Made by a program: the position numbers and the translations under genes. A DNA stretch of 43,613 bases from Piscinibacter sp. (GTDB lineage Bacteria; Pseudomonadota; Gammaproteobacteria; Burkholderiales; Burkholderiaceae_C), in assembly GCA_019635485.1 (NCBI GenBank), contig JAHBZL010000041.1:1-43613 (forward strand), given 5' to 3'. Below the pieces are notes generated by a model. It was not told where the DNA came from. It worked only from the letters and a program-made list of their open reading frames with translations, and ran no database searches. Below are positions 1 through 43,613 of this stretch, piece by piece; within the stretch, counting starts at the first letter, position 1, and each line of letters starts with the position of its first letter.

Positions 1-110
1 GCGTCCGCGCGGGCCGCGAGCTGGGCCGCGGCCAGGCCGGCCTCCCCGCGCAGCGCCTGCGACGCCAGCAGCAGGTCCTGCTTGCGCCGGGCGCGTTGCG
101 CCGGCGACAT
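1..110 (-). CDS. YqjK-like protein, N-terminal part (cut by window edge)
   Basis: Only the first 36 codons are in the window. The start codon lies at the right end and the reading frame runs off the left edge. The peptide begins MSPAQRARRKQDLLLASQAL and continues as an Ala-rich helix, which matches the short YqjK family (basic N-terminus with RRKxxLL, then a helix). It lies 23 bp downstream of a YqjE-type gene, which follows a YqjD-type gene; this is the usual yqjD-yqjE-yqjK order, so context supports the call. The function of YqjK is not established; the neighbours are inner-membrane proteins linked to stationary phase and envelope stress. This short fragment would not identify the family without the neighbours. 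Confidence 0.6.
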   Translation of the reverse strand, partial: MSPAQRARRKQDLLLASQALRGEAGLAAAQLAARAD

Positions 111-133
111 CCCTGTCGCGCGCGGCGCCGGCT

Positions 134-514
134 TCACGGGGTGTCGCGGGAGCGCAACCCCGCCTCGTCCGCGCGCAGCTCCTCCAGGCTGGCGCCGAAG
201 GGCGCGCCCTCCTGCGACACGAGGCGCCGCAGGCGCAGCAGTCCGACGCCGAAACCGGCCAGGAACAGCGCGGCGAAGGACGCCAGCGCGGCGACGCGGT
301 GGTCGTCCCAGAACGCCACGGTGAGGCACAGCGCCACGAACACCAGCCCGAACCCGGCCAGCAGGGCGGTCAGCACGGCCCAGAACAGCAGCGCCGCCAG
401 GCGCTCCTTCTCTTCCTGCAGTTCGAGGGCGAACAGTTCGATCCGGATGCGCCCGAGCGCCAGCAACGACGCGCCCAGCCGGCGCAGCGAATCGCTCACC
501 GGGGCGGCGGCCAT
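134..514 (-). CDS. YqjE-like phage-holin-family membrane protein (DUF1469)
   Basis: A 126-residue inner-membrane protein. An N-terminal amphipathic helix (DSLRRLGASLLALGRIRIELFALELQEE style) is followed by two strong hydrophobic segments at about residues 42-65 and 75-95 and a charged C-terminal tail. That is the layout of the YqjE/DUF1469 (Phage_holin_3_6) family, and the length is typical. It sits 10 bp downstream of a DUF883 gene and just upstream of a YqjK-like gene, so the three are probably one transcript. E. coli YqjD, the partner type, binds ribosomes at the inner membrane in stationary phase; what YqjE does is not known. It is holin-like by family name only; nothing nearby is phage-related. 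Confidence 0.85.
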   Translation of the reverse strand: MAAAPVSDSLRRLGASLLALGRIRIELFALELQEEKERLAALLFWAVLTALLAGFGLVFVALCLTVAFWDDHRVAALASFAALFLAGFGVGLLRLRRLVSQEGAPFGASLEELRADEAGLRSRDTP

Positions 515-524
515 GGCCGGCCGC

Positions 525-833
525 TCAGCGCCGGCCGATCAGCACACCCAGCGCCAGGCCCACCGCCGCGGCCGCGCCGATGGCCTGCCACGGATGGTTG
601 TGCACGTACTCGTCCGTCGCCTTGGCGGCATGCTTGCCGCGGGCCAGCGCCTCGGCCTGGGCCTGGCCGATCTGGTCGCGCGCGGAGTCCAGACGTTCGC
701 GGATGCGGCCGCGCAGGGCCTTGACCTCGCCTTCGGCCTGGTTCGTCGTCGCGTTCATCAGCGCGTCGATGTCGTCCATCACCTGGTGAAAGTCGGCGGA
801 CAGCTTCTCGCGGGCGGTCGTGGCGTCGTTCAT
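525..833 (-). CDS. DUF883 family membrane-anchored protein (YqjD/ElaB-like)
   Basis: A 102-residue protein. Its first ~75 residues form a charged, probably coiled-coil helix (LSADFHQVMDDIDALMN, then repeated acidic and basic turns). It ends with HPWQAIGAAAAVGLALGVLIGRR-type residues: a single glycine-zipper membrane segment and a terminal GRR, the hallmark of YqjD/ElaB/YgaM proteins. The family is a C-tail-anchored inner-membrane group; E. coli members associate with ribosomes in stationary phase under RpoS. The ATG chosen gives the normal family length; longer frames upstream cross the intergenic region and lack family similarity. It is the first gene of the yqjD-E-K-like cluster. Confidence 0.88.
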   Translation of the reverse strand: MNDATTAREKLSADFHQVMDDIDALMNATTNQAEGEVKALRGRIRERLDSARDQIGQAQAEALARGKHAAKATDEYVHNHPWQAIGAAAAVGLALGVLIGRR

Positions 834-913
834 GGCTTCTCCTCGGGTGGTCGAATGGGGCCGGAAACAAGGGTGGAGCCCGATGCCGGCGTCGAAGTTC
901 CCCCGGAATCGGC

Positions 914-1558
914 TCAGCGGGCCGGTACCACCTGCGGCGCGCCGGGCATCACCGGCAGCGTGCCCGCCGCGAGCTTCTGCGCGTACTCCTGCTGGAGCTG
1001 CGCATCCGTCTTGTAATGCGGTACGCGGAACACCAGCCGCCTGATCCGCGTCCACAGCGCCGAAGACCCCGCCACCTCCTCGTTCCAGTAGCGGTGCGCC
1101 AGCTCGAGGTTGCGCTCGGTGTCCATCTCGAAGTGATCGCGCGACGACTGGCCGCCGAACACGTAGAGCTTGCCGCGGTAGATGCGCCAGGTGTCCGGCC
1201 CGCCGCCGGCGCCCCAGGGCACGGCGTAGTTGATGCCGTTGGCGCAGAAGCCGCCGAACTGCGGCATGTAGCGATCGGGGTCGCGCAGGAATTCGGCCCG
1301 GTTCGCCTCGCTGGCGAAGCGCCAGGTCACGCCCAGGTGCTCGGCCTTGATCGCCGGGTCCCCCGGCACGGCGCGGTTCTCGGTGAAGTAGGCCACCGCG
1401 TCGTGGCCGAGCAGCATCAGCTTCGTGTCGGCGCCGTCGGAGACGGTGCGGAACGGCCCGCGGTTGGGCGACTCCTGGCCCTGCGCCCCCGCGGCGCAGG
1501 GCAGGGCCAGGGCGATCAGCAGCGCGGCGAGGCGCTGGAGCAGCACGGCGATGGACAT
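914..1558 (-). CDS. Secreted YHS-domain protein
   Basis: A 214-residue protein with a Sec-type signal peptide (MSIAVLLQRLAALLIALALPCAAGAQG, cleavage near residue 24). The mature part contains a YHS-like segment: LLGHDAVAYF, then VTWRFASEANRAEFLRDPDRY, then QFGGFCANGINY. This is the pattern of YHS proteins, which sit next to or inside metal-handling proteins and are thought to bind metal through Cys/His. A second part (IYRGKLYVFGG, SRDHFEMD) repeats the theme. Substrate and partners are unknown. The ATG was chosen because it gives a clean signal peptide; the purine-rich GAAGGGG lies upstream. It is divergent from the small ORF at 1746, with 187 bp between them for promoters. Confidence 0.8.
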   Translation of the reverse strand: MSIAVLLQRLAALLIALALPCAAGAQGQESPNRGPFRTVSDGADTKLMLLGHDAVAYFTENRAVPGDPAIKAEHLGVTWRFASEANRAEFLRDPDRYMPQFGGFCANGINYAVPWGAGGGPDTWRIYRGKLYVFGGQSSRDHFEMDTERNLELAHRYWNEEVAGSSALWTRIRRLVFRVPHYKTDAQLQQEYAQKLAAGTLPVMPGAPQVVPAR

Positions 1559-1745
1559 CGGGGACCCCTTCGTCTCGGCGCGGCGACATGCCGTTCGTGC
1601 GATTGTGCCGCGCGACCCCCCCCTGTTCGCGTGGGTACCAAGCGGGGTATCGACGCGGCGTGAATCCTGTCCCACACGGCGCGCGGCGCGAGGCGTGCAA
1701 TGACACCCGTGCCCACGTCGGGCCGAACAACAGAAAGGCGTCGTC

Positions 1746-1991
1746 ATGTCTCACCAGGAATCGCAATTCGCCGCTGACCCCGCGCTCCCGCGCCTGGGCA
1801 TCGCCGTCGGCTTCGCCGCGCTGGCCAGCCTCGCGCTCGCGCTGAACGTCTCCGCGGCCGTGCCGCAGCCGGCCGCGCACGACACGGGCGCGACGGCCTT
1901 CGCGTACCAGTGGACCGGCGCGGTCGACTGGGAGCGCGTCGCCCCGTCGCACATCACGCCGGCCGAGACCGTCGGCGCGTACGAGCGCTGA
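1746..1991 (+). CDS. Small hypothetical membrane or secreted protein
   Basis: An 81-residue ORF with one hydrophobic stretch at about residues 18-38 (GIAVGFAALASLALALNVSAAV), which could be a signal anchor or an uncleaved signal peptide, and a polar tail. A plausible ribosome site (AGAAAGG) lies 7 bp before the ATG. I recognise no family. It is divergent from the YHS gene and ends 27 bp before the convergent permease gene. In DNA this GC-rich such ORFs arise by chance and an antisense ORF overlaps it, so it is kept only because of the ribosome site and the coherent hydrophobic segment. Confidence 0.5.
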   Translation: MSHQESQFAADPALPRLGIAVGFAALASLALALNVSAAVPQPAAHDTGATAFAYQWTGAVDWERVAPSHITPAETVGAYER

Positions 1992-2018
1992 ACCGGCGCC
2001 GCGCCGGCGCCGCCCGGC

Positions 2019-3221
<1,203 letters not shown>

Positions 3222-3255
3222 ATCAGTGGCGCCCGGCCGTCCGAAGCCGCTGAGC

Positions 3256-3295
3256 GCCCCCTTGGGGGGCCGCGAGCGAAAGCGAGCTCGGGGGT
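3256..3295. repeat. C/G-rich intergenic repeat, copy A
   Basis: The spacer between the ATPase and permease genes holds CCCCCTTGGGGGG (a near-perfect hairpin), then GCGAGCGAAAGCGAGC (a second small hairpin), then CGGGGGT. The same three-part pattern (CCCCCTTG, G-run, GCG-rich middle, CGGGGGT) recurs at 10464-10499. It resembles short intergenic repeats I associate with Burkholderiales genomes. Inside an operon it may act as an mRNA hairpin that lowers permease expression relative to the ATPase. Confidence 0.55.
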
Positions 3296-3299
3296 CTCA

Positions 3300-4085
3300 T
3301 CACGCGGCTCCCAGGGATTCGGCGACAGGCGCCGTTGCCGCGAGCCCGGCCGGTTGCGGATTGCGGCGGTCGCTCTCGACGCGCCCGTCGACGAAGCGCA
3401 CGACGCGGCGCGCGAACGCCGCCATGTCCGGCTCGTGGGTGACCATCAGCACCGTGATGCCCTGCTCGACGTTCAGCCGCCACAGCAGCTGCATGATCTC
3501 GACGCTGCGCTGGCTGTCCAGGTTGCCGGTCGGCTCGTCGGCGAGCAGCACCTCGGGCCGCGTGACGATCGCGCGCGCGATCGCGACACGCTGCTGCTGC
3601 CCGCCGGACAGCTCGGCCGGCGTGTGGTGCTCCCAGCCCGCCAGGCCGACCGAGGCCAGCGCGGCACGGGCCTGGTCATGCCGCGCCGCGGCCGATTCGC
3701 CGCGGTACAGGAGCGGCAGTTCGACGTTCTCCTGCGCCGAGGTGCGGGCCAGCAGGTTGAAGCCCTGGAACACGAAGCCGAGGTAGCGGCGGCGCAGTCG
3801 CGCCCGCTGGTCGCGGCTGAGCTTCTGCACCGCAATGCCGCGGAACAGGTAGTCGCCGGTGGTCGGCACGTCCAGGCAGCCGAGCGTGTTCATCGCGGTG
3901 GACTTGCCCGAGCCGCTCGGCCCCATGATGGCGACGAAGTCACCCTGCTCGATGTCCAGGTCGACCCCCTTGAGGGCCTGGAACGCAGCCTGGCCCTGCC
4001 CATAGGTCTTGGTGATGCCGCGCAGGCGGATCAGCGGGGCCCGACCGGCCGTGCTCGTGGCCGCGTCGCTCACTTCGTCGCTCAC
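3300..4085 (-). CDS. ABC transporter ATP-binding protein (MacB/LolD type)
   Basis: A 261-residue ATPase. Walker A is GPSGSGKST (residues 55-63), the Q-loop is VFQGFNLL, the signature LSGGQQQR (159-166), Walker B VLLADEP (179-185) and the switch His is in MVTHEPD (H217). It energises the separate FtsX-type permease downstream. The start is GTG, overlapping the adaptor stop as GTGA, with GGAG 7 bp before it. A second in-frame GTG four codons later (VSDEVSD) is possible. The C-terminal ~20 residues are low-complexity and probably disordered. Translation is likely coupled to that of the adaptor. Confidence 0.94.
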   Translation of the reverse strand: MSDEVSDAATSTAGRAPLIRLRGITKTYGQGQAAFQALKGVDLDIEQGDFVAIMGPSGSGKSTAMNTLGCLDVPTTGDYLFRGIAVQKLSRDQRARLRRRYLGFVFQGFNLLARTSAQENVELPLLYRGESAAARHDQARAALASVGLAGWEHHTPAELSGGQQQRVAIARAIVTRPEVLLADEPTGNLDSQRSVEIMQLLWRLNVEQGITVLMVTHEPDMAAFARRVVRFVDGRVESDRRNPQPAGLAATAPVAESLGAA

Positions 4086-5407
4086 TTCGCCGCTCCGTTG
4101 GCGCGCTGGTCGACGATCACCGCGTCGCCCTCGGCCAGGCCGGCGCCGGAGACCTCGGTGCGCCGGCCGTCGCTGGCGCCGACGCTGACGCGCACCGGCA
4201 CCGCCTGGCCGTCGCGCAGCACCCAGATTTGCCGGCTGCCGCCGCTGCCGTTGCCGGCGACCGTGGCGCCGCGCCGGGCGACCGTGTTCGGCGGGCGCGG
4301 CATCAGGCGCGCGACGATGCTCGTGCTGCCGCCCGACGGTGCGGAAGCCCCGGCCGCCTGGGCAGGCGTGAAGCGCAGCGCCGTGTTGGGCACCAGCAGC
4401 GAGGGCTGGCGGTCGCTGGTCTGGATCGTCGCCGTGGCGGTCATGCCGGGGCGCAGCGTGAGGTCCTGGTTGTCCACCGACAGCAGCGTGGTGTAGGTCA
4501 CCACGTTGTCGGTCTTGGTCGAACCGAAGGCCACGCGGGTCACCGCGGCCGGGTAGCGCCGGTTCAGGTAGGCGCCGACCGTGAAGCTCGCCTTCTGGCC
4601 GTTGGCGACCAGCCCGACGTCGGTCTCGTCGACGTTCACCTCCAGCTGCAGCTTGGTCAGGTCCTCCGCGATGGTGAACAGCGTGACCGCCTGCAGCGAT
4701 GCCGCGACCGCATTGCCCGGGTCGACCGCGCGCGTCAGCACCACGCCGTCGATCGGCGAGCGGATCGAGGCCTTCGCGAGGTTGGTCTCGTCGGTGGAGA
4801 GCTGCGCCTGCGCGTTGGCGACGCTGGCGCGCGCGCTGGACTCGTCGGCGCGCGCCCGCTCGAGTGCGGCACGGGCGGTGTCGAGCTCGCTCTGCGCCGG
4901 CACCTTGCCGCCGGACAGGCGCGACACCTCCTCCAGGCGCGCCAGGTTGCCCTGCGCCTCCTTCAGCGTCGCGACGGCCTGCGCGACGCCGGCCTGGGCC
5001 GACGCCAGCGCGGCGCGCGACTTGGCGATCTGGTCGCGCAGCTTCGCCGTGTCGAGCTCGACCAGCACCTGGCCCTTCTTCACCCGGTCGTTGACGTCGA
5101 CCAGCACGCGCGCGACGGTGCCGGAGAGTTCGCTGCCGATGTTCACCGAGCGCGTGGGCTGCAGCGTGCCGTCGGCGCTGACCGTGACGTTGAGCGTGCC
5201 GCGCTGCACGGCCTCGGTGACGAAGCTGGGCGCCGCCGCGGCGCGCCGGCCGGACTGCCACCAGGCCGCGCCCGCGACCAGCGCGGCCAGCGCGACGAGG
5301 CCCAGCCAGGACAAGGGCCGCTTCCAGAACGGGCGCGCGGCCGGTTCGTCGAGCAGCGCGGCGACGCCGTCGACGGTCTCGCGCGAAGGGGACGTGGTAG
5401 GGCTCAT
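4082..5407 (-). CDS. MacA-like periplasmic adaptor (membrane fusion protein)
   Basis: A 441-residue HlyD/RND-type adaptor. It has a cytoplasmic N-tail, one TM helix (about 31-52, LGLVALAALVAGAAWW), a biotinyl-lipoyl half (GTLQPTRSVNIGSELSGTVA with DVNDRVKKGQVLVELD), a long alpha-helical hairpin of Ala/Gln/Glu heptads (about 110-195), the second lipoyl half (IRSPIDGVVLTRAVDPGNAV), a beta-barrel, and a membrane-proximal domain ending at NGAAK. MacA proteins link a MacB permease to a TolC-type channel and stimulate its ATPase. The gene begins 15 bp after the outer membrane factor gene and overlaps the ATPase start. A Gly/Ser-rich insertion around residues 350-390 is unusual. Confidence 0.93.
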   Translation of the reverse strand: MSPTTSPSRETVDGVAALLDEPAARPFWKRPLSWLGLVALAALVAGAAWWQSGRRAAAAPSFVTEAVQRGTLNVTVSADGTLQPTRSVNIGSELSGTVARVLVDVNDRVKKGQVLVELDTAKLRDQIAKSRAALASAQAGVAQAVATLKEAQGNLARLEEVSRLSGGKVPAQSELDTARAALERARADESSARASVANAQAQLSTDETNLAKASIRSPIDGVVLTRAVDPGNAVAASLQAVTLFTIAEDLTKLQLEVNVDETDVGLVANGQKASFTVGAYLNRRYPAAVTRVAFGSTKTDNVVTYTTLLSVDNQDLTLRPGMTATATIQTSDRQPSLLVPNTALRFTPAQAAGASAPSGGSTSIVARLMPRPPNTVARRGATVAGNGSGGSRQIWVLRDGQAVPVRVSVGASDGRRTEVSGAGLAEGDAVIVDQRANGAAK

Positions 5408-5422
5408 TCTCGAATTGCCTTG

Positions 5423-6850
5423 TCAGGAGGCCGGGGCGGGGTCGTTGGCGGCGCGGATCGGCGTGTCGGGCTGCCAGCCGCCGCCCAATGCCTTGTACAG
5501 GCGCACATGGTCGGCGGCGACGTCCGCCTCGGCGGCGGCCACGTTGTCCTGTGCGCTGAGCTGCGAGCGCTGGGTCTCGAGCACGGTCTGGAAGTCGACC
5601 AGGCCGCTCGAATAGCGCTGGCGGGCCAGCAGCGCGGCGTTGTCGGCGGCTTCGGCGGCCACGCGCAGCGTGGCCAGGCGCTCGCGGTCGCCGCGCAGTG
5701 CGACCAGCGCATCCTCGACATCCTTCAGCGCGGACAGCACCGTGGCCCGCAGCCGCGTGCGCGACTGCTCGTACGCGGCCTGCTGGGCCTGCACCTGGGC
5801 GCGGCCGGCACCGCCGTCGAACAGCGGGGCCGAGACGCTGGCCAGCAGCGCGCTGGCCACCGAGCCGGGGCCGCTCAGGCCGGACAGCGTCAAGGCGCTC
5901 AGGCCCAGCGAGCCGGACAGGTTGAAGCTCGGATAGCGCGCCGCGTCCGCCTGCACGATGCGCTGCGCCGCCGCATCGGCGGCCAGCGCGGCGCTGCGCA
6001 CGTCGGCGCGCTGGCGCAGCGTGTCGGCCGGAAACGCGAGCGCGAGATCCGCGGGTGCCTGCGGCAGCGTACCGCCGCCGAGGCTCAGCGCGTCGACCGT
6101 GCGGCCGGTGAGCAGCGCGAGCTGGTGGCGCGACTGCTGCGCCGCGGTGGCCAGCGAGACGGTCTGCGCCCGGGTCTGCTCGACCGCGGCACGTGCCTGC
6201 TCCGCCTCCAGCGACGTCGCGAGTCCCGCCTGCACGCGCCACTGCGTGATCTGCTGCGTCTCCTGCTGGCTCTCGAGGTTGGCCTGCGCGATCGCCAGGC
6301 GCGCCCCGTTGCTGCGCAGCGTGATGTAGGCGAGCGCCACTTCGGCCGCCACCGACACCTGCACGTCGCCGAGCGTCGCGGCGCTGGCCTGGGCGTCCAG
6401 CCCGGAGGCCGCCGCGGCGGCGCGGTTGCCGCCGAACACGTCGGGTTCCCAGCTGGCGTCGAAGCCGGCACGGAAGCTGTTCGAGGCTAATTGCGAGGCC
6501 GCGCGGTTGCGCCCGGCCGAACCGGAGACGCTCAGCGCCGGCCCGTTGCGGGCGGTCTGCACGTCGGCCAGCGCACGCGCCTGGCGCAAGGCGGCCCGGG
6601 CCGATTCGATGTCGGTGTTGGCGGCCAGCGCGTCGCCGACCAGGCCGGTGAGTGTCGGGTCATCGAAGCGCCGCCACCAGTCGGCCAGCGAGGCCGCGTT
6701 GCGCGTTCCGCCGCCGGCCGACCAGGCCGCCGGCACGGCCACGCCGGCCTGCGGCGCGGTGACCGGTGCGCCCAGCGTGGCGCAGCCGGCCAGCGCCAGC
6801 GCGGCCAGCAGCGCCACGGGGCCTGATCGGGGGCGAAAGGATTGCGGCAT
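5423..6850 (-). CDS. NodT-family outer membrane efflux lipoprotein
   Basis: A 475-residue TolC-like outer membrane factor. The signal peptide ends in lipobox LAGC, with lipidated Cys23. Two OEP repeats follow: NTDIESARAALRQARALADVQTARNGPALSVSGSAG and the matching SAALAADAAAQRIVQADAARYPSFNLSGSLG, each leading to a long helical region, as in CusC/OprM/NodT. It forms the outer membrane channel of the tripartite pump. The ATG chosen puts a normal n-region before the lipobox; an upstream ATG at 6883 would add 11 residues without a better signal. It is the first gene of the operon, and a palindrome abuts the start codon. Confidence 0.92.
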   Translation of the reverse strand: MPQSFRPRSGPVALLAALALAGCATLGAPVTAPQAGVAVPAAWSAGGGTRNAASLADWWRRFDDPTLTGLVGDALAANTDIESARAALRQARALADVQTARNGPALSVSGSAGRNRAASQLASNSFRAGFDASWEPDVFGGNRAAAAASGLDAQASAATLGDVQVSVAAEVALAYITLRSNGARLAIAQANLESQQETQQITQWRVQAGLATSLEAEQARAAVEQTRAQTVSLATAAQQSRHQLALLTGRTVDALSLGGGTLPQAPADLALAFPADTLRQRADVRSAALAADAAAQRIVQADAARYPSFNLSGSLGLSALTLSGLSGPGSVASALLASVSAPLFDGGAGRAQVQAQQAAYEQSRTRLRATVLSALKDVEDALVALRGDRERLATLRVAAEAADNAALLARQRYSSGLVDFQTVLETQRSQLSAQDNVAAAEADVAADHVRLYKALGGGWQPDTPIRAANDPAPAS

Positions 6851-6867
6851 GGAGCGAGTCTCGCTCC
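6851..6867 (-). promoter_or_regulatory. Perfect palindrome abutting the outer membrane factor start codon
   Basis: GGAGCGAGTCTCGCTCC has 7-bp arms and a 3-nt loop, and ends immediately before the ATG at 6850. In the transcript the GGAG that could serve as ribosome site lies inside the stem, so it could act as a translational hairpin or as a repressor operator. No regulator gene is adjacent. Confidence 0.4.
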
Positions 6868-6920
6868 ACGCCGTTGCCCCCATGCTTGCCGGGCGTCAAG
6901 CTATGTAAAGGCGTGACATG

Positions 6921-6976
6921 CCGTCGCCAACCCGTCACCGGACCGTCACGGCCGGGTCGCGTGACCGGTCGATGAT
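6921..6976 (+). promoter_or_regulatory. Putative Pho-box promoter of lplT
   Basis: Four 7-bp units start at 6921, 6932, 6943 and 6954, exactly 11 bp apart: CCGTCGC, CCGTCAC, CCGTCAC and GGGTCGC, with GTC always in the same phase. This is the geometry of PhoB sites (CTGTCAT-type half-sites, 7 bp plus 4 bp). After the last unit come 10 bp, a -10-like GATGAT (6971-6976), 9 bp and the lplT ATG. No separate -35 is evident, as expected for PhoB-activated promoters. The same spacing recurs at 14781-14823. PhoB binding is inferred. Confidence 0.5.
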
Positions 6977-6985
6977 CGCCGGCTC

Positions 6986-8188
6986 ATGCCGCCGGGCTTC
7001 CATGTCCTCATCGCCGCCCAGTTCTGCTCCGCGCTCGCCGACAACGCGCTGCTGATCGTCACCATCGCGCTGCTGCAGCAGCAGGGGCTGCCCGGCTGGT
7101 GGGCGCCGCTGCTGAAGTTCGCCTTCACGCTGTCCTACGTGTTCCTGGCGCCGGTGGTCGGGCCGCTGGCCGACGCGTTCCCGAAGGGCCGCCTGATGGC
7201 ATGGATGAACGGCGTCAAGGTGGCGGGCGTGGTGGCGCTGCTGGCGGGGGTGCCGCCGGTGCTGGCGTTCGTGGTGGTCGGCTTCGGCGCGGCCGCGTAC
7301 GCGCCGGCCAAGTACGGCCTCGTCACCGAGATCGTGCCGGCAGCGAAGCTCGTGGAGGCGAACGGCTGGATCGAGGTGTCGGTGGTGCTCGCGGCGCTGC
7401 TGGGCACGGTGCTGGGGGGGCTGCTCGTGCGCGACGCCGGCGCGCTGGACGGCTCGCTGGGCGTGCTGCTGATCGTCTACGTGCTGGCCGGGCTGCTGAA
7501 CGGCGTCGTGCCGGTCAGCAGTGCCCGCTACGCGCGCCGTCCCATCCATCCGGTCGCGCTGCTGCGCGACTTCGCGGCGGCGCAGCGCACGCTGTGGGCG
7601 GACCGCGACGGCGCGCTCTCGATGGCCGCGACGACGCTGTTCTGGGGCGTCGGCGCCACGCTGCAGTTCGCCGTGCTGCGCTGGGCGATCGACGTGATGG
7701 GCCTGACGCTCGAGCGCGCCGCCTACCTGCAGGCGGCGGTCGCGGTCGGCGTGGTGGCGGGCGCGGTGGTGGCCGGGCGCTGCGTGCCGCTGGCGCGCGC
7801 GCGGCGTGTGCTGCCCGCCGGCATCGTGCTCGGCGCGCTGGTCGCGCTCGGTGCGCTGTGCCCGACGCTGTGGCTCGCGCTGCCGCTGTTCGTGCTGGTC
7901 GGCGCCGTCGGCGGACTGCTGGTGGTGCCGCTGAACGCGCTGCTGCAGCACCGCGGGCACGTGCTGCTGTCGGCCGGGCGTTCGATCGCGGTGCAGGGCT
8001 TCAACGAGAACCTCAGCATCCTCGTGATGCTGGCCGGCTACGCGGCGCTGCTCGCGGTGCCGGTGGCGATCGTGCCGCTGATGATCGGCTTCGGCCTCGC
8101 GATCGGCGTGGCGATCACGCTGCTGATCGTGCGCGAGCGGCGCCGGTCGCCGCCGACGGCGCTGCCGCGCTCGCCAGCGTCGCCGTGA
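6986..8188 (+). CDS. lplT: Lysophospholipid transporter LplT (MFS)
   Basis: A 400-residue major-facilitator protein with about 11-12 hydrophobic helices. It tracks E. coli LplT closely: AQFCSALADNALLIVTIALL near the N-terminus, then GFGAAAYAPAKYGLVTEIVP, LFWGVGATLQF, GAVGGLLVVPLNALLQHRGH and AIAVQ-like SIAVQGFNENLSIL. LplT flips lysophosphatidylethanolamine and related lysolipids inward across the inner membrane for reacylation. In E. coli it is followed by the acyltransferase Aas; no aas is adjacent here. The ribosome site is weak and the -10-like hexamer is only 9 bp away, so the message may have almost no leader. Its last 74 bp overlap the convergent glycosyltransferase gene. Confidence 0.9.
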   Translation: MPPGFHVLIAAQFCSALADNALLIVTIALLQQQGLPGWWAPLLKFAFTLSYVFLAPVVGPLADAFPKGRLMAWMNGVKVAGVVALLAGVPPVLAFVVVGFGAAAYAPAKYGLVTEIVPAAKLVEANGWIEVSVVLAALLGTVLGGLLVRDAGALDGSLGVLLIVYVLAGLLNGVVPVSSARYARRPIHPVALLRDFAAAQRTLWADRDGALSMAATTLFWGVGATLQFAVLRWAIDVMGLTLERAAYLQAAVAVGVVAGAVVAGRCVPLARARRVLPAGIVLGALVALGALCPTLWLALPLFVLVGAVGGLLVVPLNALLQHRGHVLLSAGRSIAVQGFNENLSILVMLAGYAALLAVPVAIVPLMIGFGLAIGVAITLLIVRERRRSPPTALPRSPASP

Positions 8189-9353
8189 ACACCGCCTCGA
8201 CCTGCGCGACGATGCGGTCCCAGCCGAGTTCGCGGGCCGTTTCGCGCGCCTGCGCGCCGAGCGCGCGGGCCAGCGCCGGGTCGGCCGCCAGCCGGCGCGA
8301 ATGGCGGACGAACTCGGTCGTGTCGGCGGGCCGGACGATCAGGCCGTTCACGCCGTCGCGGATCAGCTGGCCGGCGGCCGCATGGTCGAAGGCCAGCACC
8401 GCCAGGCCGCTGGCCAGCGCTTCGGTGGTGACGTTGCCGAAGGTCTCGGTCAGGCTCGGGAACACGAAGCAGTCGGCCGAGGCGTAGTGCCGTGCCAGGT
8501 CCTCGCCGTAGCGCGCGCCGGCGAAATGCGCATCGGGCAAGGCGCGCTGCAGTTCCTCGCGCGCCGGGCCGTCACCGACGATCACCGCGCGCAGCGCCGG
8601 CTGCACCTCGCGCATCGCCAGCAGGGCCTCGGCCAGCACACCGAGGTTCTTCTCCGGCGCGAGCCGGCCGACGTACAGCGCCACCGGCGCTTCCGCCGCG
8701 GCACCCCACTGGCGGCGCAGTTCGTCGCTGCGCCGGGCCGGGTCGAAGCGCGCGGTGTCGACGCCGCGCGAGACGACCCGCAGCCGCTCGAAGCCCTGCA
8801 GCGCGAGCTCCTGGCGCAGCCGCTCGGTGGGCACCATCGTGAACGCGGTGCGGTTATGGAACTTGCGCAGGTAGGCCATGATCGGCCGCTGCAGCCAGCC
8901 GATGCCGTAGTGGCGGCTGTAGGCGTGGAAGTTGGTGCGGAAGTCCGAGCACACCGGCAGCTTCAGCCGCTGCGCTGCCTGCAGGGCCGACCAGCCGAGC
9001 GGCCCCTCGGTCGCGATGTGGACCAGATCGGGCCGGTGCAGCGTCCACAGGCCGACCAGCGCCTTCTTCGACGGCACGCCCATGCGCAGGTCCGGGTAGC
9101 GCGGGATCGCGATGCCGCGCAGCAGCACCTCGTGGAAGCGGTCGGCCTGCGCGGCGCTGTCGCCGCCGCTCTGGCGCGGCCGGATCAGCTGCAGGTCGTG
9201 GTGGCGCTCGTGCAGGCCGTCGACCAGGCGCTGCAGCGTCATCGCGACGCCGTTGACCTCCGGCGGGTAGGTCTCGGTGACCAGCGCCACCCGCAGCGAG
9301 CGCCGCGCGGCCGGCAGCTCGTCGACCGTGAAAGAAGGCTGCTCGCTTGTCAT
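8115..9353 (-). CDS. GT4-family glycosyltransferase (lipid or mannosyl type)
   Basis: A 412-residue GT-B glycosyltransferase. The N-terminal Rossmann half begins VALVTETYPPEVNGVAMTLQRL, typical of the PimB/MgtA/SqdX branch of GT4, and contains DLVHIATEGPLGW and SDFRTNFHAYSRHYG. The C-terminal half has LYVGRLAPEKNL, IVGDGPAREEL and FVFPSLTETFGNVTTEALASG, the EX7E nucleotide-sugar motif. Relatives transfer mannose, glucose, glucuronate or sulfoquinovose to diacylglycerol or phosphatidylinositol lipids, so a glycolipid role fits the neighbouring lplT and lipid genes; donor and acceptor cannot be told from sequence. The Ala-rich C-terminal tail overlaps the end of lplT on the other strand. The ribosome site is weak. 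Confidence 0.85.
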   Translation of the reverse strand: MTSEQPSFTVDELPAARRSLRVALVTETYPPEVNGVAMTLQRLVDGLHERHHDLQLIRPRQSGGDSAAQADRFHEVLLRGIAIPRYPDLRMGVPSKKALVGLWTLHRPDLVHIATEGPLGWSALQAAQRLKLPVCSDFRTNFHAYSRHYGIGWLQRPIMAYLRKFHNRTAFTMVPTERLRQELALQGFERLRVVSRGVDTARFDPARRSDELRRQWGAAAEAPVALYVGRLAPEKNLGVLAEALLAMREVQPALRAVIVGDGPAREELQRALPDAHFAGARYGEDLARHYASADCFVFPSLTETFGNVTTEALASGLAVLAFDHAAAGQLIRDGVNGLIVRPADTTEFVRHSRRLAADPALARALGAQARETARELGWDRIVAQVEAVFTATLASAAAPSAATGAARARSAA

Positions 9354-9362
9354 GCCGGCATC

Positions 9363-9438
9363 GTGACGGGCTTGTGCAACAAACCGATGACGGCGGCCGT
9401 CACCGGATTTTCACGCCCGCCGGTCACCATGACGTCAT
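9363..9438. promoter_or_regulatory. Divergent promoter region with GTCAC repeats and ATGACGTCAT palindrome
   Basis: The region between the GT4 gene and the Mpo1-like gene holds GTGACGG (9363), ATGACGG (9387), CCGTCAC (9397), TTTTCAC (9408, 11 bp on) and CGGTCAC (9421, 13 bp on), then a perfect 10-bp palindrome ATGACGTCAT (9429-9438). The half-sites resemble the Pho-box units upstream of lplT, but only one pair keeps the 11-bp spacing and no convincing -10 follows, so this site is much weaker. Confidence 0.3.
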
Positions 9439-9459
9439 CGATGGCGACGGAGTGACCTC

Positions 9460-10074
9460 GTGAACGAATTCCTGCAGGCCCTGAAGACGCAGCGCTGGGA
9501 CGACCACCGCTACTACCACCACAGCCGCATCAACCAGTCGCTGCACCTGCTGTCGGCGGTCAGCTTCGTGGTGGCGTACGGGCTGCTGTTCATCGACCCG
9601 GCGCTGTCGGCGCTGGTGGCCTGGCTGGTGTCGATGTGCAGCCGGCAGGCCGGCCACTTCTTCTTCGAGCCCCGGGGCTACGACCACGTCAACCAGGCGA
9701 CGCACGAGCACAAGGAAGAGATCAAGGTCGGCTACAACCTGCGCCGCAAGGTCGTGCTGATGGGCCTGTGGGCCGCGGCGCCGGTGCTGCTGGCGGCGGA
9801 CCCGTCCTGCTTCGGCCTGATCGTGCCGGGCGTGGGCTTCGCCGGCTGGGTGCACGACGTCGGACTGTTCTGGCTCGCACTCGGCGTCGGCGGCCTGCTG
9901 TTCCGTACCGTGCACCTGTTCTTCCTGAAGGACGTGCGGACCGGCCTGGTCTGGATGACGAAGATCCTGACCGACCCGTTCCACGACATCTGGCTGTACC
10001 ACCGCGCCCCGCTCGCGCTGCTGCGCGGCGAGCTGATCGATCCGATGCCGCACGCGCAGGCGCGGCACGGCTGA
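9460..10074 (+). CDS. Mpo1-like (DUF962/YGL010w-like) integral membrane protein
   Basis: A 204-residue membrane protein with about four hydrophobic helices. It carries the His pattern of the Mpo1-like family: YYHHSRINQSLHLLS near residue 20, RQAGHFFFEPRGYDHVNQATHEH around residues 62-85, and a C-terminal HDIWLYH. Yeast Mpo1 is an Fe(II)-dependent dioxygenase that alpha-oxidises 2-hydroxy fatty acids from sphingoid base breakdown, and the conserved His residues are thought to bind iron. Bacterial members are uncharacterised. The start is GTG with GGAG 7 bp before it. It is divergent from the GT4 gene and could share its regulation. Assignment rests on the H-x4-N-x3-H and QxxGHxxFE-like motifs, so the family is likely but the reaction is open. 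Confidence 0.6.
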   Translation: MNEFLQALKTQRWDDHRYYHHSRINQSLHLLSAVSFVVAYGLLFIDPALSALVAWLVSMCSRQAGHFFFEPRGYDHVNQATHEHKEEIKVGYNLRRKVVLMGLWAAAPVLLAADPSCFGLIVPGVGFAGWVHDVGLFWLALGVGGLLFRTVHLFFLKDVRTGLVWMTKILTDPFHDIWLYHRAPLALLRGELIDPMPHAQARHG

Positions 10075-10213
10075 CGGCCTGTTGCTGCCGTATGGAGTCT
10101 GCCTGCTGCGTCGTGTGGAGCGAGCCGAGCCGCGCCCGTGCGGGTGTCGACGCGCGGACCCGGGCGGTCTGCGCTTCGCTCCGACTCCCCTGCGGTGCTC
10201 GGCCCCGCGGCCC

Positions 10214-10268
10214 GGTCGCCCAACTCGCTACGCTCACTGCGTTCGCTGCGCTCAGACAGTCGGCGACC
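10214..10268. repeat. Degenerate 9-bp tandem repeat inside an inverted repeat
   Basis: Read on the minus strand, 10223-10254 is a run of near-identical 9-mers of the form AGCGAACGC / AGTGAGCGT that would encode Ser-Glu-Arg over and over. It is flanked by perfect 7-bp inverted repeats, GGTCGCC (10214-10220) and GGCGACC (10262-10268), so the whole block can form a cruciform or long hairpin. It does not belong to any gene. Confidence 0.55.
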
Positions 10269-10431
10269 AGTCAGTTCACGTGGCGCGCTGGCGCGCGCGG
10301 GCCGCGCATCCTGCGCTCCTCGGCGCCCTCCACGCACGCCGCCACCCGCCCGGGCACGGCTCGGCCAGCCCCACCGAGCGGCGCCGCCGTTCCCGAGCCG
10401 CGTCCAGCGGCCGCGGGACCCAGCGAACACC

Positions 10432-10499
10432 GCGGATCCGGCTTTGCCGGTCCGCTGGTGTTGCCCCCTTGAGGGGGCGCGCGCAGCCCGTACGGGGGT
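10432..10499. repeat. Double hairpin with C-rich intergenic repeat, copy B
   Basis: First comes a stem of about 10 bp with a TTT loop (GCGGATCCGGC / GCCGGTCCGC, one bulged base). Next is TTGCCCCCTTGAGGGGGC, a 5-bp C/G stem, and then CGGGGGT after a GCG-rich stretch. The second part matches copy A at 3256-3295 in order and spacing. Likely an intergenic repeat family and possibly a bidirectional terminator for the flanking convergent genes; there is no T-tract. Confidence 0.5.
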
Positions 10500-10540
10500 G
10501 GTCCGCAACGGGCCGAGAGCGGCCACCTGCTTTCAGGCCC

Positions 10541-12190
10541 TTACCAGAGATGCGCCAGCATCTCGCGCAGCAGCCCGCGCTTGATCGCCTTGTCGGTCAG
10601 TGCGGCGTCGTGCCACCACCAGCCGTCCGCCGCCATCGCGCGCGCGGCGGCGACGAAGCGGTCGGCCACCGCCGCGAACTCGGCGTCGCCGTAGTTCAGG
10701 CTGAAGATCAGCCTTCCGGTGCCGACCCAGCTCAGCGCGAGACCCTCGGCGCGCAGGTAGTACTGCAGCAGCCAGTTGTAGCGCGAGGGTTGCGTGTAGG
10801 TCACGGTCCAGATCGTCGAGAGGTTGGCCACCCGCACCGGCAGGCCCGCCTCCCGCAGCCGGGCATTCAGCGCCGCGGCGCGTGCGTTCCAGCGCTCGTC
10901 CAGCCCGTCGTAGAGCGCCTGCACCTCGGGGCGCTCGAGGCGGTCGAGGAAGGCCGCCATCGCCCCCATCACGTACGGATGCGAGTTGAAGGTGCCGCGC
11001 GCGAAGCAGATGTCGGCCGGCCGGTCCTCGCGGAAGCGCCGCATGTACTCGCGCCGGCCGCACACCACGCCGATCGGCAGCCCGCCGCCCAGCGTCTTGC
11101 CGTAGGTCACCAGGTCGGCCGGCACGCCGAAATACTGCTGCGCACCGCCGGGGGCGAGGCGGAAGCCGACGAACACCTCGTCGAAGATCAGCACGATGCC
11201 GCGCTCGCTGCACACCGCGCGCAGGTCCTGGAGCCACTGCGTGTAGGCGGCGCGGTCGAAGCCGGCGCGGCGGCTGCTGTCCACCAGCGACGAGTCACCG
11301 GGCGCCGCGGCGTTCGGGTGCAGGGCCTGCAGCGGGTTGACCAGCACGCAGGCGATGTCGCGCCGCGTGCGCAGCACCTGCAGCGTGCGCTCGTCCATCT
11401 CGCGCAGCGTGTAGGTCTCGCGCGCCGGCACCGGATTGCCGGGGCCGGGCTGCACGTCGCCCCACCAGCCATGGTAGGCACCGCAGAAGCGCACGAGGTG
11501 CGTGCGCCGCGTGTGGTAGCGCGCCAGGCGCACGGCCTGCATGACGGCCTCGGTGCCGGACATGTGGAAGGACACCTCGTCCAGCCCGGACAGCCGCTGC
11601 AGCCGCCGGACGTTGTCCGCCACGCAGGGGTGGTACGGGCCCAGCACCGGGCCGAGCGCGCGCACGCGTGCGGCGCCTTCGTCGATGCAGTCGCGGTAGA
11701 AGTCGACGCCGAACACGTTGACGCCGTAGCTGCCGGTCAGGTCGTGGAAGACGTTGCCGTCCAGGTCCTCCACCGTCACGCCCCGGGCCGCCTGCACGAA
11801 GGCGCCGACCTGCAGGTGCTCGCGCAGCACCGGCGCGTACTGGTAGGGCACGCGGTAGGCGCCGGTGAACTGCAGGTCCGACAGGCCGGAGCGCGCCTGC
11901 GCCGTGGCGGCCAAGGAGCGCGGGAAACGCTCGCGGAACAGCGTCGCCAGCCCGTCCAGCCCGGCCCGGCGCCGCGCGACGACCTCCGCCGGCGCGCCGT
12001 CCGAATCGAAGAAGCGCGCCTCGTCGTAGGCATACCCCGGCAGCCAGCGCGCCACACGGCGCGCCATGCGCGCATGGCCGGTCAGCGACGGGTGCTTGGC
12101 GCGCGACAGCGCCAGGCGGCGCCAGGCCAGCGGCGCGGTGGCGGCCAGGGCCGCCGCCGCGACGGCCGACCACACGAAGGTTTCATTCAT
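10541..12190 (-). CDS. Membrane-anchored class III PLP aminotransferase (GSA-aminomutase-like)
   Basis: A 549-residue protein. It starts with a hydrophobic helix (about residues 5-24, VWSAVAAAALAATAPLAW) followed by Arg residues, a likely N-terminal anchor with the enzyme facing the cytoplasm. The fold-type I aminotransferase body shows SGTEAVMQAVRLAR (211-224), GAYHGWWGD (237-245), LIFDEVFVGFR with PLP-binding D337, and YGKTLGGGLPIG with Schiff-base K365. These place it near glutamate-1-semialdehyde 2,1-aminomutase, but at 549 residues with a ~100-residue N-terminal extension it is unlikely to be HemL. Substrate is unknown. It is divergent from psd with only 17 bp between starts and follows GGAGG, so regulation is probably shared with lipid synthesis. 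Confidence 0.82.
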   Translation of the reverse strand: MNETFVWSAVAAAALAATAPLAWRRLALSRAKHPSLTGHARMARRVARWLPGYAYDEARFFDSDGAPAEVVARRRAGLDGLATLFRERFPRSLAATAQARSGLSDLQFTGAYRVPYQYAPVLREHLQVGAFVQAARGVTVEDLDGNVFHDLTGSYGVNVFGVDFYRDCIDEGAARVRALGPVLGPYHPCVADNVRRLQRLSGLDEVSFHMSGTEAVMQAVRLARYHTRRTHLVRFCGAYHGWWGDVQPGPGNPVPARETYTLREMDERTLQVLRTRRDIACVLVNPLQALHPNAAAPGDSSLVDSSRRAGFDRAAYTQWLQDLRAVCSERGIVLIFDEVFVGFRLAPGGAQQYFGVPADLVTYGKTLGGGLPIGVVCGRREYMRRFREDRPADICFARGTFNSHPYVMGAMAAFLDRLERPEVQALYDGLDERWNARAAALNARLREAGLPVRVANLSTIWTVTYTQPSRYNWLLQYYLRAEGLALSWVGTGRLIFSLNYGDAEFAAVADRFVAAARAMAADGWWWHDAALTDKAIKRGLLREMLAHLW

Positions 12191-12207
12191 GCCCTCCGCT
12201 TCTACCC

Positions 12208-13107
12208 ATGTCGATTGACACCCCGATGAAAACGGCGCCGCGGCGCCGCGCCTGGCGCGACGCGCTGTTGCAGCAGGAGGACCTGAACTTCCTGCTCACC
12301 AACCGCGTACCGCGCCTGGCGCTGACCCGCTTCATGGGCTGGTTCAGCAAGATCCGCCAGCCGCTGGTGCGCGACGCGTCGATCGCCGTCTGGCGCGCGT
12401 TCGCCGACCTCGACCTGAGCGAGGCCCGCAAGGACCGCTTCGACAGCCTGCACGACTGCTTCGTGCGCGAGCTCAAGCCCGGCGCGCGCCCGGTCGACCC
12501 GGATCCGGCCGTGCTGACGAGCCCGTGCGACGGCATCGTCGGCGCCTGCGGCGCCGTGGCCGACACGCAGGTGTTCCAGGCCAAGGGCTTCCCGTACTCG
12601 GCCGTGGACCTGTTCGGCGACGCGGCGGCCTTCGAGCCGTTCCGCGACGGCTGCTTCGTCACGCTGCGGCTGACCTCGAGCATGTACCACCGCTTCCACG
12701 CGCCGTACGACTGCCGCGTGCGGCGCGTCACCCACATCGCCGGCGACACCTGGAACGTCAACCCGATCGCGCTGAAGCGGGTCGAGCGGCTGTTCTGCCG
12801 CAACGAGCGCGCGCTGATCGAGGCGCGGCTGCCGGACGGCACGCCGCTCGCGCTGGTGCCGGTCGCGGCCATCCTGGTCGCCAGCCTGCGCCTGCATTTC
12901 CTCGACCTGCTGCTGCACGGGCGCTACGCCGGGCCGCAACAGATCGCCTGCGACGCGGCGCTCGCCAAGGGCCAGGAGATGGGCTGGTTCGAGCACGGCT
13001 CGACGATCATCGTCTTCGCGCCGCGCGGCATGGCGCTGGCCGAGGGCCTCGCGAGCGGCACCCGGGTCCGCATGGGGCAGCCGCTGCTGCGCCGCCCGGA
13101 GGTTTAG
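12208..13107 (+). CDS. psd: Phosphatidylserine decarboxylase proenzyme
   Basis: A 299-residue pyruvoyl-dependent enzyme that converts phosphatidylserine to phosphatidylethanolamine on the inner membrane. Key motifs are SPCDGIVGACG, FVTLRLTSSMYHRFHAPYDC (the conserved YHRFHAP His motif), GDTWNVNPIAL and the self-cleavage site GST at 264-266; Ser265 should become the pyruvoyl group, leaving an alpha chain of about 35 residues. The length and GST site match the long E. coli-type Psd rather than the short ~215-residue form that I recall as common in betaproteobacteria, so this may be a second or specialised enzyme. An alternative ATG lies six codons later. The stop overlaps the convergent UPF0016 gene by 4 bp. 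Confidence 0.92.
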   Translation: MSIDTPMKTAPRRRAWRDALLQQEDLNFLLTNRVPRLALTRFMGWFSKIRQPLVRDASIAVWRAFADLDLSEARKDRFDSLHDCFVRELKPGARPVDPDPAVLTSPCDGIVGACGAVADTQVFQAKGFPYSAVDLFGDAAAFEPFRDGCFVTLRLTSSMYHRFHAPYDCRVRRVTHIAGDTWNVNPIALKRVERLFCRNERALIEARLPDGTPLALVPVAAILVASLRLHFLDLLLHGRYAGPQQIACDAALAKGQEMGWFEHGSTIIVFAPRGMALAEGLASGTRVRMGQPLLRRPEV

Positions 13108-13676
13108 AACAGCCGGCCGACGTTGAACAGCGTCAGCACGCCCAGCAGGGCGAAGATGCCGGCGGCGATGCCGTGCACCAGCCGCATCGGCACGTGCCGC
13201 GCGATGCGGTCGCCGAGGAACACCGCCGGCACGTTCGCCAGCAGCATGCCGAGCGTCGTGCCGGCGACGACGGCGGCGAAGTCGGTATAACGCGCCGCCA
13301 GCGCGACGGTCGCGATCTGGGTCTTGTCGCCCATCTCGGCGAGGAAGAACGCCACCACCGTCGTGCCGAACACGCCGAAGCGCTGGCGCGTGCTGGCGGC
13401 CTCGTCGTCGACCTGGTCGGGAATCAGCATCCAGCCGGCCATGGCGAGGAACGACAGGCCGATCACCCAGCGCAGCAGGTCCGGGCCGAGCGCCTGCGCG
13501 ACCCAGCCGCCGAGCGCGCCGGCAAGCGCATGGTTGGCGAGCGTGGCGACGAGGATGCCGACGATGATCGGCACGGGGCGGCGGAACTTCGCGGCCAGCA
13601 GCATGGCCAGCAGCTGGGTCTTGTCGCCCATTTCACCGAGCGCGACGACGCCGGTCGAGACAAGGAAGGATTCCAA
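13104..13676 (-). CDS. UPF0016/GDT1 (TMEM165-like) Mn2+ exporter
   Basis: A 190-residue membrane protein with six predicted helices in two inverted halves. Each half carries the family signature E-x-G-D-K-T: E15-MGDKT and E114-MGDKT. Family members move Mn2+ or Ca2+; bacterial MneA exports Mn2+. The start is TTG, giving the usual N-terminus (M)ESFLVSTGVVALGEMGDKTQLLA; GGAGA stands 6 bp before it and no in-frame ATG fits. The upstream yybP-ykoY riboswitch supports a manganese-exporter role: Mn2+ binding should raise expression. Its neighbours include glycosyltransferases, some of which need Mn2+, though that link is only suggestive. Confidence 0.93.
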   Translation of the reverse strand: MESFLVSTGVVALGEMGDKTQLLAMLLAAKFRRPVPIIVGILVATLANHALAGALGGWVAQALGPDLLRWVIGLSFLAMAGWMLIPDQVDDEAASTRQRFGVFGTTVVAFFLAEMGDKTQIATVALAARYTDFAAVVAGTTLGMLLANVPAVFLGDRIARHVPMRLVHGIAAGIFALLGVLTLFNVGRLF

Positions 13677-13682
13677 GCGGAT

Positions 13683-13730
13683 CTCCGCGGGCCGGCACAC
13701 AACCGAAGACCACACGGCATCCCCGGCCCG
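13683..13730 (-). promoter_or_regulatory. Likely riboswitch expression platform
   Basis: Downstream of the aptamer, CGGGCCGG (13723-13730) and CCGGCCCG (13688-13695, both read on the minus strand) form a perfect 8-bp stem. Its 3' side ends directly against the GGAGA ribosome site of the TTG-initiated gene. This suggests control of translation, or an anti-terminator choice, by pairing next to the Shine-Dalgarno. Inferred from complementarity only. Confidence 0.5.
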
Positions 13731-13740
13731 TCCGGAGGCA

Positions 13741-13852
13741 GTGCGGTCAAAGGTCTGGCCAGGCGTCGGAGCTGCTCGCGCCATGGCCGCGAAGGCCAAG
13801 TCTGTTGACGCGAGCCCCGGCGCGCTTGGCGCCGGGCGGCTACTCCCCAATG
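13741..13852 (-). ncRNA. yybP-ykoY manganese riboswitch aptamer
   Basis: On the minus strand, the leader of the UPF0016 gene holds the conserved elements of this class in order: TTGGGGAGTAGCC at the 5' end, a GC-rich stem, CGTCAACAGACTTGG in the core, a variable hairpin, and GACCTTTGACC at the 3' end. The GGGGAGUAGC, GUCAACA and ACCUUUG blocks are the diagnostic ones. The class binds Mn2+ and typically turns on exporters such as MntP, YybP or UPF0016 proteins; the downstream gene fits. Confidence 0.93.
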
Positions 13853-13900
13853 ACAGAAGCGGCGCGAGTGTAGCGGAACGACCTGAACCCGGGCTGACGC

Positions 13901-14758
13901 CTAACCGAGCTCGAAGCTCGTGACACCGAACAACCGGTCCAGCGGCAGCGCGGGCACGGCGCCGGTGAACATGCGCGCGGTCTCGAACACCGGCGCGAAG
14001 CCGAGCTCGCGCGCGAGCGCGACGGCCTCGGCGTTCGGCGCCGGCACGTCGAGCTGCACCGGCGTGCCGGGCGGCAGCGGGGCGACCAGCGCGTGCAGCA
14101 GGTCGGCGGCGGCCCGGGCATCGTCGGCGAACAGCGGGCCGATCTTGCAGCCGGCGCGGCACGGACGGATCACGCCGTAGCCGGCCAGCGCGCCGTCGCG
14201 CACCGCCGCCAGCGCCATGCTGCCGCGCTGCGCGATCCAGTGCTGCGTGAAGCGGCGGCGGTCGTCGGGGAAGAAGGCGGCGTCGTAGTCGAGCAGCGCC
14301 GGCAGCGGCCAGGCGGCCAGCGGCAGCACCGTGCCCGCTGGCGCGGCGACGTGGCCGTCGTGCCGGCCCTCGTAGCGCACGTTGTTCCAGGCGAACGCGA
14401 AGCCGCTGCGCCGGTAGTTGTCCTGCTGGGCGACCACGCCGTCCAGGCCGACCACGCGGCCCGCGAAGCGCTGCATCGCAGCGCGCCACAGCGCGAGGCC
14501 GTGGCCGCGGCCGCGGAACGCCGGGCGCACGATGTAGAAGCCGAGGAAGCCGAAACCGGCGCCGTAGTGGACGGCCGAGACCATGCCGACCGGCTCGCCG
14601 TCCAGCGTGCCGAGCAGGAAGCCGGCCGGGTCGGTGGCGTGGAACGTGTCCGCGTCGTGCAGGCCCGGGTTCCAGCCTTCCTGCGCCGCCCACTCGATGC
14701 CGAGCTCGAGTTCGGCACGGGTCATCGGGCGGATCTGCAGCGTGCTCATGCCGGACAT
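13901..14758 (-). CDS. GNAT-family N-acetyltransferase
   Basis: A 285-residue protein. The N-terminal half is a GNAT domain: GTLDGEPVGMVSAVHYG, then FLGFYIVRPAFRGRGHGLALWRAAM, where the RGRGHG stretch is motif A, the acetyl-CoA pyrophosphate loop. The C-terminal half (about 150-285) looks like a degenerate second GNAT lobe (AGYGVIRPCRAGCKIGPLFADDARAA, then ARELGFAPVFETARMFTG), the layout of YitH-like acetyltransferases. The substrate is unknown. It is divergent from the MGDG-synthase-like gene with 65 bp between, so its promoter overlaps the putative Pho box. A second ATG three codons in is equally possible. Confidence 0.85.
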   Translation of the reverse strand: MSGMSTLQIRPMTRAELELGIEWAAQEGWNPGLHDADTFHATDPAGFLLGTLDGEPVGMVSAVHYGAGFGFLGFYIVRPAFRGRGHGLALWRAAMQRFAGRVVGLDGVVAQQDNYRRSGFAFAWNNVRYEGRHDGHVAAPAGTVLPLAAWPLPALLDYDAAFFPDDRRRFTQHWIAQRGSMALAAVRDGALAGYGVIRPCRAGCKIGPLFADDARAAADLLHALVAPLPPGTPVQLDVPAPNAEAVALARELGFAPVFETARMFTGAVPALPLDRLFGVTSFELG

Positions 14759-14780
14759 GATCGCAGACCCGCGCCCTGCA

Positions 14781-14814
14781 CGGTCACGCGGGCGTCACCG
14801 TCGGTGGCTACGCT
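14781..14814 (+). promoter_or_regulatory. Putative Pho-box promoter of the glycosyltransferase-ugd operon
   Basis: CGGTCAC (14781) and GCGTCAC (14792) are 11 bp apart, followed by 10 bp, a -10-like TACGCT (14809-14814), 9 bp and the GTG start at 14824. These spacings are identical to those in front of lplT. Two half-sites are the minimum for a PhoB dimer. No -35 is evident. Binding is inferred. Confidence 0.45.
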
Positions 14815-14823
14815 GCGGATCCC

Positions 14824-16035
14824 GTGACGAAGACGATCGCGCTGGTGTACTTCAACGCGGGTGGCGGCCACCGTGCCGCCGCGCAGGCGCTCGAGGCGGT
14901 GATCCGCGCGCAGCGCCGGCCGTGGCGTGTCGAGCTGGTCAACCTCGTCGAGGTGCTCGACCCGCAGCAGCGCTTCCGCAAGCTGACCGGCGTCACGCCG
15001 GAGGACCTGTACAACAAGCGGCTGGCGCGCGGCTGGACGCTGGGCATGGCGCAGGAGCTGAAGCTGCTGCAGGCCGCCATCCGCTTCGGCCACGCGGCGA
15101 TGGTGCGCATGCTGCAGCAGCGCTGGCTGCGCGCGGAGCCCGACCTGGTCGTCTCGCTGGTGCCGAACTTCAACCGCGCGCTGCACGAGAGCGTCGCGAC
15201 CAGCCTGCCCGGCGTGCCCTACGCGACGGTGATGACCGACATCGCCGACCTGCCGCCGAACTTCTGGATCGAACCCGGGCTGGACCAGCATGTCGTGTGC
15301 GGCAGCGAGCGGGCGCGGGAACAGGCGCGCGCGGCGGGTTATCCGGACACGCGGCTGCACCTGACCAGCGGCATGATCCTGCGGCCGGATTTCTACGACC
15401 TGCCGCCGCTGGACCGTCCGGCCGAGCGGGCGCGCCTCGGCCTGCCGGCGCAGGGCCCGGTCGGCGTGCTGATGTTCGGCGGCCAGGGATCGATGGCGAT
15501 GCTGCGCATCGCGCGGCTGCTGGACGGCCTGCCGCTGATCCTGATGTGCGGCCACAACCGGCTGCTCGCGCAGCGGGCCCGCGCGCTGCGCCGGGGCGCG
15601 CCGCAGGTGGTGGTCGAGTTCACGCCGGACGTCGCACGCTGGCTGCGGCTGGCCGACTTCCTGGTCGGCAAGCCCGGGCCCGGCAGCCTGAGCGAGGCGG
15701 TGCAGCTCGGCCTGCCCGTGGTGACCTCGCGCAATGCCTGGACGATGCCGCAGGAACGCTACAACACCGAGTGGCTGCAGTCGCGTGGCCTGGGCGTGGT
15801 GCACCGCTCGCTGCGCACGCTGCCGGCGGCGGTCGACGAGCTGCTGCGCCACCTGCCTGAACTGCAGGCGAACGTCGCCCGCGTGCGCAACCGCGCGGTG
15901 CTCGAAGTGCCGGACATCCTGCAGTCGATCCTGTCGGAGAGCGCGGCCCCACCGCACTGGCGCTGGGTCGGCCAGACGCCGGAAACGCCCGGCAAACCGC
16001 CCGACGAACTCCTGTCCACGAGGGAAACACCATGA
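14824..16035 (+). CDS. MGDG-synthase/UgtP-like diacylglycerol glycosyltransferase
   Basis: A 403-residue GT-B enzyme of the MurG/MGDG-synthase group. The N-terminal domain has [20 protein letters not shown] (the GGGHR loop, 13-17) and [12 protein letters not shown]. The C-terminal domain has [48 protein letters not shown] (282-292) and GLPVVT, the nucleotide-sugar site. Relatives add glucose or galactose to diacylglycerol on the inner face of the membrane. The start is GTG. Its stop overlaps the ugd start as ATGA, so the two proteins are made together. A ready supply of UDP-glucuronate suggests glucuronosyl diacylglycerol as product, but UDP-glucose is equally possible as donor. Confidence 0.85.
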
Positions 16036-17402
16036 AGATCTCGGTATTCGGGGCCGGCTACGTCGGGCTCGTCACCTCGGCCTGCCTGGCCGAGATGGGC
16101 AACAGCGTGCTTTGCGCGGACGTCGACGAAGCCCGCGTGGCGATGCTGCGCGGCGGCGCGGTGCCGATCCACGAGCCCGGGCTCGACGAGCTGCTGGCAC
16201 GAAACGCCGCCGCCGGCCGGGTGGCCTTCACGACCGACGTGCGGGCGGCCGTCGAACACGGCACGCTGATCTTCATCGCCGTCGGCACGCCCTCCAGCGA
16301 GGACGGCAGCGCCGACGTCGAACACGTGCTGGCCGCGGCACGCAGCATCGGCGCGCACATGACCGACTACAAGGCCGTGGTCGACAAGAGCACCGTGCCG
16401 GTGGGCACCGCCGACCGCGTCGCGGCGGCCATTCGTGCCGAGCTGGCGCGGCGCGCGGTGATCGTGCCGTTCGCCGTGCTGTCGAACCCCGAGTTCCTCA
16501 AGGAAGGCGCGGCGATCGACGATTTCATGAAGCCGGACCGCGTGATCGTCGGCTGCGACGATGAGCGGGCCGGCCTGCTGCTGCGCTCGGTCTACGCGCC
16601 GTTCCTGCGCAACCGCGACCGCCTGATGCTGATGGACGTGCGCAGCGCCGAACTGACGAAGTACGCCGCCAACGCCATGCTGGCGACGCGCATCAGCTTC
16701 ATGAACGAGCTGGCCCGCCTGTCCGAGCAGATCGGCGCCGACATCGAGCAGGTGCGCCGCGGCATCGGCGCGGATCGCCGCATCGGCAGCGACTTCCTCT
16801 ACGCCGGCTGCGGCTGGGGCGGCTCCTGCCTGCCCAAGGACGTGAAGGCGCTGCTGCGCACCGGCAGCGATGCCGGCGTGCCGCTGGACATCCTGGCCTC
16901 GGTGCTGCAGGTCAACGAACGCCAGCGGATGCTGCTGGCCGAGCGCGTGCTGCAGCGCTTCGGCCCGGACCTGCGCGGGCGGCGCTTCGCGCTGTGGGGG
17001 CTCGCCTTCAAGCCCGGGACCGACGACATGCGCGAGGCGCCCAGCCTGACGATCGTCGACGCGCTGCTGCAGCGCGGCGCGCAGCTGCAGGTGTTCGACC
17101 CGGTGGCGATGGACCGGGCGCGCCAGGTCTGGGCCGGGCGCGAGGGCCTCGTGTACTGCGATCACCCGCTGCAGGCGGCCGACGGCGCCGACGCGCTGAT
17201 CGTCGTGACGGAATGGCGCGAGTTCCGCAGTCCGGACTTCGATGCGCTGCGCGAGCGGCTGCGCCAGCCGCTGGTGATCGACGGGCGCAATCTCTACGAC
17301 CCGGCGCTGCTGGAGTCGCTCGGCTTCGAGTGCATCGGCATCGGCCGGCCGCGTGCCGCGGTGGCGGCCACGGCGGCCCTGGTGGAGCCGCTGGCCGCCT
17401 GA
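16032..17402 (+). CDS. ugd: UDP-glucose 6-dehydrogenase
   Basis: A 456-residue enzyme that oxidises UDP-glucose to UDP-glucuronate with two NAD+. The N-terminal Rossmann fold begins [23 protein letters not shown]. Further motifs are [57 protein letters not shown] and [12 protein letters not shown] with catalytic Cys266. The C-terminal domain (about 325-440) has [19 protein letters not shown] and [13 protein letters not shown]. The length is normal. It is translationally coupled to the upstream lipid glycosyltransferase (ATGA), with no capsule or LPS cluster around it, so its UDP-glucuronate is more likely meant for glycolipid than for capsule. Confidence 0.96.
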
Positions 17403-17426
17403 ATCCCCGCCCAGGAGCGGGACCCG

Positions 17427-19112
17427 TCAGCCGCCGTCGGCACGCGCCGCCGGTGGCGCATACCAGTCCTCGCGCGCCACCACCTGCGGCTGCGGCGGGT
17501 CGGCCAGGTAGTGCGGCGACATGATCTGCACGCCGTGTTCGTTGAAGACGTCCTGGATGTGGCCGTGCAGGTGGTTCATCGTCTCGGCGCGGCTGCGCGG
17601 CGCGAGCGTGCCGGCCTGCGCGCACAGCCGGTATTCCACATAGAAGTCCGACAGCGCGGTCTGCAGCACGTAGGGCGCTGGCGCGGCGAGCACGCCGGGT
17701 GTGCGCCGCGCCGCTTCGAGCAGCATCGCATGCACCTGGCGCCATGGCGTGGCATAGCCGATCGTGACCGGCGCCTGCAGCATGTAGCGGCCGCCGTTCA
17801 CCAGGCGCGACAGGTTGTGCACCGGCTGGCCGGCGATGGTCGCGCTGGGCAGGCTCACCTCCTCCCCGGTGCCGGTGTGCAGCTTGGTGGCGAGCACGCC
17901 GACGGCGACCACCGTGCCTTCGGTGTCGCCGATGCGCACGTACTCGCCGACGCGCAGGCAGCGCGCGTACATCAGGCTCAAGCCCGCCAGCGCCTGGCCG
18001 ACGACGCTCGAAGCGCCCAGCGACAGCATCACGCCGGCCAGCACCGACAGCCCCTTGAAGGCCTCGCTGTTGGCGCCGGGCAGGTATGGGTAGGCCATCG
18101 CCAGCGCGAACAGCCAGATCACGACGCTCGAGATGCGCCGGGTCGGCCCGGCGGTGTCGGCATCGAGCCAGCCCAGGCGGGCCTCGCCGCGTTCGATGCG
18201 CAGCAGCAACAGCGCGTTGGCCCGCGCGACGAGGCGGGCGATGACGAAGATCAGCACGGCGGTGACCAGCCCGGGCACGGCGGACGCGATGGCCAGCGCG
18301 AACTGCTCGAGCACCCCGAGCAGCCAGGCGGTCGAGCGCTCGCCCCAGGGGCGCGTGTAGGCGAACTGGTGCAGCACGAAGGTGAGCCAGGCGTCCAGCA
18401 GCAGCGCTGCCAGGCCCCAGGCGCTGCCATTGACGAGCAACTGCAGGGCCATGCGGGCATGTTCGGCGTAGCCGCCGAGCGGCCGGCCGTGGCCGTGCTG
18501 CCGCCAGCCTTCGACACGCCGCTCCAGCGCCACCAGCGTGCGGCGGCGCAGCGCCAGCAGGCCGCGCACCAGCAGCAGCGCGACCAGCGTTGCCGCGGCT
18601 GCGGTCGCAAGGCCGATCGCGATGCGGCGCGGGTCGGTCAGCTCGCGTGCTTCGCGGGCGGCGATGCCGAGCCGGCGCTGTACCTCGCCGGCGGCCGCGT
18701 CGAGCGCGAGCGCCGGGCGCGGCCCGGGCATGTCGTCGACGACGAGGAAGAACACCGTCGCGCCGTCCAGCTCGAAGCGCACGGCGTCGCCGGCGCGCGA
18801 GAACGTGACCCGGCCGGGACCGCCCTGGGCCAGGGCGGCCTCGATCGCGCGCTCGGCCAGCGCCGCGCGTTCTGCGGGCGAGTCGCCCAGCAGCGGGGCG
18901 CGCAGCGTGACGACGCGGCGCCGGTTCAGCACGATCGCCGCCGGGGGGTCGGCGGCTGCAGCACTGGCAACCGGCGCTGGGGCCTCCATCGGCTGCGCCG
19001 CGATTGGCACCGCGGCAAGGCCGCCGAGCAGCAGCAAGGCCGGGACAAGGACCCGCCGGATCCGCCGGCTCCACCCGGATGGCGCGGCGCAGGCGGGGGG
19101 CGGGCAGGGCAT
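17427..19112 (-). CDS. MscS-family mechanosensitive ion channel
   Basis: A 561-residue protein. It has a signal peptide (RRIRRVLVPALLLLGGLAAVPIAAQ), a periplasmic domain (about 45-165), about five TM helices between 175 and 370, and the MscS core: pore helix GLSVLAGVMLSLGASSVVGQALAGL with its Gly/Ala packing face, then ARCLRVGEYVRIGDTEGTVVAVGVLATKLHT (beta domain) and a C-terminal alpha/beta domain. It opens on membrane tension and releases solutes during osmotic downshock. Unlike E. coli MscS it has the long N-terminal extension seen in YbdG/YnaI-like members. The ATG was preferred to a TTG seven codons upstream. Confidence 0.92.
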   Translation of the reverse strand: MPCPPPACAAPSGWSRRIRRVLVPALLLLGGLAAVPIAAQPMEAPAPVASAAAADPPAAIVLNRRRVVTLRAPLLGDSPAERAALAERAIEAALAQGGPGRVTFSRAGDAVRFELDGATVFFLVVDDMPGPRPALALDAAAGEVQRRLGIAAREARELTDPRRIAIGLATAAAATLVALLLVRGLLALRRRTLVALERRVEGWRQHGHGRPLGGYAEHARMALQLLVNGSAWGLAALLLDAWLTFVLHQFAYTRPWGERSTAWLLGVLEQFALAIASAVPGLVTAVLIFVIARLVARANALLLLRIERGEARLGWLDADTAGPTRRISSVVIWLFALAMAYPYLPGANSEAFKGLSVLAGVMLSLGASSVVGQALAGLSLMYARCLRVGEYVRIGDTEGTVVAVGVLATKLHTGTGEEVSLPSATIAGQPVHNLSRLVNGGRYMLQAPVTIGYATPWRQVHAMLLEAARRTPGVLAAPAPYVLQTALSDFYVEYRLCAQAGTLAPRSRAETMNHLHGHIQDVFNEHGVQIMSPHYLADPPQPQVVAREDWYAPPAARADGG

Positions 19113-19199
19113 GGCCCCCGGATCTTGCGGCAAGCCGGGAGCGGCGTCGAGAGCGGTAAGGGCGTCGAGGGCGGCGAGCGAGGGGCCGCCGCGCCGGTG

Positions 19200-20699
19200 C
19201 TACTGGAACGCGACCTCGGCGAAGCTGCGCAGCTTGCGGCTGTGCAGCTGGTCGACGCCGCGCTCGCGCAGCAGCTCGATCGCGCGGATGCCGATGCGCA
19301 GGTGCTGGTCGACCCGGTCGCGGTAGAACTGGTTGGCCATGCCCGGCAGCTTGATCTCGCCGTGCAGCGGCTTGTCGGAGACGCACAGCAGCGTGCCATA
19401 CGGGACGCGGAAACGGAAGCCGTTCGCCGCGATGGTCGCGCTCTCCATGTCCAGCGCGATCGCGCGGCTCTGGCTGAAACGGCGCTCCGGCGTGGTCGGC
19501 ACGTTGCGCGAGGGCAGCAGCTCCCAGTTGCGGTTGTCGGTCGAGGCGACTGTGCCGGTGCGCATCAGGCGCTTCAGCTCGTAGCCCTCCAGCCGCGTGA
19601 TCTCCGCGACCGCGGACTCGAGCGCCACCTGCACCTCGGCCAGCGGCGGGATCGGCACCCACAGCGGCAGCTCCTCGTCGAGCACGTGGTCCTCGCGCAC
19701 GTAGCCGTGCGCCAGCACGTAGTCGCCCAGCTGCTGCGTGTTGCGCAGCCCGGCGCAGTGGCCGAGCATGATCCAGGCATGCGGGCGCAGCACCGCGATG
19801 TGGTCGGTGATGGTCTTCGCGTTGGCCGGGCCGACGCCGATGTTGACCATCGTGATGCCCGCGTTGTCCGGGCGCACCAGGTGGTAGGCCGGCATCTGCG
19901 GCAGGCGCGGCGGCGGCGCGCCGAGCTCGTCGCCCGGCTGCGACGGCAGGCCGGCGCGGCGCGTCACGACGTTGCCGGGCTCGACGAAGGCCACGTAGTC
20001 CTGCGCCTTCGCGTGGCTGGCCATCGTCTCGTGGCCGAGGCGCACGAACTCGTCGATGTAGAACTGGTAGTTCGTGAACAGCACGAAGTTCTGGAAGTGC
20101 TCCGGGGCCGTGCCGGTGTAATGCCGCAGCCGGTGCAGCGAGTAGTCCACGCGCGGCGCGGTGAACAGCGCCAGCGGATGGGGCTCGCCCGGGTGCGGCT
20201 CGTGCGTGCCGTTGGCGATGCCGTCGTCCATCGCGCCGAGGTCGGGCAGGTCGAAGGTGTCGCGCAGGCGCAGGCGCCGCTCGGGCGTCATGCTGCCTTC
20301 CAGGTGGTCGTGCTCGGCGAACGAGAAGTGCACCGGGATCGGCTGCGTGCCGGTGCCGATCTCCAGCGAGACATGGTGGTTCTTCAGCAGCAGCCGGAAC
20401 TGCTCGAGGTAGTAGCTGCCGAACAGGTCCGGCCGGGTCAGCGTGGTCTCGTAGCTGCCGGGCCCGGCGACGAAGCCGTACGACAGCCGCGAGTCGGCGC
20501 GCGCCACCGTGTCGGTGCGCACGCGCACGAAGGGGTAGCAGGCGCGCACGTGGGCGCCAACGTCCTCGCCGGCGACGAAGCGCTGCATCGCGTCGCGCAG
20601 GTGCGCGACGCCGGCGTCGTAGATCTCGCGCACCTGGGCCAGGGCGCGCTGCGGGTCGTCGAAGCGGGTCGGGGCGACGAAGGTCGGAGCGTTGTTCAT
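19200..20699 (-). CDS. amn: AMP nucleosidase
   Basis: A 499-residue cytoplasmic enzyme hydrolysing AMP to adenine and ribose 5-phosphate. It has the N-terminal regulatory domain (about 1-200) and the C-terminal nucleoside-phosphorylase-like domain: GITMVNIGVGPANAKTITDHIAVLRPHAWIMLGHCAGLRNTQQLGDYVLAHGYVREDHVLD, then ALDMESATIAANGFRFRVPYGTLLCVSDKPLHGEIKLPGMANQFYRD. These track E. coli Amn (484 residues). The ATG chosen gives family length and follows AAGGA; the frame is open for 50 codons upstream but that part is low-complexity. It is divergent from dadA across 164 bp. Confidence 0.95.
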   Translation of the reverse strand: MNNAPTFVAPTRFDDPQRALAQVREIYDAGVAHLRDAMQRFVAGEDVGAHVRACYPFVRVRTDTVARADSRLSYGFVAGPGSYETTLTRPDLFGSYYLEQFRLLLKNHHVSLEIGTGTQPIPVHFSFAEHDHLEGSMTPERRLRLRDTFDLPDLGAMDDGIANGTHEPHPGEPHPLALFTAPRVDYSLHRLRHYTGTAPEHFQNFVLFTNYQFYIDEFVRLGHETMASHAKAQDYVAFVEPGNVVTRRAGLPSQPGDELGAPPPRLPQMPAYHLVRPDNAGITMVNIGVGPANAKTITDHIAVLRPHAWIMLGHCAGLRNTQQLGDYVLAHGYVREDHVLDEELPLWVPIPPLAEVQVALESAVAEITRLEGYELKRLMRTGTVASTDNRNWELLPSRNVPTTPERRFSQSRAIALDMESATIAANGFRFRVPYGTLLCVSDKPLHGEIKLPGMANQFYRDRVDQHLRIGIRAIELLRERGVDQLHSRKLRSFAEVAFQ

Positions 20700-20863
20700 T
20701 GGTGGTCTGTTCCTTGCTGCGAGCGATTGTGGCGGCGAATCTTGTTCGGCGCGAGACAGGGGGTGCGGCGGAAGATTCGGCGCCGGAAGCGGCGGCTCCG
20801 GAAATGTCGCGAGTAATCCGGCCCCCCTGTCGATAAGCTCTGCGGCCAACGAGGGAGGTCGGG

Positions 20864-22132
20864 ATGAAGGTCATCGTTCTGGGCAGCGGGGTGATCGGCG
20901 TGACGAGCGCCTGGCACCTGGCCGCCGCGGGCCACGAGGTCACGGTGGTCGACCGCCAGCCGGCGGCGGCACTGGAAACGAGCTACGCGAACGCCGGGGA
21001 GGTGTCGCCGGGTTACTCGGCGCCCTGGGCCGGGCCGGGCGTGCCGGTCAAGGCCATCAAATGGCTGCTGATGCAGCACCGGCCGCTGGTGATCCGACCG
21101 CACCTGGATTGGGGCCTGGTGCGCTGGGGCCTGGCGATGCTGCGCAACTGCACCGCGGCGCGCTACGAGGTCAACAAGGGCCGCATGGTGCGCCTGGCCG
21201 AGTACAGCCGCGATTGCCTGCGCGACCTGCGCAGCACCACCGGGCTGCAGTACGACCAGCGCATGCAGGGCACGCTGCAGCTGTTCCGCACCCAGAAGCA
21301 GCTCGACGGCACCGGGGCCGACATCGAGGTGCTGAAGCGCTACGGCGTGCGCTACGAGCTGCTGGACCGGGCCGGCTGCATCCGCCACGAACCGGCCCTC
21401 GCGCGTGTGCAGGAGAAGATCGTCGGCGGCCTGCTGCTGCCCGGCGACGAAACCGGCGACTGCTTCAAGTTCACGCAGAACCTGGCGGCGCTGGCCGCCG
21501 GGCGCGGCGTCACGTTCCGCTACGGCACCACGATCGAACGACTGGAAGTCGCCGGCGGCCGCCTTGCCGGGGTCGTCACCTCGGCCGGCACGCTGAATGC
21601 CGACGCCTACCTGCTGGCGCTGGGCAGCTACTCACCGACGCTGCTCGCACCGATCGGCCTCCGGATCCCGGTCTACCCGGTCAAGGGCTACTCGATCACG
21701 GTGCCCATCACCGACGCGGCCGGCGCGCCCGAGTCGACGGTGATGGACGAGACGCACAAGGTCGCCGTGACCCGTCTGGGCGACCGCATCCGCGTCGGCG
21801 GCACCGCCGAACTGGCCGGCTACACGCTCAAGTTGCACGAGGCGCGCCGCCACACGCTGGAACACGTCGTCACCGACCTGTTCCCGGCCGGCGGCGACGT
21901 CGGACGAGCCCAGTTCTGGTGCGGCCTGCGGCCGATGACGCCGGACGGCACGCCGGTCGTCGGGCCGACGCGGCTGCCGAACCTGTACCTGGCCACCGGT
22001 CACGGCACGCTGGGCTGGACCATGGCCGCCGGCACCGGCCGCGTGATGGCGGACCTGATCTCGGGGCGCGCCCCGGCGATCGACATGGATGGCCTGACCA
22101 TCGATCGCTACCGGGACGCGTACGCCGCCTGA
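20864..22132 (+). CDS. dadA: D-amino-acid dehydrogenase (DadA)
   Basis: A 422-residue FAD enzyme of the DAO superfamily. It has the dinucleotide fold [31 protein letters not shown], then [72 protein letters not shown] and the C-terminal [16 protein letters not shown] and [20 protein letters not shown]. It oxidises D-alanine and other D-amino acids to 2-oxoacids and passes electrons to quinone at the inner membrane. The ATG follows GAGGGAGG, and a GATAAGCT -10-like stretch lies about 25 bp upstream. No alanine racemase (dadX) is adjacent. Confidence 0.95.
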
Positions 22133-22145
22133 GCGGCTTCGGGGT

Positions 22146-23132
22146 CTATTCCTGGGTGGCCGGGGATGCCGGTGCCGGAGCGCGTGCCGGCCGCGAGGCC
22201 ACCACGCTGATCGCGCTGGCACGGATGCGCACGTCGAAGCCGCGCATCGGCGCGAGCGGTTCGCCGTCGGCGGCGAGCGGAAGCTCGTCGTCGCTGTCGA
22301 TGCGCAGCGACTGGAAGCGCCAAGTGCGGCAGCGCTCGTGGTGCAGGTGCGCGCCCTTCAGCAGGCGCGGCAGCATGGCGAGCGTGCCGAGGCGGCCGAA
22401 GCCGCCGGTCACGAGCACGTCGAGCTGGCTGTCGGCGATGCGTGCGGCGGGCACGGCCGGCATGCCGCTGCCGTAGCTCGGCGTGTTGAGCACCGACGTG
22501 AACAGCGCCTCGCCTTCGTGGCGCAGTTCGCCGTCGACCTGCACGCGCACGCGGTGCGTGCGCAGCGCGGCCAGTTCGCCCAGGGTCGCCCACAGGTAGC
22601 GCGGCAGGCCGCGCAGCCAGCGCGGGCCGACCAGCGCACGCTGGCCGACCGCCGCATCGAATCCGGCCGCCAGGCTGGAGATGAACGGCACGTGCTGGCG
22701 CGGCGTGACCAGTTCGCCGACGTCCATGCGGCGCGTCGGCCCGTTCAGGGCGAGGTCGAGCGCCTGCGTCCAATCGAGCCGCTCGACGCCGAGCGCCCGT
22801 GCCGTGTCGTTGCCGCTGCCCAGCGGCACCACGCCCAGCGCGAGGCGGTGTGTCAGCAGCACCGGCAGCATGTGGTGCAGCGTGCCGTCGCCGCCGACCA
22901 GCACCACGCGGCTGCTGCGCGGCAGGCACTGCAGCGTCGCGCGCGAACGTTCGATGCTGTCCGACTCGACCAGTGCCACGCCGGGGGCATGCCGGCCCAG
23001 CCAGTCCCGCATCGGCGGCACCAGCCTGCCGGCCCGCCCGCCGGCCGCCAGCGGATTGATCAGCACCATGGTCGGCCGGGCCGGACGCCGCGGAAGGTCC
23101 GAGCGGGCACGTTGGGCGAGCGGCGCGAGCAT
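22146..23132 (-). CDS. Diacylglycerol-kinase-family lipid kinase (DAGKc domain)
   Basis: A 328-residue protein of the YegS/DgkB/BmrU type. The N-terminal ATP-cone domain has MVLINPLAAGGRAG, VVLVGGDGTLHHMLPVLL (GGDGT at 80-84) and LGVVPLGSGNDTARALG (103-115), the nucleotide and catalytic loops. The C-terminal beta-sandwich domain has FISSLAAGFDAAVG and later DGEPLAPMRGFDV. It is expected to phosphorylate diacylglycerol, a sphingoid base or another lipid at the inner face of the membrane. It is convergent with dadA (13 bp between). In this neighbourhood it could recycle diacylglycerol, but the lipid substrate is not known. Confidence 0.88.
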   Translation of the reverse strand: MLAPLAQRARSDLPRRPARPTMVLINPLAAGGRAGRLVPPMRDWLGRHAPGVALVESDSIERSRATLQCLPRSSRVVLVGGDGTLHHMLPVLLTHRLALGVVPLGSGNDTARALGVERLDWTQALDLALNGPTRRMDVGELVTPRQHVPFISSLAAGFDAAVGQRALVGPRWLRGLPRYLWATLGELAALRTHRVRVQVDGELRHEGEALFTSVLNTPSYGSGMPAVPAARIADSQLDVLVTGGFGRLGTLAMLPRLLKGAHLHHERCRTWRFQSLRIDSDDELPLAADGEPLAPMRGFDVRIRASAISVVASRPARAPAPASPATQE

Positions 23133-23203
23133 GGGCGGCGAGCCTAGCGCAAAAGACAGGGGGAACCATAGCCCCGTTCCGGGGAGCGGAAAATGTTCAC
23201 ACC

Positions 23204-24259
23204 ATGCTCGTGATCCACAACCCCGACCACGCCCGCCACGCCGGCAGGCACGAGATGTTCCGCGGCCGGCTCGTGCCCTGCCACGAGATGCCGCAGCGGC
23301 TCGACCACGTGCTCGCGGAACTGCAGCGGCGCCGGTTCGGGCGGCTGACCGTGCCGCAGTCCGGCGCACCCGACGAGGCGGCTTTCGACGCCCTGCTGGC
23401 CCGGGTGCACGCGCCGCGCTACCTGCGCTTCCTGGCGGGCGCTTGGGACGAGTGGGTCGCGCTCGACCCGGCCAATGCGGCGCTCGACGCCCTGCCTTCG
23501 GTCTGGCCGGTGCGCACCTTCCGCAGCGACGTGGAGCCGGAGAACTTCGCGGCCCGCATGGGCCTGTACTCGTTCGATGCCGGCACGCCGCTGACCGCCG
23601 GCACCTGGGCTGCGGCCCGCAGCGGCGCGTGCTGTGCGGTGCTCGCGGCGCAGGCCGTCGCGGCGGGCGAACCGGTGGCCCTGGCGCTGACGCGCCCGCC
23701 GGGCCACCATGCCGGCGCGGACTTCTTCGGCGGCTACTGCTTCCTGAACAACGCCGCGCTGGCGGCGCAGGCGCTGCGCGATGCCGGCCACGGCCGTGTC
23801 GCCGTGCTCGACGTCGACTATCACCACGGCAACGGCACGCAGAGCCTTTTCTACGAACGCGCCGACGTGTTCTTCGCCTCCCTGCACGGCGACCCGCGCA
23901 CCGAGTACCCGTTCTACCTCGGGCATGCCGACGAGCGTGGCGCCGGCGCGGGCCTCGGCTGCAACCTGAACCTGCCGCTGCCGCGCGGCACGAACTACCC
24001 GCGCTGGCGTGCGGCACTGGGCCAGGCGCTTCAGGCCATCGCGGACTTCGGCGCCCAGGCGCTGGTGGTCTCGCTGGGCGTCGACACGTTCGAGGGCGAC
24101 CCGATCTCCGGCTTCCGCCTCGCCAGCGCGGACTACCTCGACGTCGGCCGCGCGCTCGCCGAGGCGGCGCTGCCGACGGTGTTCGTGTTCGAGGGCGGCT
24201 ATGCGGTCGCCGAGGTCGGCGTCAACACGGTGAACGTGCTGGAAGGGTTCGCGGCCTGA
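23204..24259 (+). CDS. Histone-deacetylase-superfamily amidohydrolase (acetylpolyamine amidohydrolase-like)
   Basis: A 351-residue Zn enzyme of the arginase/deacetylase fold. Active-site features are RPPGHHAGADFFGGYCFLNNAALAA (H168, H169), LDVDYHHGNGTQSLFY (Zn ligands D205 and H207), GVDTFEGDPISGF (Zn ligand D294) and EGGY with the transition-state Tyr333. The N-terminal lysine/polyamine-type loop (MLVIHNPDHARHAGRHEMFRG) and GDP residues resemble bacterial acetylpolyamine amidohydrolases such as AphA, which deacetylate acetylputrescine or acetylcadaverine. A protein-lysine deacetylase role cannot be excluded. It directly abuts the stop of the convergent beta-helix gene. Confidence 0.92.
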   Translation: MLVIHNPDHARHAGRHEMFRGRLVPCHEMPQRLDHVLAELQRRRFGRLTVPQSGAPDEAAFDALLARVHAPRYLRFLAGAWDEWVALDPANAALDALPSVWPVRTFRSDVEPENFAARMGLYSFDAGTPLTAGTWAAARSGACCAVLAAQAVAAGEPVALALTRPPGHHAGADFFGGYCFLNNAALAAQALRDAGHGRVAVLDVDYHHGNGTQSLFYERADVFFASLHGDPRTEYPFYLGHADERGAGAGLGCNLNLPLPRGTNYPRWRAALGQALQAIADFGAQALVVSLGVDTFEGDPISGFRLASADYLDVGRALAEAALPTVFVFEGGYAVAEVGVNTVNVLEGFAA

Positions 24260-25681
24260 TCAGCGCGTGGCGGCGCAGGCGCGGAAGTCCTCGAAGGCGC
24301 CGTAGGCGGGCGCCGCCGGTCGCGGCGTGCCGCACAGGTCCGGACGGCCGGGCAAATCGGTGCTCGTGCCCTCCTCGCGTCGGGGCGCCGCGCTGCGCCA
24401 GGAGAAGTCGAGCGCCACCGGGTCCGTGAACAAGGCACGCACCGGATGCGAACCCGCATACAGGCGCAGCAGGCCGGTGGCGCGGTTGTCGCGTTCGCGC
24501 AGCAGGCCGTCATCGCGCGCCTGCACGATGCCGTCGACCAGGTTGCCTTCCACCTCGGCGCTGCTCTCCGCGAAGCGCACGGCGATGCCAGCGGTGTCGA
24601 TCAGCGTGTTGTGCAGCACGCGGCTGCGGGCCGCGCGATTGAGGTAGATGCCGGAGTCGGAGCAGAACGCGATCAGGTTGGATTCGATTCTTCCCTCGTC
24701 GTGTTCGACGATGCAGCGGCCGCCGCGGCAGTATCCGGCGCCGGTTCCGCCGCCGCCCAGCGACAGGCCGACCCGTGAACCCGGCGCGCCGCGCACGCGC
24801 GCCTCGCACAGGATCACGTTGCGTTCGAAGCGATTGCCGCTGCCGCCGCCCTTGGCGAACGCGCCATAGCTGGTGAGGGCCGGATCCGCCTTGACGAAGT
24901 CGCGGATCAGGTTTCCCCGCACCGTCCAGTGGCTGGCGGTGACGAGGTCGATCGGGGCCACCGGCGTGCTCGTGCGGCGTGCCGTGTCGTTGGCCAGCGT
25001 GCTCCCTTCGATCAGTCCGTGGTCGGGCGCGGCGGTCGTGCTGGCGTTGATCTTGAAGTGGGCGTTGAAGTCGTGGATCGCGTTGTTGCGCGACTCGAAG
25101 TGATGCGCCCGTCCAATCACGTGGAAGGCGTGTTCGCAGCGCTCGTGGTCCGCGCAGACGCCGCGGATCGTGAGGTTCTCGAAGGTCCAGTAGGGCGCAT
25201 CGACGACGAAGCCCTCGCGCAGGTCGAACTCGAGCCGCACGCTGCCCGCCTGCTCGGCACGCACGACGATGCGCCGCTCGGCGGTGCCCGGGCGCACGAC
25301 GTTGATCGCCTCGCCGCTGAACCGGTACAGGCCGGGGGCCAGCGTGATCACGTCGCCCGGCTCGGCACGCTCCAGCGCAGCGCTCAGCTCCTCGGGCAGC
25401 AGGATGTCGACGCGCCGGCCGGCCGGCGCGGACGCCGCCGGACCCGACTGGGCGCCGAGCCGCAGCGGCGGCATCAGCAGCAGCGGCTCGCCGCGATCTG
25501 CGCGGATCAGCAGGTGCCCCACTTGGCGCGCCAGATCGCCGGCCGCATTGGCGTGGCCCAAGGCGCGCTGTTCGAGATACCTGGCGACGAGGCGCGGCGG
25601 GGCCTGCGCAAGCTCGATCGCCACCGCCAGCGCGACGGCCCCGGTCAAGGCCAGCCCGAGCAGGAGACGGCCGATGCGCAT
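24260..25681 (-). CDS. Right-handed parallel beta-helix protein (PL6/chondroitinase-B-like)
   Basis: A 473-residue protein with an N-terminal signal peptide or anchor (MRIGRLLLGLALTGAVALAVAIELAQA). After a linker comes LSAALERAEPGDVITLAPGLYRF, the entry motif of beta-helix carbohydrate-active proteins. Repeated coils follow: WTFENLTIRGV, HHFESRNNAIHDF, HWTVRGNLIRDF, GNRFERNVILCE, RIESNLIAFCSDSGIYLN, RVLHNTLIDTAGIAVRF and AEVEGNLVDGI, each with the N-x-I/L ladder. It may bind or cleave a polysaccharide outside the cell. No catalytic Lys/Arg pair can be assigned. It starts 6 bp after the dehydratase gene, so the two are cotranscribed. Confidence 0.8.
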   Translation of the reverse strand: MRIGRLLLGLALTGAVALAVAIELAQAPPRLVARYLEQRALGHANAAGDLARQVGHLLIRADRGEPLLLMPPLRLGAQSGPAASAPAGRRVDILLPEELSAALERAEPGDVITLAPGLYRFSGEAINVVRPGTAERRIVVRAEQAGSVRLEFDLREGFVVDAPYWTFENLTIRGVCADHERCEHAFHVIGRAHHFESRNNAIHDFNAHFKINASTTAAPDHGLIEGSTLANDTARRTSTPVAPIDLVTASHWTVRGNLIRDFVKADPALTSYGAFAKGGGSGNRFERNVILCEARVRGAPGSRVGLSLGGGGTGAGYCRGGRCIVEHDEGRIESNLIAFCSDSGIYLNRAARSRVLHNTLIDTAGIAVRFAESSAEVEGNLVDGIVQARDDGLLRERDNRATGLLRLYAGSHPVRALFTDPVALDFSWRSAAPRREEGTSTDLPGRPDLCGTPRPAAPAYGAFEDFRACAATR

Positions 25682-25687
25682 CCGCGC

Positions 25688-26656
25688 TCACTCCACCCGC
25701 TCGGCGCCGGTCAGCAGCGCGACGAACCGGTCCGCGCCGATGTTGCCGCCCGACAGCGTCACGCCGACGCGCCGGCCCGCGAAGCGATCGCGGTGGTGCA
25801 GCAGCGCGGCGAGGGCGCAGGCGCCGGAGGGTTCCAGCACCACCTTCATCCGCTCGAACGCGAAGCGCATGGCGTCGAGCACCACCGGGTCGGGCACCGT
25901 CAGCACGTCGCGAACCAGACGGCGGATCACCTCGAACGGCTGCCGGCCCACGGCCTGGGTCTGCTGCCCGTCGCAGATCGTGCGCGGCACGTCGATCGTG
26001 ACGATCTCGCCGCGCTGCAGCGACTGGCGCATGTCGTCGCCGCGCTCGGGCTCGGCGCCGAACACCTCGATGTCCGGCAGCAGGTGCCGGGCCGCGACGG
26101 CGCAGCCGGACAGCAGCCCGCCGCCACCCGCACAGACGATCAGCGCATCCAGGGGCCCGGCGTCCTCGATCAGCTCCAGCGCGGTCGTGCCCTGGCCGGC
26201 CATCACCGGCAGGTGGTCGAAGGGCGGGATCAGCGCGCTGCCGCGCTCGGCCGCGAGCCGGGCGGCGATCGCGGCGCGGTCCTCCTTGTAGCGGTCGTAG
26301 ACGATCACCTCGGCACCGTAGCCGCGCGTGGCCGCCACCTTGAGCGCCGGCGCGTCGTGCGGCATCACGATGGCCGCCGGGCAGCCGTGCAGCTGCGCCG
26401 CCAGTGCGACCGCCTGCGCATGGTTGCCCGACGAGAACGCGATCACGCCGCGCGCGCGTTCGGCAGCGGACAGCACGTTGACCGCGTTGTAGCCGCCGCG
26501 GAACTTGAACGCGCCCATGCGCTGCAGGTTCTCGGCCTTCATCAGCACCTGGCAGCCGAGCAGGGCATCGAGCGTGCGCGAAGTCAGCACCGGGGTGCGG
26601 TGGGCGACGCCCGCGAGGCGGGCGGCGGCGGCCTGGATGTCGGAGAAGGCGAGCAT
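25688..26656 (-). CDS. Threonine/serine dehydratase (PLP, fold type II)
   Basis: A 322-residue enzyme. PLP Lys lies in MGAFKFRGGYNAV, followed by FSSGNHAQAVALAAQ (the PLP-ring Asn motif), CAGGGGLLSGCAV (the phosphate-binding glycine loop) and C-terminal VGVTLSGGNIGADRF. It lacks the C-terminal ACT-like regulatory domain of biosynthetic IlvA, so it belongs with the short catabolic L-threonine or serine dehydratases and the threo-3-hydroxyaspartate ammonia-lyase/serine racemase group. It turns L-threonine or L-serine into 2-oxoacid and ammonia. The longer upstream frame is a high-GC shadow of the sensor-kinase gene. Confidence 0.92.
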   Translation of the reverse strand: MLAFSDIQAAAARLAGVAHRTPVLTSRTLDALLGCQVLMKAENLQRMGAFKFRGGYNAVNVLSAAERARGVIAFSSGNHAQAVALAAQLHGCPAAIVMPHDAPALKVAATRGYGAEVIVYDRYKEDRAAIAARLAAERGSALIPPFDHLPVMAGQGTTALELIEDAGPLDALIVCAGGGGLLSGCAVAARHLLPDIEVFGAEPERGDDMRQSLQRGEIVTIDVPRTICDGQQTQAVGRQPFEVIRRLVRDVLTVPDPVVLDAMRFAFERMKVVLEPSGACALAALLHHRDRFAGRRVGVTLSGGNIGADRFVALLTGAERVE

Positions 26657-26736
26657 GGGTCGGTGCGGAGCCGGGGGCGCGGTCAATGTACACGCGGCCG
26701 GCGACGGACCCGGGTCCGCGCGAGGCGGCTGGAATT

Positions 26737-26742
26737 TATGAT
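26737..26742 (+). promoter_or_regulatory. Possible -10 element of the sensor kinase gene
   Basis: TATGAT stands in an AT-richer patch (GGAATTTATGATC) 58 bp before the kinase ATG. No good -35 is visible 17 bp upstream. Confidence 0.3.
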
Positions 26743-26800
26743 CGCCGCGTCGGTGCTGGTGTGCCCGCAACCCGACGGGCACCGCACGGGAGGAGGTCCG

Positions 26801-29239
26801 ATGTTCCTGCGCGTGCTGCTGCTGTGGTTGGCCGCCGCCATGGCCGGCGCCTGCGTGGCGGCCCCGCCCGACCCGGCCGGCCCCGTGCTCGACGCTGCCG
26901 AACGGGACTGGGTCGCCCGGCACCCGACGGTCCGCGTCGGTGTCTCGACCGAGTTCCCGCCGTACTACTTCGCCGCCGCCCAGGGGCGCTACGAAGGCTT
27001 CGTGATCGAGCTGATGCAGCGCCTGGCCGAGCGCACCGGCCTGCAGCTCGAGTACCGCCACTTCGACCGTTTCGGCGACGTGCTCGCCGCGATGCGCGCC
27101 GGCGAGGTCGACGTGACGCCGTTCACCTCGCAGTCCCCCGAGCGCGAGCGTTACCTGCATTTCGTGCATCCGCTGTTCGCGACGCAGCTGGTGCTGGTGG
27201 CCGACCGGCGCGCGGCCGACGTCTCCGCGGCCCTCTTCGAGGACCCGCGCCTCGGCGGCAAGCGCATCGCCGTCGAGCGGCTGTCGACCGCGGCCGAACT
27301 GCTGCGGCGCCGCTACCCGCAGGCCGCGCTGCAGGAGTTCGACAGCAGCGAGGCCGCCCTGCTGGCGGCGGCCGCCGGCGAGGCGGACCTGTTCGTCGGC
27401 TTCCGGCAGGTCGCCGTCTACCACATGGAGAAGCACCTTACCGCCAACCTCGCGTTGCGCGGCGCCGTGGTGGCGGCCGGTACCTCGCTCGGCCCGGCGG
27501 TACGGCGCGACCTGCCGGAGCTGGCGTCGGTGCTGGACAAGGCGGTCGCGACGCTCGGCACCGACGAGATCGCGCTGCTGGCGGCGAAGTGGCTGCCGCG
27601 CAGCCTGCTCAGCGAGGCCCCACGCCCCGCGATCGACCTCACGCCGGCGCAGCGCCAGTGGATCGCGAGCCATGCGGGACCGCGCTTCGGCTTCGACGCG
27701 GCCTTCGCGCCGATCGCCTTCACGAATGCCGCCGGCGGCTTCGACGGGCTGGCGGCGGACATCACGCGCCTGCTGGCGGCCAAGTCCGGCCTGGTGCTGG
27801 CCTACGCGCGCGGCGGCAGCTTCGCCGATGTCTACGACAGCGCGCGGCGCGGCGAGCTCGACGTGATCGTGGCCGCCGCGCGCAACGCCGAGCGCGAGCG
27901 CGAGTTCGATTTCGTCGGCCCGTTCCTGCGCGTGCCGACCGTGGTGGTGGCCGCGGCCGACGGGGGCTTCCTGCGCGGGCTCGAGACCCCGGGCGCGCAC
28001 CGCCTCGCGCTGCTGCGCGGGCACTTCCTGCGGCCGCAGCTGCATTCGCGCCACCCGGGGCTGGTGTTCGTCGAGCGCGACACCCAGGCCGAGGTGCTGG
28101 AGGCGCTGCGCGGCGGCGCGGCGGACCTGGCGATCGGCAACATGAAGGTCGTCAACGCGCTGCTGGAGGCGCGCCACGCCGGCGCGCTGCAGACCGTGGG
28201 CATCGTGCCGCAGGGCGACAGCGAGCTGTACTTCGCGGTGCGCAAGGGGCTGCCGGAGCTGGCGCCGATCCTGCGGGCCGCGCTGGACGCCACCGCGCCG
28301 AGCGAACTCGGCGCGCTCGAGGGCCGCTGGCTGCGCACGCAGGTCGAGATCGGCCTGCCGTGGCCGCAGGTGCTGGCCTATGGCGCCGCGGCCCTGCTGC
28401 TGGCCGGCGCGGTGATCGGCGCGCTGTGGTGGAGCAACCGCCGCCTGCGCGACGCACAACGCACGCTGCAGCAGGCCCGCGATGCCTCGGAGGCCCAGGT
28501 CGCGGCACGCGCGCGCTTCTCCGCCTACCTGAGCCATGAACTGCGCGGGGCCCTCGGCGGGCTGGCCGGAGGACTGGATCTGATCGAGTCCGGCAGCCTG
28601 CCGCGCGAGGGCGCCGGCCGCCTGGTCGCCGCGATGCGGCGCTCCGCGTCCGGGTTGCTCGAGCTGTGCGAGCGCACGCTGGACTTCGAACGCCTGCTGC
28701 AGGGCGGGGCGGACATCCAGCCCCGCCCGGTGCTGCTGCTCGACGCGATCGAGGGCGCGATCGCGCCGTGGCGCGTGCAGGCCGACCTGAAGGGCCTGGC
28801 GCTGGTCCTCGACTGCCGGTTCGACCCCGCCGTGCGCGCGAACTGCGATGCGATCCGGCTGGGCCAGGTGATCCAGAACCTGGTGGGCAACGCCGTGAAG
28901 TTCACCGCGCGCGGCCGGGTCGAACTGCGGGCGATGCTGCAGCCAGGCGACGGCGGCACCCACCGGCTGCGGCTCGAGGTGGCCGACAGCGGGCCCGGCG
29001 TGCCGGAGGCGGAGCAGGCGCATCTGTTCGCGGCCTTCGCGCAGGGCGATGCCGGTCGGCGTGCCGGGCAGGGCGCCGGGCTCGGGCTGTCGATCGCCAC
29101 GCGCATCGTCGAGCTGATGGGCGGCACGCTGCGCCTCGCATCGAGCTCGGCGGCCGGCAGCGTCTTCGCGGCGGAGCTGCCGATCGAGCTGCTGCCGGCG
29201 GCGCCGCAGGTGCTGGCCGCCCCGGCCGCCGCGGCGTAG
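26801..29239 (+). CDS. BvgS/EvgS-like sensor histidine kinase with two periplasmic solute-binding domains
   Basis: An 812-residue kinase. It has a signal peptide (MFLRVLLLWLAAAMAGACVAA) and two tandem SBP_bac_3 (Venus flytrap) domains: about 32-265 (HPTVRVGVSTEFPPYYF, YEGFVIELMQRLAE, DVTPFTSQSPERERYLHF) and about 275-505 (FGFDAAFAPIAFTNAAGGFDGLAADIT, DVIVAAARNAEREREFDF). A TM helix follows at about 523-546, then a HisKA domain with ARFSAYLSHELRG (phospho-acceptor H579) and HATPase_c with NLVGNAVKFT, DSGPGVP and GQGAGLGLSIA. There is no PAS, receiver or HPt domain, unlike BvgS, and no response regulator gene is adjacent. It probably senses a small ligand in the periplasm. GGAGGAGG lies 5 bp before the ATG. 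Confidence 0.93.
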   Translation: MFLRVLLLWLAAAMAGACVAAPPDPAGPVLDAAERDWVARHPTVRVGVSTEFPPYYFAAAQGRYEGFVIELMQRLAERTGLQLEYRHFDRFGDVLAAMRAGEVDVTPFTSQSPERERYLHFVHPLFATQLVLVADRRAADVSAALFEDPRLGGKRIAVERLSTAAELLRRRYPQAALQEFDSSEAALLAAAAGEADLFVGFRQVAVYHMEKHLTANLALRGAVVAAGTSLGPAVRRDLPELASVLDKAVATLGTDEIALLAAKWLPRSLLSEAPRPAIDLTPAQRQWIASHAGPRFGFDAAFAPIAFTNAAGGFDGLAADITRLLAAKSGLVLAYARGGSFADVYDSARRGELDVIVAAARNAEREREFDFVGPFLRVPTVVVAAADGGFLRGLETPGAHRLALLRGHFLRPQLHSRHPGLVFVERDTQAEVLEALRGGAADLAIGNMKVVNALLEARHAGALQTVGIVPQGDSELYFAVRKGLPELAPILRAALDATAPSELGALEGRWLRTQVEIGLPWPQVLAYGAAALLLAGAVIGALWWSNRRLRDAQRTLQQARDASEAQVAARARFSAYLSHELRGALGGLAGGLDLIESGSLPREGAGRLVAAMRRSASGLLELCERTLDFERLLQGGADIQPRPVLLLDAIEGAIAPWRVQADLKGLALVLDCRFDPAVRANCDAIRLGQVIQNLVGNAVKFTARGRVELRAMLQPGDGGTHRLRLEVADSGPGVPEAEQAHLFAAFAQGDAGRRAGQGAGLGLSIATRIVELMGGTLRLASSSAAGSVFAAELPIELLPAAPQVLAAPAAAA

Positions 29240-29274
29240 CATCGGCCTTCGCTCGACGACAACAGGAGACAAGC

Positions 29275-29637
29275 ATGGCCACCCGCGACACCTGCTGCAC
29301 GCTGGTTCCGTATTTCAAGGTCGCCCCCGGCAAGCTGGCCGAGTTCAAGGCGCTGTGCGAGACCTTCGTCGCGCGCACCCGCACCGAGAAGGGCTGCGTG
29401 CACTACGCGTTTTCGTTCAACGGCGACGAGGCACATTGCCGCGAGGGCTACGACGACGCCGCGGCGCTGCTCGCCCACCTCGACAACGTCGGGCCGACGC
29501 TGCAGGAGGCGCTGAAGATCGCGCAGGTCGCGCGGCTGGAGGTGCACGGGCCGGCCGGCGAGCTCGACAAGCTGCGCGCCCCGCTGGCCCAGCTGAACCC
29601 GCAGTGGTTCACCCTGGAAGACGGATTCCGCCGTTGA
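29275..29637 (+). CDS. ABM-domain (antibiotic biosynthesis monooxygenase-like) protein
   Basis: A 120-residue ferredoxin-like alpha+beta protein. TLVPYFKVAPGKLAEFKALCETFVARTRTEKGCVHYAFSFNGDEAHCREGYDDAAALLAHLDNVGP is the ABM/YgiN pattern of one domain, which usually forms dimers. Members include quinol or polyketide monooxygenases, haem-degrading enzymes and many of unknown role; no haem or flavin ligand is obvious. An AGGAGA ribosome site precedes the ATG. The gene follows the kinase by 35 bp and its stop overlaps the start of the Nudix-MBL gene as TTGA. Confidence 0.85.
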   Translation: MATRDTCCTLVPYFKVAPGKLAEFKALCETFVARTRTEKGCVHYAFSFNGDEAHCREGYDDAAALLAHLDNVGPTLQEALKIAQVARLEVHGPAGELDKLRAPLAQLNPQWFTLEDGFRR

Positions 29638-31274
29638 CCGACGCGGCCGGCCCGCCACCGCGTGCCGCCGCGACGGTGGTGGTCCTGCGCGACGGTGCGC
29701 AGGGACTCGAGACCTTGCTGCTGCGCCGTGCCGAGCGCGGCGACCACAACAGCGGCGCCTGGGTGTTCCCGGGCGGGCTGGTCGATGCGGCGGACCGCCA
29801 CGCGCGTGCACACCTCGGTGCGTTCGATGCGGCGACGGCGGCGCAGCGCATGCGCCTGGACGACGGGGCGGCGCTGGACCACTGGATCGCCGCGGTGCGC
29901 GAGTGCTTCGAGGAATGCGGCCTGCTGTTCGCGACGCCGGCCGTGCCGGCCGAGCGGCTGCGGGCCTGGCGCGCGCCGCTGGCGCTCGGCCAGCGCCACC
30001 TCGCCGAGCTGTGCGCGGCCGAAGGCCTGACGCTGGTGCTCGACGAACTCGCCTACCTGAGCCACTGGATCACGCCGGTGGGCCGGCCCAAGCGCTTCGA
30101 CACGCGTTTCTTCGTCGCGCGCGCGCCGGCGTCGCAGGAAGCGGCGCACGACGCCGACGAACTGGTCGAGCAGCGCTGGCTGCGCCCGGCCGACGCGCTG
30201 GAGGCGGCTGCCGGGCTGAAGCTGATGACCCCGACGCGCAAGACGCTCGAGCTGCTGCAGCGCTTCGAGCATGTGGACGCGGCGCTGGCCTGGACGCGCG
30301 CGCAGCCGGAGGTGCCGCCCATCCTCGGGCGCATCGGCAGCGGGTCGCGCGGCGAGCGGCCGGTCGCGCCGGACGAACCGGCCTGGGTCGAGATCGGCCG
30401 GCTCGACCCGGCGGGGCGCGGCGATGCGAGCTACGAGATCCGGCCCGGCGTGCCGGTGCGCCTGTCGGCTCGCGTGATCCGCGTCACCGCCGGCAACGGC
30501 AGCGTGATGACCGGGCCGGGCACCAACAGCTACCTGGTCGGCGGCGGCCCTGACAACACCTGGACCGTGATCGACCCCGGGCCGGCCGATCCGGTGCACG
30601 TGGAGGCGCTGCTGGCGGCGGCGCCGGGGCGCATCGACTCGATCCTCGTGACGCACACGCACCGCGACCACTCGCCGGCCGCGGCGCTGCTGCGCGCGCG
30701 CACCGGTGCGCCGGTCGCCGGCCGCATCGCCGACCATGCGGCCTGGCAGGACGAGGGCTTTGCGCCCGACCGCGTGCTGCGCGGCGGCGAGACGCTCGCG
30801 CTCGACGGCGCGACGCTGGAGGTCATCCACACCCCCGGGCACGCCTCCAACCACCTGTGTTTCCTGCTGCGCGAGGAGAAGACGCTGTTCACCGGCGACC
30901 ACGTGATGCAGCTGAGCACCGTGGTGATCAACCCGCCGGATGGCGACATGGCCGCCTACCTCGCATCGCTGCGCGCGCTGCTCGCGCTCGACGTCGACTG
31001 GCTGGCGCCCGGGCACGGCTTCCTGATGGCGCCGCCGCAGGCCGCGTTCGAGCGGATCATCGCGCACCGCCTGAAGCGCGAGGCGAAGGTGCTCGCGGCG
31101 CTGCAGGCGCACGGCCCGGCCACGGCCGAAGCGCTGCTGCCCGGGGTCTACGACGACGTGCCCGAACGCATGCACCCGGTGGCGCTGCGCTCGCTGACGG
31201 CGCACCTGCACAAGCTGCGCGACGACGCGCGGGCCGACGAGTGCGACGGCCGCTGGGCTGCACGGCCCGGCTGA
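29634..31274 (+). CDS. Nudix hydrolase-metallo-beta-lactamase fusion protein
   Basis: A 546-residue two-domain enzyme. The N-terminal Nudix domain (about 10-230) has PGGLVDAAD and, after a 35-residue insertion, AVRECFEECGLLF (89-99), a split Nudix box like those of the NUDT7/NUDT8/NUDT19 acyl-CoA group. The C-terminal MBL domain (about 275-540) has THTHRDHSP (Zn ligands H341, H343, D345 and H346), HTPGHASNHLCF, FTGDHVM and APGHG, plus a LACTB2-like C-terminal helical segment. Together they suggest hydrolysis of CoA-type or nucleotide thioesters. The start is TTG overlapping the previous stop (TTGA), so its translation depends on the ABM gene; no better ATG exists at the N-terminus. Confidence 0.88.
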   Translation: MTDAAGPPPRAAATVVVLRDGAQGLETLLLRRAERGDHNSGAWVFPGGLVDAADRHARAHLGAFDAATAAQRMRLDDGAALDHWIAAVRECFEECGLLFATPAVPAERLRAWRAPLALGQRHLAELCAAEGLTLVLDELAYLSHWITPVGRPKRFDTRFFVARAPASQEAAHDADELVEQRWLRPADALEAAAGLKLMTPTRKTLELLQRFEHVDAALAWTRAQPEVPPILGRIGSGSRGERPVAPDEPAWVEIGRLDPAGRGDASYEIRPGVPVRLSARVIRVTAGNGSVMTGPGTNSYLVGGGPDNTWTVIDPGPADPVHVEALLAAAPGRIDSILVTHTHRDHSPAAALLRARTGAPVAGRIADHAAWQDEGFAPDRVLRGGETLALDGATLEVIHTPGHASNHLCFLLREEKTLFTGDHVMQLSTVVINPPDGDMAAYLASLRALLALDVDWLAPGHGFLMAPPQAAFERIIAHRLKREAKVLAALQAHGPATAEALLPGVYDDVPERMHPVALRSLTAHLHKLRDDARADECDGRWAARPG

Positions 31275-31286
31275 GCCGCCCCAGGA

Positions 31287-31943
31287 TCAGGTGTCAGAGG
31301 CCGGCGGGCGGCGCAGCATCCAGGCCGCGTACAGCACGAACAGCAGCGCGGAGACGATCAGCACCGCGCCCTGCACGCGGCTGGGCATCAGCGGCACCAG
31401 CGCGAACAGCAGTGCGAACGGCGCCGCGCCGATGGCCGTCGACAGCGCGTTGTCGACCACCGTCGTGCGCTGGCTGAACATGCCCAGTGCGTACGACAGC
31501 ACGTCGACCGGGAAAGTCATGCGCAGCAGCACCAGCGAGAGCATGCGGTGGCGCCGGTCGATCAGGCGGTCGATGTCGGTGTAGCGGCGCACCGACGGGA
31601 AGCGCCGCAGGATCGTGTCGCGCGCGCGGCGGCCGAGCGTGAACGAGAGCATCGCGCCCACGATCCAGCCCGCCAGCAACAAGGCCGCGGTCCAGCCCGA
31701 TCCCCAGGCCAGCGCGGCGAACGGCACCAGTGGCAGGTTGGTCAGCATCGGCGCCAGCACGGCGATCACCGAGGTGACGAAGAACAGCAGCATGCCCAGC
31801 GTCGCGTGCTGCGCGCCTTGCGCCTCCAGCCAGGGGCCGGCCCGGCGGGCCACCAGCGCCGCGACCGCGAACATCGCCACGACCGCGGCGCCGGTGCGCC
31901 AGGACGGGAGCAGGTCGGCCCGGGTCGGGAAGGTGGGGATCAT
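31287..31943 (-). CDS. DedA/VTT-domain (TVP38/TMEM64-like) membrane protein
   Basis: A 218-residue membrane protein with about five or six helices. The VTT core reads LTNLPLVPFAALAWGSGWTAALLLAGWIVGAMLSFTLGRRARD (re-entrant loop plus the conserved Gly-R motif), then LVLLRMTFPVDVLSYALGMFSQ (the conserved R-x-x-FPVDVLSY stretch). DedA/VTT proteins include the undecaprenyl-phosphate and phospholipid flippases or scramblases UptA, PetA, VMP1 and TMEM41B. The substrate is unknown here. Together with the patatin 22 bp upstream (same strand) it adds a second small lipid-linked pair to this window. Confidence 0.88.
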   Translation of the reverse strand: MIPTFPTRADLLPSWRTGAAVVAMFAVAALVARRAGPWLEAQGAQHATLGMLLFFVTSVIAVLAPMLTNLPLVPFAALAWGSGWTAALLLAGWIVGAMLSFTLGRRARDTILRRFPSVRRYTDIDRLIDRRHRMLSLVLLRMTFPVDVLSYALGMFSQRTTVVDNALSTAIGAAPFALLFALVPLMPSRVQGAVLIVSALLFVLYAAWMLRRPPASDT

Positions 31944-31965
31944 CGCGGTGATGGCCTGCGCGGCC

Positions 31966-32790
31966 TCACTTCTGCAGCAGCTTGGGGGCCAGGCGCAGCA
32001 GCGCCGCCTCGCCGGCGTCGATCAGCGCGTCGATGTCGAGCCGCCGGTGCATCAGGTGGTGGATGTCGAGCCGGATCAGGTGATCGACCTGCCGCGTCTG
32101 CTCGCGCGCCAGCGCGTTCGTCAGGATGTGCACGGCCTGGAACGCGTAGTCCGAGGCGGTCGACGGCGCCTCCTCGTAGGGGCGGTAGGCGACGTCCACG
32201 GCCACGACGCGCCGGGCGCCCAGCTGGCGCGCGGCCGCCACCGGGACCGGCGAGGTCAGGCTGCCGTCCAGCAGGCGCCGGCCACCGAGGGGAACCGGCT
32301 CATTGCGCACCGGCGCGGCACACGAGGCTTCGACCGCCAATCCGACGGGTCCGCTGTCGATGACGACCGACTCGCCGTTCAGCGCGTCGCTGGCGACCGC
32401 CGCAAAGCGCACCGGCAGCTCGCCGATGCGTCGCCCGCCGACGGCCCGCTCGATCTCCTCGCGCAGGGCGTCGTTGCGACGCTGGATGCCGAGCAGTGCG
32501 GGCAGGGCCGACGGCGTGTCCTGCCATCCGAACCGGCGCACCGCGTCGATGACGGCGTCCACCGGCAGCCCCGCGGCCCACAGCGCGCCGACGGCCGCGC
32601 CGGCGCTGGTGCCGGCGATCGCGTAGGGCTGGATGCCGGCACGCTCGCAACCGCGCAGCACGCCGACGTGAGCCCACCCGTGCAATGCGCTGCTCCCGAG
32701 CGCGAAGCCGAGCGCTGCGTCGGGCGCCGGCGGCGCCGCCACGGCCGATCCGGTGGCGGCGGCCACGGTGAGGAATTCGCGCCGGCGCAT
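31966..32790 (-). CDS. Patatin-like phospholipase with Tat-type signal
   Basis: A 274-residue serine acyl-hydrolase. The N-terminus MRRREFLTVAAATGSAVAAPP looks like a twin-arginine signal, so it is probably exported folded. The catalytic dyad is Ser62 in GTSAG and Asp175 in LLDGSLTSPVPV; VEASCAAP between them is the conserved patatin block. The oxyanion loop reads LGSSALHGWAHVGVL instead of the usual GGGxxG, a notable variation. It resembles YchK/RssA-type hydrolases of unknown substrate. The ATG was preferred to a TTG two codons upstream. It is transcribed toward the DedA gene and may supply it with or remove lipids, which is inference. Confidence 0.87.
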   Translation of the reverse strand: MRRREFLTVAAATGSAVAAPPAPDAALGFALGSSALHGWAHVGVLRGCERAGIQPYAIAGTSAGAAVGALWAAGLPVDAVIDAVRRFGWQDTPSALPALLGIQRRNDALREEIERAVGGRRIGELPVRFAAVASDALNGESVVIDSGPVGLAVEASCAAPVRNEPVPLGGRRLLDGSLTSPVPVAAARQLGARRVVAVDVAYRPYEEAPSTASDYAFQAVHILTNALAREQTRQVDHLIRLDIHHLMHRRLDIDALIDAGEAALLRLAPKLLQK

Positions 32791-32931
32791 GGGCAAAGCC
32801 TACCCCACGCGGCGGCTGCGGGCGCGCGCCCCGATCGCGGCAGCGGACCCGGTCATTGAGGGCCATCAAGGACGACGAGGGTCGACAGGAGGAGCATGGC
32901 CGCAACAGACGATTCGGAAGCGGAGTTCACC

Positions 32932-33483
32932 ATGTCGATGCATACCCACCTCCCGGCAGCCGTTCTGGCGGCGGCCTGCACGTTCATCGGCGCCGGCGCG
33001 CTGGCCGCCGATGCGGGCCCGGCAGGCTCGGCGAAGACGGCGCCGGACGTCTCCTCGTTCGACAAGCAGTTCGCCGAGATGCAGGCCCGGATGCAGACGA
33101 TGCACGAGCAGATGGGCCGTCTCGAACAGACGCAGGACCCGGCCGAGCGGCAGAAGCTGCTGCAGGAGCACTGGTCGAGCATGCGTTCGGCGATGCAATC
33201 GATGCGCGGCCTCTGGGGAGCAGGCCCGGGGGGGCCCGGCGCGGGCGGGCCCGGCGGCATGCGCGGCGGGATGATGGGCGGCCCGGGCATGATGGGTGGC
33301 CCGGGCATGATGGACTGGGGTCACATGCGCGGTTACTACCGCGGCCTCACGCCGGAGCAGCTGAAGCAGCGCCAGTACATGTCGGACCGGACCATGGGCA
33401 TGCAGCAGCAGATGATGGAGCAGATGCTCCAGCACCAGCGGTGGATGTTCCAGTCGCCGCCGCCGGCCGGCAGCAGCAAGTAG
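32932..33483 (+). CDS. Periplasmic Met/Gly-rich protein, probably metal (copper) binding
   Basis: A 183-residue protein with a signal peptide (MSMHTHLPAAVLAAACTFIGAGALAADA). Residues ~37-85 form a Gln/Met/Glu-rich helix (FDKQFAEMQARMQTMHEQMGRLEQ). The centre is a Gly/Pro/Met repeat with two copies of MMGGPG (18-bp DNA repeats, 33271-33306), and the tail is very rich in Met, Gln and His (MGMQQQMMEQMLQHQ). Met and His clusters of this kind bind Cu(I)/Ag(I), as in CusF, CopA/PcoA and CueO loops. Four genes with copper themes follow. An in-frame ATG at 32896 with a stronger ribosome site would add 12 acidic residues before the signal, so I prefer the later one. No formal family recognised. Confidence 0.75.
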   Translation: MSMHTHLPAAVLAAACTFIGAGALAADAGPAGSAKTAPDVSSFDKQFAEMQARMQTMHEQMGRLEQTQDPAERQKLLQEHWSSMRSAMQSMRGLWGAGPGGPGAGGPGGMRGGMMGGPGMMGGPGMMDWGHMRGYYRGLTPEQLKQRQYMSDRTMGMQQQMMEQMLQHQRWMFQSPPPAGSSK

Positions 33484-33526
33484 CGATCGCAAGAGCCTGC
33501 GCCCTGCGCGGGGGCGCCCCGGCCAC

Positions 33527-33532
33527 TAGAAT
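33527..33532 (+). promoter_or_regulatory. Possible -10 element for DUF2946 gene, giving a nearly leaderless mRNA
   Basis: TAGAAT lies 8 bp before the ATG at 33541, and no ribosome site precedes that ATG. Transcription would begin at or next to the start codon. Confidence 0.4.
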
Positions 33533-33540
33533 CGCCCGCC

Positions 33541-33909
33541 ATGGGCCCGCGTTGCCATCGCCGACTGACCGCCTGGATGGCCATGCTGGCCCTCCTGCTG
33601 ATGTCGCTCGCGCCGGCGGTGTCGCATGCGCTGGGCGGCACCTGGACCGAGGTCTGCACCGCCCAGGGATCCAAGTGGGTTCGTGGCGAGGCCAAGGATG
33701 CCGGCGACGCCCCGGCCGCGCTCCATGGGCTGGAGCACTGCCCCCTCTGCTCGGTCCACGCGCCGGTGCTGGGCCTGCCGCCCGCCGTGGATCTCGGTGT
33801 GCCCGCGCCCGAGACGTCCATCGGCGTCACGCCTGCCTTCCTGGCCGCACCGCGCACGCTGCACGCGTGGGTGAGTGCGCTGCCGCGCGCGCCGCCGCGC
33901 CACTCCTGA
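33541..33909 (+). CDS. DUF2946 family protein
   Basis: A 122-residue protein with a basic N-terminus, one TM or signal helix (about 12-30, WMAMLALLLMSLAPAVSHA), the sequence GTWTEVCTAQGSKWVRG and the motif LEHCPLCSVHAP. The HCPxC motif is the hallmark of DUF2946, which is often found beside TonB receptors, PepSY membrane proteins and copper genes. The Cys pair with His suggests metal binding or a redox role. The gene lies between the Met-rich protein and the PepSY gene and probably forms part of that locus. Confidence 0.82.
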   Translation: MGPRCHRRLTAWMAMLALLLMSLAPAVSHALGGTWTEVCTAQGSKWVRGEAKDAGDAPAALHGLEHCPLCSVHAPVLGLPPAVDLGVPAPETSIGVTPAFLAAPRTLHAWVSALPRAPPRHS

Positions 33910-33992
33910 CGATCTGAACGCCGCCCGGTGCCGCTGCTCGACGCGGCGCCGGCGCATGTCGGTCAACCGGGCACGACCCGGCCAGGAGCATC

Positions 33993-34064
33993 ATGAGGAC
34001 GAATGAACGCGTCGTGCAGCGCACGGCGACACCGACGGGCGGCATGTGGCTGCCGGACGCATGA
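33993..34064 (+). CDS. Possible 23-residue ORF coupled to the PepSY gene
   Basis: A short frame starting MRTNERVV and ending GGMWLPDA lies in the 151-bp gap before the PepSY gene. It has a good ribosome site (CCAGGAG, 5 bp before the ATG) and its stop overlaps the PepSY ATG as ATGA. It could be a leader peptide that lets ribosomes reach the PepSY start, which otherwise has no ribosome site of its own. No family is recognisable. It is too short to be sure. Confidence 0.4.
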   Translation: MRTNERVVQRTATPTGGMWLPDA

Positions 34065-35464
34065 CCGCGCTCGCCGACCCCTCGGGCGACGCGACCGGGG
34101 CGTTGTACCGCCGGGTCTGGCGCTGGCATTTCTATGCCGGCCTGGTCTGCCTGCCGTTTCTGCTGTCGATGGCGGTGACCGGGGCGCTCTACCTGTTCAA
34201 GGACGCGATCGAGGACCGCATCTACGCGCCGTTGCGCTTCGTCGCCGCCGCGCCGGGGCCGGCGCTGCCGGCCGAACAATTGGTACGGCGCGCGCTCGAG
34301 GCCGAACCTGGCGAGCCGGTCCGCTACGTCGCGCCGGAGGCCCCTGGCCGCAGCGCCGAGGTCGGCATCCGCACGCCGGGAGCCGGGGTGGTGGCGGTCC
34401 ACCTCGACCCGGTCAGCGGCCGCGTGCTCGGCCGGCTGCGCGACGACCGACGGCTGATGGTCGTCGTCAAACGTATCCATTCGCTGGCCATCGCCGGCAC
34501 GGTGGCGAATCACTGGACCGAAGTGGTCGCGGGCTGGGCCATCGTGCTGGTGCTCAGCGGGGTCTTCCTGTGGTGGCCGCGCGGACGCTCCGGCGGCGTG
34601 GTCAGCCTGCGCGGGCGGCCGGCCGAACGCACCTGGTGGCGTGACCTGCACGCCGTCACCGGCGTCACCGCGGCGGCGGCGGTGCTGTTCCTCGCGGTCA
34701 CCGGCATGCCGTGGTCGGCGTTCTGGGGTGCCGAGTTCAGCCGCCTCACCAACGACTGGGGCGTCGGCCTGCCGGCAGCCCTGTTCGGCCCGGCCCCCGA
34801 GTCGGCACCGCCGCTGGCGAGCCTGGGTGCGGTGCCGTGGACACTCACGCAGGCGCCGCTGCCGCAGTCCGCGGCCGCGGGCGAGCATGCGGACCATGGC
34901 GCCGTCGCGGCGTCCGCCGAGGCTGTCGGGGCGCCGGGAGCGCCCTCGATCGGACTGGACGAGGCCCTGCGCCGCTTCGCGGCGCTCGGCCTGCCGGCCG
35001 GCACGCCGGTGTATCTGCCGGCCGGTCCGCTCGGCGTGTACACCGCGCTGCGTTTCCCCGACGACGTGCGGGCGCAGCGCGTCGTCCACCTCGACCGCTA
35101 TTCGGGCCGCGTGCTGGCGGATGTCGGCTACCGGGACTACGGTGCGGTGGGCCGCCTGTCCGAGTGGGGCATCAGCCTGCACACCGGCGGGCAGTTCGGG
35201 CTGGCCAATCAGCTCGTGATGCTGGCGGGCTGCCTCGCGATCGTGCTGCTCGCGGTGTCGGCGGCGGTGATGTGGTGGAAGCGCCGTCCGCGCGGCCGTC
35301 TTGCCGCGCCACCCCGGCGGCGCGGCGACCGGGCCGCCGCCGGCGCGATCGCGGTCGCCGTGCTGCTCGGCCTGCTGTACCCGCTGCTCGGCGCGTCGAT
35401 GCTCGCCGCACTGCTCGTCGACCGGATCGTGCCGCCGCACTGGCATGAACGTTTCGGCCTCTGA
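34061..35464 (+). CDS. PepSY-associated TM-helix protein
   Basis: A 467-residue inner-membrane protein. TM1 is LYRRVWRWHFYAGLVCLPFLLSMAVTGALYLFKD, the typical start of PepSY_TM proteins. A periplasmic PepSY-type part follows, with two central TM helices (about 153-172, WAIVLVLSGVFLWWPR, and about 205-225) and a second periplasmic part with YTALRFPDDVRAQRVVHLDRYSGRVLADVGY. Two C-terminal TM helices end the protein. Many such genes accompany TonB-dependent siderophore or copper receptors and may act as reductases; no receptor is present here. The ATG was preferred to a GTG five codons upstream because it overlaps the preceding short ORF as ATGA. It leads to the PCu(A)C gene 64 bp downstream. 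Confidence 0.9.
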   Translation: MTALADPSGDATGALYRRVWRWHFYAGLVCLPFLLSMAVTGALYLFKDAIEDRIYAPLRFVAAAPGPALPAEQLVRRALEAEPGEPVRYVAPEAPGRSAEVGIRTPGAGVVAVHLDPVSGRVLGRLRDDRRLMVVVKRIHSLAIAGTVANHWTEVVAGWAIVLVLSGVFLWWPRGRSGGVVSLRGRPAERTWWRDLHAVTGVTAAAAVLFLAVTGMPWSAFWGAEFSRLTNDWGVGLPAALFGPAPESAPPLASLGAVPWTLTQAPLPQSAAAGEHADHGAVAASAEAVGAPGAPSIGLDEALRRFAALGLPAGTPVYLPAGPLGVYTALRFPDDVRAQRVVHLDRYSGRVLADVGYRDYGAVGRLSEWGISLHTGGQFGLANQLVMLAGCLAIVLLAVSAAVMWWKRRPRGRLAAPPRRRGDRAAAGAIAVAVLLGLLYPLLGASMLAALLVDRIVPPHWHERFGL

Positions 35465-35528
35465 GGCGATGGCGATGCCGCACGTGCCTCACGACTCTTC
35501 TTCCTCTCCCTCAACCAGGAGCACTTCG

Positions 35529-35990
35529 ATGCCCAGCAAGACCTTTCTCGCGGCCGCTGCGGCCGCCGCCTTCGTGTTCGCGACCGCTGCCGGCGCGCAG
35601 ACCACGGTGAAGGATCCGTGGGTCCGCGGCACCGTCGCCCAGCAGAAGTCCACCGGCCTGTTCGCGCAGTTCACGTCGGCCGCCGGCGGCAGGATCGTCG
35701 CCGCCAGTTCGCCCGCCGCCGGCGCCGTCGAGATCCACGAGATGGCGATGGACGGCAACGTGATGCGCATGCGCGCCGTCTCCGCGCTCGAGCTGCCGGC
35801 CGGCCAGGCGGTGGAGCTGAAGCCGGGCGGCTACCACGTGATGCTGCTCGACCTGAAGCAGCAGCTCAAGCCGGGCGACACGGTGCCGGTCACCTTCGTC
35901 GTCGAAGGCAAGGACGGCCAGCGCGAGAACGTCGTCGTGCAGGCTCCGGTGAAGGAGCTGCACGCCGGCCACGGCGGCATGAAACACTGA
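35529..35990 (+). CDS. PCu(A)C copper chaperone (DUF461)
   Basis: A 153-residue periplasmic protein. The signal peptide ends near ATAAGAQ, then TTVKDPWVRGTVAQQKSTGLFAQFTS. The Cu(I) site is visible: HEM (H70, M72), MRM (M79, M81), then 21 residues to GGYHVM (H103, M105), the H-x-M-xn-M-x21-H-x-M motif of PCu(A)C. A His/Met tail (HAGHGGMKH) may bind a second copper. These chaperones carry Cu(I) to the CuA or CuB site of cytochrome c oxidase. A CAGGAG ribosome site precedes the ATG. It ends the copper-flavoured locus. Confidence 0.93.
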   Translation: MPSKTFLAAAAAAAFVFATAAGAQTTVKDPWVRGTVAQQKSTGLFAQFTSAAGGRIVAASSPAAGAVEIHEMAMDGNVMRMRAVSALELPAGQAVELKPGGYHVMLLDLKQQLKPGDTVPVTFVVEGKDGQRENVVVQAPVKELHAGHGGMKH

Positions 35991-36036
35991 GCCGCGCGGA
36001 GCCGGGCCCGCACGGCCCGGCGAGGATCCCGATCCG

Positions 36037-37224
36037 TCAGGCGCGTTCGAAGATCGCCGCGATGCCCTGGCCGCCGCCGATGCACATCGTCACCAGCGCA
36101 TAGCGCCCGCCGACGCGCTGCAGTTCGTACAGCGCCTTGGTGGTGATGATCGCGCCGGTCGCGCCGATCGGGTGGCCGAGCGAGATGCCCGAGCCGTTCG
36201 GGTTGACCTTGGCCGGGTCGAGCGCGAGTTCCTTGACCACCGCGCAGGCCTGCGCCGCGAAGGCCTCGTTGGACTCGATCACGTCGAGGTCGCCGACCTT
36301 CAGCCCGGCCCTGGCCAGCGCGAGCTTGGTGGCCGGCACCGGGCCGATGCCCATGATGGTCGGCTCGACGCCGGCATGCGCGTACGCCACCAGGCGGGCC
36401 AGCGGCTTCAGGTTCTGCGCCTTCACCGCGTCGGCGCTGGCCAGCACCACTGCGCCGGCGCCGTCGTTGATGCCCGAGGCGTTGCCGGCCGTCACGGCGC
36501 CGTCCTTCTTGAACGCGGCGCGCATCTTGGCCAGCGTCTCCATCGTCGTGCCGGGCTTGACGTGCTCGTCGGTGTCGAAGGTGATGTCGCCCTTCTTGCT
36601 CGGAATCACCACCGGCACGATCTGGCTCTTGAACTTGCCCTCGGCGATCGCCGCGGCGGCGCGCCGGTGGCTCTCGACCGCGAGCTCGTCCATCATCGAG
36701 CGGCTGATGCCGAACTGCTCGGCCACGTTCTCGGCCGTCATGCCCATGTGGATCTTGTGGAACGGGTCGTGCAGCGCGCCGACCACCATGTCCAGCATCG
36801 GGCTGTCGCCCATGCGGGCGCCCCAGCGCGCCTGCGGCAGCAGGTAGGCGCCGCGGCTCATCGACTCGGCACCGGCGCCGACCGCGACTTCGCAGTCGCC
36901 CAGCGTGATGGCCTGCGCCGCCGAGACGATCGCCTGCAGGCCCGAGCCGCACAGGCGGTTCACGTTGAAGGCCGGGGTCTCCTTCGGCAGCCCGGCGTTC
37001 AGCGCGGCGACGCGCGACAGGTAGGCGTCGCGCGGCTCGGTCGGGATCACCGTGCCCATCGCGAGGTGGCCGACCTGGGCGGGCGCCGCACCGCTGCGCT
37101 CGAGCGCGGTCTTGACCGCGAGGGTGGCGAGGTCGGCCAGCGGCAGGTCCTTCAGGCTGCCGCCGAAGGTGCCGATCGCGGTGCGCGCGGCACCGACCAC
37201 GAAGACGTCGCGAGGCAGGGGCAT
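36037..37224 (-). CDS. Acetyl-CoA C-acetyltransferase (thiolase)
   Basis: A 395-residue biosynthetic-type thiolase condensing two acetyl-CoA to acetoacetyl-CoA, or running in reverse in breakdown of short acyl chains. Nucleophile Cys92 sits in NRLCGSGLQA. Further motifs are SNEAFAAQ, GHPIGATGA (H351) and CIGGGQG (C381, the acid/base Cys). Length and motifs fit AtoB/PhaA/BktB. No phaB or phaC is next to it; instead it stands in front of (transcribed away from) a Bug receptor and the AtuA pair, which suggests acyl or terpenoid breakdown. An AAGGAGA ribosome site is clear. Confidence 0.94.
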   Translation of the reverse strand: MPLPRDVFVVGAARTAIGTFGGSLKDLPLADLATLAVKTALERSGAAPAQVGHLAMGTVIPTEPRDAYLSRVAALNAGLPKETPAFNVNRLCGSGLQAIVSAAQAITLGDCEVAVGAGAESMSRGAYLLPQARWGARMGDSPMLDMVVGALHDPFHKIHMGMTAENVAEQFGISRSMMDELAVESHRRAAAAIAEGKFKSQIVPVVIPSKKGDITFDTDEHVKPGTTMETLAKMRAAFKKDGAVTAGNASGINDGAGAVVLASADAVKAQNLKPLARLVAYAHAGVEPTIMGIGPVPATKLALARAGLKVGDLDVIESNEAFAAQACAVVKELALDPAKVNPNGSGISLGHPIGATGAIITTKALYELQRVGGRYALVTMCIGGGQGIAAIFERA

Positions 37225-37343
37225 GGGTGTCTCCTTCAGGTGGGTATGCCCGAAAAATACACCCGCTCGTCTACACGACGCTGACAGGCCTCAGCCTGCC
37301 CTCATGGCAGCACCGGATTGGCCGCCCAAGGGCAGGGTGAGAC
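37225..37343. other. Intergenic region between thiolase and Bug receptor
   Basis: The 119 bp hold the thiolase promoter (both flanking genes are on the minus strand, so also the Bug gene's 3' end). CTGCCCT and AGGGCAG at about 37300-37336 could pair as a weak terminator for the Bug gene. Nothing else is seen. Confidence 0.3.
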
Positions 37344-38330
37344 TCACTCCGGCTCGATGCCGGCGGCCTTGATCACCTTGCCCCACTTCTGGGTCTCGCC
37401 GGCCTGGAACTTCGCGAGCGCGTCCGGCGTGCTCGTCCAGGGCGCGACGCCGCCGGCATCGAAGAAGGTCTTCGCAGGGGCGCTCTTCACCGCCGCGACG
37501 AGCAGCTCGTTGAGCTTCGCGACGACCGGGGCGGGCGTGCCGGCCGGCGCGTAGGCGGCGAACCAGTAGCCCATGTCGTAGCCCTTCACGCCGGCTTCCT
37601 CGATCGTCGGCACGTCGGGCAGCTGCGGACTGCGGGTCTGGGTCGAGAAGCCGAGCGCGCGCAGCTTGCCGGCCCTGGCCTGCGGCACGCCGGTGGAGGT
37701 GTCGGTGATCATCAGGTCGATCTGGCCGCCCAGCAGGTCGGTGATCGCCAGCGGATTGCTCTTGTAGGGCACGTGCAGGAGGTCGACCCCGGCGAGCTGC
37801 TTCAGCATTTCGCCGGCGACGCGGCTGGACGAGCTGCCGCTGCCGAAGCTGAGCTTGCCCGGGTTCTGCCGCGCCGCGGCGAGCAGCTCGGCGACGCTGT
37901 GGTACGGCGCATTGCTGTTGACCACCAGCACCTGCCCGCCCTTGCCGAGGCCGGTGAGCGGGGCGAAGTCCTTCACCGGGTCGTAGGGCAGCTTCTTGTA
38001 CAGGTGTTCGTTCGCGGCCTGCGTGGTGTTGGTCGTGATCAGCACCGTGTAGCCGTCCGCCGGCGCGCGCGCTGCCGCCTGCGCCGCGAGCATGCCGCTC
38101 GCGCCGGCCTTGTTGTCGACCACCACGGCCTGCCTGGTCTGCTCGGTGAGGGACTGGCCGAGCGCACGCGCCAGCTGGTCGGTGGCGCTGCCGGCGGCGA
38201 ACGGCACGATGAAGGTGATCGGCCGGGTCGGGAAGGCCTGCGCGGCGGCGAGGCCGGGCAGCAGCGCCGGCGCTGCTGCGCTCAGCAGGGCGAGCAGGTG
38301 GCGTCGTCGGGGCAGGAAGGGCGTGGTCAT
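37344..38330 (-). CDS. Bug-family (TctC) tripartite tricarboxylate transporter substrate-binding protein
   Basis: A 328-residue periplasmic receptor. The N-terminus MTTPFLPRRRHLLALLSAAAPALLPGLAAAQ is a signal peptide with RRR, possibly Tat. The Bug fold shows FPTRPITFIVPFAAGSATDQLARALG, VVVDNKAGASGMLAAQAAARAPADGYTVLI, LPYDPVKDFAPLT, LSFGSGSSSSRVAGEMLKQLAGVDLLHVPYKSNPLAITDLLGGQIDLMITDTSTGVPQ and the end part. Bug proteins bind carboxylates and are greatly expanded in Burkholderiales, often without TctAB next to them, as here. The GGAGA ribosome site is good. Cotranscription with the AtuA pair suggests the ligand is a carboxylate of that pathway. Confidence 0.93.
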   Translation of the reverse strand: MTTPFLPRRRHLLALLSAAAPALLPGLAAAQAFPTRPITFIVPFAAGSATDQLARALGQSLTEQTRQAVVVDNKAGASGMLAAQAAARAPADGYTVLITTNTTQAANEHLYKKLPYDPVKDFAPLTGLGKGGQVLVVNSNAPYHSVAELLAAARQNPGKLSFGSGSSSSRVAGEMLKQLAGVDLLHVPYKSNPLAITDLLGGQIDLMITDTSTGVPQARAGKLRALGFSTQTRSPQLPDVPTIEEAGVKGYDMGYWFAAYAPAGTPAPVVAKLNELLVAAVKSAPAKTFFDAGGVAPWTSTPDALAKFQAGETQKWGKVIKAAGIEPE

Positions 38331-38356
38331 CGTTTGTCTCCAGGTTGGTGGGAAGC

Positions 38357-38725
38357 TCAGGCCGGGCCGACCAGATGCGCCGCCAGCGCGGCGGGCACTT
38401 CGACCGGCAGGTCCAGCAGCAGGAAGGACAGCGCCTTGCCGTGGCTGTCCAGGTTCAGCGAATCGTTGACGCCGCCGTCCAGCACGCCGTCGAGCACGAA
38501 GTTCATCGCGTGCAGCGTGGGCAGCAGGTGGCGCGTGACGCGGCTCGGCCGGCGGTGCGCGAACTGGCGCGCGACCGCGGCCTCGGTGACCTGCTCGACC
38601 AGCAGCGGCCACAGCGCCGGGTGCCAGGCGATCACGCTGATGTTGGAGCGGTCGCCCTTGTCACCGGTGCGGCCGTGCGCGGCGCGGTGCAGCGCGACGG
38701 TGATCGTTGCGCGGCCGATGTTCAT
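38357..38725 (-). CDS. AtuA-associated small protein (AtuA-like ferredoxin-fold domain)
   Basis: A 122-residue protein with the pattern VALHRAAHGRTGDKGDRSNISVIAWHPALWPLLVEQVT and, near the end, DSLNLDSHGKALSFLLLDLPVEVP. In other bacteria this domain is either fused to the C-terminus of AtuA-family proteins or made from the next gene. Here it is separate, and its ATG overlaps the AtuA stop (ATGA), so the two are made together and likely form a complex. The biochemical role is not known. Confidence 0.85.
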   Translation of the reverse strand: MNIGRATITVALHRAAHGRTGDKGDRSNISVIAWHPALWPLLVEQVTEAAVARQFAHRRPSRVTRHLLPTLHAMNFVLDGVLDGGVNDSLNLDSHGKALSFLLLDLPVEVPAALAAHLVGPA

Positions 38726-40068
38726 GCGCGCTCCTCGACAAAGCGATACCGTGCCGGCACCTGCTCGCGCCGCACCAGGCACGAGACGGTGCCCAGCCGC
38801 GCGCGCAGCGCGGTCCGTACGCCGCCGCCGCCGGCCGGGCCGCAGGTGTACAGCGCGGTGACCTCGCGCAGCAGGCGCTCGGCCTGCGCGCGGTCGGCAT
38901 GCCGCAGCGCGACCCGCAGGCGCACGTCGCGCGCATCGCCGACGGGCTGGGCATCGAGCCAGCGGCCGGCGTCGTCGCCGAGCACGCTGGCCACGCCGAT
39001 CAGGTCGGCGCGCAGCGGGCCCAGGCCGGCCAGCCGCTCGCGCAGCACCTGCGCCGCCAGCCGGGCGCGTGCCTCGGCCCGCGCGCCGGCGTAGGAGATC
39101 TCGCCTTCGGCCAGCCAGCCGGTCTCGTGGCAGATGTTGACCTTCAGCGTCGCGGGGCGCGCATGGCCGCGCACGCCCGCGAGGCGCACGCGGTCCGGCC
39201 CGACCGATTCGACTTCGGCCAGCGCGATGTCGGCCGTCACGTCCGGGGTCAGGTAGGCGTGCGGCTCGTGCACCTCGTAGAGCAGCTGTTCCTTGACGGT
39301 GTGCTCGTCGATGCGGCCGCCGCTGCCGGCCGGCTTGGTCAGCACGCAGCCGCCGTCGGCGTCGATCTCGGCGATCGGGTAGCCGAGCGTCGCGAGGCCG
39401 GGCACGTCCTTCACGCCGGGGTCGGCGTAGTAACCGCCGCTGACCTGGGCGCCGCACTCCAGCAGGTGGCCGGCCATCGTGGCCCGGGCCAGCCGGTCCC
39501 AGTCGTCACGTGCCCAGCCGAAGTGCGCGAGCGCCGGGCCGACCGTCAGCGAGGGGTCGGCGACCCGGCCGCAGACGACGATCTGCGCGCCCTCGACCAG
39601 CGCGTCGGCGATCGCCTCGGCGCCGAGGTAGGCGTTCGCGGAGACGACCTGCAGGCCCGGTGCCGCGTGCTGCCACAGCGCGCGGGCCGGGTCGCCGCTC
39701 AGGTCGTCGCCTTCGACCACGGCCAGCCGCGGCGGGCGCAGACCCAGCTCGCGCGCCAGTGCGAACAGGCGGCGTGCCGCGCCGGCCGGGTTGGCGGCGC
39801 CGAAGTTGCTGACGATGCGGATGCCCGCCTCCAGGCAGCGCGCCAGCACCGGCCGCAGCAGCTCGGGCAGCAGCGGCTCGTAGCCGGCGTCCGGATCGGC
39901 GCGCCGCGCCAGCTGGGCCAGCGCGAGCGTGCGCTCGGCCAGCGTCTCGAAGATCAGCACCGCGGGTCCGCCGGACGCCGCCAGCGCATCGACCACCGGG
40001 CCGGCCGCGTCGAGGCGGTCGCCGGAGAAGCCGGCGGCGCATCCGACGCGCAGGATCGTGTTTGTCAT
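38722..40068 (-). CDS. Acyclic terpene utilisation AtuA-family protein (DUF1446)
   Basis: A 448-residue protein. The N-terminal domain has LRVGCAAGFSGDRLDAAGPVVDAL, VSNFGAANPAGAARRLFALARELGL, VVSANAYLGAEAIADALVEGAQIVVCGRVADPSLTVGPAL and HLLECGAQVSGGYYADPG. The later part has PAGSGGRIDEHTVKEQLLYEVHEPHAYLTPDV. These match the AtuA/DUF1446 family. In Pseudomonas AtuA belongs to the citronellol/geraniol pathway, but most homologues stand in other acyl or carboxylate pathways. It is divergent from a LysR gene (117 bp) and heads an operon with the small AtuA partner and the Bug receptor. No carboxylase subunits (AtuC/F) are present in the window. Confidence 0.9.
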   Translation of the reverse strand: MTNTILRVGCAAGFSGDRLDAAGPVVDALAASGGPAVLIFETLAERTLALAQLARRADPDAGYEPLLPELLRPVLARCLEAGIRIVSNFGAANPAGAARRLFALARELGLRPPRLAVVEGDDLSGDPARALWQHAAPGLQVVSANAYLGAEAIADALVEGAQIVVCGRVADPSLTVGPALAHFGWARDDWDRLARATMAGHLLECGAQVSGGYYADPGVKDVPGLATLGYPIAEIDADGGCVLTKPAGSGGRIDEHTVKEQLLYEVHEPHAYLTPDVTADIALAEVESVGPDRVRLAGVRGHARPATLKVNICHETGWLAEGEISYAGARAEARARLAAQVLRERLAGLGPLRADLIGVASVLGDDAGRWLDAQPVGDARDVRLRVALRHADRAQAERLLREVTALYTCGPAGGGGVRTALRARLGTVSCLVRREQVPARYRFVEERA

Positions 40069-40164
40069 GTCTCCTCCGGGCGCCGCATGACGTCGCGGCG
40101 TCTCGGTGATGGTTCGTTGCCGACTCTAGGCAGGCGGCGATAATCTGTGAAATCGAAAGTCGGG

Positions 40165-40174
40165 ATCAATTGAT
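40165..40174. promoter_or_regulatory. Palindromic ATCAATTGAT site in the LysR-atuA intergenic region
   Basis: A perfect 10-bp palindrome in an AT-rich island (about 40140-40185), a strong contrast to the surroundings, between a LysR gene and its divergent target operon. This is where an autoregulatory LysR site would be expected. It also fits the T-N11-A rule loosely. Confidence 0.45.
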
Positions 40175-40185
40175 CTGATCTGCAG

Positions 40186-41136
40186 ATGAATGTATCGACC
40201 CGCCAGCTGCACGCCTTCCTCGCGCTTGCCGCGGCGCGCAACTTCACACGCGCCGCCGCCGCGGTGCACCTGTCGCAGCCGGCGTTCAGCGCACTGATCC
40301 GCCAGCTCGAGGAGTCGCTCGGCGTGCGCCTGTTCGACCGCAGCACGCGGCACGTCGAGCTGACCGCCGAGGGCGAGGAGTTCGAGCGTTCGGCGCGGCG
40401 CGTGCTCGCCGAGTTCGATGCCGCCTGGTCGGGCATGCGCGAGCGCGCGGCGCGCGAGCGCGGGCGGGTCTCGATCGCGCTGCTGCCCTCGCTCGCGGCG
40501 GACTGGCTGCCGGCCGTGCTGGCCGGCTTTCGCGCCGCCCACCCCGGTATCGAGCTCGAGGTGGCGGACGTGCTGTCCGAACCCTGCATCGAGCATGTGC
40601 GCAGCGGCCGCGCCGACTTCGCGCTCGCCGCGACACGCGCCGAGACGCCGGAGCTGCGCGCCGAGCTGTTCTGCAGCGACGGCTTCCACCTCGTCTGCCC
40701 GTCCGGCCACCCGCTCGCGAAGCTGCGCGACCCGCGCCCGCGCGACCTGCTGCCCTGGCCGTTCATCCACCTGTCGCGCACGTCCAGCGTGCGCCAGTAC
40801 ATCGACGCGGCCACGCACCCGCAGCCGCTGCCGTCGGTGCTGGAGGTCGAGCAGCTCGCGACCGTCGCCGGCATGGTGCGTGCCGGGCTCGGCGTCAGCG
40901 TGGTGCCGGCGCTGACGCTGTACCAGTTCCGCGCCGCCGACCTGGCCATCCGGCCGATCCGCTGGCCCGGGCTGACGCGGCGGATCTACCTGGTGCGCCG
41001 GCGCGACCGCGGGCTGTCGGTCGCCGCTCAGGGTTTCTACGACTGGGTGATGGCGCGCCGGCCGCACCCCGATGCGGCAGGCGCGCGTCGCCCGCCCGCG
41101 GACGCCGCGTCGGCACGCCGGCGCGCCCGCGCCTGA
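40186..41136 (+). CDS. LysR-family transcriptional regulator
   Basis: A 316-residue regulator. The winged HTH is LHAFLALAAARNFTRAAAAVHLSQPAFSALIRQLEESLGVRLFDRSTRHVELTAEGEEF (residues 8-66), followed by a linker helix and a periplasmic-binding-type effector domain (about 92-295: VSIALLPSLAADWLPAVLAGFRAAHPGIELEVAD, GRADFALAATR, LATVAGMVRAGLGVSVVPALTL). It faces the atuA operon across a 117-bp gap with a palindrome, so it probably controls that operon and itself. The last 20 residues are Arg/Ala-rich and dispensable-looking. The inducer is not known; a pathway acyl-CoA or carboxylate is likely. Confidence 0.93.
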   Translation: MNVSTRQLHAFLALAAARNFTRAAAAVHLSQPAFSALIRQLEESLGVRLFDRSTRHVELTAEGEEFERSARRVLAEFDAAWSGMRERAARERGRVSIALLPSLAADWLPAVLAGFRAAHPGIELEVADVLSEPCIEHVRSGRADFALAATRAETPELRAELFCSDGFHLVCPSGHPLAKLRDPRPRDLLPWPFIHLSRTSSVRQYIDAATHPQPLPSVLEVEQLATVAGMVRAGLGVSVVPALTLYQFRAADLAIRPIRWPGLTRRIYLVRRRDRGLSVAAQGFYDWVMARRPHPDAAGARRPPADAASARRRARA

Positions 41137-41137
41137 C

Positions 41138-41143
41138 TACACT
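41138..41143 (+). promoter_or_regulatory. Possible -10 element of the CorA-like gene (leaderless mRNA)
   Basis: TACACT is followed by 7 bp and the ATG. No ribosome site precedes the ATG, so transcription would start at the A of the start codon. Confidence 0.4.
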
Positions 41144-41150
41144 GGCAGCC

Positions 41151-42839
41151 ATGCTGCAGGCCGCCCACACGCTGCCGGTCGCGCCCGCACCGGCCGGGCC
41201 CGCGCCGGTGGTGCGCCATCTGCGCCAGGTGCTGCTGTGGCCGCTGCGCGTGATGAGCACGGCGGCCGCCGGCGGCACGCGCCAGCCGCCCTGGCAATTG
41301 CTGCGCGACCTCGGCGAGGCTTCGCCGTGGCGCGAGGTCGTCGACGAGTACACCGGCGGCAGCGAGGCCTTCCACGAACGCCACTACAACGAATTCGTCA
41401 CCTTCCTCCCGTACGTGCAGCGCTTCCTGTACGGCGAGGGGCGCGCCGCGGGCAGCACGGCGCCCGGCAGCGGCTCGCCGATGCGCGTGTTCCGCCGCCA
41501 CGACCTGCAGCGCGTCCGGCTCGTGACCCGGCCCGGCGAGGCGCCGGTGGTGCTGGACCTGGTGCACGTCGACCTCTACTTCTTCTACGACGTCGACGTC
41601 GTGATCCTGAACCTGGAGGTGCGCGGCGACGAACTCTCGCTCGCGCAGGCGCAGGAACTGCTGTACCGCTTCGGCCGGGCCTACCCGGCCGGCTGGGACG
41701 CGCACGGCCAGGCGCTGCACTGCATGCACGAGGTGGAGTGGCTGGACGGCGAGGGCCGCGTGCTGGCGCGCTCGGACGCGCAGCAGCGCGAGGCGTTCCT
41801 GGCGCATGTCTGCGAGCACCGCGCGCCGCGCATCGCGGCGCACTGGGCCTACGTGCTCGAGCCGCTCGTGCCGGCCTACTCCGACCGCGAGGGCGCGCTG
41901 CGCTACCGGCAGATCGAGTACTACCGCATGCCGGTGATGGCCTACCTGGCGCTGGACGATCCGCGCGCGCTGACGCGCGGCGACTTCGTGCGCCTCGGCC
42001 TCGTCGCCGGCGCCGGCGCGCGCGATGCCGAGGCCGCGCTGCCCTACGGCGAACAGCACTTGGCCGATTTCGAGCAGCGCTACTGCTACGACCGCTTCTG
42101 GAACGACGCCGGCGCGGCCCCGAACACGCGCTACCTGTGCAGCGGGCACTCGCTGGTGGTGATCGGCGACGCGCAGAGCGAGTTCTTCGGCTGCCGCGAC
42201 CGCGGCGTGCTGGCGCAGTTCCGCCACCAGCACTTCATGCTGTTCCTGATCGCGCACTTCCAGAAGGCCGCGCTGCTGATGTTCTCGGACCGGCTGGTCG
42301 AGGCGCTGAAGGCGCTGGACGTGAGCGACCCGGCCAGCGTGCGGCGCTTCAAGCGCGCGATCCGCGGCAGCTTCGAGGTGTTCCTGCGCTTCACGCACCG
42401 CTACTGGTTCCACGAGGTGGCCGAGCAGGCCCAGGCGCGCGCGCTGTTCCACCTGACCGCGTCGCACCTCGACCTCGACCCCCTGTACCGCGAGGTCAAG
42501 GAGCGCATCGGCGACATGAACAGCTACCTGGATGCCGACAGCCTGCGCCGCCAGGCCAACACCGTGGTGCGGCTGACGGTGGTGACGATCTTCGGCCTGA
42601 TCGGCACCGTCACCACCGGCTTCCTCGGCATGAATCTGCTGGCCGAGGCGGACGCCTCGCTGCCGCGCAAGCTGTGGCTGTTCACGCTGGTGTTCGTGCC
42701 GACCATCGTGCTAACCATGTACACGATGGTGAAGTCCAAGCGCCTGTCCGACTTCCTCGACGCCGTCTCGGACGAGCGCCTTTCGGCCTGGACCAAGGTG
42801 AAGGCGTTCGCGGCGGTCTGGCGCCGCCAGGCCGACTGA
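41151..42839 (+). CDS. CorA-like Mg2+/divalent metal transporter superfamily protein
   Basis: A 562-residue protein with a large N-terminal cytoplasmic domain (about 1-465, mixed alpha/beta; no family I recognise). A stalk-like helix (about 450-478, ending SYLDADSLRRQANTVVRL) leads to two C-terminal TM helices: VVTIFGLIGTVTTGFLGMNLL with the CorA signature Gly-Met-Asn at G493-M494-N495, and KLWLFTLVFVPTIVLTMYTMV. The GMN after TM1 and the two-helix end are diagnostic of CorA channels for Mg2+, Co2+, Ni2+ or Zn2+. The protein is much longer than typical CorA (~316) and its cytoplasmic domain is atypical. It precedes a TerC-family gene by 26 bp. Confidence 0.75.
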   Translation: MLQAAHTLPVAPAPAGPAPVVRHLRQVLLWPLRVMSTAAAGGTRQPPWQLLRDLGEASPWREVVDEYTGGSEAFHERHYNEFVTFLPYVQRFLYGEGRAAGSTAPGSGSPMRVFRRHDLQRVRLVTRPGEAPVVLDLVHVDLYFFYDVDVVILNLEVRGDELSLAQAQELLYRFGRAYPAGWDAHGQALHCMHEVEWLDGEGRVLARSDAQQREAFLAHVCEHRAPRIAAHWAYVLEPLVPAYSDREGALRYRQIEYYRMPVMAYLALDDPRALTRGDFVRLGLVAGAGARDAEAALPYGEQHLADFEQRYCYDRFWNDAGAAPNTRYLCSGHSLVVIGDAQSEFFGCRDRGVLAQFRHQHFMLFLIAHFQKAALLMFSDRLVEALKALDVSDPASVRRFKRAIRGSFEVFLRFTHRYWFHEVAEQAQARALFHLTASHLDLDPLYREVKERIGDMNSYLDADSLRRQANTVVRLTVVTIFGLIGTVTTGFLGMNLLAEADASLPRKLWLFTLVFVPTIVLTMYTMVKSKRLSDFLDAVSDERLSAWTKVKAFAAVWRRQAD

Positions 42840-42865
42840 GACTGAATCACGCGACGGAGAACCCG

Positions 42866-43612
42866 ATGCTCGACTGGCTCGCCGACCCGAATGCCTGGAT
42901 CGCCCTGGCCACGCTGACCGCGCTGGAGATCGTGCTCGGCATCGACAACATCATCTTCATCTCGATCCTGGTCGGCCGGCTGCCGGAGGAGCGCCGCGAC
43001 CTCGCGCGCCGGCTGGGCCTGACGCTCGCGATGGGCACGCGCATCCTGCTGCTGCTGTCGCTGGCGTGGATCATGCGGCTGACCGAACCGCTGTTCAGCG
43101 TGGCGGGCCTCGAGATCTCAGGCCGCGACCTGATCCTGATCGGCGGCGGGCTGTTCCTGCTCTGGAAGAGCGTGCACGAGATCCACGCGTCGCTGGAGGG
43201 CGAGGCGGAGTCGGAAGGCGGGTCGGCGGCGGCCGGTGTCACCTTCGGCGGCGTGCTGGTGCAGATCGCGATCATCGACATCGTGTTCTCGCTCGACTCG
43301 GTGATCACGGCGGTCGGCCTGGCGGACCAGGTCAGTGTGATGGTGCTGGCGATCCTGATCTCGGTGGCGGTGATGATGTTCGCGGCCAAGGGCATCGGCG
43401 AATTCGTCGACCGGCACCCGACGATCAAGATGCTGGCACTGTCCTTCCTCGTGCTGGTCGGCGTAACGCTGATCGCCGAGGGCTTCGACACCCACGTGCC
43501 GAAGGGCTACATCTACTTCGCGATGGCCTTCTCGGTGGCCGTCGAGATGATCAACATCCGCCTGCGCCGCCGCATGACGGCGCCGGTGCAGCTGCGCAAG
43601 GACCTGCCCTAG
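42866..43612 (+). CDS. TerC-family membrane protein (YgdQ/Alx-like)
   Basis: A 248-residue membrane protein with seven predicted helices in two related halves. Each half has the buried acidic motif: LEIVLGIDNIIFISIL (E21, D27) and IIDIVFSLDSVITAVG (D138, D144). A charged loop (about 105-122, EGEAESEGG) joins them. The family includes TerC (tellurite), Alx and YkoY; several export Mn2+, and some help load metal into secreted proteins. No Mn riboswitch precedes this gene; it follows the CorA-like gene by 26 bp and is probably cotranscribed. It is complete, ending one base before the window edge. Confidence 0.92.
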   Translation: MLDWLADPNAWIALATLTALEIVLGIDNIIFISILVGRLPEERRDLARRLGLTLAMGTRILLLLSLAWIMRLTEPLFSVAGLEISGRDLILIGGGLFLLWKSVHEIHASLEGEAESEGGSAAAGVTFGGVLVQIAIIDIVFSLDSVITAVGLADQVSVMVLAILISVAVMMFAAKGIGEFVDRHPTIKMLALSFLVLVGVTLIAEGFDTHVPKGYIYFAMAFSVAVEMINIRLRRRMTAPVQLRKDLP

Positions 43613-43613
43613 G

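Follow-up and report, generated by a model that had tools for sequence, protein, structure and literature searches.

The DNA analysed here, hereafter the window, is a 43,613-nucleotide stretch from Piscinibacter sp. that carries a two-gene operon on its plus strand. The first gene (14824..16035) encodes a glycosyltransferase of family GT28, of the MGDG-synthase/YpfP type and predicted to act on diacylglycerol, and the second, ugd (16032..17402), encodes an enzyme of the UDP-glucose 6-dehydrogenase kind and overlaps the GT28 stop codon in an ATGA. The GT28 assignment is based on a match to PF06925 (MGDG_synth) of 25.1 bits, at a cut-off of 25, and on profile matches to plant MGD1 (4wyi, 2e-31) and to a processive diacylglycerol beta-glucosyltransferase (9wde, 4e-23). 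An identity as Agt was considered and rejected, since the profile is that of GT28, with PF06925 and structures of the MGD1/YpfP type, whereas Agt of the known PlcP-Agt pathway is a GT4 enzyme (PMC8231724, in excerpt).

What precedes this operon? Direct reading places half-sites CGGTCAC at 14781-14787 and GCGTCAC at 14792-14798, 11 bp apart from start to start, and together they form the Pho box CGGTCAC GCGG GCGTCAC (14781..14798, plus strand), which is also picked out by the matrix described below. A 10-bp spacer (14799-14808) leads to the -10 element TACGCT (14809..14814), which occupies the same position relative to the box as TAGAGT and TACAGT do in pstS promoters, and a further 9 bp (14815..14823) separate it from the GTG start codon of the GT28 gene at 14824. 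The preliminary description had given this same register, spacing and start codon, and all of them are exact.

Several further genes lie upstream of the operon. The lysophospholipid transporter gene lplT (6986..8188, plus strand; NF008397, 463 bits at a cut-off of 297) is followed by a GT4 glycosyltransferase gene on the minus strand (8115..9353), whose nearest models, GlcNAc-PG synthase and alpha-MGlcDAG synthase, both match below their cut-offs, and by a gene for an Mpo1-like protein (9460..10074, plus strand), for which PF06127 is likewise below cut-off. Next come a class III aminotransferase with a hydrophobic N-terminus (10541..12190, minus strand), and a second enzyme of the phosphatidylserine decarboxylase (PSD) type (12208..13107, plus strand), with FEHGST near its C-terminal end, in which we take GST to be the enzyme's GST motif. 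These last two genes are divergent neighbours (10541-13107). GDT1 and GNAT acetyltransferase genes occupy 13104-14758 on the minus strand, between the PSD gene and the GT28 gene.

A promoter matrix derived from pstS

A search for pstS in 40 relatives' genomes gave a match in 38/40; 30 upstream stretches were examined, of which 26 contain a strong two-unit site. The matrix was built from 25 distinct pstS sites: four of the 30 stretches did not reach the seed score, and two identical sites were merged into one. In 24/25 sites a -10 element starting with TA (mostly TAGAGT, TACAGT or TAGCAT) lies exactly 10 bp past the box, with T as first base in 24 and A as second base in all 25. The 14781 site shares this architecture of two 7-bp units at 11 bp and a -10 element 10 bp on, as does the promoter of ppk1. 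Its scores of 12.6 for the box and 16.2 for the full promoter both fall below the lowest of the training sites, whose full scores run from 17.7 to 37.3 and whose lowest box score is 15.8, and for this reason we regard it as a moderate site.

The preliminary description had proposed comparison with a PhoB matrix, and the outcome favors the GT28 promoter, which ranks second in the window at 16.2, after 12232 on the minus strand (17.3, aminotransferase) and before 9397 on the plus strand (15.5, Mpo1-like gene). Ranks four and five fall at 9369 on the minus strand (10.5; this match covers the start of GT4, and its -10 element falls within that gene) and at 9393 on the same strand (6.8, GT4), and the sixth match scores 3.6. 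The five best full-promoter matches of the window are thus all located at gene starts of one lipid island at 9.3-14.8 kb.

lplT is absent from the eight best full-promoter matches. The preliminary description had presented the lplT and 14781 promoters as agreeing base for base in their distances, and this holds when the lplT promoter region (6921..6976, plus strand) is read as CCGTCAC at 6943-6949, GGGTCGC at 6954-6960, 10 bp, the candidate -10 element GATGAT at 6971-6976, 9 bp and ATG at 6986. The region, however, contains four units (CCGTCGC, CCGTCAC, CCGTCAC and GGGTCGC) at 11-bp steps, starting at 6921, 6932, 6943 and 6954, so the agreement is set in part by the choice of register. The register 6943/6954 scores 2.9 for the box alone and -0.1 with the -10 element; the pair one unit upstream, 6932/6943, has a box score of 16.7 but scores only 0.6 with a -10 element at 10 bp. 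Aligned, the two promoters are identical at 21/46 bases, motif bases included. Given the score of -0.1 and its absence from the eight best matches, the lplT site was not accepted as an equivalent counterpart, and since lplT fits the matrix poorly in that register the 14781 site rests on its own merits and not on its likeness to lplT.

Could the 14781 site have arisen by chance? GTCAC words are common in DNA of 73% GC, and 4.0 loose boxes with one mismatch are expected in the window (10 matches with at most one mismatch observed versus 4.04, sd 1.92 and largest 9, in 100 shuffles); in addition, the site scores below all pstS training sites and the agreement with lplT depends partly on register. 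Against an accidental origin, the full pattern of box, 10 bp and NANNNT has three exact matches in 5.0 Mb of the organism's own genome (84% complete), the 14781 site being one of them, versus 0 matches for the reversed control in the same 5.0 Mb, and a score of 16.2 is attained at 0/4,358,000 positions in 100 mono-shuffled windows. The conservation of the layout before diverged GT28 orthologues and the contrast of 33/42 versus 0/25 presented in the next section also speak against it, and a chance origin is therefore highly improbable. The earlier statement that such sites are hard to explain by composition is well founded for 14781, where shuffles, genome count and matrix concur, and weaker for lplT.

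Conservation of the layout among GT28 orthologues

The cluster of lplT, GT4, Mpo1-like, aminotransferase, PSD and GT28 genes, together with a plcP-type gene, is kept in genus members G001 and G006 (loci L035 and L036), and G001 also carries ugd; a GT28 orthologue occurs in only 3/8 genus genomes. The GT28 promoter layout is kept across the window and these two loci at 61-66% protein identity: in G001 and G006 the units are spelled in other letters in the same register, with the -10 element 10 bp on and then 10 and 8 bp, respectively, to ATG. In G001 and G006 no GDT1 and GNAT genes intervene between PSD and GT28 as they do in the window, and the promoter accompanies GT28 in both arrangements.

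The comparison was extended to 87 GT28 loci (80 named loci, six others and the window), minus two duplicates; the named loci are the best 80 of 386, several of them short, and L038 (same place as L159) and, as duplicates, L135 and L037 were left out. A promoter was counted as present at the 99% control score of 2.7, which was set on 9454 control stretches of 120 bp each. The scans covered 170 bp with a start-codon rule in the GT28/plcP contrast and 155 bp and 210 bp in the two aminotransferase sets presented below, and because these regions exceed the controls in length the false positives in these scans are somewhat above 1%.

Among GT28 genes that have no plcP or PSD gene close upstream, 33/42 (window included) reach the control score, versus 0/25 of those located behind a same-strand plcP. 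Behind PSD, 5/14 pass where the gap is below 75 bp and 2/4 where it is wider, and in the same scan 35/43 plcP promoters pass. A Pho-type promoter is missing in 9/42 of the first of these groups, and at L085, L094 and L096 (two Malikia and one MAG) GT28 and plcP both fail. The orthologue comparison that the preliminary description had suggested as a check thus supports the GT28 promoter, both in the layout kept at L035 and L036 and in the 33/42 that pass. A regional test of upstream sequences gave 17/18 for the aminotransferase, 15/18 for GT4 and 15/19 for the Mpo1-like gene, and few passing for lplT (3/8), PSD (3/20) and ugd (1/3).

Gene content was followed across the same loci. A plcP-type gene is found in 39/80 named GT28 stretches, some of them short, and within 1.5 kb of GT28 in 34 of these; it is also linked to GT28 in L035-L041. 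The aminotransferase, Mpo1-like and PSD genes occur together in 16/80 named stretches. ugd is present in 2/80, again with some stretches short, and follows GT28 in the window, L035 and L092. G003 lacks a GT28 orthologue; its ugd gene is located behind a GT4 gene whose promoter is of the Pho type at a score of 11.5 (L190 3106-5704).

Pho genes elsewhere in the genome

A Pho promoter would require its regulator, and pstSCAB-phoU-phoB-phoR are present in the genome by their translations, the models matching only PstS and the DNA-binding domain. The open reading frames of PhoB and PhoR, as read by translation, lie at 5888-6589 and 4545-5891 of contig stretch L034. The organism's own plcP-type gene is located on another contig, where phased repeats are followed by GACGAT 8 bp before ATG; the matrix gives this promoter a score of 7.3 when read in another register, and the protein has only weak LpxH-family matches, so that its identity as PlcP is putative. 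Adjoining it is ppk1, with a Pho promoter that scores 24.1 and has 6 bp between -10 and ATG (L191 7177, minus strand).

Another explanation is that the site is real and serves a different OmpR-family or stress regulator that recognizes a similar direct repeat. The consensus is short, and matches to the response-regulator DNA-binding family number 33 across the genome. Yet the matrix, for which pstS promoters were the sole source, picks out ppk1 and plcP-type genes as well, and we consider such a regulator very unlikely. The claim of a PhoB-type promoter in front of the glycosyltransferase-ugd operon is instead supported by the pstS-derived matrix, the orthologue layout and the 33/42 versus 0/25 contrast, and is further backed by the plcP-type gene and the pstSCAB-phoU-phoB-phoR genes of the same genome.

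Distance between the -10 element and the start codon

The GT28 start codon lies 9 bp past the -10 element, and the organism's own pstS start (MSSSIFRV, read by eye) about 38 bp past its own. Is such a short distance common? Among passing GT28 promoters, it amounts to 6-11 bp in 15/33 of those with no plcP or PSD close upstream and in 7/7 of those behind PSD, and the remainder have 0 or 12-81 bp. For plcP, exactly 8 bp are found in 19/35 passing promoters and 30 bp in eight more, a distance that would fit room for two further phased units. A noisier rescan by half-sites gave 5-11 bp in 7/25 GT28 and 21/34 plcP promoters. The short distance from -10 to start codon suggests that the GT28-ugd mRNA is leaderless or nearly so, with transcription probably starting at most a few bases away from the start codon; a GTG start codon would be unusual for a leaderless mRNA and counts against this. 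In Burkholderia cenocepacia, a relative in which leaderless genes are thus documented, 72 genes are transcribed from the start codon itself and 42 from within 10 nt, 24 of them tRNAs, according to the excerpted text of PMC4603805.

Proposed model for glycolipid synthesis under phosphate starvation

A pair of 7-bp GTCA-type units spaced at 11 bp, with a score below the pstS training sites, TACGCT as -10 element 10 bp further on, conservation before orthologues (33/42 where no plcP or PSD lies close upstream of GT28) and phoB and phoR in the same genome are what would be expected of a Pho promoter, and 14781-14823 looks like a true phosphate-starvation switch for a pair of enzymes predicted to make a phosphorus-free sugar lipid. 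We hypothesize, with a probability of roughly 0.78, that this is a PhoB-activated sigma-70 promoter that drives GT28-ugd glycolipid synthesis under phosphate starvation, in concert with PlcP. When phosphate is scarce, PhoR would phosphorylate PhoB, which would bind both half-sites, phased at 11 bp, as a substitute for a -35 element, allowing RNA polymerase to start from TACGCT and produce the GT28-ugd mRNA. A PlcP-type phospholipase, encoded on the other contig behind similar repeats, would strip phosphate head groups to leave diacylglycerol, to which the GT28 enzyme would add a sugar from UDP-glucose or UDP-glucuronate. Ugd would supply the UDP-glucuronate, such that an acidic glycolipid could stand in for acidic phospholipids. 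Phosphate control of the operon itself is what we infer, and PhoB binding, phosphate induction, the start point, the sugar and the lipid product are predicted from the site, its layout, its conservation and the gene content read in the DNA together with work in other bacteria (PMC8528852, PMC4796936, PMC9239053, PMC8231724 and PMC6445935, each in excerpt).

An alternative is that the operon is under Pho control while its product is not a glucuronosyl membrane lipid but, for instance, a neutral glycolipid or a surface-polysaccharide precursor, with ugd working for another pathway. UDP-glucuronate also feeds polysaccharides, and ugd in only 2/80 named GT28 stretches would suit this explanation; the enzyme, in turn, is a GT28 of the MGDG-synthase/YpfP kind, and ugd is placed behind GT28 or behind GT4, both of which belong to the lipid island. 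We therefore judge another product to be rather unlikely and retain the glucuronosyl glycolipid as the preferred outcome. The earlier reading of this operon is supported as regards the Pho type of its promoter, and is revised in that the site belongs to a larger island and the enzyme to GT28 and not, like Agt, to GT4.

How does this compare with known systems? The PlcP-Agt pathway described for Pseudomonas aeruginosa, marine heterotrophs including SAR11, Agrobacterium and Methylosinus shares with the present case a PlcP-type phosphoesterase and a lipid glycosyltransferase. In P. aeruginosa, plcP-agt1 and agt2 have Pho boxes and the products are MGDG and GADG (PMC8528852, excerpt), and in the parts of PMC8528852, PMC4796936 and PMC9239053 that we draw on, the Pho boxes reported belong to P. 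aeruginosa and to plcP clusters in marine bacteria, and a glucuronate lipid is described. The link of a PlcP-type gene to the glycosyltransferase is seen here too (39/80 stretches and L035-L041), with the organism's own copy on another contig. Unlike PlcP-Agt, the window has ugd in the glycosyltransferase operon and a cluster with further Pho-type promoters. Type Ia methanotrophs have plcP near a diacylglycerol glycosyltransferase of the Bacillus YpfP type, a pairing proposed from gene order (PMC9239053, excerpt) that resembles plcP-GT28; the term "Pho box" was not found in the main text of that paper, and the present loci are from Burkholderiales, with their promoter layout tested over many of them. 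In Caulobacter crescentus, for which anionic glycoglycerolipids are also described, the PhoB regulon includes the glycosyltransferases Sgt1 and Sgt2, by which hexuronic acid and hexose are attached to lipids, with ceramides as their acceptors (PMC6445935, excerpt).

GT28-based lipid remodelling is thus a known kind of system in a new form, the pairing of plcP with a YpfP-type enzyme having already been noted in methanotrophs. In the open-licence full-text literature on PlcP, Pho and lipid remodelling, no title or abstract start describing this cluster was found among the papers listed, and the accounts of phosphate-driven remodelling that were found, in their excerpted text, concern GT4 Agt enzymes in alpha- and gammaproteobacteria. 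Burkholderiales repeatedly carry the GT28-based version together with Pho-type promoters, and among them are named isolates in which it can be tested: several Variovorax, Piscinibacter sakaiensis and Rhodoferax antarcticus.

Pho-type promoters at neighboring genes of the island

The window's best match to the matrix is the aminotransferase promoter (12199..12232, minus strand; TTTTCAT CGGG GTGTCAA, 10 bp, TAGAAG; 17.3), which runs into the 5' end of the PSD gene and whose layout is kept in relatives. The Mpo1-like gene has the promoter CCGTCAC CGGA TTTTCAC, 10 bp, CACCAT (9397..9438, plus strand; 15.5) with a second box CGGTCAC CATG ACGTCAT, and it recurs at L035 14068 (minus) and L036 5833 (plus). 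A weak candidate (6.8) lies in front of GT4, CCGTCAT CGGT TTGTTGC, 10 bp, CACGAT, 6 bp and ATG (9354..9393, minus strand), in a layout shared with G001 and G006.

The aminotransferase, whose nearest solved structures are the mycosubtilin synthase aminotransferase and glutamate-1-semialdehyde aminomutase, was detected in 93/299 family genomes and 25/398 phylum genomes (E 1e-60), and a search of viral contigs for it found none. PSD is present as two copies in 6/6 genomes tested, and the aminotransferase/PSD pair with its Mpo1-like neighbor recurs in distant Pseudomonadota. In one set of loci, from which L174 was left out as too short, the aminotransferase promoter passes in 25/29, and the four misses (L163, L164, L165 and L185) are those in which the gene is co-directional with PSD, not divergent from it. 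In more distant Pseudomonadota 20/22 pass, at a threshold that is lenient for the AT-richer genomes included; among distant loci with a GC content of at least 0.60, 12/14 pass, two of them narrowly (L207 3.6, L215 2.9), and L212 and L217 fail. Coding constraint on PSD was considered as the cause of the aminotransferase box and rejected: the overlap with the first PSD codons is real and does not explain the whole, because the -10 element precedes the PSD start and the 10-bp spacing is kept in aligned loci.

The apparently Pho-type unit of aminotransferase, second PSD and Mpo1-like genes is the least expected part of the island, and no tie to phosphate was found for it in the open-licence literature searched. 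One tentative possibility, to which we give less than even odds, is that the island represents an undescribed Pho-controlled pathway for a phosphorus-free amino-lipid across Pseudomonadota, in addition to leaderless or near-leaderless Pho promoters under selection for distance, foremost that of plcP. Its parts would be a membrane-tethered aminotransferase, a PSD-type decarboxylase and the Mpo1-like protein, joined by GT4 in Burkholderiales and by a methyltransferase in one Sphingomonas. Since the promoter signature marks this unit, it offers a direct way to seek a new phosphorus-free lipid.

On a plasmid of Sphingomonas parapaucimobilis the aminotransferase, PSD, Mpo1-like and methyltransferase genes lie together (L192 8881-12116), and the aminotransferase box there scores 22.7 (20.4 with the -10 element) with 5 bp to ATG. 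Separately, in G001 (L035 18594, minus) and G006 (L036 882, plus) a gene that is pyruvate-kinase-like by translation precedes lplT, with a Pho-type promoter of 16.3 and 15.8, respectively, 7 bp before ATG.
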